DNA of 64,000 nucleotides from Agromyces protaetiae. Lineage in GTDB: Bacteria; Actinomycetota; Actinomycetes; Actinomycetales; Microbacteriaceae. Positions 1 through 64,000 of the stretch are shown piece by piece; the first letter of the stretch is position 1; each line of letters opens with the position of its first letter. The translations under genes were made by a program, and so were the position numbers. Below the pieces are notes generated by a model. It did not search any database, was not told where the DNA came from, and worked only from the letters and a program-made list of their open reading frames with translations. The stretch covers positions 3,906,001 to 3,970,000 of the forward strand of contig NZ_CP133018.1 in assembly GCF_030866785.1 (NCBI RefSeq), in the 5' to 3' direction.

Positions 1-615
1 CGCTTCGTCCTGGAACCAGTCGTCGCCGGGCATCGTCACGGGCAGGATCTCGCCGCCCTGTTGCGCGAGCGCGTCGCTGAGCGCCTTGAACTCGGCCCAG
101 GTCACGGGCGGGGCGATGCCCAGCTCGTCGAGGATGTCGGCGTTGTAGATGCCGACCGCGGAGCCGGTCGAGTAGAGGGGTACGGCCATGAGCTCACCGT
201 CGGTGAAGAGGCGCTCAGTCTGCTCGACGGTCGCCGGCTGGAACTGCTCGATGAGCGCTTCGCCGCCCTCCCACTCCGCCACGGGGAGCAGGTAGTCCTC
301 GATCTCGGACGCCCAGGCGCTCGGCTGGACGCCGAGGACGTCGATCTCCTCACCCGCGCCGAGGGACTGCGCGACCTTGGTCTTGTAGTCGGCCTGCGGG
401 ATCTCCGTGTAATTGACGGTGATGTCGGGGTTCGCGGCTTCGAACGCTTCGATCATCGGTGTGACGATCGCCTCGCCGGGGGCGCCGTCCCAGCTCCAGT
501 AGTTGATCGTGGTCGTGCCGTCGGCTTCGCCGGCATCGCCGGAGCAGCCGGTGAGGGTGAGTGCGAGAACGCCTGCAGAGGCGGCCAGCATCATCGCCGG
601 TCGGGTGCGGTTCAT
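1..615 (-). CDS. ABC transporter sugar-binding lipoprotein (5' part only)
   Basis: Family 1 extracellular solute-binding protein that would capture a sugar or oligosaccharide outside the cell for an ABC importer. The ATG at 615 follows a strong GGAGG. The first ~25 residues form a lipoprotein signal peptide ending in LTLTGCS, so Cys 23 or so is the lipidation site. Downstream, a segment beginning TTTINYWSWDGAPGE and a YNADILDELGI-type helix are typical of family 1 binding proteins. The gene runs off the left edge, so the C-terminal half and any permease genes are not visible. It lies on the same strand as the fucosidase, about 140 bases beyond it, which suggests it imports fucosylated glycans or fucose. 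That substrate is inferred from context only. Confidence 0.85.
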   Translation of the reverse strand, partial: MNRTRPAMMLAASAGVLALTLTGCSGDAGEADGTTTINYWSWDGAPGEAIVTPMIEAFEAANPDITVNYTEIPQADYKTKVAQSLGAGEEIDVLGVQPSAWASEIEDYLLPVAEWEGGEALIEQFQPATVEQTERLFTDGELMAVPLYSTGSAVGIYNADILDELGIAPPVTWAEFKALSDALAQQGGEILPVTMPGDDWFQDEA

Positions 616-756
616 TGGTCCTCCATTGTGACCTGATGACTGGTGGTGGGGGTCGGCCCATACACGCGTCCGCTCGAACGCCGTTGGCCGATCTGCTGTG
701 TTTTCATCGGATACATTAGCGCAGTTATCACTCGTAATCCACGAATACCCTTCGAT
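616..756 (-). promoter_or_regulatory. Intergenic region between fucosidase and binding-protein gene
   Basis: This 141-base gap is unusually A/T-rich for the window, as expected of a promoter feeding the leftward binding-protein gene. On the minus strand TGGATT and TAATGT are 17 bases apart and could be a weak -35/-10 pair. No clear terminator hairpin with a T-run follows the fucosidase stop, so read-through from the fucosidase operon is possible. Confidence 0.35.
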
Positions 757-3156
757 TTACCCAAATTCATCTGATTTATCGAGAGTCAGCAAGACAGGCT
801 CGCCGATGTCGATCAGGTCCACCTCGTGGGCCCCGCCGTTCACGACGACCACGTGACGGCCGAGCGCTCCGGCATGTCTCGCTCGCACGGCCACCGACGT
901 GGCGCGGGGTCCGGCGCCTGACTCCTGCACCCACTCGAGATCGACCTCGATGCCGGGTCGGGCGACCAGCCCGGTGATCCGGCCGTCGCCGACCGTGCTC
1001 GGGACCGCCGGAAGCAATTCGATCCTGCCGCGGTGCGACTGCACGAAGAACTCGGCGACCGCGGCGACGAATCCGAGGTTCCCGTCGATCTGGAACGGTG
1101 GATGTGCGGCGAGCAGGCTGGGATAGAGTCCGCCCACCCAATCTCCCCGTTCACCCGCACCGATGTCTCGGAACACCAGCGCCAACAGACGATCGAGATG
1201 TGCAGGCTGACGCAGGCGTGCCCGCAATGCGAGCTTCCACGCGAGGGACCAGCCGGTCGCATCGTCGCCCCGTGCTTCGAGGAACCGTGACGCGGCCTGT
1301 GCTTCGGCCTCGGAGACCGGGCCGTCGTCCGGGTACACGAAGAGGAGCGGAGACAGGTGCCGATGGTGCGGGTCGACGTACTCCACGTCATCCGCCCACT
1401 CGACGATCGCGCCTGCGGCGTCGATGACGACCGGCACCAGTTCCCGCGCCGCCTCACGGGCGCGCGACACGACGGGATCGTCCGTCACTCCGCACGATTC
1501 AGCGAGCTGCTCGAGCAGTGCGAAGTGGCCGACGATGAGGCTGAGGTCGAGCGTGGACGAGTTGCCGACCGCTGCGATCTGACCGTCCGCGGTCGTGAAC
1601 TCGTTCTCCGGCGAGGTCGACGGGTTCGTGCCGAGCCGCCCGTCCGGCATGCGTACGAGCCAGGCCAGCGCGAACTCGGCGGCACCCCGAGCGATCGCGT
1701 ACATCCGCTCGAGCTCGTCGGGCCCCGGTCGCCCGAACCGCAACCGATCCTGGAACTGACGACAGAGCCAGAGCCCACCCATCGGCCAGAAGGCCCACTT
1801 CGGATCATGTTCGCCGTTCCCGACGGGTTGCGTGTAGGCCCAGGCATCGGTGTTGTGATGTGCGACCCAGCCCGGCGCGTCGTACAGCCGCGCCGCGGTC
1901 GCGCGCCCATGCTCGGCGATGGCTTCGATGAGGTCCAGCAGCGGCGCCGTGGTCTCCGCGAGATTGGCGACCTCCGCCGGCCAGTAGTTCATCTGGACGT
2001 TGATGTTCGTCGTGTAGTTCGAGCTCCACGGCGGCCGCATCTGGTCATTCCAGAGGCCTTGGAGGTTCGCTGGGAGCCCGCCCGGCCGGGATGAGCTGAT
2101 CAGCAGGTACCTCCCGAAGTTGAACAGCAACGCGATCAAGCCGGGGTCGGAGCTCACATCCACGGGGTCGCTGGCATTCACGGCGCGAAGTCGCTCCGCC
2201 GTGCTGACGCGCGTCGGGCCGGACCCGAGCTGCAGTTCGGCTCGGCGGTAGAGCGCGGCGTGGTCGGCGAGCTGCTGGCGGCGTACGGCAGCGAGGCCCG
2301 CCGCACGTGCGCTCAGGATCCGCTCGGTGGCTCGTTCGTAGGCCGTCGTCGCGTCGCCCTCCGGTGCCTGCCCGGGGCCGACGAACGTGGTTTCGGTCGT
2401 CGCGAAGACGGCCAGGCGGCGCGCCGCGGTCACGTGCGTCGTGCCATCCGACTCGCGCACGACGCCATCGGTATCGATCGACACCTGAATCGCGCCCTCG
2501 AGCGAGAGCTCACCCTCGACGTACGTGACCGGATCGTCACTCAGGTCATGCGGCGGGGTCACATCCGTCGGCAGGCGGAGCAGCACACCGAAGGCATGTG
2601 TGTCCGTGCGTCGACCGAGCTCCCGGAGCGGAGTGGTGAGTTCGAACGCCACGTCGACCGCGCTGTCGGCCTCGATCTCGTGGACGAGGACCCCGTGCGG
2701 TCGGCTCACCCACGTGCGGTGCTCGACGTGGACCCCATCGACGGTCGAGGTCGTCGAATGTGTCGCCGTTCTGAGGTCCAGCGATCGCCGGTACGAGCCG
2801 TCGGCGGGCGCTCCTGACGGCGGCGCACTCACGCGGATCACCAGGTCCGCGAAGGGCAGGAACGACTGGGTGTGGCGGTGCTGCAGTCGACGTACGGCCT
2901 CGCCCGCGTCGGCGAAACGGCCCGCATCGACCGCCGCCCGGGCCTCGGCGATGGCCGACGAGGCATCTTCGGCGCTCACCACAGGCGGCATGGATTCGCT
3001 TCTCGGGCTGCCCGACCAGGCGGTCCCGTCGTTGATCTGCAGCCGCATCGCGCGTGCATCGCCGAAACACATCGCCCCGATGCGCCCGTTCCCCACCGGC
3101 AGCGCTTCGGTCCAGACGCGCGCCGGCGTGTCGAACTGGAGGACGTGCTCGGTCAT
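757..3156 (-). CDS. GH95 family alpha-L-fucosidase
   Basis: Predicted to hydrolyse terminal alpha-1,2-linked L-fucose (some GH95 members act on L-galactose). The 799-residue protein has the family layout. An N-terminal beta-sandwich carries [13 protein letters not shown] and [11 protein letters not shown]. An (alpha/alpha)6 catalytic barrel carries [14 protein letters not shown] and HHNTDAWAY. The SPENEF motif near residue 515 supplies the family's acid/base Glu, and the C-terminus has FQIDGNLGF and IELLPAVP. No signal peptide is visible, so it probably acts in the cytoplasm on imported oligosaccharides. I chose the ATG at 3156, rather than an upstream in-frame start, because it forms a 4-base ATGA overlap with the preceding aldo/keto reductase stop. 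GH95 xyloglucanase-side-chain or L-galactosidase activity is the main alternative. Confidence 0.88.
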
Positions 3157-4109
3157 GCCGCGACCTTCGGGATCAGGTTCTCGCCCTCGAGCTCCACCCA
3201 CAGCGCGTCGGGGATCGCCGTGCGTGCGTACTCCAAGGTCGGACCGACATGGCGCGGCCTTCCCATACCGACGGTGACGTTGACGATCGCCGGGTGCCGA
3301 AGCGGGAATTGCAGTGCGGCATGTGGAAGATCGACGTCGAACGTTCGGCAGATCTCCGCGATGCGAATGGCGCGATCGAGGACGGCCGGCGGCACATCAC
3401 CGTACTCATAGCGCAGCGACGCATCCGGCACCGGCTTCGCGAGGACACCCGAGTTGTACACGCCCACTGCGATCACGTCGACGGCATGCGCGAGCGCGGC
3501 CGGCAGCACGCCCGCAGCAGCGGGCTGCTCGAGCAGCGTGTAGCGCCCGGCAACCATCGCCACATCGATCAGATCGGTCTCGATGAGCCGTCGAAGCGCG
3601 CCGACGTCTTTGGAACCCACACCGATGGCGGTCACCTGCCCCTGGTCGCGGAGTTCGACGAGTGCGGGCACCGCTTCCGCGATCGCCTGGTCGAGATGCC
3701 CTTCGGGATCGTGCAGCAGCACGAGGTCGACCCGGTCCGTACCGATCCGCTCGAGGGACTGTTCGAGGGAGCGGCGGACCCCCGCAGCACTGAAGTCCCA
3801 TCGGCGTCGCAGTGTCGCCTCGACCGCAAACCCCTCGTCGTCGAGGGTCCCGATTCCTCCCGGGTTCGGCTCGAGCACCCTGCCGACCTTGGTAGAGATC
3901 ACATAGTCCTCGCGCGGCCTTCCCGCGAGCGCACGACCAAGTCGGCGCTCCGAGAGCCCCAGGCCGTAGTGTGGGGCGGTGTCGAAATACCTGACACCTC
4001 CATCCCACATCCGGCCGACGACCTCGCTCGCCGCGTCGTCATCGACCGGGCGGTAGAGGTTGCCGAGTGCGGAGGCACCGTATCCGAGCGTGCCGAGCGT
4101 GAGCCGCAT
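3153..4109 (-). CDS. Aldo/keto reductase, L-fucose (D-threo-aldose) dehydrogenase-like
   Basis: NAD(P)-dependent oxidoreductase of the aldo/keto reductase superfamily, 318 residues. The N-terminus ([18 protein letters not shown]) and the [17 protein letters not shown] segment, with catalytic Asp and Tyr, place it in the D-threo-aldose 1-dehydrogenase branch. That branch oxidises L-fucose to the lactone in non-phosphorylative fucose catabolism. A Lys follows in VISTKVGR, and LVLLHDPE is the usual strand with the catalytic His. It is first in a two-gene leftward operon and overlaps the fucosidase by 4 bases, so released fucose would be its natural substrate. It faces the regulator gene across a 128-base divergent region. 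Substrate is inferred from branch and context. Confidence 0.82.
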
Positions 4110-4237
4110 GGCATCACCGTCCTTCGTGGGCGAGGGATTGATCTGATCTATTATGAACTGCTGAGCATGAACCGCGGATCACGCTCAGGTTCCCGGCGGC
4201 ATCGCAGCCGGCCGAGACAGAAAGGGAGCCGACTGGT
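4110..4237. promoter_or_regulatory. Divergent promoter region, reductase/fucosidase versus GntR regulator
   Basis: A 128-base region separates two divergent units and contains an A/T-rich core around 4139-4168. Within it, ATCTGATCTATTATG resembles one half of the perfect CTGAT-TC-ATCAG repeat found before the dehydrogenase gene (5043-5054). It is therefore a plausible binding site for the adjacent FCD-type regulator. AAAGGGAG sits about 9 bases before the regulator's ATG. Confidence 0.4.
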
Positions 4238-5002
4238 ATGACAACCATGGTCAACGATCTCAGCCAGGACGAGAACGGTCAGATGTCGCAGACCGACGTG
4301 GTCGTCTATGGGATCAAGCGGATGATCCTCGATGGCGAACTCGCTCCGGGAGACAAGCTTCCGATCGAGAAGGACCTCGCACCCAAGCTCGGCGTGTCGC
4401 GCGGATCCCTTCGCGAGGGCGTGCGCGCCCTGTCGATCATGGGGGTGCTCGAGACCCGCCAGGGCGCCGGGATGTTCGTGACCTCACTGGACGCGTCCCT
4501 GCTGCTCGCCCCGATGGGCTTCGTGGTCGACCTGCAAGAGCACTCGGGCGTTCATCACGTCCACTCGGTCCGACGGACGCTCGAGACGGACGCGGCCGCA
4601 CGCGCAGCACTCCGGGTCACCGACGACGACCTCGCCGTGGCATCCGAGATCCTCGACCGTGCGGAGCGCGCAATCGAGGAGCGCGACCATGAGGCCGTCA
4701 TCGAAGCGGACATGCAGTTCCACCGAGTGATCGCCGAGGCCGCGGGCAATCCGGTGCTCGCCGCCCTCATCGAGGCACTGTCGAGCCGCACCTTGCGCGG
4801 CCGCATGTGGCGGTCGATCCGCGACGAACACGCGGACGCCGCCACGGCGAAGGAGCACCGCGCGATCTTGCGCGCCCTGTCCGAGCACGACCCGCAGGCC
4901 GCACAGATCCGGATGTCGAATCACCTGCTCGAGGTGGAGGAGTTCCTGCAGGAACGCCCCCCGGTGGATGCCGATCTCTCGGATTCATCTGATCAAAGCT
5001 GA
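4238..5002 (+). CDS. GntR-family (FadR/FCD) transcriptional regulator
   Basis: DNA-binding regulator of 254 residues. A GntR winged helix spans roughly residues 18-85, with the KLGVSRGSLREGVRALSIMG recognition segment. An FCD effector domain follows, with the metal-binding pattern DMQFHRVIAEAAGN and a later EHRAIL. FCD regulators usually respond to sugar acids or other carboxylates and repress nearby catabolic genes. It sits between the fucosidase/reductase pair and the zinc dehydrogenase/SDR pair, and most likely controls both. The gene start is supported by AAAGGGAG upstream. Effector identity (fucose, fuconate or a keto-deoxy acid) is inference. Confidence 0.88.
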   Translation: MTTMVNDLSQDENGQMSQTDVVVYGIKRMILDGELAPGDKLPIEKDLAPKLGVSRGSLREGVRALSIMGVLETRQGAGMFVTSLDASLLLAPMGFVVDLQEHSGVHHVHSVRRTLETDAAARAALRVTDDDLAVASEILDRAERAIEERDHEAVIEADMQFHRVIAEAAGNPVLAALIEALSSRTLRGRMWRSIRDEHADAATAKEHRAILRALSEHDPQAAQIRMSNHLLEVEEFLQERPPVDADLSDSSDQS

Positions 5003-5042
5003 ACTGTCTCCCACTCAAGCCGATAGAGTGACTCATCAACCC

Positions 5043-5054
5043 CTGATTCATCAG
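5043..5054. promoter_or_regulatory. Candidate GntR/FCD operator (perfect inverted repeat)
   Basis: CTGATTCATCAG is a perfect 5+2+5 inverted repeat lying 29 bases before the GTG start of the zinc dehydrogenase. Size and symmetry fit FadR/FCD-type operators. A degenerate copy occurs in the divergent region before the regulator. Binding by the regulator at 4238-5002 is inferred. Confidence 0.5.
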
Positions 5055-5082
5055 CTCTATCGTGTCGCTCGAGGGAGACATC

Positions 5083-6111
5083 GTGCTTGCCGCCACCTAC
5101 GCCGGACATCAGACCATCCAGCTCACGCCGGTCACTCCGGAACCACCCACGACCGGTCAGGTTCAGGTGCGCGTCGCCTACGTCGGGCTGTGCGGGACCG
5201 ATCTGCACATCTTCCACGGCAATATGGACGGCCGCGTCGAACGGCCTCTGATCTTCGGACACGAGATGTCCGGGACCATCGAGGCCGTCGGAGCGGGCGT
5301 CGACGATTGGGCGGTCGGCGACCACGTGACCGTGATGCCGTTGGCCTGGGATGGCACGTGCCCGGCCTGCCGAGCAGGCCACACGCATATCTGCCAGCAC
5401 CTGGACTTCATCGGCATCGACTCACCCGGTGCACTCCAGCCGCTATGGAACGTTCCGGCCACCACACTGGTCCGACTGCCCGAGACGCTCGCCCTGGACC
5501 ACGCGGCACTGGTCGAGCCGGTCGCGGTTGCGGTGCACGACGTCCGGCGGGCCGGCGTCTCACGTGGCGACCGGGCCGTCGTCATCGGCGGTGGACCGAT
5601 CGGCGTGCTCATCGCGTCGGTCGCGCGTGCGACGGGCGCCGACGTGCTCGTGATCGAGCCGGACGCCGGTCGGCGCGGGCGCATCGAGGCCCTGGGATTC
5701 GCCACGACCGACCCCATCGCCGGCGATCAGGTCGCCGTCGTCGAAGCGTGGACCGGCGGAGCGGGCGCCGATGTGGTGTTCGAGGTGTCCGGAGCCGCGG
5801 CCGCGGTGCTCGGCGCCACGTCGCTCGCCAAGGTGCGCGGCACTCTCGTCGTCGTGGCGATCCATCCGACGCCTCGAGAGATCGACCTGCAGCGTGTGTT
5901 CTGGCGCGAGCTCAGCATTCTCGGCGCGCGCGTGTACGAACGCACCGACTTCGATGAGGCCGTGCGGCTGCTTGCGTCGGGCGAGATTCCGGTCGACGCG
6001 ATGATCACCGACGTCGTGCCGCTCGACGGTGTCGCCGACGCCTTCGCGGAACTCGAGGCCGGGCGCGCCATGAAGGTGCTCGTGAACGTGCAGAGCGGAG
6101 CCGCGCGATGA
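5083..6111 (+). CDS. Zinc-dependent MDR-family sugar/polyol dehydrogenase
   Basis: Medium-chain dehydrogenase of 342 residues related to sorbitol, threonine and L-galactonate dehydrogenases. The GroES-like catalytic domain carries GLCGTDLH (zinc Cys) and FGHEMSG (zinc His-Glu). The Rossmann domain carries AVVIGGGPIGVLIA. In the structural zinc loop the first of the usual four cysteines appears to be Asp (DGTCPACRAG, later HIC). I chose the GTG at 5083 because GAGGGAG lies just upstream; an in-frame GTG at 5062 has no ribosome-binding site. The stop overlaps the SDR start in ATGA. By context it may oxidise a fuconate-pathway intermediate. Confidence 0.83.
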   Translation: MLAATYAGHQTIQLTPVTPEPPTTGQVQVRVAYVGLCGTDLHIFHGNMDGRVERPLIFGHEMSGTIEAVGAGVDDWAVGDHVTVMPLAWDGTCPACRAGHTHICQHLDFIGIDSPGALQPLWNVPATTLVRLPETLALDHAALVEPVAVAVHDVRRAGVSRGDRAVVIGGGPIGVLIASVARATGADVLVIEPDAGRRGRIEALGFATTDPIAGDQVAVVEAWTGGAGADVVFEVSGAAAAVLGATSLAKVRGTLVVVAIHPTPREIDLQRVFWRELSILGARVYERTDFDEAVRLLASGEIPVDAMITDVVPLDGVADAFAELEAGRAMKVLVNVQSGAAR

Positions 6112-6875
6112 GCCGGCCCGCCGACCTCGGCATGTTCGATCTCACCGGCAAGACCGCGGTGGTCACCGGTGCCAGTCGCGGAATCGGCGCAGGCATCGCC
6201 GAAGCCCTCGCCACAGCCGGCGCCGACATCATCGGCGTCAGCGCCAACATCGCGGCCAGCACCATCGGCGAGACGGTTCGCGCGCGCGGACGCCGCTTCC
6301 AGGGGATCCAGGCCGACTTCGGGGACCGCGGTCAGGTCTTGGAGGTCGGCGCCGCGATCGCCGATCTCTCGCCCGACATCCTGGTCAACAACGCCGGAAC
6401 CATCGAGCGGGCACCGGCGGCGGAGCATCCGCTCGACGCGTGGGACCGGGTGCTCGCCGTGAACCTCTCGAGCCAGTTCGCACTCACGCAGCTGATCGCC
6501 GGACCGATGCTCGAGCGCGGGGCCGGCAAGGTGATCTTCACCGCGAGCCTGCTGAGCTTCCAGGGCGGCATCAACGTCCCTGGCTACACCGCGGCGAAGT
6601 CCGGCGTCGCCGGCCTGACGAAGGCACTGTCCAACGAGTGGGCGCCGCGCGGGGTGAACGTCAACGCGATCGCGCCCGGGTACATCGCGACGGACAACAC
6701 CCGCGCACTTCGCGAGGACGCCGATCGGTCCGAGGCGATCCTGGCGCGGATCCCGGCCGGGCGCTGGGGGCGCGCGGACGACCTGGCGGGCGCTGCGGTG
6801 TTCCTCGCGTCCACGGCGTCCGACTATGTGGATGGAGCGATCCTCCCGGTCGACGGCGGATGGCTCGGCCGATGA
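6108..6875 (+). CDS. KduD-like short-chain dehydrogenase
   Basis: Classical SDR, 255 residues. It has the TGASRGIG cofactor motif near residue 20, NNAG near residue 95, the catalytic Ser in TASLLS, and the Tyr-Lys pair in YTAAKSG, with a C-terminal VDGGWLGR. An N-terminal MFDLTGKTAVVTG preceded by a short extension, and the closing PVDGGWL, resemble 2-deoxy-gluconate/2-keto-3-deoxy-gluconate dehydrogenases (KduD). In a fucose locus the likely role is oxidation of 2-keto-3-deoxy-L-fuconate. It overlaps the zinc dehydrogenase by 4 bases and is the last gene of that unit. The exact substrate is not shown by sequence. Confidence 0.82.
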   Translation: MSRPADLGMFDLTGKTAVVTGASRGIGAGIAEALATAGADIIGVSANIAASTIGETVRARGRRFQGIQADFGDRGQVLEVGAAIADLSPDILVNNAGTIERAPAAEHPLDAWDRVLAVNLSSQFALTQLIAGPMLERGAGKVIFTASLLSFQGGINVPGYTAAKSGVAGLTKALSNEWAPRGVNVNAIAPGYIATDNTRALREDADRSEAILARIPAGRWGRADDLAGAAVFLASTASDYVDGAILPVDGGWLGR

Positions 6876-6910
6876 CCGCCCCGATGTGGCCCGGCGACTC
6901 GAAGCACTGA

Positions 6911-7080
6911 TCGACGATCTCGGTCGCGCTGGATCCCTCGGGGTTCCACACCTCCAGCTTCGATCTGTCGAGCCACCCGGGCTGGGACGGTCGGCTGTAT
7001 CAGCTGCGGTTCGACGCCACGCAAGGGGCGACCGCGGGCGAGGTCGACCTGGAGTCCTCAGGCTCATCCCCGCTTCCTGA
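6911..7080 (+). pseudogene. Remnant of the C-terminus of a carbohydrate-active protein
   Basis: One frame of this stretch reads without a stop from 6911 to a TGA at 7078-7080 and encodes the protein-like segments FHTSSFDLSSHPGWDGRLYQ and LRFDATQGATAGEVDLESS. The W-G-x-L-x-x-L-R-F-D pattern followed by G-E-V-D is a recurrent C-terminal sugar-binding-like module in actinobacterial glycan enzymes. There is no start codon with a ribosome-binding site, and a stop precedes the segment. I therefore call it a decayed 3' end, probably of a glycoside-active gene lost from the fucose locus. A short foreign insertion is the alternative. Confidence 0.5.
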
Positions 7081-7105
7081 TCGATGGATGCTCCGTGCCT
7101 GACGG

Positions 7106-8143
7106 TCAGGGTGTGACGAGCACCTTGAGGGCCTCGCGGGCGTCCATCGCGGCGTAGCCGGCCGGCACATCGTCGATCGTGACGGTGCGGTCGAACACCT
7201 TGCCGGGGTCGATCTCGCCGTTCAGCACCTGCTGGATGGCGGGCTCGAGATACGCGCGCACGGGAGCCGGACCACCGGTGAGGGTGATGTTCCTGCCGAA
7301 CAACGACGCGAAGCCGACCGGCGCGTCGGCGTACTGCGGCACGCCGACGCGTGAGATCACTCCCCCGGGGCGGACGACCCCGTAGGACTGCTCGTAGGCG
7401 GGCATGTGCCCGACGGCTTCGAGCACGACGTGCGTGCCCTCGCCGCCCGTGAGCTCGAGCACCCTGGCGATGCCCTCCTCGCCGCGTTCGGCGACGACGG
7501 AGGTCGCACCCCATTCGACCCCGAGGTCGGTGCGGGACGTGTGCCGGCCCATGAGGATGATCTGCTCGGCGCCGAGCCGCTTGGCGGCGAGTACCGCCGA
7601 GAGCCCGACGGCGCCGTCGCCGATCACCGTGACGGTCTTGCCCGGTTCGACGCGGCCCATGTGTGCCGCATGGTAGCCGGTGAGGTAGACGTCCGAGAGC
7701 GTGAGCAGGCTCGGCAGGAGCTCGGTGTCGCGCTCGGTCACGCCGGGCACGGCGACGAGGGTGCCGTCGGCTTGCGGCACGCGGGCAAGCTGGGCTTGCA
7801 GGCCGCTGACGCCCGGACCGAAGAACCCGCCGTGCTTGCACGCGGTGTGGAAGCCGTCGCGGCAGAACGAGCATGTGTTATCGCTGAATGCGAAGGGCAC
7901 GACCACGAGGTCGCCCCGCTTCACGGTGCGCACGTCGGCCCCGGTGTCTTCGACCACGCCGACGAGCTCGTGACCCATCGCGGCGTGCCGGCCGGCCGGG
8001 AGCGAGTGGTACGGGTGCAGGTCGGAGCCGCAGATGCACGACACGACCGTGCGCACGATCGCGTCGGTGGGCTCGATGATGACGGGATCGGGTGCGGTCT
8101 CGACGCGGACGTCGCCTGCGCCGTGCATGAACGTTGCCTTCAT
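7106..8143 (-). CDS. Zinc-dependent alcohol dehydrogenase
   Basis: 345-residue MDR enzyme of the glutathione-independent formaldehyde-dehydrogenase-like branch. MKATFMHGAGDVRVE is the typical start. CICGSDLHPY and MGHELVG provide the catalytic zinc ligands, the structural-zinc loop carries CSFCRDGFHTAC, and VTVIGDGAVGLSAVLAA is the nucleotide-binding glycine motif. It reduces or oxidises a small alcohol/aldehyde with NAD(P) in the cytoplasm. It lies 51 bases after the MarR gene on the same strand, so the two are probably co-transcribed and MarR-controlled. The substrate cannot be told. Confidence 0.86.
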   Translation of the reverse strand: MKATFMHGAGDVRVETAPDPVIIEPTDAIVRTVVSCICGSDLHPYHSLPAGRHAAMGHELVGVVEDTGADVRTVKRGDLVVVPFAFSDNTCSFCRDGFHTACKHGGFFGPGVSGLQAQLARVPQADGTLVAVPGVTERDTELLPSLLTLSDVYLTGYHAAHMGRVEPGKTVTVIGDGAVGLSAVLAAKRLGAEQIILMGRHTSRTDLGVEWGATSVVAERGEEGIARVLELTGGEGTHVVLEAVGHMPAYEQSYGVVRPGGVISRVGVPQYADAPVGFASLFGRNITLTGGPAPVRAYLEPAIQQVLNGEIDPGKVFDRTVTIDDVPAGYAAMDAREALKVLVTP

Positions 8144-8194
8144 GTCATCGAGGCTACGTCGCCCGCGCGTCGGACCGCGCGTCAGCCCGCGCCG

Positions 8195-8680
8195 TCAGCC
8201 CGCGCCGTCGGCCAGGGTCCGCGCCTCGGCGGCCTGGATGTCGGCGGCGCGCTGCTGATACTCCGCGATCACGGCCAGCTGCTCGGTCGAGTAGTCGGCC
8301 TGCAGTTCGCCGAGCCGGGTCATCATGCCCGTGAAGAGATCGCCGATCCGTGCCACACCCTCCTCGGTGGCGACGATCGCCACCTTGCGCCCGTCGGTGG
8401 GGTGCGCTTCGCGCGTGACGAAGCCCTTCGTCTCCAGGCGGTCGAGCAGGTCGCTGATGGAGTTCTTGGCGAGGCCGGTCTCCTCGGCGAGCTCGCTCAC
8501 GGTGGGGTGCCCGAGACGGCGGACGAGCTCGAGCACCTTCTCTTCGCTCGGGCCGAGGCCGACGCGCTTCGCGAGATTGGCGTGGAACAGGATCATCGCC
8601 GTGCTCTGGCGCCGGCCGGCGTCGGCCAACGCCTCGAGCACCTCGGCTCGCGCTGCGTCGCCCTTCGTGGTCCGGCTCAC
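8195..8680 (-). CDS. MarR-family transcriptional regulator
   Basis: Winged-helix regulator of about 161 residues. The central LGHPTVSELAEETGLAKNSI is the helix-turn-helix, followed by the wing DRLETKGFVTREAHPTDGRK, both diagnostic for MarR. I chose the GTG at 8680, preceded by GGGAG; an in-frame GTG at 8707 would add nine residues. It diverges from the FAD monooxygenase/multicopper oxidase pair across a region with a 24-base imperfect palindrome, and it precedes an alcohol dehydrogenase. Such proteins usually sense phenolic or other lipophilic ligands, or oxidants, and release a divergent promoter. Confidence 0.85.
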   Translation of the reverse strand: MSRTTKGDAARAEVLEALADAGRRQSTAMILFHANLAKRVGLGPSEEKVLELVRRLGHPTVSELAEETGLAKNSISDLLDRLETKGFVTREAHPTDGRKVAIVATEEGVARIGDLFTGMMTRLGELQADYSTEQLAVIAEYQQRAADIQAAEARTLADGAG

Positions 8681-8728
8681 CCCACCATGCTCCCATCTGC
8701 CGTGCACCGCGCTCGACCATGCTACATT

Positions 8729-8752
8729 TAGTTCGTTCGCACGATCGATCTA
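8729..8752. promoter_or_regulatory. Candidate MarR operator (24-bp imperfect palindrome)
   Basis: The left arm TAGTTCGTTCGC and the right arm ACGATCGATCTA are complementary at 9 of 12 positions when one is inverted. Length and position between the divergent MarR and monooxygenase starts fit a MarR dimer site. The TTGGAGG ribosome-binding site of the monooxygenase begins just after it. Confidence 0.55.
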
Positions 8753-8766
8753 TTTGGAGGCGCAGG

Positions 8767-9972
8767 GTGTCACACGGCAAGGTACTCATCGTCGGCGGCG
8801 GCATCGGGGGCTCGACCCTCGCCTACGCCCTGACCCGGCTCGGCATGCGCCCGATCGTCGCCGAGGCGCGATCCGCGCTCGAAGACACGGGCGGCGCATT
8901 CCTCACCCTCGCGCCGAACGGCGTGAACGCGCTCGGCGATCTCGGGCTCGGCGACGTGCCGGCCGCAGCCGGGGGCTTTCCGGTTTCCGGCCTGGATTTC
9001 TTCAACGCCCGGGGGCGGCGGATCGCGGAGGTCCCCGGCGAACACGACGAGCAGGAGTACGGTGCCCGGGGCGTCGTGTTGCGTCGCGCCCGCCTGCACG
9101 ACACGCTCGCCGAGCGAGCCAGAGCCGCCGGCGCCGAGTACATCCACGAGGCCAAGCTGATCGACCTGCGGCCGTCGGCGCTCGGACGGCGAGCCGTGTT
9201 CGCCGACGGTCGCACCATCGATGCGGACGTGGTGATCGGCGCGGACGGCATCTGGTCGACGGTGCGCCGGCTGACCTGGCCGGATGCCCCGAGCCCTCGA
9301 TACACGGGCATCGTCGACTGCGGCGGCTGGGCCCAGGTCGACCTCCCCGACACCGCGCGCCAGCAGATGTTCTTCGGCCGCCGCGCATTCTTCGGCTACG
9401 TCGTCAAGGGCGGCACCGCGTACTGGTTCACCAATGTCGCCCGCGCCGACGAGCCCGCCCGCGACGAGCTCGACCACCTCGATCGGAACGCATGGATGAC
9501 CCGCATCCGCGCCCTGCACGCCGACGATCCGGCGCCCGTGCGCACCGTCCTCGACACGGCCGACGCCGCACTCGGCGCCTGGGCGGTCTATGACATGCCC
9601 GCCCTCGACAGCTGGCACACCGACCACGTGTGCCTCGTCGGGGACGCTGCGCACGCGGTGAGTCCGTCGAGCGGCCAGGGCGCGAGCCTCGCGATCGAGG
9701 ACGCGGTCGTGCTCGCCGACCACCTCCGAGACGCCCCCGACGCCACGACCGCGTTCCGCGCCTACTCCCGGGACCGCAAGGATCGCGCGGAGCGCATCGT
9801 GCGGTTCGGCCGGCAGATCGGCGCCCGCAAAGCGTCTTCGGCGGCCGGGAGCATCTTCCGGGACGCGACGCTCGGACTCTTCCTCCGGATGGGCGCCCGC
9901 GCGACGAAGGACCAGTACGCCTACCGCGCACCGCGCCGCGCGGGCCGGATCGACCGCATGGATCACGCGTGA
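8767..9972 (+). CDS. FAD-dependent monooxygenase (PHBH/TetX-like)
   Basis: Single-component flavin monooxygenase, 401 residues. VLIVGGGIGGSTLAYAL is the N-terminal FAD dinucleotide fold. DVVIGADGIWSTVR is the DG motif and CLVGDAAHAVSPSSGQGAS the GD motif of group A hydroxylases. It would hydroxylate an aromatic or polycyclic compound with NAD(P)H and O2. I chose the GTG at 8767 because TTGGAGG lies 6 bases upstream; the longer open frame from 8719 would run through the operator. Its stop overlaps the multicopper oxidase start (GTGA). Substrate is unknown; inactivation of an antibiotic-like aromatic is an alternative to catabolism. Confidence 0.85.
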   Translation: MSHGKVLIVGGGIGGSTLAYALTRLGMRPIVAEARSALEDTGGAFLTLAPNGVNALGDLGLGDVPAAAGGFPVSGLDFFNARGRRIAEVPGEHDEQEYGARGVVLRRARLHDTLAERARAAGAEYIHEAKLIDLRPSALGRRAVFADGRTIDADVVIGADGIWSTVRRLTWPDAPSPRYTGIVDCGGWAQVDLPDTARQQMFFGRRAFFGYVVKGGTAYWFTNVARADEPARDELDHLDRNAWMTRIRALHADDPAPVRTVLDTADAALGAWAVYDMPALDSWHTDHVCLVGDAAHAVSPSSGQGASLAIEDAVVLADHLRDAPDATTAFRAYSRDRKDRAERIVRFGRQIGARKASSAAGSIFRDATLGLFLRMGARATKDQYAYRAPRRAGRIDRMDHA

Positions 9973-11483
9973 CGCCGCGCCGCGGCGAGCTCACCCGACG
10001 CGGATTCCTCGCCGGTGCGACCGGAGCGGCGGCGGTGCTGGCCCTCGCGGGGTGCGGGCCGTTCGGGTTCCGCGCACCGGTGAACACCGTCGGTCGCGTC
10101 GACTTCCGGAACCCGCTCCACATCCCACCGCTCGCCGAGTCGGTGCAGGACGGCGGGGCGCGCGTGTTCGACCTGGTCGCGCAGGCCGGGCGATCCGCCA
10201 TCGTGCCGAGCGGCACCGCGGAGACCTGGGGCATCAACGGTCCGCTGCTCGGGCCCACCCTCCGCGCGCACCGCGGCGAACAGGTCCGCATCCGATTCCG
10301 CAACGACCTCCCGGTGCCGACGACGCTGCACTGGCACGGCATGCACCTCCCGGCCGTGGCCGACGGCGGACCGCACCAGATGGTCGCCCCGGGCGAGACC
10401 TGGGAGCCCGGATGGAAGGTCGCGCAGCCGGCGGCGTCGCTCTGGTACCACCCGCATCCGCACGGTGAGACCGAGATCCACGTCTACCGGGGTATGGCCG
10501 GCCTGTTCATCCTCGACGATGACGACGAAGCAGCGCTTCCGCTCCCGCGCACGTACGGGGTCGACGACATCCCGCTCATCGTCCAGGACAAGACCTTCGA
10601 CGCGAGCGGCGGGCTCATCGAGACCGGCCGGGGCAACATCGGCATGCTCGGCGACACGATCCTCGTCAACGGGACGCTCGCACCCGTCCTCGACCTCACC
10701 GCCGAACGGACCAGGCTCCGGATCCTCAACGGGTCGACGGCACGCAGCTACGCGTTCGGCTTCTCCGACGACCGCGGCTTCCACCTCATCGCCACCGACG
10801 GCGGCCTCCTTCGCGAACCGGTCCCGGTGCGCCGCGTCACGCTCACCCCCGGCGAACGCGCCGAGATCGTCCTCGCGGCGACCGGCGGGGAATCCATCAC
10901 GCTCCGCTCGTTCCCGCAGGATCTCGGTCTCTCAGGCGGTGCCGCCGACATGGCCGGCGCGAACGACGAGCTCGACCTCCTCCTGCTGCGGGCTGCGGCG
11001 ACCCTGACCCCCTCGGCACAGCTCCCGGCGCACCTCGCCGAGATCGCCCCGCTGACCCCGCCGCACGAGCTGGACTGGCGGAAGTTCGACCTCCGCGGCG
11101 TGCAGATCAACGGCAAGACCATGGACATGGCGCGCATCGACACGGTCGTCGAGCTCGACACGACCGAGGTCTGGGAGGTGCGGAACAGCGACGGCCAGCC
11201 GCACAACTTCCACGTGCACGACGTCCAGTTCCAGATCCTCGACCTCGACGACGCAGCTCCCCCACCCGAGCTCTCCGGCTGGAAGGACACGGTCTACCTG
11301 CCCCCGGGCCGGCGCGTGCGCCTCATCATGCGATTCACCGACTACGCCGACCCCGCCGTGCCGTACATGTACCACTGCCACCTGCTCTGGCACGAGGATC
11401 TCGGCATGATGGGTCAGTTCGTCGTCGTCGAGCCGGGGCAGGCGCCGGTCGCTCCCGGCCCGGAGACCGGCCACGCCCACTGA
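9969..11483 (+). CDS. Multicopper oxidase, Tat-exported lipoprotein
   Basis: Copper oxidase of 504 residues with three cupredoxin domains. All four copper-ligand blocks are present: HWHGMHLP, WYHPHPHGE, HNFHVHD, and the C-terminal HCHLLWHEDLGMM, which supplies the type 1 His-Cys-His-Met set. The N-terminus has a twin-arginine signal (LTRRGFLAGA), a hydrophobic stretch and LALAGCG, so it is probably exported folded and lipidated. Start GTG 9969 overlaps the monooxygenase stop by 4 bases; an upstream in-frame extension would run through the monooxygenase and was rejected. Likely roles are oxidation of phenolics or Cu(I). Coupling to a flavin hydroxylase suggests action on a hydroxylated product. 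Confidence 0.9.
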   Translation: MTPRRGELTRRGFLAGATGAAAVLALAGCGPFGFRAPVNTVGRVDFRNPLHIPPLAESVQDGGARVFDLVAQAGRSAIVPSGTAETWGINGPLLGPTLRAHRGEQVRIRFRNDLPVPTTLHWHGMHLPAVADGGPHQMVAPGETWEPGWKVAQPAASLWYHPHPHGETEIHVYRGMAGLFILDDDDEAALPLPRTYGVDDIPLIVQDKTFDASGGLIETGRGNIGMLGDTILVNGTLAPVLDLTAERTRLRILNGSTARSYAFGFSDDRGFHLIATDGGLLREPVPVRRVTLTPGERAEIVLAATGGESITLRSFPQDLGLSGGAADMAGANDELDLLLLRAAATLTPSAQLPAHLAEIAPLTPPHELDWRKFDLRGVQINGKTMDMARIDTVVELDTTEVWEVRNSDGQPHNFHVHDVQFQILDLDDAAPPPELSGWKDTVYLPPGRRVRLIMRFTDYADPAVPYMYHCHLLWHEDLGMMGQFVVVEPGQAPVAPGPETGHAH

Positions 11484-11510
11484 ACCGCCGGCGCCCGCGA
11501 CTGTGACAGT

Positions 11511-11518
11511 GTGTATAC
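11511..11518. promoter_or_regulatory. Candidate GntR operator half-copy (GTGTATAC)
   Basis: The palindromic core GTGTATAC lies 25 bases before the TTG start of the first GntR gene. The same core occurs as the perfect repeat GTGTATACAC at 23735-23744 in the divergent promoter of the amine locus. The sharing suggests both sites are read by one or both of the related GntR regulators (11543-12238 and 17685-18392). Confidence 0.45.
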
Positions 11519-11542
11519 CCTTGCCGTGGAGGAAGGCGAATC

Positions 11543-12238
11543 TTGAGTGCGTCCACACCGATCATCACTGCGCCGCCTCAGCGACCGGGTGACTCGTCGT
11601 CGTCGTACGCCGCGAGCGCGATCCGCGCAGCGATCCTCGACGGGGTGCTCGAACCCGGGTCGGTGATCCCTCAGGGCGCATTGGCGGAGCAGCTCGGCAT
11701 GAGCCGCATCCCGGTCCGTGACGCGCTGCGCCAGCTCGAGACGGAAGGCCTCGTGAGCATCCCGGCGAACAAGGCCGCCAGGGTGTCGCGCCTCGACCTC
11801 GACGAGTTCGTGGAGATCTACGACCTCCGTGAGATGGTCGAGCCCTACGCGGTCGCGCAGAGCGCGGCTCGGCTCACGCGTCAGGAACTCGAGCGCGTCG
11901 CGACGCTCGCCGCCATGTTCGATGCCAGCACGCATTCCACCGACGAACTGCTGCGAGTCGACCGGGAGTTCCACATGCTCACCATGTCGGCCGCTCCGGG
12001 TCAGCGTGTGCGTCGGCTGATCGACGAGCTCCAGAACGCCTCACAGCGCTTCCGGCGCGCCTACCACCTGATGGCGCGTGACGACGCGCTCGGCCCGGTC
12101 AGCCACGACCATCACGCGCTCGTGAGCGCGCTGACCGCTCGCGACGCCGACGCGTCACGGGAGATCGCGCTGCGGCACATCCGGCGGACGCGAGGTCTGC
12201 TCGAGCCGATCCTGCACCAGGAGCTCGGGCACCCCTGA
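11543..12238 (+). CDS. GntR-family (FCD) regulator, copy A
   Basis: 231-residue regulator. The winged helix includes EQLGMSRIPVRDALRQLE, and the FCD domain begins at EFVEIYDLREMVEPYA with the ligand/metal segment DREFHMLTMSAAPG. The TTG start at 11543 is supported by GGAGGAAGG six bases upstream. It is strikingly like the GntR at 17685-18392, sharing long blocks such as FVE(I/V)YDLREMVEPYAV and DREFHMLTMSAAPG. They look like paralogues bracketing the leftward operon, whose 3' end is 22 bases away. Its own promoter contains the shared GTGTATAC core. The likely ligand is a carboxylate made by the neighbouring operon. Confidence 0.87.
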   Translation: MSASTPIITAPPQRPGDSSSSYAASAIRAAILDGVLEPGSVIPQGALAEQLGMSRIPVRDALRQLETEGLVSIPANKAARVSRLDLDEFVEIYDLREMVEPYAVAQSAARLTRQELERVATLAAMFDASTHSTDELLRVDREFHMLTMSAAPGQRVRRLIDELQNASQRFRRAYHLMARDDALGPVSHDHHALVSALTARDADASREIALRHIRRTRGLLEPILHQELGHP

Positions 12239-12259
12239 TCCGCCGCCGCGGGCGCCCCC

Positions 12260-13426
12260 TCACCTGCGGAAGAGCGACGGCACCGAGTGCGCGAGGATCT
12301 CCGGCTCGGTCAACCCCTCCGGCGGATGGATCACCTGCGTGTTGATCCGCGTCTTGATCGTCTTCGCGGCCTCACCCGTGTGCGCCACCTCGCGATCCCA
12401 GCCGCGGGTGAACACTGCGCCGCTGTCCCCGAGGTCGAGGCAGGTCACGTACGTGGGCTGCCCGTATCGCAGCAGGGGCCGTCCGAGCAGGGATCGCGCC
12501 GCGTTCTCGCCGGCGAATCGTCCGAGCTGCAACGCGTGCTGGCATGACTGCATCACCAGGTGGTCGTCGATGCCGTACGCGTGCGCGGCGTCGCCGGCGA
12601 CGAACAGGCCGGGCACGCCGATCGCCTCGAGATGCTGGTCGACCGGGATCCGCCCCAGATCGTCGCGATCGACGGGCAGCACCGAGGTGAAGCCGGCCGC
12701 TCGGGTTCCCGTGGCCAGCACGGTCAGATCGGAGCGCAGCTCGAGGTCGGCGCCCAGCTGCACCGAGGACTCGTCGATGCGGGTGACCCGAAGACCGAGC
12801 CGCACCTCCACCCCGGCGGCAGCGAGCGCATCTGCGATCACCGGACGCGGACGCTCGCCGAGACCCGCCCCGACCTCGCGACCAGGGTCGATCATCGTGA
12901 CCCGCAGGTCGCGGGATGCGCCCGCGCGGATCGCGTCGACCCGCTCGCGCAGCTCGAGTGCCAGCTCGATGCCGGTGAAGCCGCCGCCGACGACGGTCAC
13001 CGACGTCTCGCCGCCGCGGTGCACGGCCCGGCGCAGTGCGGCGTCGAACTCGACCGCCTCGGCGAGCGAGTCGATCGAGTACGCGTGCTCGACGCCGGCG
13101 ATCGCCGGTGTCGCCATGACGCTGCCCGTTGCGACGACGAGGCGCTGGAACGCCAACGGGCCGACGGATGTCTCGACGATGCGCCGTTCGAGATCGGCTC
13201 CGGAGGCCTCTGCAGGCACGAACCGCACCCCGACCTCGTCGAGGATCGGGCGGAGGTCGACCCGCAGACGCTCCGGGTTGCTCTGGTAGAGCCGCGGCCG
13301 CAGCTCCAGGAACGGCGAACGCGACACGAGCGCGACGGACATGCGGCGGCCGCCGACCCTTCGCGCCGAGACCGCGGACCAGAACCCGCCGAACCCTCCT
13401 CCGATGATGACGATGTCTGCGGTCAT
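12260..13426 (-). CDS. NAD(P)/FAD-dependent oxidoreductase (NDH-2-like)
   Basis: Pyridine nucleotide-disulfide-family flavoprotein, 388 residues. The N-terminal FAD motif is DIVIIGGGFGGFWSA. The internal NAD(P) motif is VTVVGGGFTGIELALELRE, and GLFVAGDAAHAYG is the second FAD-binding block. This arrangement is like type II NADH dehydrogenases and related quinone reductases; no redox-active CxxC is seen. It is the last gene of the 11-gene leftward operon and overlaps the M20 hydrolase by 4 bases. It may pass electrons from the pathway to quinone, or reduce a pathway-specific acceptor. A membrane-binding C-terminal helix is not obvious. Confidence 0.82.
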   Translation of the reverse strand: MTADIVIIGGGFGGFWSAVSARRVGGRRMSVALVSRSPFLELRPRLYQSNPERLRVDLRPILDEVGVRFVPAEASGADLERRIVETSVGPLAFQRLVVATGSVMATPAIAGVEHAYSIDSLAEAVEFDAALRRAVHRGGETSVTVVGGGFTGIELALELRERVDAIRAGASRDLRVTMIDPGREVGAGLGERPRPVIADALAAAGVEVRLGLRVTRIDESSVQLGADLELRSDLTVLATGTRAAGFTSVLPVDRDDLGRIPVDQHLEAIGVPGLFVAGDAAHAYGIDDHLVMQSCQHALQLGRFAGENAARSLLGRPLLRYGQPTYVTCLDLGDSGAVFTRGWDREVAHTGEAAKTIKTRINTQVIHPPEGLTEPEILAHSVPSLFRR

Positions 13427-14598
13427 GAGCGCGGTTCCTTTCCGATCGAGGCGATGGCAGTGGCGAGGATCTCCGACGCCCGCTCGACCTCGGAGATCAG
13501 GATGCGCTCGTCCGGCCCGTGGGCGAGCTCGAGCTCACCCGGGCCGAACAGCACCGTGTCGACCCCGCTGACGCCGTAGTAGCCGGCATCCGATCCGGCG
13601 GTGAGCACGAGCGTGGGCAAGTCCTGGAAGGCGGCGACGAGCGGCGACGCGGGCGACGTCCACCAGCCGCTGAGCGCATGCAGCACGCGCACGTCCGAAG
13701 CGACCGGCGAGCCGTGCTCGCGGTCGACGCGAGCGACGAGCTCGACGAGCGCAGCACGTTCGGCATCGATGTCGGCGTCGATCGAGAGCCCGATCCGGCC
13801 CGACATCCTCGCAAGCGCCGGCACCGCCATCGGATAGTCGCCGGCCTGCACGGCGCCGACGACGAACGGGAGCGGGTCGGGCACGGCGGCGAACCCTTCG
13901 ACCGCGAACGCGGCACGTCGTGCCTCCTCGCGCTCCGACAGCGCGCCGCGGATCGCGAGCAGGTGCGCGAGGGCGTCGCGACCTTCCCACGGCTTCGAGG
14001 AGTGCGCGGTGACTCCGTGCGCCGTGATCTCGAACGCGAGCACCCCGGTGCTCGCGGTCACGAGCTCGTTGCCGCTCGGCTCGAGGACGATCGCCATCGC
14101 CGGCCGTTCGCCCGACCGGAGGGCGGTGCGGGTGCCGACGCCGTCCCCCTCTTCACCGACGACGAGGTGCAGTTCGAGATCGACCGCCAGCTCCGCCGAC
14201 GACCGGGTGAGCACGTCTGCCGCGAGCAGCGCCGACACGATGGGACCTTTCGTGTCGACGGCGCCGCGCCCGTGGACGTATCCGTGCTCGACCCGGCCGT
14301 CGAACGGCTCCCCGCTCCACGCGTCGGCATCGCCGACCGGCACCACGTCGAGGTGCCCGTTGATCACGAGAAGCGGCCGGCCCGCGCGTGCGAACGGTCG
14401 CGCGAGCAGATTCCACCGCGCTCGGGCACCGGGCTCGTCTGGCACCGGCTGGGTCTCGGTGTGCCAGCCGCGCGCCTCGCACCAGGCCCGCAGGTACGAC
14501 GCGTACCCGGCCTCGTCACCGCTGATGCTGGAGCAGCGGATCGATGCCGAGAGCAGGTCGGCGATCTCGGCCGTGCGGGTGCCACCGGCGGCGATCAT
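13423..14598 (-). CDS. M20-family metallohydrolase (ArgE/DapE-like)
   Basis: 391-residue zinc amidohydrolase. NGHLDVVPVGD supplies the first zinc His and catalytic Asp, HGRGAVDTKGP the bridging Asp, and VVGEEGDGVGT the catalytic Glu pair; a dimerisation domain lies in the middle. M20 enzymes of this branch remove N-acyl groups or cleave small amides of amino acids (acetylornithine, succinyl-DAP, dipeptides). ATG 14598 overlaps the preceding PLP decarboxylase stop in ATGA, and its own stop overlaps the next gene in the same way. In this operon it could deacylate or cleave an N-substituted amino acid made or imported upstream. Exact substrate unknown. Confidence 0.85.
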   Translation of the reverse strand: MIAAGGTRTAEIADLLSASIRCSSISGDEAGYASYLRAWCEARGWHTETQPVPDEPGARARWNLLARPFARAGRPLLVINGHLDVVPVGDADAWSGEPFDGRVEHGYVHGRGAVDTKGPIVSALLAADVLTRSSAELAVDLELHLVVGEEGDGVGTRTALRSGERPAMAIVLEPSGNELVTASTGVLAFEITAHGVTAHSSKPWEGRDALAHLLAIRGALSEREEARRAAFAVEGFAAVPDPLPFVVGAVQAGDYPMAVPALARMSGRIGLSIDADIDAERAALVELVARVDREHGSPVASDVRVLHALSGWWTSPASPLVAAFQDLPTLVLTAGSDAGYYGVSGVDTVLFGPGELELAHGPDERILISEVERASEILATAIASIGKEPRS

Positions 14599-16031
14599 CG
14601 CGACGCCTCCTCGACCTCGCGCGCGAGGATGTCGGCGAGCTCCTCGCGCCGGCGCACGAGCCAGGCCTGATCGCCGTCGACCATGACGACCGCGGGCCTG
14701 GGGAACCCGTTGAACTGCGTCGAGGTCGTCTCGGCGTACGCGCCCTGGTTGAGGAGGGCGAGCAGGTCGCCGGGTTCGACGTCGGGCAGCGAGATGTCCT
14801 CGGCGATGGAGTCGTAGGCGCAGGTCGGTCCGACGATCTCGACGGGCGTCGAATGCGGCGTGGTCCCATCGGGCTTGCCGACGGCCACGACGGGGTAGCC
14901 GACGCGCGACGAGCCGCGCGTGGTGAACATCGTCATGGCCGAGTCGACGGTGACGAAGCGCCGCTTGGTCGGAAAGACGGACTCCTTGACGTCCTGCACG
15001 GTGGTGAGCAATACCCCCGCGTTGGCGACGTGGAAGCCGCCCGTCTCGTACTGGATGATCGGCCGCGGACCCTCCGTCCAGCCGTCATCGAGCCCGGCGG
15101 CGAGCGCGGCGGCGTAGGCCTCCGGGGTCGGCAGGGGGTGCAGTGCGACGTCGTGGCCGTCCCCGGGTGTGGAGATGACGACGTGCTCCCCTGAGCGAAG
15201 TCCGCCACCCACGTCCAGACGCTCGACGGGGTCGCCGCGCTGCGCGAGCAGCCCGGCGAACTCGGCCATCTCCCGGACGCACTCGCGCACGTGCACGAGC
15301 TGGTGGTCGGGGGTGTAGTTCGCGCGGTACCCCGGGAAGCCCGCGTGGTGCGACAGACCGCGGAACTCGAGCCACGGACTCGCCTGGATCGCGTCGATGA
15401 TCGCGATCGCCTCGCCGTTCGCGATGCTCGACCCGAACTTCGCCTCGGCCACGCGCAGCGTGCGCTCGTACGACGGATCGTGTTCGAGCAGCCGGCTGTA
15501 GGTCAGCTTGACCCGGACGACGCAGCTCACCCGGCGGCCGGCGCGTTCCGCGAGCTCGTCGAGCCGGTGCACCTCGGCCAGCGAGTCGACGTTGATCTGC
15601 CGCACGCCGGCGTCGACGGCGAGCGCGAGATACCCCGCCGACTTGCCGTTGCCGTTGAGGATCACGCGGTTCCCGGCGATCCCCGCCCGCAGGACCATCC
15701 GGAGCTCCCACTCCGACGAGCAGTCGAACAGGACGCCCTCGGCCGCGACCGTCCGCAGCACGCTCAGGTTGTTGTTGGCCTTCATCGAGTACGCGATCTC
15801 GACCGCGCCGAGGTGCGCGGCCGTGGCGTCGCGTAGCGTCTGCAGATTCGAGCGGATCTGCGTGCGCGAGACGACCCACGTGGGCGATCCGAACTGCTCG
15901 GCGATCCGGGCCGCCGACACGCCCTCGATGTGGGTCACGCCGTCGGGGCCCAGGGGGATGCTCGCCGGCACGACGTCCCGCAGGGCGGGCACCGCGGGAT
16001 GCGCGAGGGGGATGACACTACTTTCCGACAT
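14595..16031 (-). CDS. Fold-III PLP-dependent decarboxylase (LysA/ODC-like)
   Basis: 478-residue alanine-racemase-fold decarboxylase. Lys 84 in EIAYSMKANNN is the PLP Schiff-base lysine. VERLDVGGGLRSG is the glycine-rich phosphate loop, and GPTCAYDSIAED carries the Cys-Asp substrate/active-site pair across the dimer interface. The family decarboxylates basic or diamino acids (meso-DAP, ornithine, lysine, arginine). It overlaps the TPP enzyme upstream by 14 bases and the M20 hydrolase downstream by 4. Its placement outside any lysine operon, with a PotABCD-type importer, argues for a catabolic or dedicated biosynthetic role rather than housekeeping lysA. Confidence 0.86.
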   Translation of the reverse strand: MSESSVIPLAHPAVPALRDVVPASIPLGPDGVTHIEGVSAARIAEQFGSPTWVVSRTQIRSNLQTLRDATAAHLGAVEIAYSMKANNNLSVLRTVAAEGVLFDCSSEWELRMVLRAGIAGNRVILNGNGKSAGYLALAVDAGVRQINVDSLAEVHRLDELAERAGRRVSCVVRVKLTYSRLLEHDPSYERTLRVAEAKFGSSIANGEAIAIIDAIQASPWLEFRGLSHHAGFPGYRANYTPDHQLVHVRECVREMAEFAGLLAQRGDPVERLDVGGGLRSGEHVVISTPGDGHDVALHPLPTPEAYAAALAAGLDDGWTEGPRPIIQYETGGFHVANAGVLLTTVQDVKESVFPTKRRFVTVDSAMTMFTTRGSSRVGYPVVAVGKPDGTTPHSTPVEIVGPTCAYDSIAEDISLPDVEPGDLLALLNQGAYAETTSTQFNGFPRPAVVMVDGDQAWLVRRREELADILAREVEEASR

Positions 16032-17688
16032 GGCGTTCCTTTCTGAATGGCGGCAGCTCGCTGCCGGTCGTGACGATGTCGACGACGGACAGACCGGGTG
16101 CGCGCGACGCGCGCAGCGCCGGCAGCACGGCCTCGAGCGAATCGACCCGGTGGCCCTGCGCGCCCACCGCGCGGGCGAGCTCGTCGTGACGGACGTCGGC
16201 GAAGCCGAGCAGTCGCGCTTCGGTGCCGTTGAGCTCGTGCCACAGTCGCTGGTACGCGAACTCGGAGTTGTTCAGGATGACGCAGGTGATGTCGGCGCCG
16301 ACGCGCACGGCGGTCTCGAGCTCGGCCCAGCCGAAGCCGAACCCGCCGTCGCCGCAGACGACGAAGACCCGTCGGCCGCGGAACGCGCGTGCCGCCCCGA
16401 TCGCCGCCGGGAATCCGAACCCCAGGGTGCCCGCCCCGCGCCCGGCCGTCGTGCGCTCGAAATGCACGCCCTGCTGCAGGTAGCTGAGCGCCCAGATGCT
16501 GCTGTAGGCGGCGTCGCACACCAGGATGTCTCGCGGGGTCATCACCTCGCGCAACGCGCCGAACACCTGCGCCGGCGAGATCGCGCCGTCATGCCGCTCG
16601 TGCATGCGCTCGTCCTGGGCCGCGCGGACGGCGCGCCAGAGCTCGGCGATCTGCGCGATCCGGTCGTCCGCATCGCGCCGCTCCGCACCGGTGCGGGACG
16701 CGAGGTCGCGCAGCGCGTCGTGCAGGTCGCCGACCATGGCGACGTCGGAGCGTCGGTCGACCGCGAGCGCCGCGGCGTCCACGTCCAGACGGATCAGCGT
16801 CGTGGCCGACGGCAGCAGCCGGCCGCCGTCGGTCGTGGCCGGATCCAGCCCGGTGCCGAGCGCGAACACGACGTCGGCATCGCGGAGGATGCGGTTGGCC
16901 ACGGCCCCGCTGCCGTCCTCGCGATCGCTCATGAACCCGCAGACGCCCGCGAACAGCGGGTGCGTCTCGGGGAACGCGCCGCGCGCGAGCGCGGTGACGC
17001 AGACGGCGGCGCCGAACCGTTCGGCCGCGCGCACGGTGAGCTCCGGGTCGCTGTGCACCGCCGCGGATCCGAGGAGGAGCACGGGCCGTCGCGCGTGCCG
17101 CAGCATGTCGACGACGGACTCAGGCAAGGGCGCCCCGCGGTGTGTGGTTCTCGGCGGGACGGGCGTGCTCGCCGCAGCCGGCTGCGGCGCAGCGAGCACA
17201 TCGTTCGGGAGGTCGATCAGGACCGGGCCCATGCGGCCGGCCGTGGCGAGCGCGATGCCGCGCTCGATCGTCTGCTCGATGCGATCGGGGCGTTCGACGC
17301 GGGTCGCCCATGTGACGAGGTCGCGCGCCACACCCACCTGGTCCAGCTCCTGGAAGGCACCGAGACCCTTCGTCGTCGTCTCGGTTCCGCTCACCAGCGC
17401 GATCACCGGCGAGCTCGCCTCGCGGGCCTCGTACAGCGCGGTCAGCAGGTTGAGGAACCCCGGACCATGGATGCCGGTGGCCACGGTCGGTCGCCCGGTC
17501 AACCGCGCGACCGCGTCCGCGGCGAATCCGGCCGACCGCTCGTCGCGCGTGACGGTGACCGTGAACGTGTCGTGGTCCAACGCGGAGAAGACCCACTCCG
17601 GCGAATCCTGCCCGAAGATGTGGGTGATGCCGTGGCGGGAGAGCACATCGGCGACCAGATGGCCGCCGTGGCGAGGTGCGGGATTCAC
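16018..17688 (-). CDS. Thiamine-diphosphate-dependent enzyme (acetolactate synthase-like)
   Basis: 556-residue ThDP enzyme with the usual three domains. The Pyr domain has catalytic Glu 50 in TVTRDERSAGFAADA. A central domain follows. The PP domain has the ThDP/Mg motif GDGGFGFGWAELET running to ILNNSEF. The family includes acetolactate synthase, benzoylformate, sulfopyruvate and oxalyl-CoA decarboxylases, and carboligases. I cannot assign a substrate; FGQDSPEWVF replaces the standard FGxPG near the N-terminus, suggesting a specialised branch. GTG 17688 overlaps the GntR stop (GTGA). Its adjacency to a PLP decarboxylase implies sequential work on an amino acid/2-keto acid skeleton. Confidence 0.85.
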   Translation of the reverse strand: MNPAPRHGGHLVADVLSRHGITHIFGQDSPEWVFSALDHDTFTVTVTRDERSAGFAADAVARLTGRPTVATGIHGPGFLNLLTALYEAREASSPVIALVSGTETTTKGLGAFQELDQVGVARDLVTWATRVERPDRIEQTIERGIALATAGRMGPVLIDLPNDVLAAPQPAAASTPVPPRTTHRGAPLPESVVDMLRHARRPVLLLGSAAVHSDPELTVRAAERFGAAVCVTALARGAFPETHPLFAGVCGFMSDREDGSGAVANRILRDADVVFALGTGLDPATTDGGRLLPSATTLIRLDVDAAALAVDRRSDVAMVGDLHDALRDLASRTGAERRDADDRIAQIAELWRAVRAAQDERMHERHDGAISPAQVFGALREVMTPRDILVCDAAYSSIWALSYLQQGVHFERTTAGRGAGTLGFGFPAAIGAARAFRGRRVFVVCGDGGFGFGWAELETAVRVGADITCVILNNSEFAYQRLWHELNGTEARLLGFADVRHDELARAVGAQGHRVDSLEAVLPALRASRAPGLSVVDIVTTGSELPPFRKERHVGK

Positions 17689-18392
17689 GGAATGGTCTCC
17701 TGATGATCGGTGAGCAAGGGTTCGAGCAGTGCGCGGGTCCGTTGCAGGTGGGTGAGGGCGATGGCGCCGGCGCGTGATCCGTCCCGGCTGCGGAGCGCGT
17801 CGACGAGGCCGTGGTGCTCGGCGCTGATCGGCCCGCGGGCGTGTTCACGCGCGAGCATGTTGTACGCGCGGCGGAAGTGCTGCGACGCGTTCTGCAGCTC
17901 CGAGATCATGCGCTGGACGCGAAGTCCCGGCGCCGCGGACATCGTCAGCATGTGGAACTCGCGGTCGATCCGGAGCACCTCCTCGGGGGAGTCCGCTCGC
18001 GCGTCGAACATGTTCGCGAGCGTCTCGAGCCGGTCGAGCTGCGCATCCGTCAGCAGGGTCGTGCTCTTGCGGACCGCATAGGGCTCGACCATCTCGCGGA
18101 GGTCGTAGACCTCGACGAACTCGGCGACGTCGAGTTTCGCCACGCGAGCGGTGCGGTTGGTCGGGATCGACACGAGCCCCTCCGACTCCAGCTGGCGCAA
18201 CGCGTCGCGCACCGGGATCCGGCTCATGCCGAGCTGCTCAGCGATGGTGGTCTGCGGAACGACGGCGCCCGGCTCGAAGGCCCCGGTGAGGATCGCGTCA
18301 CGGATGACCCGGGCGGCGAACGCCGACGACGACTCGCCGTCGCCCTGCCCGTGCGCGTCGAGGACCGGCAGCTCGAAGGACAGCCGTCTCAT
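17685..18392 (-). CDS. GntR-family (FCD) regulator, copy B
   Basis: 235-residue regulator with the winged helix EQLGMSRIPVRDALRQLESE and an FCD domain (FVEVYDLREMVEPYAVRKS, then DREFHMLTMSAAPG). The first ~25 residues (MRRLSFELPVLDAHGQGDGE) differ from copy A, while the rest is closely alike. The true start is the ATG at 18392, in a 4-base overlap with the SDR stop. A much longer open frame upstream only reads the SDR in another phase. Being embedded inside the operon suggests autoregulation through the GTGTATACAC site at 23735. Confidence 0.87.
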   Translation of the reverse strand: MRRLSFELPVLDAHGQGDGESSSAFAARVIRDAILTGAFEPGAVVPQTTIAEQLGMSRIPVRDALRQLESEGLVSIPTNRTARVAKLDVAEFVEVYDLREMVEPYAVRKSTTLLTDAQLDRLETLANMFDARADSPEEVLRIDREFHMLTMSAAPGLRVQRMISELQNASQHFRRAYNMLAREHARGPISAEHHGLVDALRSRDGSRAGAIALTHLQRTRALLEPLLTDHQETIP

Positions 18393-19168
18393 GCGGTGAG
18401 CCCCCCGTCCACCGCGATGACCGCACCCGTCACATAGTCCGAGAGCGGGGTGACGAGGAACTCGAGCACGCCCGCGCAGTCCTCCGGGGTGCCGAGCCGC
18501 TGCTGCGGGATCTCGGCGACGACCCGGCTCATGCCCATGGCCTGCATCTTCGGCAGCAGCCGCTCGGTGCCGATCGCGCCGGGGATGAGCACGTTCGCGG
18601 TGACCCCGGACGCGGCCACCTCGCGCGCGAGCGCCTTCGTGTACACGATGACGCCCGCCTTGGCACTGGCGTAGTGCGCGTACCCGCCGTCGGGGCGTAC
18701 CTTGACCGCGGCCGTCGACGAGACCGTGACGACCTTGCCGCGGCGGCGATCCACCATCTGCGGAACGACGGCCCGGCACACCGTCGCCATGGTCGCCACG
18801 TTGACCTCGAACGCGAGACGGAGGGCATCCATGTCGACGGCGAGCGGGCTGTTCTGCCACATCTCGCCGACACCCCCGCCGGCGTTGCAGACGAGCGTGT
18901 CGATCGGGCCGCGCGTCGCCAGGATCTCGTCGACGACGACCGCGGTCGCAGCAGCGTCGGCGAGATCGACCGCGTACTCGTGGAAGCCGCCCCTTCCGGC
19001 GACGGCCTCGGTCGCGGCATCCCCGGCGGGCCTGAGGTCGAGCGCGCACACCGTGGCGCCGAGCTCGCGCAGCCGCTCCGCGTAGGCTCGGCCGATTCCG
19101 CGTGAACCACCGGTGACCACCGCGACCGTCCCGGTCAACGGCCGCCATCCTGGTCGTGACTCCGTCAT
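18389..19168 (-). CDS. Short-chain dehydrogenase/reductase
   Basis: Classical SDR of 259 residues. It has TGGSRGIGRAYAE, CNAGGG in the NAG position, the catalytic Ser in VSSTAAV, and a Tyr-Lys pair in YAHYASAKAGV; the C-terminus VTGAVIAVDGGLTA is typical. Asp in CALDLRP after the second strand suggests NAD rather than NADP. It is coupled to GntR copy B downstream (4-base overlap) and follows a second SDR by 16 bases. Probably one of two sequential alcohol/ketone oxidations in the operon's pathway. Confidence 0.85.
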   Translation of the reverse strand: MTESRPGWRPLTGTVAVVTGGSRGIGRAYAERLRELGATVCALDLRPAGDAATEAVAGRGGFHEYAVDLADAAATAVVVDEILATRGPIDTLVCNAGGGVGEMWQNSPLAVDMDALRLAFEVNVATMATVCRAVVPQMVDRRRGKVVTVSSTAAVKVRPDGGYAHYASAKAGVIVYTKALAREVAASGVTANVLIPGAIGTERLLPKMQAMGMSRVVAEIPQQRLGTPEDCAGVLEFLVTPLSDYVTGAVIAVDGGLTA

Positions 19169-19184
19169 CTCCCCCGCCCTCCTC

Positions 19185-19913
19185 TCAATAGGCGGAGCGT
19201 CCGCCGGACAGGTCCAGCGCGCTCCCGGTCGTGAAACTGCACTCCTCGGAGACCAGCCAGGCCACCGCGGCGGCGACCTCCTGCGGCTGCGCCAGCCGCC
19301 CGAGCGGCGTGCGGTCGATGACGTACCGCACGAGGTCGGGCGCCTGGGCGATCATCGGCGTCGCGGTCGGTCCGGGGGCGACCGCGTTGACGAGCACGCC
19401 GTCCTCGGCGACCTCGCGAGCCACCGCCTTGACCAGGCCGAGCAGACCAGCCTTCGATGCCGAGTACGCGGCGACGCCGGGGTTGCCCTCTTTGCCGGCG
19501 GCCGAGGCCACGGCGACGATCCGCCCGCGCCGACGCGGGCGCATGACGCCCGCCGCAGCCCGGATCACATAGGCGGCGGCCGTCAGATTGATCTGGATGA
19601 TGCGATCGATCTCGTGCGGGTCCGCCTCCGCGAGCGGCACGCGCGGCCCACCGACGCCGTGGCTCAGCACCACGGCGGACACGCCGTCTCCGGCGGCATC
19701 CAGTTCGCGGAACGTCTCGTCGACCAGCCGGGCGTCGCGCAGGTCGAGCGCGATCGCCTCGGCGACGCCGCCGGCATCGCGGATGCGACCCGCCGTCTCG
19801 GACGCGTCGGCCTGGTCGACGAGGACCAGGTCGAACCCGTCCCGCGCGAGCCGCTCGGCGATGGCCCCGCCGATGCCGCCTGCGGCCCCGGTCACCACCG
19901 CCAGCGCGCTCAT
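19185..19913 (-). CDS. Short-chain dehydrogenase/reductase
   Basis: SDR of 242 residues. It has VTGAAGGIGGAIAERLA and LVDQAD (Asp favouring NAD), and LSHGVGG replaces the common NNAG. VASAAGKEGN carries the catalytic Ser, YSASKAGLLG the Tyr-Lys pair, and DLSGGRSAY ends the chain. The ATG at 19913 overlaps the ABC ATPase stop by 4 bases; an in-frame start 42 bases earlier lies inside the ATPase gene and was rejected. It is only distantly like the next SDR, so the pair is not a recent duplication. Substrate unknown. Confidence 0.84.
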   Translation of the reverse strand: MSALAVVTGAAGGIGGAIAERLARDGFDLVLVDQADASETAGRIRDAGGVAEAIALDLRDARLVDETFRELDAAGDGVSAVVLSHGVGGPRVPLAEADPHEIDRIIQINLTAAAYVIRAAAGVMRPRRRGRIVAVASAAGKEGNPGVAAYSASKAGLLGLVKAVAREVAEDGVLVNAVAPGPTATPMIAQAPDLVRYVIDRTPLGRLAQPQEVAAAVAWLVSEECSFTTGSALDLSGGRSAY

Positions 19914-21013
19914 TCGTCCTCCGCTGCGAGCACCGAGCCCGATGCGGCCGACCACGAGACCTCGACCGGTTCGCCCCGGCCGAGCACCTCACGGCCGTCG
20001 GCGGGGACGCGGACCTGCCGCTGCACGCCGTCTCCGCCGTCCACGAGGTATTTCTGCGACGACCCGATGTACACCGAGTCGATGACCCGGCCCGTGAACC
20101 GGTTCGTGCCGGCGCGGGGCGCATCCCCGACGGGACGCGCGACCGTCATCATCTCGGGCCGCACGATGAGCGCGACCGGGCGGTCCGCGAGCGCCGCATC
20201 GAAGTCGGGCGTCGCGAAGGCCCCGAGGCCGGGCACCTCGACACGGGCCGCCGCGCCGTCCCGAGCGCCGACGCCGACGAAGGTGTTGGACTCGCCGATG
20301 AACTCCGCGACGTAGCGCGACTCGGGATGTGAGTACAGCGCCTGCGCCGTGCCGATCTGCGCGATCCGGCCTTCGCGGTAGACCGCGATCCGGTCGCTCA
20401 TGGTCAGCGCCTCCTCCTGATCGTGCGTGACGGAGACCACCGTCATGTCGAGCTCGCGATGCAGGCGCATCACCTCGAGCCGCAACTGCTCCCTGAGGTT
20501 CTTGTCGAGGGCGCCCATGGGCTCGTCGAGCAGCAGCAGCCGCGGATTGAACACGATCGCGCGGGCGATCGCGACGCGCTGCTGCTGCCCGCCCGAGAGC
20601 TCGGTCGGCTTCCGGTCGCCGAGCTTCGGCAGCCGGACCAGATCGAGGGCGCGGGCCACCCGCTCCGCGATCTCGGGCCTGGGCATCTTCCGGGCGCGGA
20701 GCGGGTACGCGATGTTCTCGGCGACGGTCATGTGCGGGAACAGCGCATAGTTCTGGAACACCACCCCGATGTCCCGGCGATACGCCGGGACCTTGGTGAT
20801 GCTCCGGCCGGCGAGCTCGACCTCGCCCGAGGTCGCGTGCACGAACCCCGCGATGCAGCCGAGTGTGGTGGTCTTCCCGGACCCGGAGGCGCCGAGCAGG
20901 GTGACGAACTCGCCCTGTGCGACGGTGAGGTCGACGGAGTCGAGCGCGGTCGCGTGGCCGTAGGTCTTGCACAGTGCGGCGACCCGCAGGTAGGCATCGG
21001 TTTCAGTTGGCAT
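19910..21013 (-). CDS. PotA-type ABC transporter ATPase
   Basis: ATPase subunit (367 residues) of a polyamine/Fe/sulfate-type importer. Walker A is GASGSGKTTT near 41-50, the Q-loop VVFQNYALFPH, the signature LSGGQQQRVAIARA near 139-152, and Walker B LLLDEPMGALD. The C-terminal ~120 residues form the TOBE regulatory domain usual in PotA/MalK proteins. Start ATG 21013 overlaps the permease stop by 11 bases, and the stop overlaps the SDR start. It powers the two permeases upstream in the same operon. Confidence 0.92.
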   Translation of the reverse strand: MPTETDAYLRVAALCKTYGHATALDSVDLTVAQGEFVTLLGASGSGKTTTLGCIAGFVHATSGEVELAGRSITKVPAYRRDIGVVFQNYALFPHMTVAENIAYPLRARKMPRPEIAERVARALDLVRLPKLGDRKPTELSGGQQQRVAIARAIVFNPRLLLLDEPMGALDKNLREQLRLEVMRLHRELDMTVVSVTHDQEEALTMSDRIAVYREGRIAQIGTAQALYSHPESRYVAEFIGESNTFVGVGARDGAAARVEVPGLGAFATPDFDAALADRPVALIVRPEMMTVARPVGDAPRAGTNRFTGRVIDSVYIGSSQKYLVDGGDGVQRQVRVPADGREVLGRGEPVEVSWSAASGSVLAAEDE

Positions 21014-21800
21014 GACGGTTCCTTCTCTGCCGGGCGGCTCGCCCGGTGATCCAGGCCAGGAGGAGCAGGACGACGGTGACGAGCAGCAGCAGCGAGGCGG
21101 CCGCGGCCACCGACGGCTCGACGCCGCTCGAGATCTGACTGAAGATGAGCACCGGCAGGGTCCGGACCCGGGGCGTGCTGAGGAACAGCGCTACGACCGC
21201 CTCATCCCATGACGTGATGAACGCGAACATCGCACCGGTCAGCAGGCCCGGCGCCATCTGCGGCAGGGTGATCGTCCGAAAGGTGCGGAACGGCCCGGCG
21301 CCGAGACTGTATCCGGCCAGCTCCAGGTTGCGATCGATGCGGCTGAGCGCGTTCATGACCGAGACCACGACGAACGGCAGCGCGAGGACCGTGTGCGCCG
21401 CGACGAGACCGCCGATCGTGCCGACGAGGCCCCAGCGCACGAAGACGAAGTACACGCCGACCGCCATGATCACGGTCGGCACGATCATGGGCGCGAGCAC
21501 TCCGAGCGTCGCGAAGCTGCGGCCCCGGCTGCCGCCGCGCGAGATCGCGAGCGCGATGCCGCCGCCGAGCACGGTGGCCGAGATCGCGGTGAGCACCGCG
21601 ACCTGGAAGCTGGTCACGGCCGCTCCGCGCCAATTGCCGTCGGTGAGCACCTCGGTGTACCAGTCGAGCGTGAAGCCCGATGGCGGCCAGCGCAGCACCG
21701 TGTACTCGGTGAACGACAGCGGCACCACGACGAGCGTGGGCAGCACCAGGAACGCGCCGACCAGGCAGGCGTAGACCACGAGCCACTTAGGCGCCTTCAT
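21003..21800 (-). CDS. PotC-type ABC transporter permease
   Basis: Inner-membrane permease, 265 residues with about six hydrophobic segments. The N-terminal VVYACLVGAFLVLPTLVVVP helix and PLSFTEYTVLRWPPSGFTLDWY loop are typical of PotC/YdcV proteins. The cytoplasmic EAA loop (LELAGYSLGAGPFRTFRTIT) docks on the ATPase. It overlaps the other permease by 14 bases and the ATPase by 11, indicating tightly coupled translation of the importer. Confidence 0.9.
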   Translation of the reverse strand: MKAPKWLVVYACLVGAFLVLPTLVVVPLSFTEYTVLRWPPSGFTLDWYTEVLTDGNWRGAAVTSFQVAVLTAISATVLGGGIALAISRGGSRGRSFATLGVLAPMIVPTVIMAVGVYFVFVRWGLVGTIGGLVAAHTVLALPFVVVSVMNALSRIDRNLELAGYSLGAGPFRTFRTITLPQMAPGLLTGAMFAFITSWDEAVVALFLSTPRVRTLPVLIFSQISSGVEPSVAAAASLLLLVTVVLLLLAWITGRAARQRRNRHAN

Positions 21801-22644
21801 CGTCCCTCCTCAGACCGAACACGTCGTCGAACCGCGCGAAGCGCAATCCGATCGCCAGCAGCCCGATCGTGACGATCAGCAGCAGCACCCCGATCGCGCT
21901 GCCGTAGCCGAAGTTCAGGGCTCGGTTGATCTGCTCGACGATGAGCTGGCCGACCAGGGGCCGTGTCGAGTCCCCGAGGATGGCGGGCGTCAGGTAGAAG
22001 CCGATCGACGTGACGAACACGATGAGCGATCCGGCCATGACCCCCGGCAGGCTGAGCGGCAGGTAGACCCGCACGAAGGTGCGGATCGGCCCGGCGCCGA
22101 GACTGCGCGAGGCGAGTTCGAGGCGCGGATCGATCCGGCGCATCGCGGCGTAGATCGACAGGACCATGAACGGCAGCAGCACGTGCGACATGCCGATCGT
22201 GGTGCCGAGCGCGTTCCGCATGAGCTGCAGCGGCTCGTCGATGAGGCCGTTCGCGATGAGGGTGCTGTTGACGATGCCGGTGTTCTGCAACCAGACCGTC
22301 CAGGCGTAGGTGCGGACGAGGATGCTGAGCCAGAACGGCACGAGCACGAGGCAGCCGAGGACCAGGGCGAAGCCCGACCCTGCGCGGGCCATCACGTACG
22401 CGTACGGATAGCCCAGCACGAGGCAGACCAGCACCGAGACCAGGGCGACGCCGAGCGTCGTCAGCGACGACGACTGCACCACCGCCGACGTCACCGCCCT
22501 GAGGTAGTTGCTCGGCGACGGGTCCGTGAGCGATCGCAGCAGGATCTCCGCGAGTGGGACCACGAAGAACACCACGAGCGCGATCGCACCCGGCACGCCG
22601 AGCACCGCCCAGGCTCGGCGCGAGGAGGCTACTCCTGCAGCCAT
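21787..22644 (-). CDS. PotB-type ABC transporter permease
   Basis: 285-residue partner permease with about six membrane segments. After a short N-terminus the first helix is GAIALVVFFVVPLAEILLRS. The EAA loop is LELASRSLGAGPIRTFVRVY, followed by LPLSLPGVMAG, typical of PotB/YdcU. The start overlaps the binding-protein stop by 16 bases. Together with its neighbours it makes a complete four-gene importer for a polyamine-like or other small charged solute. Confidence 0.9.
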   Translation of the reverse strand: MAAGVASSRRAWAVLGVPGAIALVVFFVVPLAEILLRSLTDPSPSNYLRAVTSAVVQSSSLTTLGVALVSVLVCLVLGYPYAYVMARAGSGFALVLGCLVLVPFWLSILVRTYAWTVWLQNTGIVNSTLIANGLIDEPLQLMRNALGTTIGMSHVLLPFMVLSIYAAMRRIDPRLELASRSLGAGPIRTFVRVYLPLSLPGVMAGSLIVFVTSIGFYLTPAILGDSTRPLVGQLIVEQINRALNFGYGSAIGVLLLIVTIGLLAIGLRFARFDDVFGLRRDDEGA

Positions 22645-23687
22645 GCCGTGAACCGCTCGGTGTAGGCGTCCAGGTTCTCGGCGTACCAGGGGCCGTCGAA
22701 GATGTAGGACTCGTCCGCCTTGTCGGCGGTGGGCAGGAACGGGTACGTCTCGGCGTCCTCAGACACGACGGCGTCGGGATTGCCCGGAGCGACGGGGTAG
22801 ATCTCGGACATCCGGTGGTTGTGCTCGGCGCTGGTGATGAAGCCGATCAGCGCGTTGGCGCCCTCGACGTTCCGCGCGCCCTTGGGGATGACCAGATAGT
22901 CGATGCCGAGCCCCACGCCCTCCCACACGATCTCGACCGGCGAACCGTTCTTGGACATGTTGTACGCCTGGCTCGAGAACACGTTGCCCATGACGGCTTC
23001 TCCGTCGGCGACGAGCCTGGCCGCATCGGTCGGGCTGGGCGCCCAGACGATCTCGCTCTTGATCGTGTCGTACTTGGCGAGGGCTCGTTCGTAGTCCAGC
23101 GGGTAGAGGTCCTCGGGTGCGACGCCGTCGGCGAGGAGCGCAGCCTCGAAGATGCCGGTGGCGGCGGCGAGCTGGAAGATCGCGCGCTTGCCCGGGAACT
23201 TCTCCAGGTCGAAGAAGTCCTCCCAGCCGGTCGGTGCGGTGTCGACCGCATCCGGGTTGTAGGCGAGGATCGCGCCGTACTGGTGCGTCGGGATGCGGTA
23301 GCCGTCGCCGTCAGCAGGGCATTCCACGACCGCGCAATCGATCGGCTCGAAGTACGCGGCGGGGTCGTGCGCACCGAAGTCGCCACCGATGTCGGCGACG
23401 TCCCAGAGCACGTTCCCCGACTCGACCTGCGCCTGGAACTTGGCGTAGTCGGTCGAGCCGGTGTCCTCGAGCACCTCGTACTGCGGGTTGTCCGCCAGGA
23501 AGGCGTCGATGTAGGCGGCCGATTGCGCCTCCTGCAGCGCCCCGCCGTTGCTGGCGAAGGTGATGGGCCCGCCGCTCTCGGCGGCGGGGCCGGGAGACCC
23601 GGCGCATGAGCTGACGGCGAGGACGACGGCCGCAGCGCCGCCCAGCACGACGACGAGGCGAGAGACGGATCGGGTGTTCGACTTCAT
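22629..23687 (-). CDS. PotD-type extracellular solute-binding lipoprotein
   Basis: 352-residue binding protein and first gene of the 11-gene operon. The signal peptide ends AVSSCAGS, giving a lipidated Cys. ITFASNGGALQEAQSAAY starts the mature lobe, and later GYRIPTHQYGAILAYN and ALIGFITSAEHNHRM are features of the spermidine/putrescine-binding (SBP_bac family) group. The ATG at 23687 has a very strong AAGGAGG upstream. Very long same-strand frames continuing to 25190 are antisense to the aldehyde dehydrogenase and were ignored. The ligand could be a polyamine, an opine-like or another amine-bearing compound. Confidence 0.9.
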   Translation of the reverse strand: MKSNTRSVSRLVVVLGGAAAVVLAVSSCAGSPGPAAESGGPITFASNGGALQEAQSAAYIDAFLADNPQYEVLEDTGSTDYAKFQAQVESGNVLWDVADIGGDFGAHDPAAYFEPIDCAVVECPADGDGYRIPTHQYGAILAYNPDAVDTAPTGWEDFFDLEKFPGKRAIFQLAAATGIFEAALLADGVAPEDLYPLDYERALAKYDTIKSEIVWAPSPTDAARLVADGEAVMGNVFSSQAYNMSKNGSPVEIVWEGVGLGIDYLVIPKGARNVEGANALIGFITSAEHNHRMSEIYPVAPGNPDAVVSEDAETYPFLPTADKADESYIFDGPWYAENLDAYTERFTAWLQE

Positions 23688-23734
23688 CGGGAACCTCCTT
23701 GATCGGGTGCCACCCTTGGCGGATGAACGTATGC

Positions 23735-23744
23735 GTGTATACAC
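23735..23744. promoter_or_regulatory. Candidate GntR operator in divergent promoter
   Basis: GTGTATACAC is a perfect 10-base palindrome in the 153-base region between the divergent importer operon (start 23687) and the aldehyde dehydrogenase unit (start 23841). The core recurs before GntR copy A at 11511. The position suits simultaneous control of both arms. The rest of the gap holds the AAGGAGG of the binding protein and the CTGGAGG of the dehydrogenase. Confidence 0.55.
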
Positions 23745-23840
23745 TTTGCACAGTGACGGGCGAATTGGCAAGCGCGACATCGAAGTCCGAGCGCCGGATC
23801 CGTCATCCCGATCCACACGACGACCCCCTGGAGGCCGAAG

Positions 23841-25247
23841 ATGACCACGACCACGCTCCTCGATGCCGTCTCCGTCGCGGAGGGCGACGGGCGCGCGATC
23901 CCGGACGCGGCGACGCGGGAGGTGCTGGGGTACGCGCCGGTGCACTCGATCGCCGACCTCGGGCGCGCGATCGCGTCGGCCCGGGGCGCCCAGCCGGGCT
24001 GGAACGCACGCGGCCACTCGGCCCGGAGCCGGATCCTGCACGACATCGCCGACGACATCGAAGCGCACGCCGACGAGCTCGCGGTCGTGCTCTCGCGCGA
24101 GCAGGGCAAGCCGCTCAACGGGCCCAACGCCCGGTTCGAGGTCGGCGCCTGCGCGGCCTGGCTCCGCAATGCCGCCGATACCGTGCTCGAACCCGAGACG
24201 GTGCTCGACGACGGCGGCACCCACGCCGAACTGCACTACGCAGCGCTCGGAGTCGTGGGCGCCATCGGTCCGTGGAACTGGCCGATGCTCATCTCGATCT
24301 GGCAGATCGGGCCATCGCTGCGCATGGGCAACACGGTCGTCGTGAAGCCGAGCGAGTACACGCCGCTCTCGGTGCTCGCGCTGGTCGAGGTGTGCAATCG
24401 CCACCTGCCCGCCGGCGTGCTCTCGGTCGTCTCGGGCAACCGCGAGGTCGGCGCTGCGATGGCGGCGCATTCCGGCTTCGACAAGATCATGTTCACCGGG
24501 TCGACGGCCACCGGCCGGCGCATCGTCGAGGCATCCGCCCACAACCTGGCCCGGCTCACGCTGGAACTCGGCGGCAACGACGCCGGCATCGTGCTCCCGG
24601 GCACCGACGTGTCGGCGATCGCCGAAGGCCTGTTCTGGGGATGCTTCCTGAACACCGGCCAGACCTGCGCGGCACTCAAGCGCCTCTACGTGCACGACTC
24701 GGTGTACGACGAGGTCGTCGACGCGCTCGCCGGCCTGGCGGCCTCGATGCCGATGGGTGTCGGGCTCGACGAGGCCAACGTGCTCGGGCCGCTGCAGAAC
24801 GAGCGGCAGTTCGAGATCGTCCGCGAGCTGGTGGATGCGGCACGTACCGCCGGTGCACGGGTCGCGGTCGGAGGCGAGCCGGCGCCTGAGCTCGGGCCGC
24901 TGTTCTACCGCGCCACCGTGGTCGCCGACATCACCGACGGTGAGCGGCTCGTCGACGAGGAGCAGTTCGGACCGGTCATCCCGGTGATCAGGTACTCCGA
25001 CGTCGACGACGCGGTTCGTCGAGCCAACGCCTCGGCGCAGGGACTGGGCGCGTCGGTGTGGTCGAGCGACGCCGACGCCGCGCTCGAGGTCGCCGAGCGG
25101 CTCGAGGCCGGCACGGTGTGGATCAACCAGCACGGCGTGATCAACCCCGCGGTGCCGTTCGGCGGGCTCAAGGACTCCGGCTACGGGCACGAGTTCGGGG
25201 TCGCGGGGCTCAAGGCGGTCTCGGCGCCGAAGGTCATCATCCGCTGA
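23841..25247 (+). CDS. NAD(P)-dependent aldehyde dehydrogenase
   Basis: 468-residue member of the aldehyde dehydrogenase superfamily. IGPWNWPM is the cofactor-side Asn motif, FTGSTATGRR the nucleotide loop, general-base Glu 242 lies in TLELGGNDAG, and nucleophile Cys 276 in NTGQTCAALK. It converts an aldehyde to the acid. The ATG at 23841 has CTGGAGG six bases upstream. The stop overlaps the FAD hydroxylase start by one base (TGATG), and the copper amine oxidase is two genes on, so the aldehyde is probably that oxidase's product. Confidence 0.9.
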   Translation: MTTTTLLDAVSVAEGDGRAIPDAATREVLGYAPVHSIADLGRAIASARGAQPGWNARGHSARSRILHDIADDIEAHADELAVVLSREQGKPLNGPNARFEVGACAAWLRNAADTVLEPETVLDDGGTHAELHYAALGVVGAIGPWNWPMLISIWQIGPSLRMGNTVVVKPSEYTPLSVLALVEVCNRHLPAGVLSVVSGNREVGAAMAAHSGFDKIMFTGSTATGRRIVEASAHNLARLTLELGGNDAGIVLPGTDVSAIAEGLFWGCFLNTGQTCAALKRLYVHDSVYDEVVDALAGLAASMPMGVGLDEANVLGPLQNERQFEIVRELVDAARTAGARVAVGGEPAPELGPLFYRATVVADITDGERLVDEEQFGPVIPVIRYSDVDDAVRRANASAQGLGASVWSSDADAALEVAERLEAGTVWINQHGVINPAVPFGGLKDSGYGHEFGVAGLKAVSAPKVIIR

Positions 25248-27136
25248 TGCAGTTCCACCACCACGGGTACGTGCCGACCGATCCCCGGCTGCAGACGGCG
25301 GCGGGTGCCGGGCTCGCCCGGCCGGACGAGATCCCCGACGAGGTCGACGTGCTCATCGTCGGCGCAGGGCCGGCGGGCATGCTCCTGGCCGCTCAGCTCG
25401 CGCAGTTCCCGACGATCGTCACGCGGATCGTCGAGCGGCGACCGGGCCGCCTGGAGATCGGTCAGGCCGACGGGATCCAGGCTCGCACCGTCGAGACGTT
25501 CCAGGCTTTCGGCTTCGCCGAGCGGATCGCCGAGGAGGCGTACCGGATCTCGGAGGTGAACTTCTGGGCGCCGGACCCGGCTCATCCGTCCCGGATCACG
25601 CGGACGGCGCGGACCGACGACGATCCGGCCGGCCTCAGCGAGTTCCCGCATCTCGTGGTGAACCAGGCGCGGGTGCTCGACTACCTGGCCGAGGCCGCGT
25701 CGAACGCCCCCGCGCGGGTCTCGGTCGACTACGGCGTCGAGTTCGTCGACCTCACGGTCGGCGCCGACGGCGCCCCGGTCGAGGTGGAGCTGCGGGAGCA
25801 CGATCCCGCCGGGGTGAGCCGAACGCGGAGGATCCGTGCGCGGTACGTCGTCGGCTGCGACGGCGCGCGCAGCCGGGTCCGCGAGTCGATCGGCCGCAGC
25901 TACACCGGCGGAGCCGCGATGCACGCATGGGGCGTCATGGACGTGCTCGCGGTCACGGACTTCCCCGACGTCCGGCTGAAGTGCGCGATCCAGTCCCAGG
26001 CGGGGAGCATCCTGCTCATCCCCCGCGAGGGCGGATTCCTCGTCCGCATGTACGTCGACCTCGGCGACGTGCCGGCTCACGACCGGGGCGCCGTGCGGTC
26101 GACGCCGCTCGCCGACATCGTCCGGCGGGCGCAGGCGATCCTGCACCCGTACACGCTCGACGTCCGGGATGTGGCCTGGTGGTCGGTGTACGAGGTCGGC
26201 CATCGCGTCGTCGACCGCTTCGACGACGCGACTGAGGGCGAAGTCCGCCTGCCGCGGGTCTTCATCTGCGGGGACGCGTGCCACACGCACAGCGCCAAGG
26301 CCGGCCAGGGGATGAACGTCTCGATGCAGGACGCGTTCAACCTCGGCTGGAAGCTCGGATCGGTGCTGGACGGCCGGGCTCCGGCGTCGCTGCTTCGGAC
26401 CTATTCCGAGGAGCGGCGCGAGGTCGCCGTCGATCTGATCGAGTTCGACAAGCAGTGGTCGAGCCTCATGGCGCAGGGGGCGGAAGACGCCGACGACCCG
26501 GATACGCTCGCGACCTTCTACACGTCGAACGCGGAGTTCGCGGCCGGCTTCATGACCAGGTATCGCCCGTCCATGATCACCGGCGACGACGCGCACCAGC
26601 ACCTCGCTGCCGGCTTTCCCATCGGCAAACGCTTCCGGTCGGCGCCCGTGATCCGGGTGGCGGACGCCACACCCCGGCAGCTCGGGCACCATGCCCGCGC
26701 CGACGGTCGCTGGCGCCTCTACGCGTTCGCCGACCGGGACGGCTCGGCCTTGCGGGAGTGGGCCGGATGGCTCCGCGACTCGGCCGACAGCCCGGTGCGG
26801 CGCACGATGCGACCGGATGCGGATCTCGACCGCGTGTTCGACGTGAAGGTCGTCTTCCAACAGCGCCACGACGACCTCGGACTGCTCGATGCACCCGCCG
26901 TCTTCCTGCCGCAGGTCGGCCCGTTCGGCCTCACCGACTACGAGAAGGTGTACGCGGCCGACGAGTCGGCTGACATCTTCGACCTGCGCACGATCGATCG
27001 GAGCGGGGTCGTCGTGGTCGTCCGTCCAGACCAGTACGTGGCGAACGTGCTGCCGTTCTCGGCGCGCGACGAGCTCTCCGCCTTCTTCGCCGCGTGCCTG
27101 GCGAGCGCGACCCGCCGATCCCCCGAAAGAGAGTAG
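25247..27136 (+). CDS. FAD-dependent aromatic hydroxylase (phenol 2-monooxygenase type)
   Basis: 629-residue flavin hydroxylase. VLIVGAGPAGMLLAAQLAQF binds FAD; VVGCDGARSRVRESIG is the DG motif and VFICGDACHTHSAKAGQGMN the GD motif. A C-terminal thioredoxin-like domain (~residues 450-625, with VFDVKVVFQQRH and the closing VVVVRPDQYVANVLPF) is the hallmark of phenol hydroxylase and 3-hydroxybenzoate 4-hydroxylase. It would add a hydroxyl next to an existing phenolic OH. Start ATG 25247 overlaps the dehydrogenase stop. Given the hpa operon 7 kb away, 4-hydroxyphenylacetate to homoprotocatechuate is an attractive but unproven reaction. Confidence 0.87.
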   Translation: MQFHHHGYVPTDPRLQTAAGAGLARPDEIPDEVDVLIVGAGPAGMLLAAQLAQFPTIVTRIVERRPGRLEIGQADGIQARTVETFQAFGFAERIAEEAYRISEVNFWAPDPAHPSRITRTARTDDDPAGLSEFPHLVVNQARVLDYLAEAASNAPARVSVDYGVEFVDLTVGADGAPVEVELREHDPAGVSRTRRIRARYVVGCDGARSRVRESIGRSYTGGAAMHAWGVMDVLAVTDFPDVRLKCAIQSQAGSILLIPREGGFLVRMYVDLGDVPAHDRGAVRSTPLADIVRRAQAILHPYTLDVRDVAWWSVYEVGHRVVDRFDDATEGEVRLPRVFICGDACHTHSAKAGQGMNVSMQDAFNLGWKLGSVLDGRAPASLLRTYSEERREVAVDLIEFDKQWSSLMAQGAEDADDPDTLATFYTSNAEFAAGFMTRYRPSMITGDDAHQHLAAGFPIGKRFRSAPVIRVADATPRQLGHHARADGRWRLYAFADRDGSALREWAGWLRDSADSPVRRTMRPDADLDRVFDVKVVFQQRHDDLGLLDAPAVFLPQVGPFGLTDYEKVYAADESADIFDLRTIDRSGVVVVVRPDQYVANVLPFSARDELSAFFAACLASATRRSPERE

Positions 27137-27139
27137 GAC

Positions 27140-29104
27140 ATGGACACTGCCGTCACCCCGCACCCGCTCGCACGCCTGTCGGCCGCCGAGATCGAATCCG
27201 CCCGCACCATCGCCGAGGCGGCCGGCCTCGTGACATCCCGCACGCGCTTCTCCTACGTGATGGTGCGCGAGCCCGACAAGGCCGACGTCCTAGCCGGCCG
27301 CACCGACCTGCCGCGCGAGGTGAGCATGCTGCTCACGGAGCTCGACTCGACCGTCCGCCTGCGCTCGGTGATCGTCGACCTCCGTGCCGGCGACGTCGTC
27401 GCAGTCCACGAGCTGGATCCGCGACTCGACGGTTTCGGGCCGACGCTCGACGAGGACTTCGCGCGCGGCGATGCGATCGTGAAGGCCGACGCCGAGTGGG
27501 TCGCCGCACTCGCCCGACGCGGCGTGACCGATCTCGACACCGTGCGTACCGTGCCGCTCTCGGCCGGCGTATACGGCTACGCCGACGAGGTCGGCCGCCG
27601 GGTCTACCGGGTGCTCGCGTTCCAGCAGATGCACCCCGCCGACCCGCCGTGGGCACACCCGATCGACGGCGTCGTCGCGCACATCGACATCGACGCCGGC
27701 CGGGTGCTGCGCGTCGTGGAGACCGCCGTCGAGCACGTGCCCGCCGAATCGGGCGACTACCTCGACGACGCGGTCCGCGGGCCGATCCGGACCGCGCCGC
27801 GGCCGATCGAGATCCGGCAGCCCGAAGGCGTGAGCTTCACGCTCGTCGACGACGTGCTCACCTGGCAGAACTGGAGCCTCCGCATCGGGTACAACGGTCG
27901 CGAAGGTCTCACGCTCCATCAGGTGCGGTATCGCGACGGCGACGAAGACCGCGACATCCTCTACCGCGCCTCGGTGAGCGAGATGGTGGTCAACTACGGC
28001 GACCCGTCGCCCACGCACGCCTGGCAGAACTACTTCGACGTCAGCGAATACCAGTTCGGACGGCTCGCCAACGCGCTCGAACTCGGCTGCGACTGCGTCG
28101 GCGAGATCACCTACCTGGATGCCGTCGTCGTCGACGACCACGGCGCACCGCGAGTGCTCCCGAACGCCATCTGCATCCACGAGGAAGACGCGGGCGTGCT
28201 CTGGAAGCATCGCGACGACTTCGCCGGGACGGCCGTGACGCGCCGCAACCGGCGGCTCGTCATCTCATTCTTCGTCACCGTCGGCAACTACGACTACGGC
28301 TTCTACTGGTACCTCACCCTCGACGGCGCGATCCGGCTCGAGAGCAAGGCGACCGGCATCGTGTTCCCCTCGGGCGACAGCGGCGAACGCGAGTTCACCA
28401 CACCGCTCGCTCCGGGGCTCGGCGCCCCGGTCCATCAGCACATGTTCTGCGCACGGCTCGATCTGACCATCGACGGCGTGCGCAATCAGGTCGACGAGCT
28501 CGACGTCCGGCGGGTCCCCACCGGGCCGGGCAACCCCTGGGGCAACGCGTTCACGCGCACGGTCACGCGCCTGCGCCGCGAGTCCGAGGGGGTCCGGGAT
28601 GCCGCGAACCAACTCGGCCGCACGTGGCGTGTGAGCAGCGCTGAACGCGCCAATCGCACCGGGGAGGCGACCGCCTACGTGCTCGCGCCAGAGGGGCAGC
28701 CCGCGCTGCTGAGTGCCGACGACTCCTCGACACGCCGTCGTGCGGGGTTCGCCGCCCACCACCTCTGGGTCACGCGTTACGAGCGCGACGAGCTCTGGGC
28801 TGCCGGGTACACCGTGAACCAGCACCCCGGCGGCAACGGGCTCCCCCGCTACGCCGCTGCCGACCGCGACATCGACGGGCAGGACATCGTGCTCTGGCAC
28901 AGCTTCGGCCTCACGCACTTCCCGCGTCTCGAGGACTGGCCGATCATGCCCGTCGACACCGCAGGCTTCGTGCTCAAGCCGCACGGGTTCTTCGACCGCA
29001 ACCCCACGCTCGACCTGCCTGAGGACCCGGCGGCGTGCCACCCGGAGCACGGCCACCACGCTGCAGCGGGTCATTCGCACGGCGGTCACGGGAACCACGA
29101 GTGA
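27140..29104 (+). CDS. Copper-containing primary amine oxidase
   Basis: 654-residue copper/topaquinone amine oxidase: R-CH2-NH2 + O2 + H2O to aldehyde, ammonia and peroxide. The TPQ precursor is Tyr 384 in VGNYDYGF (NY[D/E]Y motif). The catalytic base is Asp 300 in NYFDVSEYQFG. The conserved ALELGCDC block follows, with copper His 432 and His 434 in VHQHMF and the third copper His near the C-terminus. No signal peptide, as in Arthrobacter enzymes. The C-terminal ~20 residues are His-rich (EHGHHAAAGHSHGGHGNHE), possibly storing copper. It lies three bases after the hydroxylase. Phenethylamine/tyramine-type amines are likely substrates. Confidence 0.93.
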   Translation: MDTAVTPHPLARLSAAEIESARTIAEAAGLVTSRTRFSYVMVREPDKADVLAGRTDLPREVSMLLTELDSTVRLRSVIVDLRAGDVVAVHELDPRLDGFGPTLDEDFARGDAIVKADAEWVAALARRGVTDLDTVRTVPLSAGVYGYADEVGRRVYRVLAFQQMHPADPPWAHPIDGVVAHIDIDAGRVLRVVETAVEHVPAESGDYLDDAVRGPIRTAPRPIEIRQPEGVSFTLVDDVLTWQNWSLRIGYNGREGLTLHQVRYRDGDEDRDILYRASVSEMVVNYGDPSPTHAWQNYFDVSEYQFGRLANALELGCDCVGEITYLDAVVVDDHGAPRVLPNAICIHEEDAGVLWKHRDDFAGTAVTRRNRRLVISFFVTVGNYDYGFYWYLTLDGAIRLESKATGIVFPSGDSGEREFTTPLAPGLGAPVHQHMFCARLDLTIDGVRNQVDELDVRRVPTGPGNPWGNAFTRTVTRLRRESEGVRDAANQLGRTWRVSSAERANRTGEATAYVLAPEGQPALLSADDSSTRRRAGFAAHHLWVTRYERDELWAAGYTVNQHPGGNGLPRYAAADRDIDGQDIVLWHSFGLTHFPRLEDWPIMPVDTAGFVLKPHGFFDRNPTLDLPEDPAACHPEHGHHAAAGHSHGGHGNHE

Positions 29105-29105
29105 G

Positions 29106-29582
29106 GTGCTGCTGCCCACGATCGTGATGGCCGCGTGCGCGATCCCACTCGCGCTCGGGCCTGAGCGGAGATGCTCGCGCGCGTGGGGCGCGCTCGCCCT
29201 GCCCGTGGCCGCCATGGCGGCGGGGGCGGTCATCGCGACCCCCGGAGCGTATCTCTGTGGCGGAGTGCTCGCGCTCCTGTCGGCGCCGATCGCCGTCGCC
29301 GGGGCACCTCGTGGGGCCGGCCTCGCAGGGCTCCATCGTGCGATCGCGGCGCTCCTGACGGCATGGTGCCTGTTCTCGGGGGCCGCCGGTCACACCCCTG
29401 CGGCGAACGGGCCGGCCCACCACATGGTGACCCCGCTCGGGCCCCTGCTCGCCGGGCTGTACGGCCTGATCGCCGTCATCGCCGTCGCCCATCACTGGCG
29501 GCGCCGCGAGGGGCGCTTCGCCGCGTGCGGCGAGGTCGCCGGGATGTCGGCCGGCGTGGCGATCATGCTCCTGCCGGCCTAG
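29106..29582 (+). CDS. Small membrane protein of unknown function
   Basis: 158 residues with about four hydrophobic segments (for example LLPTIVMAACAIPLALG, LALPVAAMAAGAVIA, and a C-terminal VAGMSAGVAIMLLPA) and scattered His/Cys residues (AAGHTPAANGPAHHMV). I do not recognise the family. The GTG start lies one base after the amine oxidase stop, so it is probably translated by re-initiation and belongs to that unit. The His/Met-bearing loop and the copper enzyme next door make a copper-supply role conceivable, but this is speculation. Confidence 0.6.
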   Translation: MLLPTIVMAACAIPLALGPERRCSRAWGALALPVAAMAAGAVIATPGAYLCGGVLALLSAPIAVAGAPRGAGLAGLHRAIAALLTAWCLFSGAAGHTPAANGPAHHMVTPLGPLLAGLYGLIAVIAVAHHWRRREGRFAACGEVAGMSAGVAIMLLPA

Positions 29583-29608
29583 GCGCCGCACGACACCGCA
29601 GGCTCGGG

Positions 29609-30157
29609 TCACCGAGCGGCGTGCTCGGCCTGCCTGGCGCGATAGGCGCGTGTGCGCGCCCGGTTCTGGCAGATCAGGGAGCAGTAGCGGCGTCGGCCGC
29701 CCGGCGACGCGTCGACGTAGACGTCGGCGCAGGCCGCACCCGTGCAGGTGCCGAGCCGACGAGCGTCGGGGTCGTCCTCGAGCTGCATGACGACCGCGAG
29801 GAGCGCGGACGAGAGCAGCTCCCGACCAGGGCGCGCCGTGCGCCAGACTCGGCTGACATCCCACTCGGCCGCCTCGAGCTGCGAGACGAGACCCGCGACG
29901 TTCATGAGGGTGTTCACGCGTTCTGCGCACGCGAAGCCCGAGGGCGCCTCGAACACGGGATGCAGGAGGTCCGCGACCTCGGTCAGTTCGGCGTCACTGT
30001 GCCGAGCGGCGGAGCGCAAGCCACCATCGGGCGCATCCAGCACTGACGGGTACGGGTCGCCGGACTCGCCGCAGGCGGCGCGCGGCGCCGACCCCCACTC
30101 GTTCACGATGAAGACCACGTCCGAGATCGGCAGCGGTTCGATGACCTGGTCCGGCAT
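29609..30157 (-). CDS. CGNR zinc-finger domain regulator
   Basis: 182-residue protein. The N-terminal two thirds is an ABATE-like ligand domain (VVFIVNEWGS; LVSQLEAAEWDVSRVWR). The C-terminus holds the zinc finger C-TGAAC-ADVYVDASPGGRRRYC-SLIC, followed by QNRAR where the family normally has GNR. These are putative stress or ligand-responsive transcription regulators. ATG 30157 is preceded by GGAGGGAG; the upstream in-frame extension lacks such a site. It converges with the membrane protein gene, 26 bases away, and diverges from a lipoprotein gene. Confidence 0.8.
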   Translation of the reverse strand: MPDQVIEPLPISDVVFIVNEWGSAPRAACGESGDPYPSVLDAPDGGLRSAARHSDAELTEVADLLHPVFEAPSGFACAERVNTLMNVAGLVSQLEAAEWDVSRVWRTARPGRELLSSALLAVVMQLEDDPDARRLGTCTGAACADVYVDASPGGRRRYCSLICQNRARTRAYRARQAEHAAR

Positions 30158-30356
30158 CTCTCTCCCTCCGGCGTCTCGTCCCCATGATACGGGCTCCCTG
30201 CGCCGAGCCGCCCCGGCTGGTGTCACGCGCTGAATCGCGGTGGCACGTTCGAGATCTCTCATCGAATCGCCGAGGCTCACAGGAAGGCTAGCGCTTGACA
30301 CGCAATGCAGGCGGATAATTCGTGACAATCGACTCTCGTGCGAATACGCTTCCGCC

Positions 30357-31223
30357 ATGACTCCCCCGTCTCGCGCGGCCCTCCTCGCGCTGGTTGCCGC
30401 CCTCGCCACGATGCTGTCCGCCTGCGCTCCGGCCGCGGACTCCGGTCACGGCGCCACGGGCGACACGTGGCCTGACCAGCTCACGGTCGAGATCATGCAG
30501 TACCGATCGGACGTCGCGACTCGAGAGGCGCACGTGCTGGTCACCAACGGCTCGGACGAGGCGATCACGATCGACACGCTCGTCGTCCAGGACCCGCGAT
30601 TCCAGCACGACGCGCAGCGCGCCGTCGAGCGCGCCAGCACGATCCCGGCCGGCGTCACCACGGGCGTGCGCGTCGCGTTGCCGCCGATGGCCTGCCCGGC
30701 CGACGCTCCGGGCGCAACCCAGGTCGTCATCAGCTACACCGAGAACGACACGCCGCGCGAAGCCACGGCCCCGCTGCCCGATCCGCTCGACTTCCTCACC
30801 CCGCTGCACGAGCGCGAGTGCCGGGCCGCCGAGCTGGCGCACGCCGCCGACGTGACATTCGAACGCTTCGAGCCGGGTTCCCCGGGCGTGCTCACGCTCT
30901 CGATCCATCCGACCGGCGACGGCGAGGCGGAGGTGACCGCGCTCCAGCCGACCAACCTGATCCGATTCGCGGGCCAGAGTGGGCCGCTCCCGCTCGACGT
31001 GCAGATCACCGAAGGCGCCACCGACATCACCACGATCGACGTGCCGATCGAACCCACCAGGTGCGACCCGCACGCCGTCCAAGAGGACAAGCGCGGCACG
31101 ATCTTCACCCTCGAGGTGAACCTGCATGGTCAACCGGGCTCGATCGAGCTCCCGGCCTCCGACGAACTGAAAGGACGCATCCTCACGTGGGTCCCCGAGT
31201 GGTGCGTCGCCAACGCGGGCTGA
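30357..31223 (+). CDS. Putative lipoprotein of unknown function
   Basis: 288-residue secreted lipoprotein: a short signal peptide ending MLSACAPAADS puts the lipidated Cys near residue 23. The mature part has beta-rich segments such as HVLVTNGSDEAITIDTLVVQ and a repeated Pro/Asp-rich pattern. It looks like an immunoglobulin-like or accessory surface domain, but I do not recognise it. The ATG at 30357 has no clear ribosome-binding site. A TTGACA at 30295-30300 upstream lacks a well-spaced -10. No link to neighbours is evident. Confidence 0.68.
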   Translation: MTPPSRAALLALVAALATMLSACAPAADSGHGATGDTWPDQLTVEIMQYRSDVATREAHVLVTNGSDEAITIDTLVVQDPRFQHDAQRAVERASTIPAGVTTGVRVALPPMACPADAPGATQVVISYTENDTPREATAPLPDPLDFLTPLHERECRAAELAHAADVTFERFEPGSPGVLTLSIHPTGDGEAEVTALQPTNLIRFAGQSGPLPLDVQITEGATDITTIDVPIEPTRCDPHAVQEDKRGTIFTLEVNLHGQPGSIELPASDELKGRILTWVPEWCVANAG

Positions 31224-31230
31224 ACGCCGC

Positions 31231-31261
31231 TTGACCTCGACCTACGTCGAGGTTCAACACT
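31231..31261 (+). promoter_or_regulatory. SoxR/MerR-type promoter with SoxR-box-like operator
   Basis: ACCTCGAC and GTCGAGGT form a perfect 8+4+8 inverted repeat at 31234-31253. It begins inside a -35-like TTGACC (31231-31236), and exactly 19 bases separate that from AACACT (31256-31261). Elongated 19-base spacing with the operator in the spacer is the signature of MerR-family promoters, and the CCTCnAn7TnGAGG layout matches the E. coli SoxR box except that CA/TG is CG. Transcription would begin at about 31268-31269, the GTG of the MFS gene. A soxR gene lies at 44681. Confidence 0.65.
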
Positions 31262-31268
31262 CGACTAC

Positions 31269-32804
31269 GTGGACACTCAACCGCGACCCCCCGTTCCGAC
31301 CGTCGCCCCGAAGACCCGCCGCACCGGCTGGTGGGGAGTGGCGGCGCTCGCGCTTCCCGCGCTCCTCGCCTCACTCGAACTGACGGTGACGAATCTCGCG
31401 CTCCCGTCGATCGCGATCGCCCTCCAGGCGACGAGCCTGCAGCTGCTCTGGATCGCGGACGTGTACGCGCTCCTGCTCGCGGGCTCGCTCGTGCTGATGG
31501 GCGCGCTCGGCGATCGGTTCGGCTCGCGGCGGATCCTGCTCCTCGGCGCAGCGGGCTACGGGGTCGCCAGCTGTCTCGCCGCCTTCGCGCCCACGGCCGA
31601 CACACTGATCGTCGCGCGCGGCCTCATGGGCATCGCCGGAGCCACCCTCATGCCGTCGACCCTCGCCCTTGCCAGCTCGCTCTTCCCCGACGCGCGCCGG
31701 CGTGCGACCGCGGTGGCCATGATCATCGCGAGCGTCTCGGCGGGCACGGCGCTCGGCCCGCTCGTCGGGGGCGTCCTCCTCGAACAGTTCTGGTGGGGCT
31801 CGGCGTTCCTGATCGGCGCCCCCATCATGCTGCTCGTCCTGGTGCTCGTGCCGATGTTCGTCCCCGAGCGGCCCCGCGTCCCCGGCGCACGCCTCGACGT
31901 GCTGAGCGCAGCCCTGATCTGCGCGTGCCTGCTGCTCTGCGTGGCCGCGCTCAAGCGCCTCGCGACCGGTGAGCTCACGGTCTTCCCGCTGCTCGCGATC
32001 CTCCTGGCGGTCGGCCTCGGCGTCTGGTTCGTCCGCCGCCAGTTGCGCAGCCCCTTCCCGCTCCTCGACGTCCGGCTGTTCGCGGGGCGGCGCTTCACCA
32101 CGACGGTGCTCACGCTGACCCTGGGCATCTTCGTGCTCTGGGGCTCGAACTATGCGCTCGCGCAGCTGCTCCAGCTCGTACTGGGCCTGAGCCCGATCGT
32201 CGCGGGGATCTGGACCGCCGCTCCGGCGGTCGCCGTGATCGCCGGCTCGACGCTCGCGCCGCGCTGGGCTGCACGGTTCACGCCCGAGCGGGTCACGATC
32301 GCGAGCCTCGTCCTGGCCGGGATCGGCTACACGCTGCTCGGCGTCGTCAGCGGTTCGGGGGACCCGCTGCTGATCATCGCCGCCGCCGTGCTCATCTCCG
32401 CCGGACTCGGCCCCATCATGGTGCTCACCACCGCGGCGATCATCGAGTCCGGCGGACCGGAACGCGCCGGAGCTGCGGCGGCGATCTCCTCCACAGCGCC
32501 GCAGGTTGGCGGCGCGGTCGGGCTCGCGGTGCTCGGCAGCATCGGCCTCGGCGTGTACCGGTCGACCCTCGAAGCCGCCGACCTCCCGCGGCGCGCCGCG
32601 GAGCTCCGCGACCGCGCCATGGACGGGCTCGCGGCGATCGCACCGCCCCAGGGCGGCGACTCGCCGGTCGACCCGCTGCTCGGCGCGGTGCGCACCGTCG
32701 CCGTGGAGGCGCAGATCGCGGGCCTGCAGGCCGTCGCGTTCACGTGCGCCGGCGTTCTGCTCGCGTGCGTGATCGCGAACATCCTCGCGTTCCGGAAACC
32801 GTGA
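31269..32804 (+). CDS. MFS multidrug exporter, DHA2 (QacA/SmvA-like) family
   Basis: 511-residue drug:proton antiporter with about 14 membrane segments. LELTVTNLALPSIA on helix 1 is the DHA2 motif, GALGDRFGSRRILLLG is motif A, and GTALGPLVGGVLLE is motif C. Such pumps expel cationic dyes, quaternary ammonium compounds or redox-active drugs. The GTG at 31269 has no ribosome-binding site, and the predicted transcription start falls on it, so the message is probably leaderless. The SoxR-box-like operator suggests induction by redox-cycling compounds. Confidence 0.87.
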   Translation: MDTQPRPPVPTVAPKTRRTGWWGVAALALPALLASLELTVTNLALPSIAIALQATSLQLLWIADVYALLLAGSLVLMGALGDRFGSRRILLLGAAGYGVASCLAAFAPTADTLIVARGLMGIAGATLMPSTLALASSLFPDARRRATAVAMIIASVSAGTALGPLVGGVLLEQFWWGSAFLIGAPIMLLVLVLVPMFVPERPRVPGARLDVLSAALICACLLLCVAALKRLATGELTVFPLLAILLAVGLGVWFVRRQLRSPFPLLDVRLFAGRRFTTTVLTLTLGIFVLWGSNYALAQLLQLVLGLSPIVAGIWTAAPAVAVIAGSTLAPRWAARFTPERVTIASLVLAGIGYTLLGVVSGSGDPLLIIAAAVLISAGLGPIMVLTTAAIIESGGPERAGAAAAISSTAPQVGGAVGLAVLGSIGLGVYRSTLEAADLPRRAAELRDRAMDGLAAIAPPQGGDSPVDPLLGAVRTVAVEAQIAGLQAVAFTCAGVLLACVIANILAFRKP

Positions 32805-32848
32805 CGGCGCACGGTGACGGCGAACGACGACGGCGCACGGTGACGGCG
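32803..32848. repeat. Short tandem repeat after the MFS gene
   Basis: GACGGCGCACGGTGACGGCG occurs twice with no mismatch, at 32803-32822 and 32829-32848 (period 26), starting at the MFS stop codon. It contains shorter GTGACGGCG repeats. It has no protein-coding role in any plausible frame. Function unknown; it may be slippage-generated. Confidence 0.7.
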
Positions 32849-32917
32849 CGCGATCCGCGGCACGCGCGGTCCATTTTCCGCCAGCGCACGACCCGGTCCT
32901 CCGTCCAGAGTGAAGGC

Positions 32918-34168
32918 GTGCCGAACTCGACGTCCACCCGACTCCCCGGCAGCTTCGTGCGCGTGGGCTGGTCCAGCGTCCTCGTGCAGAGCTCCGAGCA
33001 GATCGCACTCGCCGCGGCTCCGCTCGCCGCGGTGCTCATCCTCGCCGCGAGCCCCTCCGAGACCGCCCTGCTCCAGCTGGCGCAGACGGCACCCTTCCTG
33101 CTGTGCGCGATCCCGATCGGCGTGCTCGTGGACCGGGTCTCGCGCAAGGCGGTGCTGATCGGGAGCGAGGCGCTCCGAGCGGTCACGCTCGCGGTCCTCG
33201 TCCTGCTGATCACGGCGGAGACGCTGGACTACACGTGGCTGCTGGTCCTCGGGCTCGTGGGCGCCATCGGCACCGTCGGCTTCAGCGTCTCCGCCCCCGC
33301 GGTCGTGCCGCTGCTCGTCAGCCGGGACCGCCTGACCGACGCGAACCGCTGGCTCGAGCTCGGGCGGAGCGCCGCCTTCATCGGCGGGCCCGCGGCGGCC
33401 GGCGCGCTCGTGAGCCTGAGCGGCGCACCGGCCGCGTTCGCGGTCGGAACGGTGATCTGCGTGATCGCCCTCACCCTGCTCGTCCGGCTCGACGTCCCAC
33501 CCGTTCCTTCGGCACCACGACGCCACATCCTCCGGGACCTGCGCGAGAGCGCGGCGTTCGCCGCGCGGAGCGACGTGCTCCGGCCCATCATCGTGACGGC
33601 GATCGTCTTCAACACGGGCTGGTTCGTGATCCAAGCCGTCTTCGTCGTGTACGCGATCGAGCACCTCTCGATGGACGCGGCGACCGTCGGCCTGACGCTC
33701 GGCGGCTACGGCGTGGGCATGGTCACCGGGGCGCTGATCGCCCGGAGGGTCGCAACCTGGCTCAGCATCGGCCGGATGACGCTCCTCGGCCCGATCGGCG
33801 GCTTCGCGGCAGCGCTGGCCCTCGCAGCGACCCTCGTCGCGCCGTCACCGTTGCTCGCGGGCGCCGCGTTCTTCCTGTTCGGGGTCGGCCCGGTGATCTG
33901 GGCGATCACCACCACGTCGCTCCGCCAGGCCATCACGCCGTTCGAGATGCTCGGCCAGGTGTCCTCGCTCCTCGTCATGGCGACCTATGGCGCTCGCCCG
34001 ATCGGGGCGGGCCTCGCCGCGCTCGTCGCGGCGCGGTGGGGCGTGGCCGCGTGCCTCGTGATCGCCACGGTGATCTTCGCGGCGCAACTGGTGTACGTCT
34101 CCTGCTCGGCGCTTCCCCGTCTGACGGAGCTGCCCCCGGCGCCCGTGAGCGGGCACACCCAGGCCTAG
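32918..34168 (+). CDS. MFS transporter (MFS_3/EntS-like)
   Basis: 416-residue carrier with about 12 membrane segments. VLVQSSEQIALAAAPLAAVL is helix 1 and PIGVLVDRVSRKAVLIGSE is motif A between helices 2 and 3. VVPLLVSRDRLTDANRWLEL and TSLRQAITPFEMLGQVSSL are typical of the enterobactin-exporter-like MFS_3 group. I chose GTG 32918, with a weak GAAGG upstream; an earlier in-frame ATG at 32744 lies within the previous gene. The stop shares CTAG with that of hpaD on the other strand. Probable efflux protein, substrate unknown. Confidence 0.83.
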   Translation: MPNSTSTRLPGSFVRVGWSSVLVQSSEQIALAAAPLAAVLILAASPSETALLQLAQTAPFLLCAIPIGVLVDRVSRKAVLIGSEALRAVTLAVLVLLITAETLDYTWLLVLGLVGAIGTVGFSVSAPAVVPLLVSRDRLTDANRWLELGRSAAFIGGPAAAGALVSLSGAPAAFAVGTVICVIALTLLVRLDVPPVPSAPRRHILRDLRESAAFAARSDVLRPIIVTAIVFNTGWFVIQAVFVVYAIEHLSMDAATVGLTLGGYGVGMVTGALIARRVATWLSIGRMTLLGPIGGFAAALALAATLVAPSPLLAGAAFFLFGVGPVIWAITTTSLRQAITPFEMLGQVSSLLVMATYGARPIGAGLAALVAARWGVAACLVIATVIFAAQLVYVSCSALPRLTELPPAPVSGHTQA

Positions 34169-35280
34169 AGCGTATGCCCGAGCTTGAAGCCGTGCTCCTC
34201 GTCGCCCTTGCGGGTGTAGGAGAACCCGTCGGCGCCGATCGTGACCGCCATCTCGGAGTCCTCGGTGCGCGACACGAGCGGTTGCGGCCGGCCGTCGAGG
34301 TCGAGCACGAGCGAGGCGTCGGTGTACCAGCTGGGCACGACCGGGTTGCCCCACCAGTCGCGGCGCTGGTTGTCGTGCACGTCCCAGGTCACGACGGGGT
34401 TGTCGGGGTCACCCGTCCAGTAGTCCTGCGTGTAGATCTCGACCCGGTGGCCGTCGGGGTCGCGCAGATAGAGGTAGAACGCGTTCGAGACGCCGTGCCG
34501 GCCAGGGCCTCGTTCGATCGCGTCGGACCTGCGCAGCGCACCGAGCTTGTCGCAGATGGCGATGATGTTGTGCTTCTCGTGCGTCGCGAACGCGATGTGG
34601 TGCATGCGGGGGCCGTCGCCGCCGGTCATCGCGGTGTCGTGCACGGTGGGCTTGCGCCGCATCCACGCGGCGTAGGTGGTGCCCGCCTCGTCCTGGATGT
34701 CCTCGGTCACCCGGAACCCCAGGTCCTCCATGTGCCGCACGGCACGCGGCACGTCGGGTGTCACCTGGTTGAAGTGATCGAGCCGCACGAGGCATCCGGG
34801 GGTCTGCAGGTCGTAGCGCCAGGCGAGCCGCTCGACGTGCTCGACCTCGTGGAAGAACTCGAGCGGGAACCCGAGCGGGTCCTCGACCCGCACCGAGTCG
34901 CCGATGCCGCGGACGAATCCGTCGGCCCGCCGTTCGACGCGGCAGCCGAGCTCGGTGTAGAACGCGACGGCCCGGTCGAGGTCCTCCGGCGTGCGCACGC
35001 GGTACGAGAAGGCGGCGACCGCCGCGACCGGCCCTCGGCGCAGCACGAGGTTGTGGTGGATGAACTCCTCGAAACTCCGCAGGTAGACGGTGTCCTCGTC
35101 CTCCTCGGTGACGACGAGGTCGAGCACGTCGACGTAGAAGCGGCGCGAGGCCTCGAGGTCGGTGACCACGAGCTCGAGGTACGCGCAGCGCACGACGTCG
35201 GGCGCGGCCGACTCGGGCGTCGGCACCGCGTGTGCCGGTGCGGGGATCGGGTTCTGGTCGGTGACGATGGGTTCGGTCAT
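34165..35280 (-). CDS. hpaD: Homoprotocatechuate 2,3-dioxygenase
   Basis: 371-residue type I extradiol dioxygenase that opens the ring of 3,4-dihydroxyphenylacetate between carbons 2 and 3. The C-terminal VOC module carries the metal ligands: His 169 in RLDHFNQV, His 227/228 in RMHHIAF, and Glu 281 in HRVEIYTQDYW. Second-sphere His 214 lies in PTVHDTAM. The tail NQRRDWWGNPVVPSWYT is as in the Brevibacterium/Arthrobacter enzymes. ATG 35280 has AAGGAC upstream; the longer frame is rejected. It is the last gene of the hpa operon. I am confident of this function. Confidence 0.94.
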   Translation of the reverse strand: MTEPIVTDQNPIPAPAHAVPTPESAAPDVVRCAYLELVVTDLEASRRFYVDVLDLVVTEEDEDTVYLRSFEEFIHHNLVLRRGPVAAVAAFSYRVRTPEDLDRAVAFYTELGCRVERRADGFVRGIGDSVRVEDPLGFPLEFFHEVEHVERLAWRYDLQTPGCLVRLDHFNQVTPDVPRAVRHMEDLGFRVTEDIQDEAGTTYAAWMRRKPTVHDTAMTGGDGPRMHHIAFATHEKHNIIAICDKLGALRRSDAIERGPGRHGVSNAFYLYLRDPDGHRVEIYTQDYWTGDPDNPVVTWDVHDNQRRDWWGNPVVPSWYTDASLVLDLDGRPQPLVSRTEDSEMAVTIGADGFSYTRKGDEEHGFKLGHTL

Positions 35281-35341
35281 CTTCGCGTCCTTGCGAGGTC
35301 GGTGGGAGGGGGCGAGCGGATGTCTCGGTCGGGTCGGCGTC

Positions 35342-36835
35342 TCAGCCGCGGCCGAAGCGCGGCGAGTGGGCTTCGTCGAGCGTGATGTGCACGGCCTGCT
35401 GGTCGGTGTAGAAGTCGATCGAGCGGTAGCCGCCCTCGTGGCCGAGCCCGGAGGCCTTGACGCCGCCGAACGGGGTGCGCAGGTCGCGCACATTGTTCGA
35501 GTTGAGCCAGACCATGCCGGCATCGACCGACTGGGCGAAGGTGTGCGCCCGGGTCAGCGAGGTGGTCCAGAGGTACGCCGCGAGCCCGTACTTCACGCCG
35601 TTGGCGAGCGCGAGCGCCTCCTCGTCGGTGTCGAAGGGCGTGATCGCGACGACGGGCCCGAAGATCTCCTCCTGGAAGATGCGGGCCTCCGGCGGGACAT
35701 CCGCGAAGACCGTCGGCGCGATCCAGTTGCCCTCCGGCCGGTGGGCCGGCCGGCCGCCGCCCGCGACCAACCGGCCCTCGCTCGCGCCGAGCTCGACGTA
35801 GGACAGCACCTTCGCGGTGTGCTCGGGGTGCACGAGCGCGCCGACCTCGGTCGCGGGGTCGTGCGGGTCGCCGACGACGATGTTCCTGGCGCGTTCGGCG
35901 TACCGTTCGACGAACTCGTCGTAGATCGGGCGTTCGACGAGGATGCGGCTGCCGGCCGTGCACCGCTCGCCGTTCAGTGAGAACACGCCGAAGATGGTCG
36001 CGTCGAGGGCGGCCTCGAGGTCGGCGTCGGCGAAGACCACGGCGGGCGACTTGCCGCCCAGCTCCATCGAGAGCCCCTTCAGGAAGGGCGCGGCGTTGGC
36101 GAAGATGAGCGCCCCGGTCGAGCTCTCGCCGGTGAACGAGATGAGCGGGACGTCCGGATGCTTCACCAGCGCGTCGCCCGCCTCCTCGCCGAGCCCGTTG
36201 ACGAGGTTGAAGACCCCGTCGGGCACGCCTGCCTCGCGGAAGATCTCGGGCCACAGCGACGCCGACAACGGCGTGAACTCGGCGGGCTTCAGCACGACGG
36301 TGTTGCCGGTCGCGAGTGCGGGTGCGAGCTTCCACGACTCGAGCATGAACGGCGTGTTCCACGGCGTGATGAGCCCCGCGACGCCCTTCGGCTTGCGGTT
36401 GACGTAGTTCAGCTGGCGGCCCGGCACCTTGAACGCGTCGTCATGCTGGGCGACGATGAGGTCGGCGAAGAACCGGAAGTTCTCGGCCGCACGGCGGGCC
36501 TGGCCGAGCGCCTGCGAGATCGGCAGCCCGGTGTCGAACGTCTCGAGCTCGGCGAGCCTTGCATCGCGCTCCTCGACGAGGTCGGCGATGCGGTGCAGCA
36601 CGCGCGATCGCTCGCGGGGCAGCAGCTTCGGCCAGGGCCCGTCGGTGAACGCGCGACGGGCGGCGGCGACGGCCCGCTCGACGTCGGCCTGCCGGCCGGC
36701 CGCGGCCTGCACGTACGGCTCGTTCGTGACGGGGTCGAGCACGTCGAACGTCTCGCCGCCGAGCGAGTCGACGAACGCACCGTCGATGAAGTGGCGGACG
36801 CGGTCGGGGAGGCCCGCGGGCACATGGTGGGTCAT
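35342..36835 (-). CDS. hpaE: 5-carboxymethyl-2-hydroxymuconate semialdehyde dehydrogenase
   Basis: 497-residue aldehyde dehydrogenase that oxidises the ring-cleavage semialdehyde with NAD. VAGLITPWNTPFMLE is the Asn motif, FTGESSTGA the cofactor loop, SMELGGKSPAVVFADA carries the base Glu, and FSLNGERCTAGSRIL the nucleophilic Cys. NSNNVRDLRTPFGGVKASG near the C-terminus is characteristic of HpaE. It follows the GntR gene by 9 bases and precedes hpaD by 61. The assignment rests on motifs and operon partners together. Confidence 0.92.
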   Translation of the reverse strand: MTHHVPAGLPDRVRHFIDGAFVDSLGGETFDVLDPVTNEPYVQAAAGRQADVERAVAAARRAFTDGPWPKLLPRERSRVLHRIADLVEERDARLAELETFDTGLPISQALGQARRAAENFRFFADLIVAQHDDAFKVPGRQLNYVNRKPKGVAGLITPWNTPFMLESWKLAPALATGNTVVLKPAEFTPLSASLWPEIFREAGVPDGVFNLVNGLGEEAGDALVKHPDVPLISFTGESSTGALIFANAAPFLKGLSMELGGKSPAVVFADADLEAALDATIFGVFSLNGERCTAGSRILVERPIYDEFVERYAERARNIVVGDPHDPATEVGALVHPEHTAKVLSYVELGASEGRLVAGGGRPAHRPEGNWIAPTVFADVPPEARIFQEEIFGPVVAITPFDTDEEALALANGVKYGLAAYLWTTSLTRAHTFAQSVDAGMVWLNSNNVRDLRTPFGGVKASGLGHEGGYRSIDFYTDQQAVHITLDEAHSPRFGRG

Positions 36836-36844
36836 CGCGATTCC

Positions 36845-37555
36845 TTACTGACGGGCCGCGGCCGTCGACTGAGGGGCCGCGACCGGCGCGGACCCCGTTG
36901 CGGGTGTCTTCTGGGCAGCCTGGTAGGCCAGGACGGCGTCGAGCGTGGCGGTGCGGTGCTCGCGCACGACGAGCTCGAGCTCGCGCGGATCGGCGCCTGC
37001 CTCGATGAGCTCGAGGATGCGCTCGTGCTCCTCGACCGATTCGCGCGCCCGGCCCGGCACGAAGCCGAACGACGACGCGCGCAGCACCTTCATCCGGCTC
37101 CAGCCACGGTGCACGAGGTCGAGGAGGTGCGGGTTCGGACAGGCTTCGAACAGCACCGCGTGGAACTCGAGGTTGAGCTCGGTGAACCGGCGCGGATCGA
37201 AGGCCTCGAGCGTCTGCCGCATGCGCTCGTTGATCAGCCGGGCGCGGGCGATGTGGCCGGGGGTGAGGTACGGGGCCGAGAGCGACGTCGCATACCCTTC
37301 GACGACCGCGAGCGTCTGCATCGTGTAGAGGTACTCGGTCTCTTTGATGAGCGCGACCTGCGCGCCGACGTTTCGTTCGAAGGTGACGAGGCCCTCGGCC
37401 TCGAGCAACCGGATCGCCTCACGCACGGGCACGACCGAGACATTCAGTTCGCGCGCGATCTGGCCGAGCACCAGGCGGTACCCCGGAACGTAGCTGCCGT
37501 CATCGATCCGCTCGCGGATGAACCGGTACGCACGCTGCGCCTTGCTCTCGGTCAT
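36845..37555 (-). CDS. GntR-family (FCD) regulator of the hpa operon
   Basis: 236-residue regulator. The winged helix spans residues 5-70, with LGQIARELNVSVVPVREAIR as recognition region. The FCD domain has the metal/ligand pattern NLEFHAVLFEACPNPHL and a later EHERILELI. It is embedded in the operon, overlapping the upstream FAH-RraA gene by 4 bases. It is not of the MarR-type HpaR or AraC-type HpaA families that control hpa genes in enterobacteria. A 14-base near-palindrome over the hpaH promoter -10 is the natural target. Confidence 0.87.
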   Translation of the reverse strand: MTESKAQRAYRFIRERIDDGSYVPGYRLVLGQIARELNVSVVPVREAIRLLEAEGLVTFERNVGAQVALIKETEYLYTMQTLAVVEGYATSLSAPYLTPGHIARARLINERMRQTLEAFDPRRFTELNLEFHAVLFEACPNPHLLDLVHRGWSRMKVLRASSFGFVPGRARESVEEHERILELIEAGADPRELELVVREHRTATLDAVLAYQAAQKTPATGSAPVAAPQSTAAARQ

Positions 37556-39111
37556 CGCGCATCCCCCTCGTTCGCCTCGGGTGCGCCCGCCGCCTGTTCG
37601 GCGTCGTAGCGGGCGCGCCAGGACGCGTTCATCGGGAACAGCCCGTCGACCGGCACGCCGGCCGCGACCTGCCCGGCGACCCAGGCGTCCTCACGCTCCT
37701 GCGCCTCGGCCTCGGCGAGCACCTCGGCGACCAGCGCGGGAGGGATGACGATGACCCCGTCCGCGTCGCCCACGATCACGTCGCCAGGCTGCACCGCGGC
37801 CCCGCCGCACGCGATCGTCACGTCGACCTCCCACGGCACATGGCGGCGGCCGAGCACCGACGGGTGCGGACCCTGCGAGAACACGGGCAGGCCGATCTCG
37901 GCCACCGCGTCGAAGTCGCGCACGCCGCCGTCGGTCACCACGCCGGCCGCACCGCGGACCTTCGCTCGGAGTGCGAGCACGTCGCCCACCGTGCCCGTGC
38001 CGCGTTCCCCGCGCGCCTCGATCACGAGCACCTCGCCCGGCTCGACCGTGTCGAAGGCGCGCTTCTGGGCGTTGAACCCGCCGCCGTGCGCGGCGAACAG
38101 GTCGGGGCGGAACGGCACGAACCGCAGGGTCTTCGCACGGCCGACGAGGCGGGTGCCCGGCCGCTGGGCATGCACGCCCTCGACGAACACGTCGTGGTAG
38201 CCGCGCTTGCGGAGCGCGACCGAGAGGGTCGCGACCGCGACCCGCTCGAACCGGTCGCGCAGCTCTGCCGTCAGCTCGAACCCGCCGGGTGACGCGGCCT
38301 CGGACCCGGGTGCCGGCCGCCCGGCGTCGGTCGAGGGCGAACGTCCCTCGGCGACCGCGGCGGCGAGCGCCTCCTCGGAACCCCACGCCTCGAGGCGCTG
38401 CTGGTCGTCGACGGCGGGCGACGTGCCGGTGTCCGCGAACGCCACCGTCCCCTGTACCACGGTCGTCGTGAGGCGACCGGTCGTCGGTGCGCCCGGAGCA
38501 TCCGGAGCGTCGACCTCGATCTCGACGACCTGGCCCGGCACGACGACCGACGAGCCCGCCGGCGTGCCCGTGAGCACGATGTCGCCGGTCTCGAGCGTCA
38601 TGAGCTGCGACAGGTCGGCGACGAGCTGCCCGAACGGGAAGAGCAGGTCGGCGGTCGTGTCGTCCTGCACCAGGGCGCCGTCGACCCACGTGCGCACGCG
38701 GAGTCCGGCCGGGTCGAGCCCCGACGCGGGGATCGTGGCCGGACCGAGCGGCGTGAACCCGTCGCCGCCTTTGGACCGGACGTTCGACCCCTTGTCGGCG
38801 GCGCGCAGATCGTACAGCCCGAAGTCGTTCGCGGCCGTGACGGCCGCCACGTGGGACCAGCCCTGCTCGGACGACACCCGGCGCGCAGGAGCGCCGATGA
38901 TGAGGGCGACCTCGCCTTCGAACGCGAGGAGCTCGGTTCCGGCCGGGCGCTCAACGGTGCCGCCCGTCTCCGCGATCGAGCTGGTCGGCTTGAAGAAGTA
39001 GCTCGGCGCGGCGGGCGTGCGGCCGCGCTGGGCCGCGCGCGAGCGGTAGTTCAGATGGACGGCGACGATCTTGCCGTGGGCGGCGGACCGGTCGGTGTCG
39101 TCGGAAGCCAT
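37552..39111 (-). CDS. FAH-family hydrolase/isomerase fused to RraA-like domain
   Basis: 519-residue fusion. Residues ~1-230 are a fumarylacetoacetase-fold domain with the metal Glu pair in AFEGEVALIIG and the KGGDGFTPLGP loop. Residues ~285-470 are an RraA/4-hydroxy-4-methyl-2-oxoglutarate-aldolase-like domain with GTVGDVLALRAKVRGAAG and VVTDGGVRDF, which supply the Mg/carboxylate-binding Asp and Arg residues. In enteric HpaG two FAH domains do the decarboxylation and isomerisation; here the second is replaced by RraA. The fusion probably makes 2-oxo-hept-3-ene-1,7-dioate from the HpaE product. ATG 39111 has AGAGGAC upstream. Confidence 0.87.
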   Translation of the reverse strand: MASDDTDRSAAHGKIVAVHLNYRSRAAQRGRTPAAPSYFFKPTSSIAETGGTVERPAGTELLAFEGEVALIIGAPARRVSSEQGWSHVAAVTAANDFGLYDLRAADKGSNVRSKGGDGFTPLGPATIPASGLDPAGLRVRTWVDGALVQDDTTADLLFPFGQLVADLSQLMTLETGDIVLTGTPAGSSVVVPGQVVEIEVDAPDAPGAPTTGRLTTTVVQGTVAFADTGTSPAVDDQQRLEAWGSEEALAAAVAEGRSPSTDAGRPAPGSEAASPGGFELTAELRDRFERVAVATLSVALRKRGYHDVFVEGVHAQRPGTRLVGRAKTLRFVPFRPDLFAAHGGGFNAQKRAFDTVEPGEVLVIEARGERGTGTVGDVLALRAKVRGAAGVVTDGGVRDFDAVAEIGLPVFSQGPHPSVLGRRHVPWEVDVTIACGGAAVQPGDVIVGDADGVIVIPPALVAEVLAEAEAQEREDAWVAGQVAAGVPVDGLFPMNASWRARYDAEQAAGAPEANEGDAR

Positions 39112-39167
39112 GGACGTCCTCTGCGTGTGAGATCTCGGATCGAAGTGTGGGTGGACGCGCTGCACCG

Positions 39168-40031
39168 TCAGTAGGACGCGCGGGGCGCCGCGTCCGGCGG
39201 CGGATCGTCGGGGCGCTGCGCTGACGGGCGCCGGGAGCCCACGAAGCGGTCGGCGAGCGCCTCCGACGCCCGCGCGAAGAGCGACACGTCCGCGCCGACC
39301 GCGACGAAGTCGGCACCCGCCTCGAGGTATCGCTCGGCGACCTCGGGGACGAAGGCGTTCACACCCACCGGGACGCCCGCCGTCTTCGCGGCCCGTACGG
39401 CACGGAGCACCGCGTCATCGACCTCGGGATGGTCCGGATCGCCGAGACGCCCCATCGAGGCGGCGAGGTCGGCGGGGCCGACGAAGATCGCGTCGACACC
39501 GTCGACCGCGAGGATGTCGTCGACCGCGGCGACCGCCGCGGCCGACTCGATCTGCACGGTGAGGCTGATGGTCGACGAGGCATCCCGCAGGTAGTGCTCG
39601 ACGCGATTCCAGCGCGACGAGCGCGCGAGCGAAGCGCCCACGCCGCGCATGCCCGGCGCGCCCGACGCGGCCGCCGCGGGATACCGCACGGCGCGGACCA
39701 CCTCGGCCGCGTGCGCCGCGGAGTCGACCATGGGCACGAGCAGGTTCTGCGCACCGAGGTCGAGCATCTGCTTGATGATCACGGGCTCGCCGAAGGGGAC
39801 CCGCACCACAGGGGCGACCGGGTACGCGGAGACCGCGTAGAGCTGGGTCAGGATCGACTCGAGCCCGTTCGGCGAGTGCTCGCCGTCGATGAGCACCCAG
39901 TCGACGCCGCTTCCGGCGGCGATCTCCGCCATGATCGGGTTGCCCGAGCAGACCCACAGGCCGATCTGCGGCCGAGTCGCAGCCGCGAGTCGCGCCGTGA
40001 ACGTGTCGGGCAGTGTCAGACGAACCGGCAT
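39168..40031 (-). CDS. hpaI: 4-hydroxy-2-oxoheptane-1,7-dioate aldolase
   Basis: 287-residue HpcH/HpaI class II pyruvate aldolase. GLWVCSGNPIMAEI is the N-terminal barrel entry, and VLIDGEHSPNGLES carries the catalytic His. Glu in VQIESAAAV and Asp in IFVGPADLAASMG bind the divalent metal. It splits the C7 hydroxy-oxo acid into pyruvate and succinate semialdehyde, the end of the pathway. ATG 40031 lies 16 bases inside the hpaH 3' end. The last ~20 residues are Pro/Arg-rich and probably disordered. Confidence 0.92.
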   Translation of the reverse strand: MPVRLTLPDTFTARLAAATRPQIGLWVCSGNPIMAEIAAGSGVDWVLIDGEHSPNGLESILTQLYAVSAYPVAPVVRVPFGEPVIIKQMLDLGAQNLLVPMVDSAAHAAEVVRAVRYPAAAASGAPGMRGVGASLARSSRWNRVEHYLRDASSTISLTVQIESAAAVAAVDDILAVDGVDAIFVGPADLAASMGRLGDPDHPEVDDAVLRAVRAAKTAGVPVGVNAFVPEVAERYLEAGADFVAVGADVSLFARASEALADRFVGSRRPSAQRPDDPPPDAAPRASY

Positions 40032-40801
40032 GCGATCGCCCCCAGCGTTCCATAGTCGGCGTGTACGACGTCGCCGCGCTCGACCCACATCGGGCGTGTG
40101 AACGAGCCCGCGAGCACGAGGTCGGCGGCCGCGAGCGCCTGGCCGTGCTGCGCGAGCTTCCGCGCGAGCCAGGCCACGCCCATCGCGGGATGCCCGAGCA
40201 CGGCGGCCGCGACGCCCGTCTCCTCGATGACCTCGTTGCGGGAGAGCAGGGCGCCGATCCAGCGCAGGTCGACCGCGTCCGGCGACACCGGCCGGCCGCC
40301 GAGCACCATCGCGCCCATCGCCGCATTGTCGGAGATCGTGTCGACGATCGTGCGCCCCTCGAGCGCGATGTGCGAGTTCAGGATCTCGAGCGCGGGGACG
40401 ACGTAGGCCGTCGCGTCGAGCACGTCGAACATCGTGACGTCGGGGCCGGCCAGCGGCTGGGCCAGCACGAACGCGAGCTCGACCTCGATGCGGACGTTCG
40501 AGAACCGGTCGAACTCGATCACCGAGCCCGACTCGTGCACCATGTCGTCGAGGATCACCCCGTAGTCGGGCTCGCTGATCCCGGTGGCGGCCTGCATGAC
40601 CTTCGAGGTCAATCCGATCTTGCGGCCGACGACACGGCGACCGCGAGCCACGGCGCGGTCGGTCCATTCACGCTGGACGGCGTACGCGTCCTCGACGGTC
40701 ATGCCCGGGTTGCGGGCCGTGAGCAGCGGCACGACCGTACGGTCACGGTCGGCCGCCGTCAGCTCGTCGGCGATCTCCGCGATGCGGCCAGGGTCGAGCA
40801 T
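40016..40801 (-). CDS. hpaH: 2-oxo-hept-3-ene-1,7-dioate hydratase
   Basis: 261-residue hydratase of the HpaH/MhpD family, adding water to the dienol/oxo acid before HpaI. GRKIGLTSKVMQAATGI is the conserved N-terminal block. IEVELAFVLAQPL carries the metal-binding Glu pair, and ALEILNSHIALEGRTIVD and SDNAAMGAMVLGG are further family signatures. It is the first gene of the operon, directly behind a well-formed promoter. Confidence 0.92.
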   Translation of the reverse strand: MLDPGRIAEIADELTAADRDRTVVPLLTARNPGMTVEDAYAVQREWTDRAVARGRRVVGRKIGLTSKVMQAATGISEPDYGVILDDMVHESGSVIEFDRFSNVRIEVELAFVLAQPLAGPDVTMFDVLDATAYVVPALEILNSHIALEGRTIVDTISDNAAMGAMVLGGRPVSPDAVDLRWIGALLSRNEVIEETGVAAAVLGHPAMGVAWLARKLAQHGQALAAADLVLAGSFTRPMWVERGDVVHADYGTLGAIACRFV

Positions 40802-40865
40802 CCGGTCTCCACTTCGTCGGTGAGGCGGTCGGACGGTCTCCGACTTCCGACCGAACGATATTCGA

Positions 40866-40879
40866 GATCATATACGATC
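40866..40879. promoter_or_regulatory. Candidate operator of the hpa GntR regulator
   Basis: GATCATATACGATC is a 14-base inverted repeat with 12 of 14 positions symmetric. It covers the whole -10 element of the hpa promoter. Binding here would block RNA polymerase. The likely binder is the FCD regulator at 36845-37555. Confidence 0.5.
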
Positions 40880-40895
40880 ACCGGCCGCTCGACAA
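40867..40895 (-). promoter_or_regulatory. Promoter of the hpa operon
   Basis: On the minus strand TTGTCG (40895-40890) and TATGAT (40872-40867) are separated by exactly 17 bases, a good sigma-70-type match pointing at hpaH 66 bases downstream. The region is A/T-rich compared with its surroundings. Confidence 0.6.
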
Positions 40896-41001
40896 TCGTG
40901 CGTTCGATGCGTGGCTGCGCATCCCGTGAGCGTGTAACGTTCAACTGGCATTCATTGCGTGACATGCCTCCGACTCGGATCGTCAATGAGAGGTGCATCC
41001 C

Positions 41002-41685
41002 ATGGAGAGTCTCGGCCTCTTCCTGATCGCCGCGTCTGCGGTCGCGGTGATCCCGGGACCGGATCACTTCTACCTCGGCGCCGTCGCGCTGCGGGACGGT
41101 CGCCGCGTCGCGCTCGTCTCCGCGGTCGGCATGGCCGCGGGCATGACCGTGCACAGCGTCGTCGCCGCCACCGGCCTCGGCGCGCTGCTGCTTACGGTGC
41201 CCGGGGCGCTGATCGGGGTGCGTGCATTGGGTGCGCTCTACCTGCTCTACCTCGGGATCAGTGCGATCAGGGCGAACCCGCAGCCCGACGACGTGGCAGA
41301 GGCCCCCCGCGGCCGAAGCTTCGTCCGTGCGATGACCGTGAACCTGCTCAACCCGAAGATCGTGCTGTTCTATCTCGCGTTCCTCCCCCAGTTCGTCACG
41401 CCCTCGACCATCCCGATCGGCGTGCAGCTCCTCATGCTGGGGCTGCTCTTCGTGGCGATCGGACTCGTGGTGGATGTCGCCTACGCGTTCGTCGGCGTCG
41501 CCGCGAACGCATTCCTGCGACGACGAGGGGTCGGCAGCCGCGCGCTCTCCGTGGCGTCGGGCGTGGCGTACCTGGCGCTCGCGGCATTCGTGGCGAGTAC
41601 CGTCGTGCTCGAACTGGCCGGTGCGTCAGGACCTCCCGATGCACCGTCGGCCGCGGCGCCGATGCCGACGGCGCCTTGGTCATGA
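41002..41685 (+). CDS. LysE/RhtB-family exporter
   Basis: 227-residue inner-membrane exporter with about six helices. AVIPGPDHFYLGAVALRDGR is the family's N-terminal signature, and VRAMTVNLLNPKIVLFYLAF, with its NPK loop, is equally diagnostic. It exports amino acids or related small metabolites. ATG 41002 is chosen because GAGAGG stands eight bases upstream; an in-frame GTG nine bases earlier is less likely. It is divergent from the hpa operon across 200 bases, so a role in removing an hpa-related metabolite is possible but unproven. Confidence 0.88.
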   Translation: MESLGLFLIAASAVAVIPGPDHFYLGAVALRDGRRVALVSAVGMAAGMTVHSVVAATGLGALLLTVPGALIGVRALGALYLLYLGISAIRANPQPDDVAEAPRGRSFVRAMTVNLLNPKIVLFYLAFLPQFVTPSTIPIGVQLLMLGLLFVAIGLVVDVAYAFVGVAANAFLRRRGVGSRALSVASGVAYLALAAFVASTVVLELAGASGPPDAPSAAAPMPTAPWS

Positions 41686-42804
41686 TCGGGCGTACAGCAC
41701 TCGCAGACGCTCGGGCGAAGCCGGGTCCCGGTCGACGACTTGAACAGGTGCCCACGCCCACTGCCACGCGCTGACGTCCGGGACGCGCGAGAACTGGATC
41801 ACGCCTCGACTGCCGGCCACCGAAGGCGTCGACCAGGACTCGATGATCCGCGCGCGGTCCGCACCCGCGGTGCGCACGACCGAGGCGAGGACGAGGGCCG
41901 AGTCGAAGCCCTCGAAGGCAACGAAGGAGGGTCGGGCCCCGAGTTTACGTCGAAGACGATCGTCGACGCGCACGCCGATCGGGGTGAGCCGTTCGGGCAG
42001 GTAGCGGAGGAAGGGCACGCCGGCCCCCTCGACCCCGAGTGCCTCCGCCCACTCGGGGAACTCGGGTTGCCCCGCCGGCGCACCGAGCAGGATGGCGTGC
42101 ATCCGGTCGTCGTGACGCACCGCCCGCACGATCGAGGTCGCCGGCTCCGGGTGTCCGGTGAGGAGCAGGATCGCGGTCACCTGTGCCGCGAGTGCCGCAT
42201 CGCAGAGCGACGCCACGGACTGCGTCCGTGCGTCCAGCTCGATGACGCTGCCGCCTCGTGGTGCGAGATGCTCCGCCAGGAGGCGCGCGCCCGCAGCCCA
42301 GTACACGCTCGGCTCGATCGCCACGGCGATGCGGCGGTGTCCACGGTCGAGCAGGAAGTCTCCGTAGACCCTCCATCCGTGGGACTGCGCGGGCGCGAGA
42401 CGCGCGACCGCGCGCGTCTCGCGCTCCGGGATGGCGTCGAGCACGGCGGACGAGCAGAGGAAGGGGACACCGAGCGCGTCAGCGGTCGCGGCGGCGGCCT
42501 GCGCGGCGACGCTGTGATACTCGCCGACGAGCGCGACGACGTCCAGGCGCTCGAGCTCTCGGACGGCGTCGGCGGCGCGGTGCGGGTCGGCCGAGGTATC
42601 CCTGACCAGGAGCTCCAGGGGGTGTCCGTCGACGCCGCCCGAGGCGTTGATCTCGTCGACGCCGAGTGCCAGGCCCGCGAGCAGATGGCGACCGGCCTCG
42701 GTCCATCCCGGCGGACTGAGCGGGGCGAGGGCTCCGATCCGAATCGGTGCCCGGTCGGATCGCCGGGCATCGGCGCCGTGCTGGTCGCTCCGCCGCAGGT
42801 TCAT
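41680..42804 (-). CDS. Type-I periplasmic-binding-fold protein without signal peptide (LivJ/AmiC-like)
   Basis: 374-residue protein of the branched-chain amino-acid binding fold. IRIGALAPLSPPGWTEAG and LGVDEINASGGVDGHPLELL begin lobe 1, and DVVALVGEYHSVAAQAAA and FLCSSAVLDAIPERETR follow. The N-terminus (MNLRRSDQHGADARRSDRAP) is charged and has no hydrophobic signal or lipobox, and no permease or ATPase genes are near. It therefore looks like a cytoplasmic ligand sensor of the AmiC type rather than a transporter subunit. ATG 42804 has GGAGGAG upstream. Its stop abuts that of lysE (TCATGA). Confidence 0.72.
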   Translation of the reverse strand: MNLRRSDQHGADARRSDRAPIRIGALAPLSPPGWTEAGRHLLAGLALGVDEINASGGVDGHPLELLVRDTSADPHRAADAVRELERLDVVALVGEYHSVAAQAAAATADALGVPFLCSSAVLDAIPERETRAVARLAPAQSHGWRVYGDFLLDRGHRRIAVAIEPSVYWAAGARLLAEHLAPRGGSVIELDARTQSVASLCDAALAAQVTAILLLTGHPEPATSIVRAVRHDDRMHAILLGAPAGQPEFPEWAEALGVEGAGVPFLRYLPERLTPIGVRVDDRLRRKLGARPSFVAFEGFDSALVLASVVRTAGADRARIIESWSTPSVAGSRGVIQFSRVPDVSAWQWAWAPVQVVDRDPASPERLRVLYARS

Positions 42805-42880
42805 CTCGTCCTCCTCCGTGGGCCCCGGCCCGGATCGCTCATCCTCACCGTAACGCAGTGAGCGCTCAGTTTCCGTGACG

Positions 42881-43609
42881 TCAGGCCGCCAGGCCCAGCA
42901 CCCCCTGTGCGACGACGCCGAGCGCACCGAGGAACGCCACGACGAGGCACCACCGGCGCGCGGCGCGCACGCCGACGCGACGCGAGGCCGCCGACCCCAC
43001 CCAGAGGCCGGCGGCGAGCGCGAGGACGGCGACGGCCCACTCGGTCGGCGTGAGGGCCGGAGGGACGCCTCGGACGAGGAGCGACCAGACGCCGAGGACG
43101 ACGAAGTAGAACTGCACGCTCAGGGCGAACCGATCATGCGGCCATCGGGCCGCGACGGCGTAGGCGGCGACCGCGGGCCCGCCGACGCCCGCGGCCACGT
43201 TCATGGCCCCCGACAGGGCGCCGGCGGCGATGAGGCCCGGCCGGCCGGCGATCCCGCGGACCCGCTGTGCGGTTACGCTCAGCGCGAGGGCACCGAGCAC
43301 GAGACACCCCGCGATGACCGCGAGCACGTCGGCGGGCAGGTCGCGGGTGAGGAGCGCGCAGGGCACAGCCGCGACACAGGCCGCGAGCAGCAGTGGGAGG
43401 ATCTTGCGGTACTCGACGTCGCGCGCGTGCCGGATGTAGACGCTCAGCGCCGTGAGCACGGCGAACACGTTGGTGACCACCACACCCTGCACCGGCCCGA
43501 GGAGCAGGATCAGCACGGGTGCGGCGACGAGCGCGAACCCGATGCCCGAGATGCGCTGCGTCAGCGCACCGGCCAGCACGGCGGCGGCCAGGGCCGCCAC
43601 CGCGATCAA
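42881..43609 (-). CDS. TSUP-family (TauE/SafE) membrane permease
   Basis: 242-residue membrane protein with about seven to eight hydrophobic segments. SGIGFALVAAPVLILLLGP near the N-terminus and GRPGLIAAGALSGAMNVAAG in the second half are the two internally related TauE/SafE halves. Family members carry sulfite, sulfonates or organic anions. The TTG at 43609 (GGAG upstream) gives the full-length first helix. It is 42 bases after the atypical SDR on the same strand, so the two may be co-expressed. Substrate unknown. Confidence 0.83.
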   Translation of the reverse strand: MIAVAALAAAVLAGALTQRISGIGFALVAAPVLILLLGPVQGVVVTNVFAVLTALSVYIRHARDVEYRKILPLLLAACVAAVPCALLTRDLPADVLAVIAGCLVLGALALSVTAQRVRGIAGRPGLIAAGALSGAMNVAAGVGGPAVAAYAVAARWPHDRFALSVQFYFVVLGVWSLLVRGVPPALTPTEWAVAVLALAAGLWVGSAASRRVGVRAARRWCLVVAFLGALGVVAQGVLGLAA

Positions 43610-43651
43610 CCGCGCTCCGCTCGCGCGACGGGTGGCCGGATGCGTCGCACG

Positions 43652-44446
43652 TCAGTCGACGATCGCTCCGCCGGTGAGGTTGGCGACCACACCGGTCAGC
43701 ACACCCACGCGGTCGGATGCGGCGAAGGCGAGGTACTCGGCCACCTCGATCGTCTCGGGCAATCGCCCGATGGGCGCTCCGGATGCGGCGCCGGCGAGCC
43801 ACTCGTCGAGCGTTAGCCCGGCACCCTGGGCGATCCGGGCGAACATGGCCCCGGTGTAGGACGTCGACACCGCGTCGGAGAGGGCATGCGGCCGGACGCA
43901 CACCACCCGCACTCCGTGGGGCGCGAGCTCGCCGGCGAGCGCACGCGAGAACCCTTCCAGCCCGGCGCTCTGCGCGGCGTTCCCCACGAGTCCGGGGCCG
44001 CTCAGTCTCGCGCCGGGCGTGGAGATCGTGAGCACGACGCCTGCTCCCTGCGGCACCATCACTCGAGCGGCGGCCCGCGCGGTGAGGAAATTGGTCCGCA
44101 AGTAGGTCGTGACCGGGTAGAGGAAGTCCTCGACCCCGGTGTCGACGATCGGCAGACCCTGCACGTGATCCACGCCGACCGCGTTCAACACGATGTCGAC
44201 CCGGCCGCGGTCGCGCGCGACCGTGTCGACATAGCGCTCGACCGCCGACTCGTCGAGTGCATCCACGACCTCGGCCTGGACCGAGCCACCCGCGTCGGCG
44301 AGGGCGTCGGCCACCCGGTCGAGGTCGGCCGCGGTGCGGCCCGCGAGCGCGACGTGCGCACCTTCGCGGCTGAACACCGCGGCGGTCGCGGAGCCGATCG
44401 CCCCGGCACCGCCGAAGACGATCGCCGTCTTTCCTTCGAGCAACAT
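43652..44446 (-). CDS. SDR-family protein lacking the catalytic Tyr-Lys pair
   Basis: 264-residue Rossmann protein starting LLEGKTAIVFGGAGAIGSAT, with an intact cofactor motif. NAVG takes the NAG position and Ser is present in LTISTPGA. Where active SDRs have Tyr-x3-Lys, this one reads GNAAQSAGLEGF, so Tyr becomes Asn and Lys becomes Ser by alignment. It may be a non-catalytic NAD(P) sensor, or use another mechanism as in some enoyl-reductase-like SDRs. ATG 44446 has GGGAGGG upstream. It diverges from soxR and precedes the TSUP gene. Confidence 0.78.
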   Translation of the reverse strand: MLLEGKTAIVFGGAGAIGSATAAVFSREGAHVALAGRTAADLDRVADALADAGGSVQAEVVDALDESAVERYVDTVARDRGRVDIVLNAVGVDHVQGLPIVDTGVEDFLYPVTTYLRTNFLTARAAARVMVPQGAGVVLTISTPGARLSGPGLVGNAAQSAGLEGFSRALAGELAPHGVRVVCVRPHALSDAVSTSYTGAMFARIAQGAGLTLDEWLAGAASGAPIGRLPETIEVAEYLAFAASDRVGVLTGVVANLTGGAIVD

Positions 44447-44527
44447 GTCACCCTCCCGACTGCCCGGTCGCCGGCGAGCCGGACCGGATTCCTTCGCAGG
44501 AACCCCTGCGGTGCGATCCACCCTAGC

Positions 44528-44545
44528 TGCAACTTATTGGTTGCA
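44528..44545. promoter_or_regulatory. Inverted repeat before the atypical SDR
   Basis: TGCAAC-TTATTG-GTTGCA is a perfect 6+6+6 inverted repeat 81 bases before the SDR start, in the divergent region shared with soxR. A second repeat, CAGCGC-7-GCGCTG, lies at 44628-44646, 34 bases before soxR. Neither resembles the SoxR box at 31234. The first is a plausible regulator site. Confidence 0.4.
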
Positions 44546-44585
44546 CAAGATTGGTTTGCTGAAACGTGCATATTGCGATCTGTGC

Positions 44586-44615
44586 GTGACAGATTCGCGA
44601 ACGCCTGCATAGTAT
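44586..44615 (+). promoter_or_regulatory. Candidate soxR promoter
   Basis: GTGACA (44586-44591) and TAGTAT (44610-44615) are 18 bases apart and would start transcription about 60 bases before the soxR ATG. The intervening leader contains the CAGCGC/GCGCTG repeat, which could fold into a small hairpin. Confidence 0.42.
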
Positions 44616-44680
44616 GGACAAAATCTTCAGCGCAATCTACGCGCTGACATCGTCAACACGTGACCGAGAGGGTGCCCCGG

Positions 44681-45202
44681 ATGCCACGACTCGCACCCGA
44701 GCACACCGCGTTGACCATCCGTCAGGTCTCCGAGCGATCCGGGGTGGCGATCACCGCACTCAGGTTCTACGAGCGACGCGGGCTGATCTCGAGCCTGCGA
44801 ACCACGGGAAACCACCGCAGATACGAGCGGGGCGTGCTGCGGCGCATCGCCGTCATCCGAGTCGCGCAGCGCATCGGCATCCCGCTCAGAGTGGTCCGTG
44901 ACGCCTTCGACACCCTGCCGTCCGGGCGCACGCCCACGCGAGAGGACTGGGCCGAGCTGTCGCGCTCGTGGAGTGCGGAGATCGACGCACGCATCGCCGG
45001 CCTCAGTGCCCTTCGCGACGAACTCGAGTCCTGCGTCGGATGCGGCTGCCTATCGATGACCACGTGCGCGCTGAGCAACCCCGGCGACCGGTACGGCGCA
45101 GACGGCCCGGGCCCCCGACGACTCCTGGAACACCTCCAGGAGTCGTCGCACGCGCGCGAGCGCACCATCCCCGAACACCAGACCACCGCCAGAGCACAGT
45201 GA
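44681..45202 (+). CDS. soxR: Redox-sensitive transcriptional activator SoxR
   Basis: 173-residue MerR-family [2Fe-2S] regulator. The N-terminal helix-turn-helix is TIRQVSERSGVAITALRFYE, followed by a dimerisation helix. The four cluster cysteines lie in CVGCGCLSMTTCALSNP, the C-x2-C-x-C-x5-C SoxR signature. The C-terminus extends about 40 residues past the last Cys; its coding DNA contains a perfect 14-bp hairpin. ATG 44681 has GAGAGGG upstream; GTG 44660 would add seven residues. Likely targets include the SoxR-box-like promoter at 31231. Actinobacterial SoxR senses redox-active compounds. Confidence 0.93.
   Translation: MPRLAPEHTALTIRQVSERSGVAITALRFYERRGLISSLRTTGNHRRYERGVLRRIAVIRVAQRIGIPLRVVRDAFDTLPSGRTPTREDWAELSRSWSAEIDARIAGLSALRDELESCVGCGCLSMTTCALSNPGDRYGADGPGPRRLLEHLQESSHARERTIPEHQTTARAQ
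45116..45148. repeat. Perfect 14-bp stem hairpin inside soxR
   Basis: The arms CGACGACTCCTGGA and TCCAGGAGTCGTCG are exact reverse complements separated by the 5-base loop ACACC. The element lies in frame within the soxR tail (RRLLEHLQESS). No T-run follows, so it is not a standard terminator. It may be an operator or an RNA structure; soxR stops 54 bases later. Confidence 0.75.
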
Positions 45203-45233
45203 GGCGCCGCACGGCGCCAGAACAGGAGCATCC

Positions 45234-45653
45234 ATGTTTCGAGGCATCGCCACCATCTCGTTGACCGCGTCCGATCTGGACGCCGCCGCGACCTGGTACA
45301 CCGAGGTGTTCGGCATCGAGCCGTACTTCCGGGTGCCCGGCTACGTCGAGTTCCGGGTCGGCGACCACAGCACCGAGGTCGGGATCATCGAGGCCCAGTT
45401 CGCCGGATCCGAGCTCTCCCGCACCGCCGCGGCGGATCCCGCGCGTCCCGCAGGCGCGGTCGTGCTCTGGCACGTCGACGACCTCGATGGCGCGCTGGCC
45501 AAGCTGACGACGATGGGTGCCCGGGAGTGGGACCCGGTCCGAGACCGCGGCGAAGGATTCACGACCGCCACGGTCGTCGACCCGTTCGGCAACGTGCTCG
45601 GCGTCATGCGCAACCCGAACTACCTCGCGGTCCACGACGGACAGGACGGCTGA
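45234..45653 (+). CDS. VOC-family (glyoxalase-like) protein
   Basis: 139 residues with two beta-alpha-beta-beta-beta modules. ATISLTASDLDAAATWYTEV opens the first, and TVVDPFGNVLGVMRNPNY is the classic C-terminal strand with a metal-site-like Asp/Asn-Pro. VLWHVDDLDGALAKL is the second module's helix. Such proteins may bind or detoxify small electrophiles or drugs. AGGAGC precedes the ATG, and soxR ends 31 bases upstream, so it is probably co-transcribed with soxR. Confidence 0.82.
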   Translation: MFRGIATISLTASDLDAAATWYTEVFGIEPYFRVPGYVEFRVGDHSTEVGIIEAQFAGSELSRTAAADPARPAGAVVLWHVDDLDGALAKLTTMGAREWDPVRDRGEGFTTATVVDPFGNVLGVMRNPNYLAVHDGQDG

Positions 45654-45688
45654 CACGCCGCCGCCGACCCCGATGGCGGGAGGCGACG

Positions 45689-46273
45689 TCAGCGCGTGCT
45701 GCGCGTCGTTCGACCGACCGCGCGTTGGAGCACGGCCCGGAGGTGGTCGACGTCGGCCGAGCCGTTGTCCAGCAGGATCGCGGTGCACAGTCCGTCGGAG
45801 GCGGCGACCAGGGCGGCGATGGCCTCTGGGTCGTCGGTGAGCGTGGCGGCGAGTTCGGCGACATCCTCTCGCCAGCGCCGCGCGACCGGACGCAGCGACG
45901 GCCGGCGCGCGGCGAGGGTGGCCAGCTCGCGTTCCGCGAGCGCACGGTCCCTCCCGGTCCCGGCCGTCTCGGCGATCAGTTCCGCCAGCCCCGTGAGTGG
46001 ATCCCCTCCCCCGACGACGATGGCCCGTATGCGCGCCGTGTACGCATCGGCGACACTCGTCAAGGCGGCGACCAGGAGGTCGTCCAGCGTCGCGAAGTAG
46101 TAGGTGCTGAGCGACGTCGTCATACCGGCCTGCTGCGCGACGGTACGGTGGGTCACGCCCGCGGCTCCATCGCGCGTGATCACGGCCAGGGTGGCGTCGA
46201 TGATCGCGGAGCGGCGCTTCTCGCCGCGGAGCCGCCGCCCATCCTCGGGGCCGTCGGCGACGGCGTGAGCCAT
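45689..46273 (-). CDS. TetR-family regulator
   Basis: 194-residue TetR regulator. The helix-turn-helix is GVTHRTVAQQAGMTTSLSTY, followed by YFATLDDLLVAA; the rest is the all-alpha ligand domain. It lies 43 bases after the DHA2 exporter on the same strand, so it is probably co-transcribed with it. A 41-base inverted repeat at 47860-47900 covering that unit's promoter would give autoregulation and pump control. Confidence 0.88.
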   Translation of the reverse strand: MAHAVADGPEDGRRLRGEKRRSAIIDATLAVITRDGAAGVTHRTVAQQAGMTTSLSTYYFATLDDLLVAALTSVADAYTARIRAIVVGGGDPLTGLAELIAETAGTGRDRALAERELATLAARRPSLRPVARRWREDVAELAATLTDDPEAIAALVAASDGLCTAILLDNGSADVDHLRAVLQRAVGRTTRSTR

Positions 46274-46316
46274 GGATCCCTCCTTGCGCCTCCCATCAGG
46301 ATAGTCGGCGCATCGT

Positions 46317-47828
46317 TCACCTGCCGGTGTCGCCCTCCCGGACGAGCTCGAGCCGGGGCACGTGCCGAAGCAGCCGGAAGCACAGCACGGTCGCCAGCGC
46401 GATCGCGACGCCGGCGACCAGCGCGGCCGTGTTCAGCCCCGTGGTGAAGGCCAGCCGCGCCGACTCCACCGACTGGGCGGGAAGGGCATCGGCGATCGAG
46501 ATCGTCGCGTTGAGGCTGTCGCTCAGCGCGTCGGCCGCGTCGGCATCGAGGCCCGCCGGGACGTCGTCGATCCGACGGCGGTAGATCCCCGTCGTCAGGC
46601 TGCCGAGAAGGGCGACCCCGACGGCGATGCCGAGCTCCTGGACCGTCTCGGACAGCGCAGCCGCCGAGCCGGACTTCGACGCCGGAACGGCGCCGATGAC
46701 GATGTCGGTGCCCAACGCCGCGATCGCCCCGAGCCCGAGATAGACGAAGGCGAACCCGACGGCGACGTGCAACTCGTCATCGAGTCCCGCGCTCGCGAGC
46801 ATCCCGTAGCCGATCAGCGAGATCCCGAGGGTCACGCCCATCACGACGCCCGGCCGGATGCGCCGGGCGATCACCGGGGCTCCGATGGCCACGGCGAACA
46901 TCGCGAGAGCCGGCGGGCCCATCCACAGCCCCGCCGCGAACGGGCTGAGTCCCTCGACGAGCTGGAGGTACTGCGTCACCAGGTACATGGAACCGCCGAC
47001 GCCGACCAAGCCGATCAGCAGCACGACGAGGGCCGCGCTGAAGGCGCGGTTCGTGAACAGTGCCAGGTCGAGCAGCGGGTGAGCGAGGCGGCGCTGACGG
47101 CGGATGAACAGCAGACCGGCGACCAGACTCATCGCGGCGAACGCCAACGATTGCCCGTCCGCCTCGGAGGCCGCGAGGTGTTTCACGGCGTAGATCGCGG
47201 GCAGGATCGACCCGAGCGACAACGCCACGCTGACGAGATCGAGTTGACCTGCTCCGGGGTCGGCGTACTCGGGCAGCAGGGCGCGCGCGCCGATCAGCAC
47301 GACGATCGCGACGGGCACGGCCAGCAGGAAGGGCGCTCCCCACCAGAGGGCGTCGACCAGCACGCCACCGACGATCGGCCCCGCGGCCATCCCGAGGGCG
47401 AACATGGTGGCCCAGACACCGATCGCGACGGCCCGCTCACGCGCTTCCGGGAACATGTTCGAGACCAGGGAGAGCGTCGACGGCATCAGGGTCGCACCCG
47501 CGATCCCCAGCAGGGCGCGCGCGAGGATGAGCAGCCCGGCGGTGGGCGCGAATGCGGCACACACGGATGCCGCCGCGAACGCGACCATGCCGATCATCAG
47601 CAGGCGGCGCCGGCCGATGCGGTCACCCAGGGTGCCCATCGTGATCAGGAACCCCGCGATGAAGAAGCCGTACGCGTCCATGATCCACAGCAGCTGTGTC
47701 CCGGAGGGCGAGAGGTCGGCCGCCACGCTCGGCGCAACCAGGTACAACACCGTCACGTCGAGACCGAGCAAGACCGTCGGGAGGGCGAGGAGCGCGAGCC
47801 CCGCCCACTTCCGCACGCCTCCAGGCAT
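46317..47828 (-). CDS. MFS multidrug exporter, DHA2 family
   Basis: 503-residue exporter with about 14 helices. LLGLDVTVLYLVAPSVAADL on helix 1, WIMDAYGFFIAGFLITMGTL on helix 2, GDRIGRRRLLMIG as motif A, and GMAAGPIVGGVLVD as motif C mark the SmvA/QacA type. It is related in plan to the pump at 31269-32804 but clearly not a recent copy. ATG 47828 has GGAGG eight bases upstream; upstream in-frame residues run into the operator. Repression by the downstream TetR protein is expected. Confidence 0.88.
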   Translation of the reverse strand: MPGGVRKWAGLALLALPTVLLGLDVTVLYLVAPSVAADLSPSGTQLLWIMDAYGFFIAGFLITMGTLGDRIGRRRLLMIGMVAFAAASVCAAFAPTAGLLILARALLGIAGATLMPSTLSLVSNMFPEARERAVAIGVWATMFALGMAAGPIVGGVLVDALWWGAPFLLAVPVAIVVLIGARALLPEYADPGAGQLDLVSVALSLGSILPAIYAVKHLAASEADGQSLAFAAMSLVAGLLFIRRQRRLAHPLLDLALFTNRAFSAALVVLLIGLVGVGGSMYLVTQYLQLVEGLSPFAAGLWMGPPALAMFAVAIGAPVIARRIRPGVVMGVTLGISLIGYGMLASAGLDDELHVAVGFAFVYLGLGAIAALGTDIVIGAVPASKSGSAAALSETVQELGIAVGVALLGSLTTGIYRRRIDDVPAGLDADAADALSDSLNATISIADALPAQSVESARLAFTTGLNTAALVAGVAIALATVLCFRLLRHVPRLELVREGDTGR

Positions 47829-47859
47829 CGACCACACCTCCTCAGCACCCACCGTCAAT

Positions 47860-47900
47860 GTAGTTGGACGATAGTACAAGTAGAACTATCGTTCAACTAC
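47860..47900. promoter_or_regulatory. TetR-type operator overlapping symmetric promoters
   Basis: GTAGTTGGACGATAGT and ACTATCGTTCAACTAC form an inverted repeat with 15 of 16 base pairs and a 9-base spacer. On the minus strand TTGAAC (47896-47891), 17 bases, and TATCGT (47873-47868) make a good promoter for the exporter. By symmetry TTGGAC-17-TATCGT points the other way. A bound repressor would cover both elements. Confidence 0.75.
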
Positions 47901-47926
47901 AGCGCGTGGGCGGACGCGGAGCGGTG

Positions 47927-47947
47927 CGCGACGCAGGCTGCGTCGCG
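47927..47947. terminator. Possible hairpin terminator after fgd
   Basis: CGCGACGCA and TGCGTCGCG are perfectly complementary around a GGC loop, 88 bases past the fgd stop codon. No T-run follows on either strand, so it could be a factor-dependent terminator or only a stable hairpin between fgd and the exporter promoter. Confidence 0.35.
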
Positions 47948-48034
47948 TCACGCCGGAACCCGAGCGGACGGTCGTCGTGCGTGCTCCACACGCGCACGGC
48001 GACCGCCCACCCGGGAGTCGTGAGACTGCGCGGC

Positions 48035-49054
48035 TCAGCCGAGCGCGCGCAGCCGCGGCGCGAGATCCCGTTCGAACAGCGCCATGAACCGGCGTTGATC
48101 GTTCCCCGGCGCGTGGAACACGAGATGGTTGAAGCCGGCGTCCACATACTTCGCGATCTCGGCGACCACCCGGTCGGGCTCGGTGCCGACGATCCAGCGC
48201 TTGGCGATCTGCTCGATCGGCAGCGCATCGGCCGCGCGCTCCATCTCGACCGGGTCGGTGATGTCGTGCTTCTGCTCCTTCGAGAGCGACAGCGGCGACC
48301 AGAAACGGGTGTTCTCGAGCGCGGCCTCCTCCGTCTCTTCGTACGAGAGCTTGATCTCGATCATGCGGTCGACGTCGGTGAGGGCGCGGCCGGATGCCTC
48401 GGCCCCTTCCTTCACCGCAGGCAGGAGCTGCTCGGTGTAGAGCTCCATGCCCTTGCCCGACGTGCAGATGAAGCCGTCGCCGGCGCGGCCCGCGTACTTC
48501 GCGACGGTCGGCCCTCCGGCCGCGATGTAGATCGGCACGCCACCCTCCGGCCGGTCGTAGATCGACGCGTCGTGCGTGGAGTAGTACTCGCCGTCGAAGC
48601 TCACACGGTCGCCCGACCAGAGTTCGCGCATGAGCCGGATCGACTCCCGCAAGCGACCGAACCGCTCGCGGAACTCAGGCCAGTTCTGCTCGCCCGCGCC
48701 GCGGAACCCCGTCGCGATCTCGTTGAGCGCTTCACCGGAGCCGACCCCGAGCATGATCCGGCCCGGGTACAGGCATCCGAGCGTCGCGAACGCCTGCGCG
48801 ATGACCGCGGGGTTGTAGCGGAACGTCGGCGTCATCACCGAGGTGCCGATCCGGATGGTCGAGGTGCGCTCGCCGACCGCCGCGATCCAGGCCAGGGAGA
48901 ACGGCGCATGCCCGCCCTGATGTCGCCAGGGCTGGAAATGGTCGCTCACCGCGACGGATTCGAAGCCGTGTGCCTCGGCGGCCACCGAGAGCTCGACGAG
49001 CTCCCGGGGAGCGAACTGCTCCGCGGAGGCCTTGTACCCGAGCGTGAGGGTCAT
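48035..49054 (-). CDS. fgd: F420-dependent glucose-6-phosphate dehydrogenase
   Basis: 339-residue luciferase-like (LLM) enzyme: glucose 6-phosphate + F420 to 6-phosphogluconolactone + F420H2. The sequence follows mycobacterial Fgd1 closely from [20 protein letters not shown] on. [19 protein letters not shown] holds the catalytic His and Trp, [10 protein letters not shown] the catalytic Glu, and [20 protein letters not shown] and [15 protein letters not shown] complete the match. It is the main source of reduced F420 in the cell. It overlaps fbiD by 4 bases and is the last gene of a deoR-LLM-fbiD-fgd unit. Confidence 0.95.
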
Positions 49055-49770
49055 GGTCGTACCTTTCTGTTGCGGGCGATGGTCAGCCTGTGGGAACGCA
49101 CACCCTCGGCGAGCGCCGTGACGGCTTCAGCCGTGCGTGACCCGACGCCGAGGCGCAGCGCCTGCTCGAGTGCGTCGAGTGTGTCGACGTCCGCGCGCAC
49201 ACCCGGGACGATCGCAGGGCGTTCCACCGTCACGAGATCGGTGAAGCCCGCGCCGAGGTGCCGCGCGGCGGATCCGTCGCCGAACGCCGGCGCGAACGGC
49301 TCCCCGGCGCGCGCGGTCGCGAGGGTCGTGCCCGTGCCGTCGGCATCGCGCACGAACGCGAGCGGATACCGCGCTGCGGCGGCGAGCGCCGAATCGAGCC
49401 CGTCGGCTCGTATCGCCGGGAGATCGCCGAGCATGACGGCGACGGCGATGTCGCTCCCGCTGCGGGCCGCGGCGATGCCGGTCTCGATCGCGGAGGCGAG
49501 CCCCGCGCCGGGTACCTCGTGCAGCACCTCGACGCCGTCGGCGAGGTGCGTATGGAGGTCGGCGTCGCCCGTCACGACGAGAATCCTGTCGATGCTCCGC
49601 GCGGCGCGCGCCGTCTCGATGGTGTCGAGGGCGAACGCTCGAGCCAGCGCGAGGCGCGCGGTCGGCGACACGGTCGGCGCGAGCCGCGACTTGGCCGTCG
49701 CGAGGGCCTTGACCGGGATCACCAGTGTCCAGCGGTTCATGCGTCGGCCGCTCCCACTCGCGGCCGTCAT
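49051..49770 (-). CDS. fbiD: Phosphoenolpyruvate/2-phospholactate guanylyltransferase
   Basis: 239-residue CofC/FbiD nucleotidyltransferase, which activates the phospholactate/phosphoenolpyruvate unit with GTP in F420 synthesis. [19 protein letters not shown] is the nucleotide-binding start. [21 protein letters not shown] (metal Asp) and [13 protein letters not shown] are family blocks. ATG 49770 overlaps the upstream LLM stop by 4 bases; an internal ATG at 49740 is the alternative. Having fbiD beside fgd couples cofactor synthesis to cofactor reduction. Confidence 0.9.
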
Positions 49771-50819
49771 GCCCTCAGCCTCGGAAGCACTTCACGGCCG
49801 AACACCTCGAGCCAGTCCGCCTGGTTGCGACTCGTGTTGTGCAGGTAGACGCGGTCGAAGCCGAGGTCGAGGTGGCGCTGGATCTCGGCCCGGTGACGGT
49901 CCGGGTCGGCCGAGACGACCATGCGGCCCTCGAAATCCGCGGGCCGCACCGTGCGCGCGAGCTGCGCGAACTCGAACGGTGAGCGGATGTCGCCGCGCCC
50001 CATGCGCATACCCGCGACCGGCCACTCGGCGATCGCGTTCCGCATCGCCTCTTCGTCGGTCGCCGCCCACGAGAGGTGGAGCTGCAGCACCTTCGGCATC
50101 GTGGCCGAGTCCCGACCGGCTTCACGGGCACCGTCGCGGAACCGCGTCAGCACCTCGTCGAGCCGATCGACGGGCCCGTTCGACGTGATCAGCCCGTCGG
50201 CCACCTTCCCCGCCCGCCGCGCCGTGACGGGGCCCGCCGTGGCGACCAGGATCTCCGGGGGCGTGACCGGCATCGTCCAGAGGCGTGCGGATTCGAGCCT
50301 GAAGGCCGGGCCGGCATGCCGCACATCCCGTCCGGCGAGGGAGGCCACGAAGAGCTTCCGGATCATGTGAATCGCTTCGAACATGCGGTTGATGCGCTCA
50401 GGCGCCTCAGGCCAGTAGCCGCCCACGACGTGCTCGTTGAGCGCCTCGCCTGAGCCGATACCGAGCCAGTGACGGCCCGGGTACATGGCGGCGAGCGTCG
50501 CGCTGGCCTGGGCGACGACGGCGGGGTGGGTACGAAAGGTCGGCGTCGCGGCACCCGGCCCGAAGTCGCCCTGCGTGCGTGCACCCAGCGCGCCGAGCAC
50601 GCTCCAGACGTGCGCGGACTGTCCATGCTGCGGCAGCCACGGCTGGAAATGATCGGTCGCCATGACCCCGGAGAACCCGTGCTGCTCGGCGAGCTCGGCG
50701 AGCGCGACCGCCTCTGACGGGGTGAACTGCTCGAGCATCGCGGAGTACCCGACCCGCACCGGCTCCCCCGCCCGCCCGCCGGGCACCGCGGAGCCGAGGG
50801 CTGGGAGCCGCTCGGTCAC
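49767..50819 (-). CDS. F420-dependent LLM-class oxidoreductase, Fgd-like
   Basis: 350-residue LLM protein of the F420-dependent G6PDH family. After a ~20-residue extension, VRVGYSAMLEQFTPSEAVAL and MATDHFQPWLPQHGQSA parallel Fgd, and [20 protein letters not shown] keeps the Glu motif. The HGGHAPF and phosphate-binding residues of Fgd are altered, so glucose 6-phosphate is unlikely; a related hydroxy-compound dehydrogenase is more probable. GTG 50819 overlaps the DeoR stop in GTGA. It makes an F420 block with fbiD and fgd. Confidence 0.85.
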   Translation of the reverse strand: MTERLPALGSAVPGGRAGEPVRVGYSAMLEQFTPSEAVALAELAEQHGFSGVMATDHFQPWLPQHGQSAHVWSVLGALGARTQGDFGPGAATPTFRTHPAVVAQASATLAAMYPGRHWLGIGSGEALNEHVVGGYWPEAPERINRMFEAIHMIRKLFVASLAGRDVRHAGPAFRLESARLWTMPVTPPEILVATAGPVTARRAGKVADGLITSNGPVDRLDEVLTRFRDGAREAGRDSATMPKVLQLHLSWAATDEEAMRNAIAEWPVAGMRMGRGDIRSPFEFAQLARTVRPADFEGRMVVSADPDRHRAEIQRHLDLGFDRVYLHNTSRNQADWLEVFGREVLPRLRA

Positions 50820-51658
50820 TCGGACCCCGCCTCGTCCACCCCGGAATCGGCTCGCGCGCGCACACCGTGCCCCTTCGCGCCCGCCGGTCGGGCGAACGTG
50901 ATCTCGAGCTTCGCCGCCTCGAGCTCGCTCCGGGCGGCGGTCCCCAAGCGGTCGTCGGTGATCACCTGCTCGAGCATGGCGAGCGGCGCGACGTGGTAGC
51001 GCTCGCTGACCCCGTACTTCGAGCTGCCCGCCACCAGGACGCAGCGCGCGGCCGACTCGACCGCCGCGATCTTGACCGCGACCTTGTCCGCCGACGTGGT
51101 GGATACGCCTCGCCGCAGGTCCCACGCCCCGGTGCTCAAGAAGCAGAGGTCGGTGTTGATCCGTCTCGCCGTGGACGCGGCGAACAGGCCGGCGCTGGAG
51201 CCGCTCGCGGGGTCGATCTCGCCGCCCGTGTGGATCGTACGCACACCGGGGTCGCCCATCAGCGCCACGGCCGTCGAGAAGTCCGAGGTGACCACGGTGA
51301 GTCGCGACCGGCCGCGGAGGTTCCTCGCGATCGCCTCGCACGTCGTCCCGGCATCGAGATAGATCGCCATGCCGTCCTCGATCAGGTCGGCGGCGGCGGC
51401 CGCGATGGCCCACTTCTCCTCGGTCTCGAGGATCGCCCGCTCACCACGGGCCTCCGGCGGTCTCCGCCCAGAGGCCAGCCTCGCGCCGCCGCTCACCGCG
51501 GATGCGACTCCCGCACGCTCCAGCTCGGCGAGGTCGCGTCGGACGGTGATCGCGGAGACGCCGAGCTTCACCGCCACATCGCGAGTGATCACGACGCCCT
51601 CCGAGTGCAGGATCTCCTCCAGGACGCGTCGGCGTTGCTCGGGAATCAGCGTGGACAT
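50816..51658 (-). CDS. DeoR/GlpR-family regulator
   Basis: 280-residue sugar regulator. The N-terminal winged helix is RRRVLEEILHSEGVVITRDV with LGVSAITVRRDLAELERAGV. The C-terminal ISOCOT-like sensor has YLDAGTTCEAIARNL (the D-x-G-T-T phosphate-binding motif) and LFLSTGAWD-type strand. It normally binds a sugar phosphate. It diverges from KDPG aldolase by 40 bases and heads the F420 unit, so it could couple sugar-phosphate levels to fgd and eda. Confidence 0.88.
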   Translation of the reverse strand: MSTLIPEQRRRVLEEILHSEGVVITRDVAVKLGVSAITVRRDLAELERAGVASAVSGGARLASGRRPPEARGERAILETEEKWAIAAAAADLIEDGMAIYLDAGTTCEAIARNLRGRSRLTVVTSDFSTAVALMGDPGVRTIHTGGEIDPASGSSAGLFAASTARRINTDLCFLSTGAWDLRRGVSTTSADKVAVKIAAVESAARCVLVAGSSKYGVSERYHVAPLAMLEQVITDDRLGTAARSELEAAKLEITFARPAGAKGHGVRARADSGVDEAGSE

Positions 51659-51698
51659 ACCCCCACGCTAGATCATTTTTGAACTAAACTGTGCATTT
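51659..51698. promoter_or_regulatory. Compact divergent promoter, deoR versus eda
   Basis: Only 40 bases separate the divergent starts. The segment ATCATTTTTGAACTAAACTG is strongly A/T-rich. TAAACT (51685-51690) could be an eda -10 placing the transcript start within a few bases of the ATG, and no ribosome-binding site precedes that ATG, so eda may be leaderless. A DeoR site is expected here but no clean repeat is seen. Confidence 0.45.
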
Positions 51699-52346
51699 AT
51701 GTTCACCAAACTGGAACGCCTGAAGACCATCGACGACACCGGGGTCGTCCTCATCGTCCGCCTCGATGACCCGGAGGAGGCGTATTCGGTCGCCGAGGCC
51801 GCCATCGAGGGCGGCATCCGCGCCCTCGAGATCACATACTCGGTCCCGGGCGCGCTCGGCCTGATCGAGCGGCTCGCATCCCGCCACCGTCATGAGGGCG
51901 TCGTGATCGGCGCTGGGACCGTGCTCGACGGCCAGGCGGCCTTCGCGGCGATCCAGGCCGGGGCCGAGCTCCTGGTCAGCCCGCAGCTGAACCCCGAGAT
52001 GCTCGCGACCGCGCAGCGGTACCAGGCGGTGAGCATGAGCGGCGCGTTCACGCCGACGGAGATCGTCGACTCGGTGACCGCAGGCGCGGACATCGTGAAG
52101 CTGTTCCCGGCCGAGTTCGTCGGTCCGGCGTACGTGAAGACCGTGCTCGCGCCCCTCGCCGGCGTCCCCATCGCGCCGGCCGGCGGGGTCACCGAGGCGA
52201 ACGTCGCGGAGTGGTTCGAGGCGGGCGTGTGCTCGGTCGGGGTCGGGAGCGCCATCACGAAGGCCGCTCGCGGCACCGGCGACTACACCCGCGTCGTCGA
52301 TGCAGCGCGCGGGTTCCTCGCGGCGGTCGCCCAAGCGCGCGCCTGA
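51699..52346 (+). CDS. eda: KDPG/KHG aldolase
   Basis: 215-residue class I aldolase that splits 2-keto-3-deoxy-6-phosphogluconate into pyruvate and glyceraldehyde 3-phosphate. ALEITYSVPGAL carries the catalytic Glu, VVIGAGTVLDGQAAFAAIQA is the central barrel block, and ADIVKLFPAEFVG holds the Schiff-base Lys. PIAPAGGVTEANVAEWF is the C-terminal phosphate site. Lacking Edd nearby, it could serve an Entner-Doudoroff route fed by Fgd, or a hexuronate-type route. It is probably co-transcribed with the P-loop gene 17 bases on. Confidence 0.9.
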   Translation: MFTKLERLKTIDDTGVVLIVRLDDPEEAYSVAEAAIEGGIRALEITYSVPGALGLIERLASRHRHEGVVIGAGTVLDGQAAFAAIQAGAELLVSPQLNPEMLATAQRYQAVSMSGAFTPTEIVDSVTAGADIVKLFPAEFVGPAYVKTVLAPLAGVPIAPAGGVTEANVAEWFEAGVCSVGVGSAITKAARGTGDYTRVVDAARGFLAAVAQARA

Positions 52347-52362
52347 TCGGCGGGATGCGATC

Positions 52363-52953
52363 ATGGAGCGCATGCGCCCGACGGCGATCATCTTCATCGG
52401 CACCGCCGGCTCGGGGAAGTCGAGCGTCAGCAAGATGGCGGCGCGCGAGCTCCGCGCGGCATACCTCGACAAAGACACCATGGTCACCCCGCTCACCGAG
52501 TTGGTGCTGCGCGAGCGCGGCGAGGATCCGCAGCAACGGGAGAGCAGCGCCTACTACCGTGAAGCCGTCTTCCCGGCCGAGTACACCGCGCTCATGCGCA
52601 CCGCGGCCGACAACCTTCGCCTCGGGATCCCGGTCGTGATCGACGCCCCCTTCTTCGCGTTTCTCGGGGACGCCTCATACCTGCGCCGCGCGAAGGCCGA
52701 GTCCGGCTGGCCGGAGAGCGACGTCTTCGTCGTGCGCGTCGTCGCGGCCGACCACATCGTGCGGGAACGCCTGGTCTCCCGCGGACTGTCGCGCGATCGC
52801 TGGAAGCTCGATCACTGGGACGAGTACCTGGCCATGATGCAGGGGGTGCGATGCACCTGGGACGGCGCGGTGCACCTCGAGCTGGACAACAGCGGCCCGC
52901 AGCCCGATCTCGCCGTGCTCGAGGAGGCGATCCGGACGGCGGGCCGCGGATGA
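52363..52953 (+). CDS. P-loop kinase-like protein
   Basis: 196-residue P-loop NTPase. AIIFIGTAGSGKSSVSKMAA is Walker A near the N-terminus. YLDKDTMVTPL resembles the acceptor-binding loop of small-molecule kinases such as gluconokinase. VVIDAPFFAFLGDASYL is Walker B-like, and RLVSRGLSRDRWKLDHWDEY is an Arg-rich lid. Position after eda suggests a sugar-acid kinase, but the sequence does not settle the substrate; a zeta-toxin-like kinase is an alternative. ATG 52363 has GGCGGGA upstream. It converges on the next gene with one base between stops. Confidence 0.68.
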   Translation: MERMRPTAIIFIGTAGSGKSSVSKMAARELRAAYLDKDTMVTPLTELVLRERGEDPQQRESSAYYREAVFPAEYTALMRTAADNLRLGIPVVIDAPFFAFLGDASYLRRAKAESGWPESDVFVVRVVAADHIVRERLVSRGLSRDRWKLDHWDEYLAMMQGVRCTWDGAVHLELDNSGPQPDLAVLEEAIRTAGRG

Positions 52954-52954
52954 C

Positions 52955-53938
52955 TCACCGCACCGCGTGGCTCGACCACGCCCTGCCGGGTTGCTCGGCC
53001 GTCGGCAGGCCGGCGACCTCGAGGATGCGGTCGAGCAGCTCCTGAGTCCGCGCAGCCTCGCGGCCGGACGTGAGCGGCTGGGTTCGGTCACGGACGCACT
53101 CGAGGAAGTGATCGACCGAGGCCCGGAAGCCGAAGGTCGAGGTGGCCGTCGCCCATCCGAAGGCTTCGGCGCGCATCTCGCGCGTGACGGTCTCTCCCGA
53201 CCGCGTCACGGCGATGCGGTCGGGCGCTTCGATGTGCACCGACGTGGCCGCGCCGTACGCGTCGAGCGATTCCTCCCACCCGCCCGCGTTCCGCGCCGCC
53301 ATGAGCACGCCGGTGTGGCCGTTGTCGAACCGGACCAGCGCCGCAGTGCCCTCCTCCTGCCAGGGGTCGTCTCCGGCGGCATGCGCCGCGACCTGCTCGA
53401 CCTCGCCGCCGCAGTACCAGCGCATCAAATCGACCATGTGGATCGAGTTCTCGAACGTCGCCCGGTACTCCGAGCCGTTGCGATTCTTCTGCGCGACACA
53501 GAAGGTCGACCCGGCGTCACCGAACGCGGCGCGCCCCTCCTGGTACGTCGGCGCGAAGCGACGATTGAACCCCACCATCAGCAGACGCCCCGTCTCGTCG
53601 GCCAGGTCCGCGAGCCGCACGGCGTCGGCGGTCGCGGTGGCCAGCGGTTTCTCGCAGAACACGTCGACCCCGGCGGTGAGCGCCGACTCCACCCCGTGCA
53701 CGTGCTCGGATCGTGGCGTCAGGACGAACACGGCGTCCAGCCGCTCGGCGTCGAGCATCGCCTCGACCGTGTGGTACGCCGCACGGAATCCCCATCGCTG
53801 CACGAGATCCGACGGGTCGGGCCTCCGCGAGACGAGCGCGGTCAGCTCGACATCCTCACGTCCCGCCAACGAGGGCAGCTGCGCGATCGCGGCGATGTTG
53901 CCGGCCCCGACCACTCCCACCCGCAACCTGTCGGTCAT
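52955..53938 (-). CDS. Gfo/Idh/MocA-family oxidoreductase A
   Basis: 327-residue NAD(P)-dependent sugar dehydrogenase. RVGVVGAGNIAAIAQLPSLA is the Rossmann start. FCEKPLATATADAVRLADLA carries the E-K-P catalytic Lys, and ENSIHMVDLMRWYCGG has the His/Asp pair of the active site. Last gene of the LacI-controlled operon, overlapping the VOC gene by 4 bases. It is clearly similar to the second Gfo/Idh/MocA protein (55579-56538), sharing EYRATLENxIHMVDLxRWxCG, so the two may act on related substrates. Reversible oxidation of a sugar hydroxyl, often C3, is the expected chemistry. Confidence 0.85.
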   Translation of the reverse strand: MTDRLRVGVVGAGNIAAIAQLPSLAGREDVELTALVSRRPDPSDLVQRWGFRAAYHTVEAMLDAERLDAVFVLTPRSEHVHGVESALTAGVDVFCEKPLATATADAVRLADLADETGRLLMVGFNRRFAPTYQEGRAAFGDAGSTFCVAQKNRNGSEYRATFENSIHMVDLMRWYCGGEVEQVAAHAAGDDPWQEEGTAALVRFDNGHTGVLMAARNAGGWEESLDAYGAATSVHIEAPDRIAVTRSGETVTREMRAEAFGWATATSTFGFRASVDHFLECVRDRTQPLTSGREAARTQELLDRILEVAGLPTAEQPGRAWSSHAVR

Positions 53939-54483
53939 CGATCCTTCCAATCTTCGGGACCGACGAAGCGAGGCGGGTCCGCCACACGCGATCGGTCGAC
54001 GAGTTCGATCATGAGCCCCCACGGGGCGACGAGATAGGTCCATCGGTTGCCGGCCACGCGTGGGCTGTCGCCGGCCACCTGCTTCACCCCACCGAGGATG
54101 CGGACACCGGGGACCCGCTCCAGATGCGCGACCGCGGCGTCGACGTCGTCGACGACGAACGCGAGGTGGTGCCCGCCGGCATCCCCATGCCGGGGCCGAT
54201 CCGTTCTCAGCTCGGCGCCGCGCCATTCGAACACCTCGATGTTCAGGTTGGGCGGCATCCGGAGCATCGCCAGGGTGAGCGAGGCATCCGCCGGCATCTC
54301 GAAGTTCTCAGGAATGAAGCCCGCGTCCGGTCCGCGGGTCGACCGGTAGAGCTCCTCGGCACCGAGCACCTCGACGAAGAAGGCGACCGCCTCTTCGAGG
54401 TCCGGGACCGTCACCCCCACATGGTCGACGTGGCGCAGGCCGGGAACCGGCCCGCGCCCGCCGACCGGGCTCGATGCGTTCAC
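53935..54483 (-). CDS. VOC-family dioxygenase/lyase-like protein
   Basis: 182-residue vicinal-oxygen-chelate protein. HVDHVGVTVPDLEEAVAFFV starts module 1 with a metal His, and GDAGGHHLAFVVDDVDAAVA starts module 2. YLVAPWGLMIELVD ends it with the metal Glu. The pattern H...H...E fits methylmalonyl-CoA epimerase, lyase or dioxygenase types. GTG 54483 overlaps the LLM stop by 4 bases, and its stop overlaps the next gene. Being inserted between an F420-type enzyme and a sugar dehydrogenase is unusual. Confidence 0.83.
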   Translation of the reverse strand: MNASSPVGGRGPVPGLRHVDHVGVTVPDLEEAVAFFVEVLGAEELYRSTRGPDAGFIPENFEMPADASLTLAMLRMPPNLNIEVFEWRGAELRTDRPRHGDAGGHHLAFVVDDVDAAVAHLERVPGVRILGGVKQVAGDSPRVAGNRWTYLVAPWGLMIELVDRSRVADPPRFVGPEDWKDR

Positions 54484-55496
54484 AGCACCGGCCGCGACAC
54501 CTGCATCGCCTTGAGCTTGGGCAGCAGCTCGCTGCCCCACAGCTCGAGCTGCGCGGGGTCGTCGGTGTAGGGGTGGATGATGAGGTGTTCGACGCCGACG
54601 TCGACCCTGGCCTGGCACTGCGCGACCACTTCATCCAGCGTCCCGAACATGTAGGAGCGTTCGAGGTGCTCCGTGTCGCGGCCGTCACCCAGGACCTCGG
54701 CGGCCATCTGATGCTGGATCTTCCTGGCGGCCGCAGGGTCGTCCTCCTCGGTGAGGTGCAGCCACTGCCCGTGGGCGATGACCATGTCGTCCGGGTTCCT
54801 GCCCTCCTCGACGAGCGCCTCCGCGACCAGCTTCCAGTCGTCGGCGACCTGCTCGGGCTGCGCGCTCGGCCGAGAGAACCATCCGTCGGAGTTCACGATG
54901 CGCCGTTTCACCGCGGGGTTCAGCTCGGGCTTCTCCACCGACTGGTCACCGGAGACCTGGCTGCCGCCGCCGACCCACACGGGAAGCGGCACGGGAGAGG
55001 GCTCGATGTGCACGTCGTTCAGCGAGTAGAACTTGCCCTCGTACGTCAGCTCCTCGCCGGACATGAGCCGGCGCGTGATGTCGAGCACCTCGTCCGTGCG
55101 CCGGCCGCGCTCCTTGGGAAGGGTGCCCATGGCGTACATCTCCGGGTGGTACCAGCCGGTGCCTGCGCCCAGGATGAAACGGTCGTTCGACATCTGCTGC
55201 AGGCTCGAGAGCGTCTTGGCGAGCAGCACGGGGTGGCGGAGGGGCAGCAGCAGCACGCCGGTGCCGAGCGTGACCTTCTTGGTCACGGCGGCCGCGAAGG
55301 CCAGGGCGGTGAGCGGCTCGATCCAGGTGTATGCGTACATGTTGCGGGCACGCAGCATGTGGTCCGTCACCCAGATCGAGTCGAATCCGAGCTCCTCGGC
55401 GCGGATGCACCATTGGCGAAGCCGTTCCGCGTGGTCGATTCCGTCCTTCGCGTAGCCGAAGCTCGGCAGATAGATTCCGACTTTCAGGTTGGTCAT
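54480..55496 (-). CDS. LLM-class (probably F420-dependent) oxidoreductase
   Basis: 338-residue luciferase-like TIM barrel. KVGIYLPSFGYAKDGIDHAE, WVTDHMLRARNMYAYTWIEP, VTLGTGVLLLPLRHPVLLAK and DRFILGAGTGWYHPEMYAMG are standard LLM blocks, and LPVWVGGGSQ is the cofactor phosphate loop. Since fgd and fbiD are present 4 kb away, F420 is the more likely cofactor than FMN. It overlaps the VOC gene and follows a Gfo/Idh/MocA gene by 82 bases. Reduction or oxidation of a pathway intermediate is inferred. Confidence 0.83.
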   Translation of the reverse strand: MTNLKVGIYLPSFGYAKDGIDHAERLRQWCIRAEELGFDSIWVTDHMLRARNMYAYTWIEPLTALAFAAAVTKKVTLGTGVLLLPLRHPVLLAKTLSSLQQMSNDRFILGAGTGWYHPEMYAMGTLPKERGRRTDEVLDITRRLMSGEELTYEGKFYSLNDVHIEPSPVPLPVWVGGGSQVSGDQSVEKPELNPAVKRRIVNSDGWFSRPSAQPEQVADDWKLVAEALVEEGRNPDDMVIAHGQWLHLTEEDDPAAARKIQHQMAAEVLGDGRDTEHLERSYMFGTLDEVVAQCQARVDVGVEHLIIHPYTDDPAQLELWGSELLPKLKAMQVSRPVL

Positions 55497-55578
55497 GTGC
55501 GTGTCCTCGTGTTCGTAGGGTTGGTTGGTGATTTCGGTTCGCGCTCGGGGAGCGGATCTGGCGCGACGCCGTTCGGCC

Positions 55579-56538
55579 TCAGGTGGCGTCCCGGATCGGG
55601 AGTCCGGCCGCGGCGAGCACGCGTTCCATCAGCTCTTGCGATCGGAACGCTTCGCGTGCGCCGGTGAGGGGTGCCTCGCGTGCGCGGACGCAGTGCAGGA
55701 AATGACGGACGGCGGGCGCGAAGCCGGCGGTCTCCGTGAGGTCCGCCCACCCTGCCGATCGCGGGCGCATGTGCAGTTGGGTGCGCTCTCCGCCACGGCT
55801 GATCTCGAGCTCGTCGGGCGCGACGACCCGGACGCTCGTCCCACCGCCGTACGCTTCGAGGCGCTCGTCCCACTCTCCCGCCGTGCGTGCCGCGGCGAAC
55901 AGGGCGACGGCTCCTGAGTCGAAGCGGATCAGGGCCGCGGCGCCGTCTTCGCGGAAGGGGTCGTCGGCGCGCGCTGCTCCGGTCACCTCCACGGCCTCGC
56001 CGCAGAACCACCGGAGCAGGTCCACCATATGGATGCCGTTCTCGAGCGTTGCTCGGTACTCGGTTCCGACCCGGTGCTTCTGCCCCACGACGAAGTCGGG
56101 TCGGCGTTCGGCGAACTCGGCGCGCGCCCGGACGTAGAGTTCGGCGAAGCGCCGGTTCAGGCCGACCATGAGCTCACCCGGGGCACGTTCGGCGGCGTCG
56201 ACCATCGCTTGCGCATCATCGAGGCTCGCTGCCAGGGGCTTCTCGCAGAACACGTCGAGACCCGCGGCCAGACCTCGTTCGACGAACGATCGGTGCGCCG
56301 ACTTCGGGGTGAGCACGAACAGCGCGTCCAACCGGGCGTCGGCGATCATGGCGTCGACGTCGGGGTAGGCGCGTTCGATCGGCCAGCGGCGCACGGTCTC
56401 GTGCGACTCGTCGGGCGATGCGGTGACCACCCCTGCGATCGTCACCGTCGGGTCGGCGCTGAGCACCGGCAGCTGGGCGAGGCGGGCGATCACGCCCGCC
56501 CCGACCAGCCCGACTCGAAGCGGCCGCGGTTCAGTCAT
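55579..56538 (-). CDS. Gfo/Idh/MocA-family oxidoreductase B
   Basis: 319-residue NAD(P)-dependent dehydrogenase. LRVGLVGAGVIARLAQLPVL is the Rossmann start, DVFCEKPLAASLDDAQAMVD has the E-K-P motif, and ENGIHMVDLLRWFCGEAVEV the active-site His/Asp. It overlaps the ABC ATPase gene by 8 bases. It aligns closely with the protein at 52955-53938. Having two in one operon suggests oxidation followed by reduction at the same or a neighbouring sugar carbon, as in known 3-keto-glycoside pathways. Confidence 0.86.
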   Translation of the reverse strand: MTEPRPLRVGLVGAGVIARLAQLPVLSADPTVTIAGVVTASPDESHETVRRWPIERAYPDVDAMIADARLDALFVLTPKSAHRSFVERGLAAGLDVFCEKPLAASLDDAQAMVDAAERAPGELMVGLNRRFAELYVRARAEFAERRPDFVVGQKHRVGTEYRATLENGIHMVDLLRWFCGEAVEVTGAARADDPFREDGAAALIRFDSGAVALFAAARTAGEWDERLEAYGGGTSVRVVAPDELEISRGGERTQLHMRPRSAGWADLTETAGFAPAVRHFLHCVRAREAPLTGAREAFRSQELMERVLAAAGLPIRDAT

Positions 56539-57343
56539 GCAGCACGCCGAGCTGTTTGAAGATGTCGTAGATCTGTCCCGAGTACTCGGCGAACGCCTCC
56601 TCGTCCCCCATCTGGACCGGACGCGGCCGGGGCAGGTCGATGACGATCTCCTCGACGATCCGTCCGGGCGAGGGGCCCATCACGATCACCCGATCGGACA
56701 GACCCACCGCCTCCTCGACGCTGTGCGTGATGAACAGCACCGATTTCGGTCGCTCGAGCCACAGCGCCTCGAGGTCGACCCGCATCTGGGTGCGCGTCAG
56801 TGCGTCGAGGGCGCCGAAGGGTTCGTCCATGAGCAGCACCGACGGCTCGTGGACGAGCGCGCGGGCGATCGACACGCGCTGCCGCATGCCGCCGGACAGC
56901 TGGTTGGGGTATCGGTTCTTCGCCTTGTCGACGCCGAGCTGCGCCATGAGCTCGTCGGTGCGGGCCTCCTGCTGGTCACGCGAGAGGCCGCGCACCTTTC
57001 CCTGGAGGAGGATGTTGTCCCGCGCGGTCCGGAAGTCGAGCAGGAGGTCGTCCTGGAAGACGATTCCGACGTCGGTCAGCGCGTGGGCCAACGGCTCACC
57101 GTTGATCAGCACCTGGCCGCTCGTCGGCTGCAGGAGCCCTGCGACCATGAGCATGAGGGTGCTCTTCCCGCAGCCACTCGGCCCGACCACGCTGACGAAC
57201 TCCCCGGGCGCGATGGTGAAGTCCGTCGGCTGCAGTGCGACGTTCACGCCGTCCTTCGTGTGGAACTCCCTCGAGAGCTGCCGACCGGCGATCTCGAGGC
57301 CCGTCACGGTGTTCGTGGCGGCCGGGCGGTCCTGGCTCAGCAT
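56531..57343 (-). CDS. NitT/TauT-type ABC transporter ATPase
   Basis: 270-residue ATPase. VVGPSGCGKSTLMLMVAGL is Walker A, VFQDDLLLDFRTARDNI the Q-loop, NQLSGGMRQRVSIARALVHE the signature, and VLLMDEPFGALDALTR Walker B. Lack of a TOBE domain and the RTQMRVDLEALW segment fit the SsuB/TauB/ThiZ group. The ATG at 57343 overlaps the binding-protein stop by 7 bases; the longer upstream frame reads that gene in another phase. Drives the permease at 58464-59291. Confidence 0.91.
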   Translation of the reverse strand: MLSQDRPAATNTVTGLEIAGRQLSREFHTKDGVNVALQPTDFTIAPGEFVSVVGPSGCGKSTLMLMVAGLLQPTSGQVLINGEPLAHALTDVGIVFQDDLLLDFRTARDNILLQGKVRGLSRDQQEARTDELMAQLGVDKAKNRYPNQLSGGMRQRVSIARALVHEPSVLLMDEPFGALDALTRTQMRVDLEALWLERPKSVLFITHSVEEAVGLSDRVIVMGPSPGRIVEEIVIDLPRPRPVQMGDEEAFAEYSGQIYDIFKQLGVLHD

Positions 57344-58395
57344 GCTGGCAGCTCCTCGGGCAGGTAGTCGTTCGTGTAGTAGAACTCGATGGGCTCGTTC
57401 GTCGGAAGGTCGAGGTACTCGACGAGGAGGTCGTAGGTCTCCTGCCAGGTCTCCGGCGCGACCTTGCCGAGACCTTCCGACCCGGCGGAGCACAGGAGTT
57501 CGATGTCGACGGCGAGCTGCTTCTCGATGGCCTCGGTGTCCGCGCCCTGGGGGAACTGCTCAGCGACGATGGCGGACGCTTCAGCGGGGTCGTTGCGCGC
57601 GTCGTCCCAGCCGCGAAGGGATGCCTCGACGAACGCCGAGACGAGCTCCGGGTTCTCCTCGGCATAGCTGCGCGCCGTGATCATCGACAGACCCACGGTG
57701 GGCACGCCTGCGTCGCGGTACATGATCTCGTTGATGTCGGCGCCCTGCTCACGGAGCTGGACGCCCTGGCTGTCTGCACCGGCGGTGATGGCATCGACAC
57801 TGCCCTGCAGCAATGACCCGACGAGCGCCGACGGGTCGATGTTCACGACCTCGACGCTCGCCTTGTCCACGCCGTTCGCCGCGAGGAGCGCGTCGAACAG
57901 GCTCGACTGCGCCGTGCCCGGCTGCACCCCGACGCTCTTGCCCGCGAGATCTGCGACCTCTTCAATGCCTTGATCGGCGAGCGACATGGTCGAGAAGCCG
58001 TTGGTCTGGAGGATCTGGCCGATGTTGACGAGGTCGCCGCCCTGCGAGGCGACGGTCATCGCCGACGGACCGTCGGCGAAGCCGAACTCCGAGTTGCCCT
58101 GGGCGACGAGCGACGCGGTGGACCCGGAACCCTGACCCTCCTGAATGGTGACGTTGAGGCCCGCCTCCTCGTAGTACCCCTTCTCCTGCGCGACCATGAA
58201 ACCCGAGTTCGGCCCGCCCGCCAGGAAGTTGAGGGTGAGCGTGACATCGGTCAGATCAGCGGGTGCGGCCGAAGGGTCGTCCTCCGGTGCCGCGGGGGAG
58301 CCGGCACATGCGGCCAGGAGCAGTGCTGAGGCGCCGGCGATCAGTGTCGCGCCGATTCGAGTTCGACGCGTCGTTGCGTGCAGTGTGCGAGACAT
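57337..58395 (-). CDS. NMT1/THI5-like ABC substrate-binding lipoprotein
   Basis: 352-residue binding protein. The signal peptide ends SALLLAACAGS with lipidated Cys. TLTLNFLAGGPNSGFMVAQE, KGYYEEAGLNVTIQEGQGSG and DLAGKSVGVQPGTAQSSLFD are the SsuA/THI5 signatures. This group binds sulfonates, nitrate, hydroxymethylpyrimidine, aromatic acids and similar flat or anionic ligands, not usually free sugars. It sits between permease and ATPase genes. An aromatic or acidic ligand, possibly attached to a sugar, would reconcile this with the dehydrogenases downstream. Confidence 0.88.
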   Translation of the reverse strand: MSRTLHATTRRTRIGATLIAGASALLLAACAGSPAAPEDDPSAAPADLTDVTLTLNFLAGGPNSGFMVAQEKGYYEEAGLNVTIQEGQGSGSTASLVAQGNSEFGFADGPSAMTVASQGGDLVNIGQILQTNGFSTMSLADQGIEEVADLAGKSVGVQPGTAQSSLFDALLAANGVDKASVEVVNIDPSALVGSLLQGSVDAITAGADSQGVQLREQGADINEIMYRDAGVPTVGLSMITARSYAEENPELVSAFVEASLRGWDDARNDPAEASAIVAEQFPQGADTEAIEKQLAVDIELLCSAGSEGLGKVAPETWQETYDLLVEYLDLPTNEPIEFYYTNDYLPEELPAC

Positions 58396-58463
58396 TACTC
58401 AACCTTTCGTGGATGTGGGTGCGTGCGTGGTGGTGCGCGTACGGGATGGCATGGGGCGACCGG

Positions 58464-59291
58464 TCAATGTTTGCGCTGCCACGGGGTGACCAGCCGTTCG
58501 GCGAACTCGACCGCATAGGCGAAGACGAGGCCCATGATGCTCAGGGCGATGAGCACCGCGAACATGAGCGCGGTGTCGAGGTTCGCCGAGGCGCGGAGCA
58601 GCACGTAGCCGAGTCCGGCGCTGGACCCGACGAACTCCGCGACGATCGCGCCGGTGACGGCGAGCACGATGGCGACCTTCAGACCGGAGAAGATGAAGGG
58701 CAGCGCGGCGGGCATCCGGACGTAGGAGAAGGTCTGCATCCGCGTCGCGCCCATCGACTTGGTGATGTAGAGGAGCCGTGGGTCGAGGGCTTTGAACCCC
58801 GTGAGCGCGTCAACGAGGATCGGGAAGAAGCACAGCAGGAAGGTCAGGAGCACCTTCGGCAACATCCCGAAGCCGAACCACACGATGAACAGGGGGGCGA
58901 CAGCGATCTTCGGGATGGTCTGCAGGACCACGATCAGCGGGTACAGCGTGATCTCGACGATCGGGACCGAGGCGATCAGGTAGGCCAGCGGGATGCTGAT
59001 CACGGCGGCGAGCAGGAAGCCGAGCAACACCTCCGAGCCCGTCACCAGGGAGGCGTCCCAGAGGGTGGGGAGCTCCTCGATGAACGACTCGAACACGATG
59101 GTCGGCGCCGGCAGGATGTACGGCGGGATGTTGAAGGCAACGACAATCAGTTGCCAGAGCGCGATACTCACCACGAAGGCGGCGGTGGGCAGCGTGTACC
59201 GGACCGCTGGGCTCAGGCGCTTCGCCTCGCGCGAGGGCTTCGGCGGCAGTTCCGCGGTGTCAGGTGCGGCGGAGGTCGGAGTCGTGGTCAT
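58464..59291 (-). CDS. NitT/TauT-type ABC transporter permease
   Basis: 275-residue permease with about six helices after a ~35-residue Thr/Pro-rich N-terminus. ALWQLIVVAFNIPPYILPAP is typical of SsuC/TauC, and the EAA loop region reads LYITKSMGATRMQTFSYVRM followed by PAALPFIFSGLKVA. FVGSSAGLGYVLLRASAN is the last conserved loop. It precedes the binding protein by 68 bases and follows the isomerase by 26, in the same unit. Confidence 0.9.
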   Translation of the reverse strand: MTTTPTSAAPDTAELPPKPSREAKRLSPAVRYTLPTAAFVVSIALWQLIVVAFNIPPYILPAPTIVFESFIEELPTLWDASLVTGSEVLLGFLLAAVISIPLAYLIASVPIVEITLYPLIVVLQTIPKIAVAPLFIVWFGFGMLPKVLLTFLLCFFPILVDALTGFKALDPRLLYITKSMGATRMQTFSYVRMPAALPFIFSGLKVAIVLAVTGAIVAEFVGSSAGLGYVLLRASANLDTALMFAVLIALSIMGLVFAYAVEFAERLVTPWQRKH

Positions 59292-59317
59292 CTTCTCGTC
59301 TTCCTAGATGGAGTGAT

Positions 59318-60235
59318 TCAGCGGGCTTCGGCGAGTGCGAGGTATTCGCGCAGCTTGTCGGCGCCGCGTGCGAAACCCTCCAGGGGATCCGGCAGGTCCT
59401 GGGGATGCCACCGGTACTCGTACTCGAGGGAGATGACGCCGTCGTACCCCTCGGCGAGGAGCGCAGCGACGATGGCCCCCCAGTCCATCTCGCCGTCACC
59501 GATGACGCGTGAGCGCACCGCACGCTCTTCCCCCGTGACGTTCGCCACGGCGGAGGCGGAGAATGGACGGTCGGGATCGACGAACGTGAGGTCCTTGGCG
59601 TGGACGTGCGCGATGTGTCCGCGCTGCAGCTCGATCGCCTGCGCGAAGTCCTCGTTGTGGGTGAAGGTGAGGTTGGCCTGGTCGTACAGGATCTCCACCG
59701 CGGGACTCTGTACGGCCTCGATCAGCTGAATGGTCTCCTGCGCGGACACGGTCATCGTGTTGAAGTGGTTCTCGACGGCGAGCACGACGCCGTGCTCGCC
59801 CGCGACCGGCGCGAGCTCGCCCAGCGAGCGAACGAGCCGCTCCCACAGCTGGGGCCGCTGGTCGAGCTGGTCCGGACTGTAGGCCCCCGCGTACACGCGG
59901 ACGACTCCGGCGCCGAGGGCGGCGGCATCCTCGATGCATCGCGCGAACCGCTCGACATCACGGGTGCGTTCGCTCTCGTCGAGGGAGTTGATGCCCGTCA
60001 TGTACGGGGTGAGCCCGACGACGGGAAGCCCGGTCTCTGCGCTCGCGCGGCGGATGTCGGCCAGCAGGCCGGCGTTGTCGGTCTCCGGGATCGCGCTCAG
60101 GTAGCCGTCCTGCCAGATCAGTTCGGCGCCATCGAGTCCGGCCTGCGCGAACAGCCCGATCGCGTCGACCGCGGAGTACTGCGGCGTGCCGAGGGTGTGA
60201 CCGGCGAGGCGGAGAGGACCAGAACGAGTCGTCAT
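59318..60235 (-). CDS. Sugar phosphate isomerase/epimerase-family protein
   Basis: 305-residue AP-endonuclease-2-fold TIM barrel. GLDGAELIWQDGYLSAIPET, PVVGLTPYMTGINSLDES and GVVLAVENHFNTMTVSAQET (metal Glu and His) are typical, as are Asp in LYDQANLTFT, His in HIAHVHAKDLTF, and the final Glu in GVISLEYEYRW. The metal set Glu-Asp-His-Glu is complete. Family members include inosose dehydratase, tagatose epimerases and C-glycoside-cleaving subunits. The ATG at 60235 is preferred (GAAAG seven bases upstream) over those at 60241 and 60265. First gene of the LacI-controlled operon. Confidence 0.82.
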   Translation of the reverse strand: MTTRSGPLRLAGHTLGTPQYSAVDAIGLFAQAGLDGAELIWQDGYLSAIPETDNAGLLADIRRASAETGLPVVGLTPYMTGINSLDESERTRDVERFARCIEDAAALGAGVVRVYAGAYSPDQLDQRPQLWERLVRSLGELAPVAGEHGVVLAVENHFNTMTVSAQETIQLIEAVQSPAVEILYDQANLTFTHNEDFAQAIELQRGHIAHVHAKDLTFVDPDRPFSASAVANVTGEERAVRSRVIGDGEMDWGAIVAALLAEGYDGVISLEYEYRWHPQDLPDPLEGFARGADKLREYLALAEAR

Positions 60236-60248
60236 TGACATACTTTCT

Positions 60249-60273
60249 GCAATCGTTGTTAGCAATCGTTTGC
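60249..60273. promoter_or_regulatory. Candidate LacI-family operators before the isomerase operon
   Basis: GCAATCGTTTGC (60262-60273) is a 12-base near-palindrome with the central CG expected of LacI-family sites. GCAATCGTTGTT (60249-60260), 13 bases away, repeats its left half. The same core appears as CAATCGATTG at 62280-62289 before the lacI unit. Regulation of the operon and autoregulation of lacI are inferred. Confidence 0.65.
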
Positions 60274-60342
60274 AAGATTGTACGCAGCGGTTCGATCAGA
60301 GATCAATAGGGGCGTCGAGAATTCTCTGAACGCGAGTCCGAC

Positions 60343-61335
60343 CTACTTCAGCCGTCGCGTCGATCGCCGGATCAGGAGTTCCGGGACGAGCAGTTCGTGC
60401 TCGATCACGCCGGTGGAGACGAACCGCTCGGCGACCTCGATCGCGCGGCGGCCGAGCTCGGCGAGGGGCTGGGCCACGGTCGTGATCGACGGGTTGAAGG
60501 TCGCGCCGATCGCCACGCCGTCGAAGCCGGTGACGGAAAGGTCCTCGGGGATTCGAACGCCGCGCTCCGACACCTGCGACATGAAACCGAACGCCGCCAT
60601 GTCGTTCGAGGCGATCACGGCCGTCGGACGCGACGGGAGGGCCAAGAACTGCTCTGCCGCGGCTCGACCGGCTTCCGGCCCGTATCCTCCGTTGATGACG
60701 CTCGGCGCGAGTCCGTGCGCCGTCGCGAGGATGCGGAACTCGTCGAGGCGCTCCTGGCCGGAGTAGGTGCCGACCGTTCCGGTGAGGTAGGCGATCTCGC
60801 GGTGGCCGAGTTCGAGCAGATGCTCGAACGACAGCCGCACGCCGAGCCGGTTGTCGATGAACACGGTCGGCACGTCCAGCTCAGGAGGCACGCGATCGAT
60901 CACGATCAGCCGCTTCGCGAGCGCCGCCTGTCCGAGCGCGTCGACGTCGAGCTTGGTCGAGGGCGCGACGATCGCGAACGGCGAGAACAACGCATCCATC
61001 GACGCGAGGTAGGCACTGGTCTGCCCCGGGACGCCCTCGGTGACGCACAACACCAGTTGATAGCCGCGCGGACCGGCGACCGCGGCGATCGCCTTGGCCA
61101 GCTCTCCGTAGAACGGGTTGGTGATGTCGGGCACGATGAGCGGAACGAGATTGCTCGCCTTGCGACGCAGGGCTTGCCCGAGCGGGTTCACGCGGTACCC
61201 GAGCTCCTCGGCGATCCGGAGAATCCGCTCGCGCGTCTTGACATTGACCGCCTCCGGGCGCGAGAGCGCGCGGGAGACGGTGGAGCTGTGCACGCCGGCC
61301 GCCTTGGCGACGTCGTGGAGGCTCAACTCGCCCAT
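60343..61335 (-). CDS. LacI-family transcriptional regulator
   Basis: 330-residue repressor. SLHDVAKAAGVHSSTVSRAL is the N-terminal helix-turn-helix, and RVNPLGQALRRKASNLVPLI the hinge. The periplasmic-binding-like sensor carries PDITNPFYGELAKAI and STGPTAVIASNDMAA-type motifs near its end. It overlaps the upstream dehydrogenase gene by 13 bases and sits before the isomerase operon. Candidate sites CAATCG(A/T)TTG lie at both unit starts. The inducer is presumably a sugar from the pathway. Confidence 0.9.
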   Translation of the reverse strand: MGELSLHDVAKAAGVHSSTVSRALSRPEAVNVKTRERILRIAEELGYRVNPLGQALRRKASNLVPLIVPDITNPFYGELAKAIAAVAGPRGYQLVLCVTEGVPGQTSAYLASMDALFSPFAIVAPSTKLDVDALGQAALAKRLIVIDRVPPELDVPTVFIDNRLGVRLSFEHLLELGHREIAYLTGTVGTYSGQERLDEFRILATAHGLAPSVINGGYGPEAGRAAAEQFLALPSRPTAVIASNDMAAFGFMSQVSERGVRIPEDLSVTGFDGVAIGATFNPSITTVAQPLAELGRRAIEVAERFVSTGVIEHELLVPELLIRRSTRRLK

Positions 61336-62258
61336 GCCCGGCCCCGATCACGATCGCCGTGCATATCCCGATACGCGAGGTCGACCACCTCCATCGCTGC
61401 GACGAGATCGTCGATCTGCGGCAACGCCGCGAACCCTGCGTCGAACGACTCCGCGACCTCCGCAACGAAATCCCGGAACAACAGGTCACTGTCCACGTCG
61501 ATCCGCGCTCGCTCGATGGTGCCGTCGGCGCGGGTCAGCGACACGTCGCCCCCGGCCCCGATGCTGACGAACCCGTCCTCTCCCGCCAGAGTCATACTCA
61601 CATGACGTTTCGCCGCCGCAGACGGAAACACGTACCCGAGCTCCACGGTTGCCGAGCGTCCGTCCTCGGTGGTCAGAATCATGACCGCATGGTCCTCGAT
61701 GTCCAGGTGGTGCAGCGCGTGGTGGCCGACGGCGCGGACTGACGCGATCGGTGCACCGAACAGCTCGGTCGCGACATCCGCGAAGTGCGCGCCCAGATTG
61801 ACGAGGACTCCGCCGCCGGAGTCCGGGTCGAGCATCCATGCGCACTCCGCATCGACGTACCGTTGCGGCGGGCCGACGAGGTAGGTGACGGTGAGATACG
61901 TGGGCCTCGCGATCGACCGCAAGACGCTCATGAACGGGGCTGCGCGGTGTACCAGCGGTACCGCCACCGGCACGCCGTGCCGATGGGCCAGGTCGCGGAG
62001 CGACCGCAGGTCGGCCAGGTTCAACGCCCCCGGCTTTTCCAGCACGACCGGGATGCCCCGCTCGATGAAGTGTGCGGCCTGCGCGGCCATCCGTTCGTGC
62101 GCGGTCATCACGAACGCGACATCGATACCGGAGTCGGCCCCTGCCGACCCCCTTTCCTCGGCGACCTCGACGAGGTCGAACCGGGTTCGCAGTGCGTCCA
62201 TGTAGAGGGGCGCGTGCCAGTGCGCGGCACCGACGAGCACGGTCCTGGGGCGCTTCAC
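61323..62258 (-). CDS. Gfo/Idh/MocA-like oxidoreductase C
   Basis: About 311 residues, a divergent Gfo/Idh/MocA protein. RTVLVGAAHWHAPLYMDALR replaces the usual GxGxxG start. VVLEKPGALNLADLRSLRDL keeps E-K-P, and VNLGAHFADVATELFGAPIA supplies the His/Asp pair. I chose the GTG at 62258 (AGGAAGG eight bases upstream); GTG 62267 and TTG 62282 are in frame too. It is translationally coupled to lacI (13-base overlap). It is much less like the other two dehydrogenases and may be the first oxidising step or a different substrate class. Confidence 0.78.
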   Translation of the reverse strand: MKRPRTVLVGAAHWHAPLYMDALRTRFDLVEVAEERGSAGADSGIDVAFVMTAHERMAAQAAHFIERGIPVVLEKPGALNLADLRSLRDLAHRHGVPVAVPLVHRAAPFMSVLRSIARPTYLTVTYLVGPPQRYVDAECAWMLDPDSGGGVLVNLGAHFADVATELFGAPIASVRAVGHHALHHLDIEDHAVMILTTEDGRSATVELGYVFPSAAAKRHVSMTLAGEDGFVSIGAGGDVSLTRADGTIERARIDVDSDLLFRDFVAEVAESFDAGFAALPQIDDLVAAMEVVDLAYRDMHGDRDRGRAWAS

Positions 62259-62279
62259 CGCTGCCACCTTCCTCCCCGC

Positions 62280-62289
62280 CAATCGATTG
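62280..62289. promoter_or_regulatory. Candidate LacI-family operator before the dehydrogenase-lacI unit
   Basis: CAATCGATTG is a perfect 10-base palindrome about 20 bases upstream of the dehydrogenase start. It matches the core of the sites at 60249-60273. It would let LacI repress its own unit. Confidence 0.6.
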
Positions 62290-62383
62290 CGGTTAGGGAA
62301 CAGTATGGACGATCGACGCGCTGACGCTCATTCGCAGATCTCCGTCTCCGCGGCGACGGCCGCGATCACACCGTGCCGGTGAG

Positions 62384-62479
62384 ATGAACGGAGTCCGCGC
62401 GTCACGCACGGAGTACCTGTTCCAGCCCGAGCTCGTGGTCCGGGAGTCCACCGGCCCCGCGCCCGCACGCGCGAGATGA
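62384..62479 (+). pseudogene. Remnant of a LacI-family regulator C-terminus
   Basis: An open frame ending at TGA 62477-62479 encodes TEYLFQPELVVRESTGPAPA. Its core, PELVVRESTGPAP, is the standard C-terminal end of LacI-family regulators. Only about 30 codons remain, and there is no ribosome-binding site or helix-turn-helix. It is on the opposite strand to the intact lacI and so is a separate, lost regulator. This is the only recognisable content of the 306-base gap 62259-62564 apart from the operator at 62280 and a repeat before the next gene. Confidence 0.6.
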
Positions 62480-62531
62480 GTCGAGCTGCGTCGTGGGCGA
62501 TCGCGGCACACCACGTGCGCGCCCGTCGCGT

Positions 62532-62554
62532 AGGGTGAAGGCGAATCTCACCCT
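62532..62554. repeat. Inverted repeat just before the DoxX-like gene
   Basis: AGGGTGA and TCACCCT are perfectly complementary around a 9-base loop and end right at the CTGGAGG ribosome-binding site of the next gene. It could act as an operator or as an mRNA hairpin limiting translation. Confidence 0.45.
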
Positions 62555-62564
62555 GGAGGCGGCC

Positions 62565-62978
62565 ATGTCACGCGACGACGTTCCGGCGAGCACCGTGCCC
62601 CGCACGATCGGACGCGTCGCCCTCGCCGCGGCGCTGGTGTTCGCGGGCGTCAGTCACCTGTTCTGGGCGCGGAAGGAGTTCCGCGCCCAGGTGCCGACCT
62701 GGGTGCCGCTCGACGCGGACGCCGTCGTGGTGGCGTCGGGCGCGGTCGAGATCGGGCTGGGCGGCGCGCTCGTCGCGTTGCCGCGCGAGCGACGCCGCAT
62801 CGGATGGATCGTCGCGGCGTTCTTCGCCGCGGTCTTCCCCGGGAACATCGCGCAGTTCACCGAGAAGCGCGACGCGTTCGGCCTGGACTCGGATCGCGCC
62901 CGAGGCATCCGTCTCCTCTTCCAGCCGGCGCTCATCGCCCTCGCGATCTGGTCGACCAGCGCGCCGCGCCGGCGCTGA
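62565..62978 (+). CDS. DoxX-like membrane protein
   Basis: 137 residues with about four hydrophobic segments. RVALAAALVFAGVSHLFWAR starts the DoxX-like pattern, then GAVEIGLGGALVALPRERRR, and IGWIVAAFFAAVFPGNIAQF holds the family's P-x-N loop; the end is LLFQPALIALAIWST. DoxX relatives are linked to redox and thiol stress but are poorly defined. ATG 62565 has CTGGAGG seven bases upstream; an in-frame start at 62493 lacks one. No operon partner is in view. Confidence 0.78.
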   Translation: MSRDDVPASTVPRTIGRVALAAALVFAGVSHLFWARKEFRAQVPTWVPLDADAVVVASGAVEIGLGGALVALPRERRRIGWIVAAFFAAVFPGNIAQFTEKRDAFGLDSDRARGIRLLFQPALIALAIWSTSAPRRR

Positions 62979-63037
62979 GCGGCCGCCGCGGAGTGGTCGC
63001 ACCCACCCCACGACGGCCGCTCGTCGTCGCCTGGCCG

Positions 63038-64000
63038 CTACGCGACCGGGCGTGACTCCACACCATCACGACGGTGACTGTTCCGCCGACGGAGCAGCAA
63101 CCACGCTCCGAGCGCCATCACCAGTGCCGCGAAGCCGCCGATGGTCCAGGCGCCCGCCGCGTCGATCGGCGATCCGGTGTTCGCGAGCTCGCCGTCGGAG
63201 CCGGATCCGGCAGGCGCGCCGATGCCGGCCGGGGACGAGCCCGGAGCGCCCGGCGCGCCAGGCCCACCAGGCGTTCCCGGCGTACCGGGCGTGCCCGGAT
63301 CCGTCGGATCCACAGGCACCTCCGCCGCAGGGATCACGGTGAACAGGCTCACGCCGGAATAATCCACGGCCCCGAAGGGGTCGGCGCTCTGCACATACCA
63401 ACCGTGCTCACCGAGCTCGGTCAGCGGCCAGGTCGCCGTCAGCACGGATCCGCTCGGCACGTCCGCGAAGGCGGCGATCTCATTCGTGGTGAGGATCTCG
63501 GCCGAGAAGGCGTCGGTCGCGAGCGCCCGGGTCTTCGGAGCGATGCCGAGGTCCGCGTACGAGATCTCGAACTCCTGGTCCGCGTACGGGTCCTCCGGCG
63601 GCCCGACCAGGCCGGGGTCGTCGGAGTTGTACTGGCCGAGCGAGTGCGAGTACGTGCGGACCAGCATCTGCTGCGTCTCGTTGTCGAAGTGCAGCATCCG
63701 GAAGAAGCCCTGCCCGCCCTCCGGCAGCGCCTGATAGTCGAACAGCATGTTGTACACCGTGCGGTCGGCGACGCCGTCGCCGTCGTCGTCGAACGTGTCG
63801 GCACGCGTGGCCGCGTCGTGGTAGTGGCCGGAGAGGACCATCTTCACGTTCGGGTTCGGCGCGACGACCTCGTCCTGGATCTGCTGCGGCACCGGCCCGA
63901 GCCCACCGCTCGGCAGCAGGTTCTCGTGCAGGTTGATGATCGCGATGCGCTCGGGGTGCGCCGCGAGCACCTCGTTCATCCACGCGATCTCGGCGGCGGC
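63038..64000 (-). CDS. Surface-anchored metallophosphoesterase (C-terminal part)
   Basis: At least 321 residues, open at the right edge. The calcineurin-like phosphoesterase end is visible as RIAIINLHENLLPSGG and VKMVLSGHYHDAATRAD, where GHxH supplies metal-binding His. A beta-rich domain follows, then a Gly/Pro-rich spacer (GTPGTPGTPGGPGAPGAPG). The C-terminus is LANTGSPIDAAGAWTIGG followed by a hydrophobic helix and RRRNSHRRDG, a sorting signal of the LAxTG type used by actinobacterial class E sortases. It is therefore predicted to be cell-wall anchored and to act on an extracellular phosphate ester. The signal peptide lies outside the window. Confidence 0.85.
   Translation of the reverse strand, partial: AAAEIAWMNEVLAAHPERIAIINLHENLLPSGGLGPVPQQIQDEVVAPNPNVKMVLSGHYHDAATRADTFDDDGDGVADRTVYNMLFDYQALPEGGQGFFRMLHFDNETQQMLVRTYSHSLGQYNSDDPGLVGPPEDPYADQEFEISYADLGIAPKTRALATDAFSAEILTTNEIAAFADVPSGSVLTATWPLTELGEHGWYVQSADPFGAVDYSGVSLFTVIPAAEVPVDPTDPGTPGTPGTPGGPGAPGAPGSSPAGIGAPAGSGSDGELANTGSPIDAAGAWTIGGFAALVMALGAWLLLRRRNSHRRDGVESRPVA

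Follow-up and report, generated by a model that had tools for sequence, protein, structure and literature searches.

A conserved LacI-headed gene module in Agromyces protaetiae, with a probable F420 step, proposed to encode an Entner-Doudoroff-like route

Among the described systems that resemble the locus reported here, the levoglucosan pathway (LgdA-LgdB1/B2-LgdC plus an ABC importer) likewise brings together two Gfo/Idh/MocA oxidoreductases, AP_endonuc_2 proteins, an ABC importer and sometimes a LacI regulator, according to the accessible part of the source (PMC10066097). C-glycoside deglycosylation (DgpABC, CarABC) shares with the locus a Gfo oxidoreductase (DgpA) and a TIM-barrel isomerase-like protein; in the C-glycoside deglycosidase, the beta subunit helps form the active site (PMC8563793, accessible part). 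Entner-Doudoroff-type sugar-acid routes similarly place a kinase-like protein and a KDPG/KHG-type aldolase beside sugar-type dehydrogenases, and the TauABC/SsuABC and ThiXYZ importers have the same combination of an NMT1 binding protein, one permease and one ATPase. Finally, the F420-dependent glucose-6-phosphate and sugar-6-phosphate dehydrogenases (FGD, FSD) have in common with the locus an LLM fold, a TDH/SDH motif, F420-using hosts and a sugar context. As to the cofactor, the accessible text of a 2021 review states that a systematic understanding of the physiological role of F420 is still missing, and lists producers, Chloroflexi and Proteobacteria among them, for which the reason for production is unanswered (PMC8498797).

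The window analyzed here is a 64-kb stretch of the A. protaetiae genome, in which an earlier note had described a near-continuous leftward operon headed by a Gfo-lacI unit. All ten genes are found where it had placed them, on the minus strand, and every protein has a Pfam family over the gathering cut-off (Table 1). The pairs GfoA-LacI, SBP-ATP, ATP-GfoB, LLM-VOC and VOC-GfoC overlap, and the intergenic gaps are 107 bp (LacI-ISO), 26 bp (ISO-PERM), 68 bp (PERM-SBP) and 82 bp (GfoB-LLM). Two starts are possible for GfoA, 62267 and 62258; a further TTG, at 62282, would fall within the operator-like box. The eight genes following the Gfo-lacI unit are present as described, but the set does not end at 52955: a divergent kinase and KDPG-type aldolase and a DeoR gene (52953-50816), which had been overlooked, are conserved with the operon.

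Table 1. Genes and regulatory features of the module, and the adjoining gene group, in the 64-kb window.
Feature	Position	Strand	Description
Operator-like box ahead of GfoA-lacI	62279..62290		1 mismatch to GCAATCGATTGC; A. caeni counterpart L001 2099-2110
GfoA	61323..62267	-	Gfo/Idh/MocA oxidoreductase, Rossmann part shortened; PF22725 61.7 bits, PF01408 31.2
LacI-family regulator	60343..61335	-	PF00356 53.5 bits, PF13377 116.8 bits
Sigma-70-like promoter TTGATC-18-TACAAT	60277..60306	-	Just before ISO operator region; consensus match only
Operator-like region ahead of ISO	60248..60273		GCAATCGTTTGC 60262-60273; 20-mer GATTGCTAACAACGATTGCA 60248-60267
ISO	59318..60235	-	AP_endonuc_2 / xylose-isomerase-like TIM barrel, 160.2 bits (Pfam)
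PERM, ABC permease	58464..59291	-	SaoP/TauC/SsuC-like; below all equivalog cut-offs
SBP, NMT1-type binding protein	57337..58395	-	ThiY/thiamin-binder branch; model pLDDT 89.2
ATP, ABC ATPase	56531..57343	-	Pfam and NCBIfam models
GfoB	55579..56538	-	Gfo/Idh/MocA oxidoreductase with EKP motif
LLM-class oxidoreductase	54480..55496	-	TIGR03619 over cut-off; model pLDDT 91.8
VOC / glyoxalase-fold protein	53935..54483	-	H..H..E positions conserved
GfoC	52955..53938	-	Gfo/Idh/MocA oxidoreductase
Small P-loop kinase-like protein	52366..52953	+	AAA_33 47.6 bits, CPT 25.7
KDPG/KHG-type aldolase	51699..52346	+	TIGR01182 156.7 vs cut-off 156.05; motif KLFP
DeoR-family regulator	50816..51658	-	Kept in 4/4 loci
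FGD, CofC and second FGD-like LLM	48035..50786	-	TIGR03554 631.5/420; TIGR03552 143/105; TIGR03557 263.6/210.4

Four loci were compared: the window, Actinotalea caeni (L001), a Frankiales MAG and a second genome of the MAG's order. A. caeni carries the identical ten-gene set in identical order, and two loci of another order (L022, L023) keep eight of the ten genes, with ISO relocated, so the gene order is not due to chance. An 11-gene core, including the aldolase, the kinase-like protein and the DeoR regulator, is conserved at all four loci. The GfoA-LacI unit is accessory (2/4 loci); GfoA is 46% identical to its A. caeni counterpart, and has no match in L022 or L023. The FGD/CofC/FGD-like LLM group adjoining the module in the window is absent from the compared stretches L001, L022 and L023.

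The claim of LacI control is supported by the comparison. Both the window and A. caeni encode the LacI-type regulator and have near-palindromic boxes resembling GCAATCGATTGC ahead of each of the two transcription units; these operator-like boxes are putative LacI operators. The 20-mer GATTGCTAACAACGATTGCA before ISO is identical in A. caeni, but it was picked for being shared, and its zero expectation is therefore after the fact. The sigma-70-like promoter pattern was found twice in 50800-62500, against 0.7 expected.

The aldolase narrowly exceeds the TIGR01182 cut-off, scores 126.9 bits against 27.8 for PF01081, and has the KLFP motif, which I take to hold the catalytic Schiff-base lysine, at all four loci. 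Since the kinase-like protein, this KDPG/KHG-type aldolase and the DeoR regulator stand beside the operon in every locus compared, the probable end of the route is a 2-keto-3-deoxy acid, giving pyruvate and a triose.

I propose, with middling confidence, that the module is uncharacterized and breaks down a small polyhydroxylated ring compound, similar to a sugar or cyclitol, by an Entner-Doudoroff-like route with a probable F420 step. The ThiY-like ABC importer would take up the substrate, GfoB and GfoC would use NAD(P) for oxidation or reduction at ring hydroxyls, and ISO would carry out an isomerization, epimerization or elimination on the keto-sugar. The LLM protein would use F420 to oxidize a hemiacetal or alcohol carbon, yielding F420H2 as FGD does with glucose 6-phosphate, and the VOC protein may isomerize or open the product. 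This would give a 2-keto-3-deoxy acid, which the kinase would phosphorylate and the aldolase would then cleave, with pyruvate and a triose as products. The two halves would stay repressed by LacI and DeoR as long as no pathway metabolite is present.

GfoC is 52% identical to GfoB, and the best NCBIfam relative of both is inositol 2-dehydrogenase (IolG, TIGR04380; GfoB 117.4, GfoC 119.6 and GfoA 20.0 bits), while that of ISO is IolE (TIGR04379, 52.5 bits). This could point to a cyclitol route like inositol breakdown, in which the two Gfo proteins oxidize ring hydroxyls in turn, the VOC protein opens the diketone ring, ISO epimerizes the keto-acid, and the kinase and aldolase act last. The Thermotoga inositol route also ends in a kinase and a KDPG aldolase. 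However, the scores of GfoB, GfoC and ISO are all far below the cut-offs (355 for IolG, 290 for IolE), ring-opening by the VOC protein is a guess, and the LLM protein is left unexplained, making this route quite unlikely. The E, D, H, E motif positions of ISO, presumably metal ligands, are invariant at all four loci, and the H..H..E positions of the VOC protein presumably have a metal role.

The earlier note had favored uptake and cleavage of an aromatic or acidic glycoside. In such a route one Gfo protein would oxidize C3 of the bound sugar, the isomerase-type protein would eliminate the aglycone, the second Gfo protein would reduce the freed 3-keto-sugar, and the LLM protein would act on the aromatic aglycone. 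Gfo and AP_endonuc_2 pairs act in this way in the levoglucosan and C-glycoside routes, as described in the accessible parts of the sources (PMC10066097, PMC8563793), and ISO is weakly similar to a 2-hydroxy-3-keto-glucal hydratase (8ro4, 26.1 bits), as is GfoB to DgpA proteins (9m3d, 48.8 bits; 7xr9, 44.4 bits). However, a Pfam scan of the 13 module proteins (the ten operon proteins plus kinase, aldolase and DeoR) revealed no glycosidase, C-glycosidase beta subunit or aromatic-ring enzyme, GfoC and GfoB score 47.6 and 49.3 bits on the LgdA model (NF052479, cut-off 650; no match listed for GfoA), and with glucose as the product the KDPG aldolase and kinase would be superfluous. As the module contains neither a C-glycosidase beta subunit nor a levoglucosan enzyme nor a desulfonation gene, the aromatic or acidic glycoside is unsupported, and I consider the glycoside route unlikely; the overlooked aldolase, kinase and DeoR genes indicate a sugar-acid end route.

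The importer had been called TauABC-like, a term that fits the permease and ATPase loosely, all being under the equivalog cut-offs, but not the binding protein. SBP scores 55.7 bits against 304.25 on the taurine model TIGR01729, and 81.9 against 163.5 on TIGR01728; among proteins of solved structure, its best matches are a thiamin-binding and a formylaminopyrimidine-binding protein, and it lies closer to ThiY and to binders of thiamin and pyrimidines than to those of taurine or sulfonates. This bears on sulfonate or organosulfur use, in which a TauABC/SsuABC-type importer would supply an FMNH2-dependent LLM enzyme that cuts the C-S bond of a sulfosugar, with the Gfo proteins and aldolase processing the sugar. 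The Pfam scan found no flavin reductase among the 13 proteins, the module has no desulfonation gene, and the SsuD model is not among the 25 families listed, of 33, for the LLM protein. The relatives of SBP and the missing flavin reductase speak against the sulfonate half of the refuting outcome that the earlier note had set for its own reading. I consider sulfonate use very improbable; the import and oxidation functions of the proposed Entner-Doudoroff-like module are supported.

The description of the LLM protein as F420-type is supported, in that it is over the cut-off of the F420 model TIGR03619 (192.5 vs 166.9 bits) and the genome possesses F420 genes. The best solved relative of its profile is the F420-dependent Mer (1e-27); in a fold comparison of its model, FMN luciferases come slightly ahead of F420 enzymes. 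The window's genome has FbiA (310 vs 257.45) and CofC (143 vs 105), four FGDs over 420 bits, and F420-0 importer models over cut-off, suggesting that the host makes or obtains F420. The LLM protein is a putative, and probable, F420-using enzyme. FGD is over cut-off in all four module carriers, against 46 of the 246 genomes sampled from the class, a count that includes the window's own; FbiA is over cut-off in three of the four carriers. The FbiC models found no gene over cut-off in the profile search. With the FbiB C-terminal model, five genomes yielded no match over cut-off, which is uninformative because two of these five have a CofG-type gene over cut-off. A search for literature on the F420-0 importer, mostly outside subscription papers, returned nothing beyond an antibiotic-resistance review.

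The LLM protein is rare in sampled species genomes. At E 1e-60 no relative was found in 36 congeners, 23 other genomes of the order, or plasmid records. Only the window's own was found among 394 class genomes (1e-90) and 299 family genomes (1e-80). Two of 249 genomes in the order of G440 have one at 1e-80, G440 itself included, and two of 396 in a phylum sample at 1e-70, one of them the window's genome and the other at 43% identity. Scanning the genome collection for six exact peptides, which do not reach distant relatives, gave two loci.

In metagenomes, Chloroflexota included, indirect evidence links the LLM protein with Gfo and the binding protein. Contigs of equal size were taken as the same contig, using 120 listed matches each of 825, 232 and 372, and leaving out contigs below 3 kb (35, 38 and 28 of the 120 rows). 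Among the close LLM rows (P0001-P0086), 66 lie on contigs of at least 3 kb, and 33 of these match the contig of a GfoB or SBP relative in exact size, compared with 0 of 19 more distant rows; the boundary after P0086 was chosen post hoc, with identities already in view, and the zero is in part a consequence of the partner lists holding 120 listed matches each. LLM-Gfo pairs number 30, against a mean of 0.41 and a maximum of 2 in a shifted-length control.

More tentatively, and with considerable doubt, I suggest that Actinomycetota and Chloroflexota may share a widespread, undescribed Entner-Doudoroff-like pathway whose sugar-type substrate is itself oxidized by a dedicated LLM enzyme that depends on F420. 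Carbon breakdown would then charge F420H2 directly, and the host itself seems to import its F420 precursor instead of making it. In the literature searched, mostly outside subscription papers, no description of the module was found, and a general F420 paper (PMC6279831) was the one match. If true, F420 would gain a concrete, testable carbon-source role through a conserved module for import and breakdown that has an F420-type enzyme dedicated to it. This would also assign a function to a recurring gene set whose members carry other labels in one source, where several GfoB relatives are named "virulence factor" and several LLM relatives "alkanesulfonate monooxygenase"; neither name is supported by the present evidence.

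Compared with the systems described at the outset, the module differs from the levoglucosan pathway in lacking LgdA by model score, and in possessing LLM, VOC, kinase, KDPG aldolase and an NMT1-type binding protein. It differs from DgpABC and CarABC in having no beta subunit among the module proteins, and from TauABC, SsuABC and ThiXYZ in that its proteins are under all equivalog cut-offs, with SBP nearest to ThiY and the thiamin binder. The operon LLM protein is only 27% identical to the neighboring FGD, and scores 56.2 bits against 420 on the FGD model TIGR03554. Usual KDG kinases are of the PfkB type. In contrast to Entner-Doudoroff-type routes, the module has no known sugar-acid dehydratase or lactonase, and its kinase is of the AAA_33 type.

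The LacI-headed operon that an earlier note had recognized in the window, running from one Gfo/Idh/MocA oxidoreductase to another, is confirmed, all ten genes being present on the minus strand. They comprise three such oxidoreductases (GfoA, GfoB and GfoC), a LacI regulator, an AP_endonuc_2 protein (ISO), an ABC permease, binding protein and ATPase, an LLM-class oxidoreductase of the F420 type (TIGR03619; LLM) and a VOC protein. Five of the gene joins are overlaps, and the widest intergenic gap in the unit from ISO to GfoC is 82 bp, while the gap between LacI and ISO is 107 bp and contains a promoter-like element. The limits given in that note did not hold: the unit is larger, as a kinase, a KDPG-type aldolase and a DeoR regulator are conserved beside the operon.

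Features of the module, of related loci and of the A. protaetiae genome (G000)
Feature	Location	Strand	Basis or remark
GfoA, LacI, ISO, ABC permease, NMT1-type binding protein, ABC ATPase, GfoB, LLM, VOC, GfoC	window 62267 to 52955	-	gene calls and families
GfoA	window 61323-62267		
Binding protein	window 57337-58395		
Box before GfoA-LacI	window 62279-62290		1 mismatch to GCAATCGATTGC
Box before ISO	window 60262-60273		1 mismatch to GCAATCGATTGC
Promoter-like TTGATC-18-TACAAT	window 60306-60277		consensus match only
FGD, CofC, second LLM	window 48035-50786		adjoin the module
One of the four FGDs of G000	window 48035-49054		adjoins CofC
NAD-dependent epimerase/dehydratase	L022 5804-6703		PF01370, 128.6 bits
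NAD-dependent epimerase/dehydratase	L002 7851-8942		PF01370, 126.9 bits
FbiA and F420-0 transporter genes	L005 9289-13672 (G000:C1 3645289-3649672)		
Four proteins passing the FGD cut-off	G000:C1 1073042, 3654636, 3954047, 3997851		

The identical ten genes, in identical order and followed by the kinase, aldolase and DeoR as in the window, are found in Actinotalea caeni (locus L001). Two further loci, L023 from a Frankiales MAG (which includes L002) and L022 from G859, a genome of the same order, encode the kinase, aldolase, DeoR, permease, binding protein, ATPase, GfoB, an epimerase-type protein, LLM, VOC, ISO and GfoC, without GfoA and LacI. From this gene content, eleven genes are common to all four loci, and the GfoA-LacI pair is present in two. 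The most conserved module protein across the four is LLM, at 84–88% identity to the window protein in the other loci, followed by the ATPase (80–81%), GfoC (72–78%), VOC (70%), GfoB (62–63%), ISO (54–62%), the kinase (43–56%) and DeoR (45–50%). The epimerase-type protein, an NAD-dependent epimerase/dehydratase encoded between GfoB and LLM, is an extra of both loci of the other order, its gene missing from the window and from A. caeni.

A box close to GCAATCGATTGC precedes both GfoA-LacI and ISO, and no other site in the 64 kb window matches with one mismatch or fewer; with two mismatches there are 5, against 2.87 by chance, which is not above chance. A. caeni possesses three such boxes, one preceding GfoA and two preceding ISO, and the 20-mer GATTGCTAACAACGATTGCA upstream of ISO is identical in the two species. 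The other half of the module may be under the control of the putative regulator DeoR.

For the wider recurrence of the module, lists of LLM, binding-protein and GfoB relatives were compared (the best 120 rows of each longer list), considering contigs of at least 3 kb and taking an exactly equal contig size as a match. Among these rows, 33 of 66 close LLM relatives match the contig of a GfoB or binding-protein relative, as do none of the 19 more distant ones. LLM-Gfo matches number 30, against a mean of 0.41 and a maximum of 2 in a control with 100 shifted lengths; there are 10 matches between LLM and the binding protein, and 19 between the binding protein and Gfo. Both sides of one LLM-Gfo pair (P0081/P0327) are named Anaerolineae, and both sides of one LLM-binding protein pair (P0063/P0208) Chloroflexi. 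These equal sizes indirectly support a conserved linkage of LLM with Gfo and the binding protein. Among the sampled species genomes, the LLM of the module is rare.

GfoB and GfoC are paralogues (52% identical) that retain the EKP motif. The E, D, H, E positions of the ISO fold family and the H..H..E positions of VOC are kept in all four loci, and I take both sets to have metal roles. The aldolase retains KLFP and narrowly passes the Eda model (156.7, for a cut-off of 156.05). From these sequence features I infer that the module would degrade its substrate by an Entner-Doudoroff-like route in which an oxidation step is probably F420-linked. No clear enzyme for dehydration or ring-opening was found among the module proteins. 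GfoA lacks part of its Rossmann half relative to its A. caeni counterpart, and nothing matching it was found in L022 or L023; instead of being an enzyme, it may act as a sensor or represent a copy in decay. In the binding protein, C302 and C352 are invariant across 51 aligned sequences, and may form a disulfide.

With regard to F420 supply, the A. protaetiae genome encodes FbiA (310 bits, cut-off 257.45) adjoining genes for a "putative F420-0 ABC transporter", namely its binding protein (TIGR03868, 476.6/392.4) and its permease (TIGR03869, 492.8/437.35), and adjoining an ATPase gene. No FO synthase was found in the whole one-contig genome, where the CofH model has no match and the CofG model reaches 20.6 bits; a CofG-type gene exceeds the cut-off in 2 of 24 congeners searched. 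The presence of FbiA and the F420-0 transporter genes without an FO synthase suggests import of an F420 precursor. Four proteins of this genome pass the cut-off for F420-dependent glucose-6-phosphate dehydrogenase (FGD), versus one in each of the four sampled congeners. The FGD, CofC and second LLM genes next to the module in the window are absent from the examined stretches of the other loci.

The module was also compared with known systems. Identity with a C-glycosidase or a sulfonate system was tested and rejected, on parts absent from the module proteins and, for the sulfonate system, also on model scores; identity with a levoglucosan or an inositol system was likewise rejected, on model scores. 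A literature search, covering few subscription journals, returned no published account of the module. I rate it as a conserved combination of protein families that are themselves familiar.
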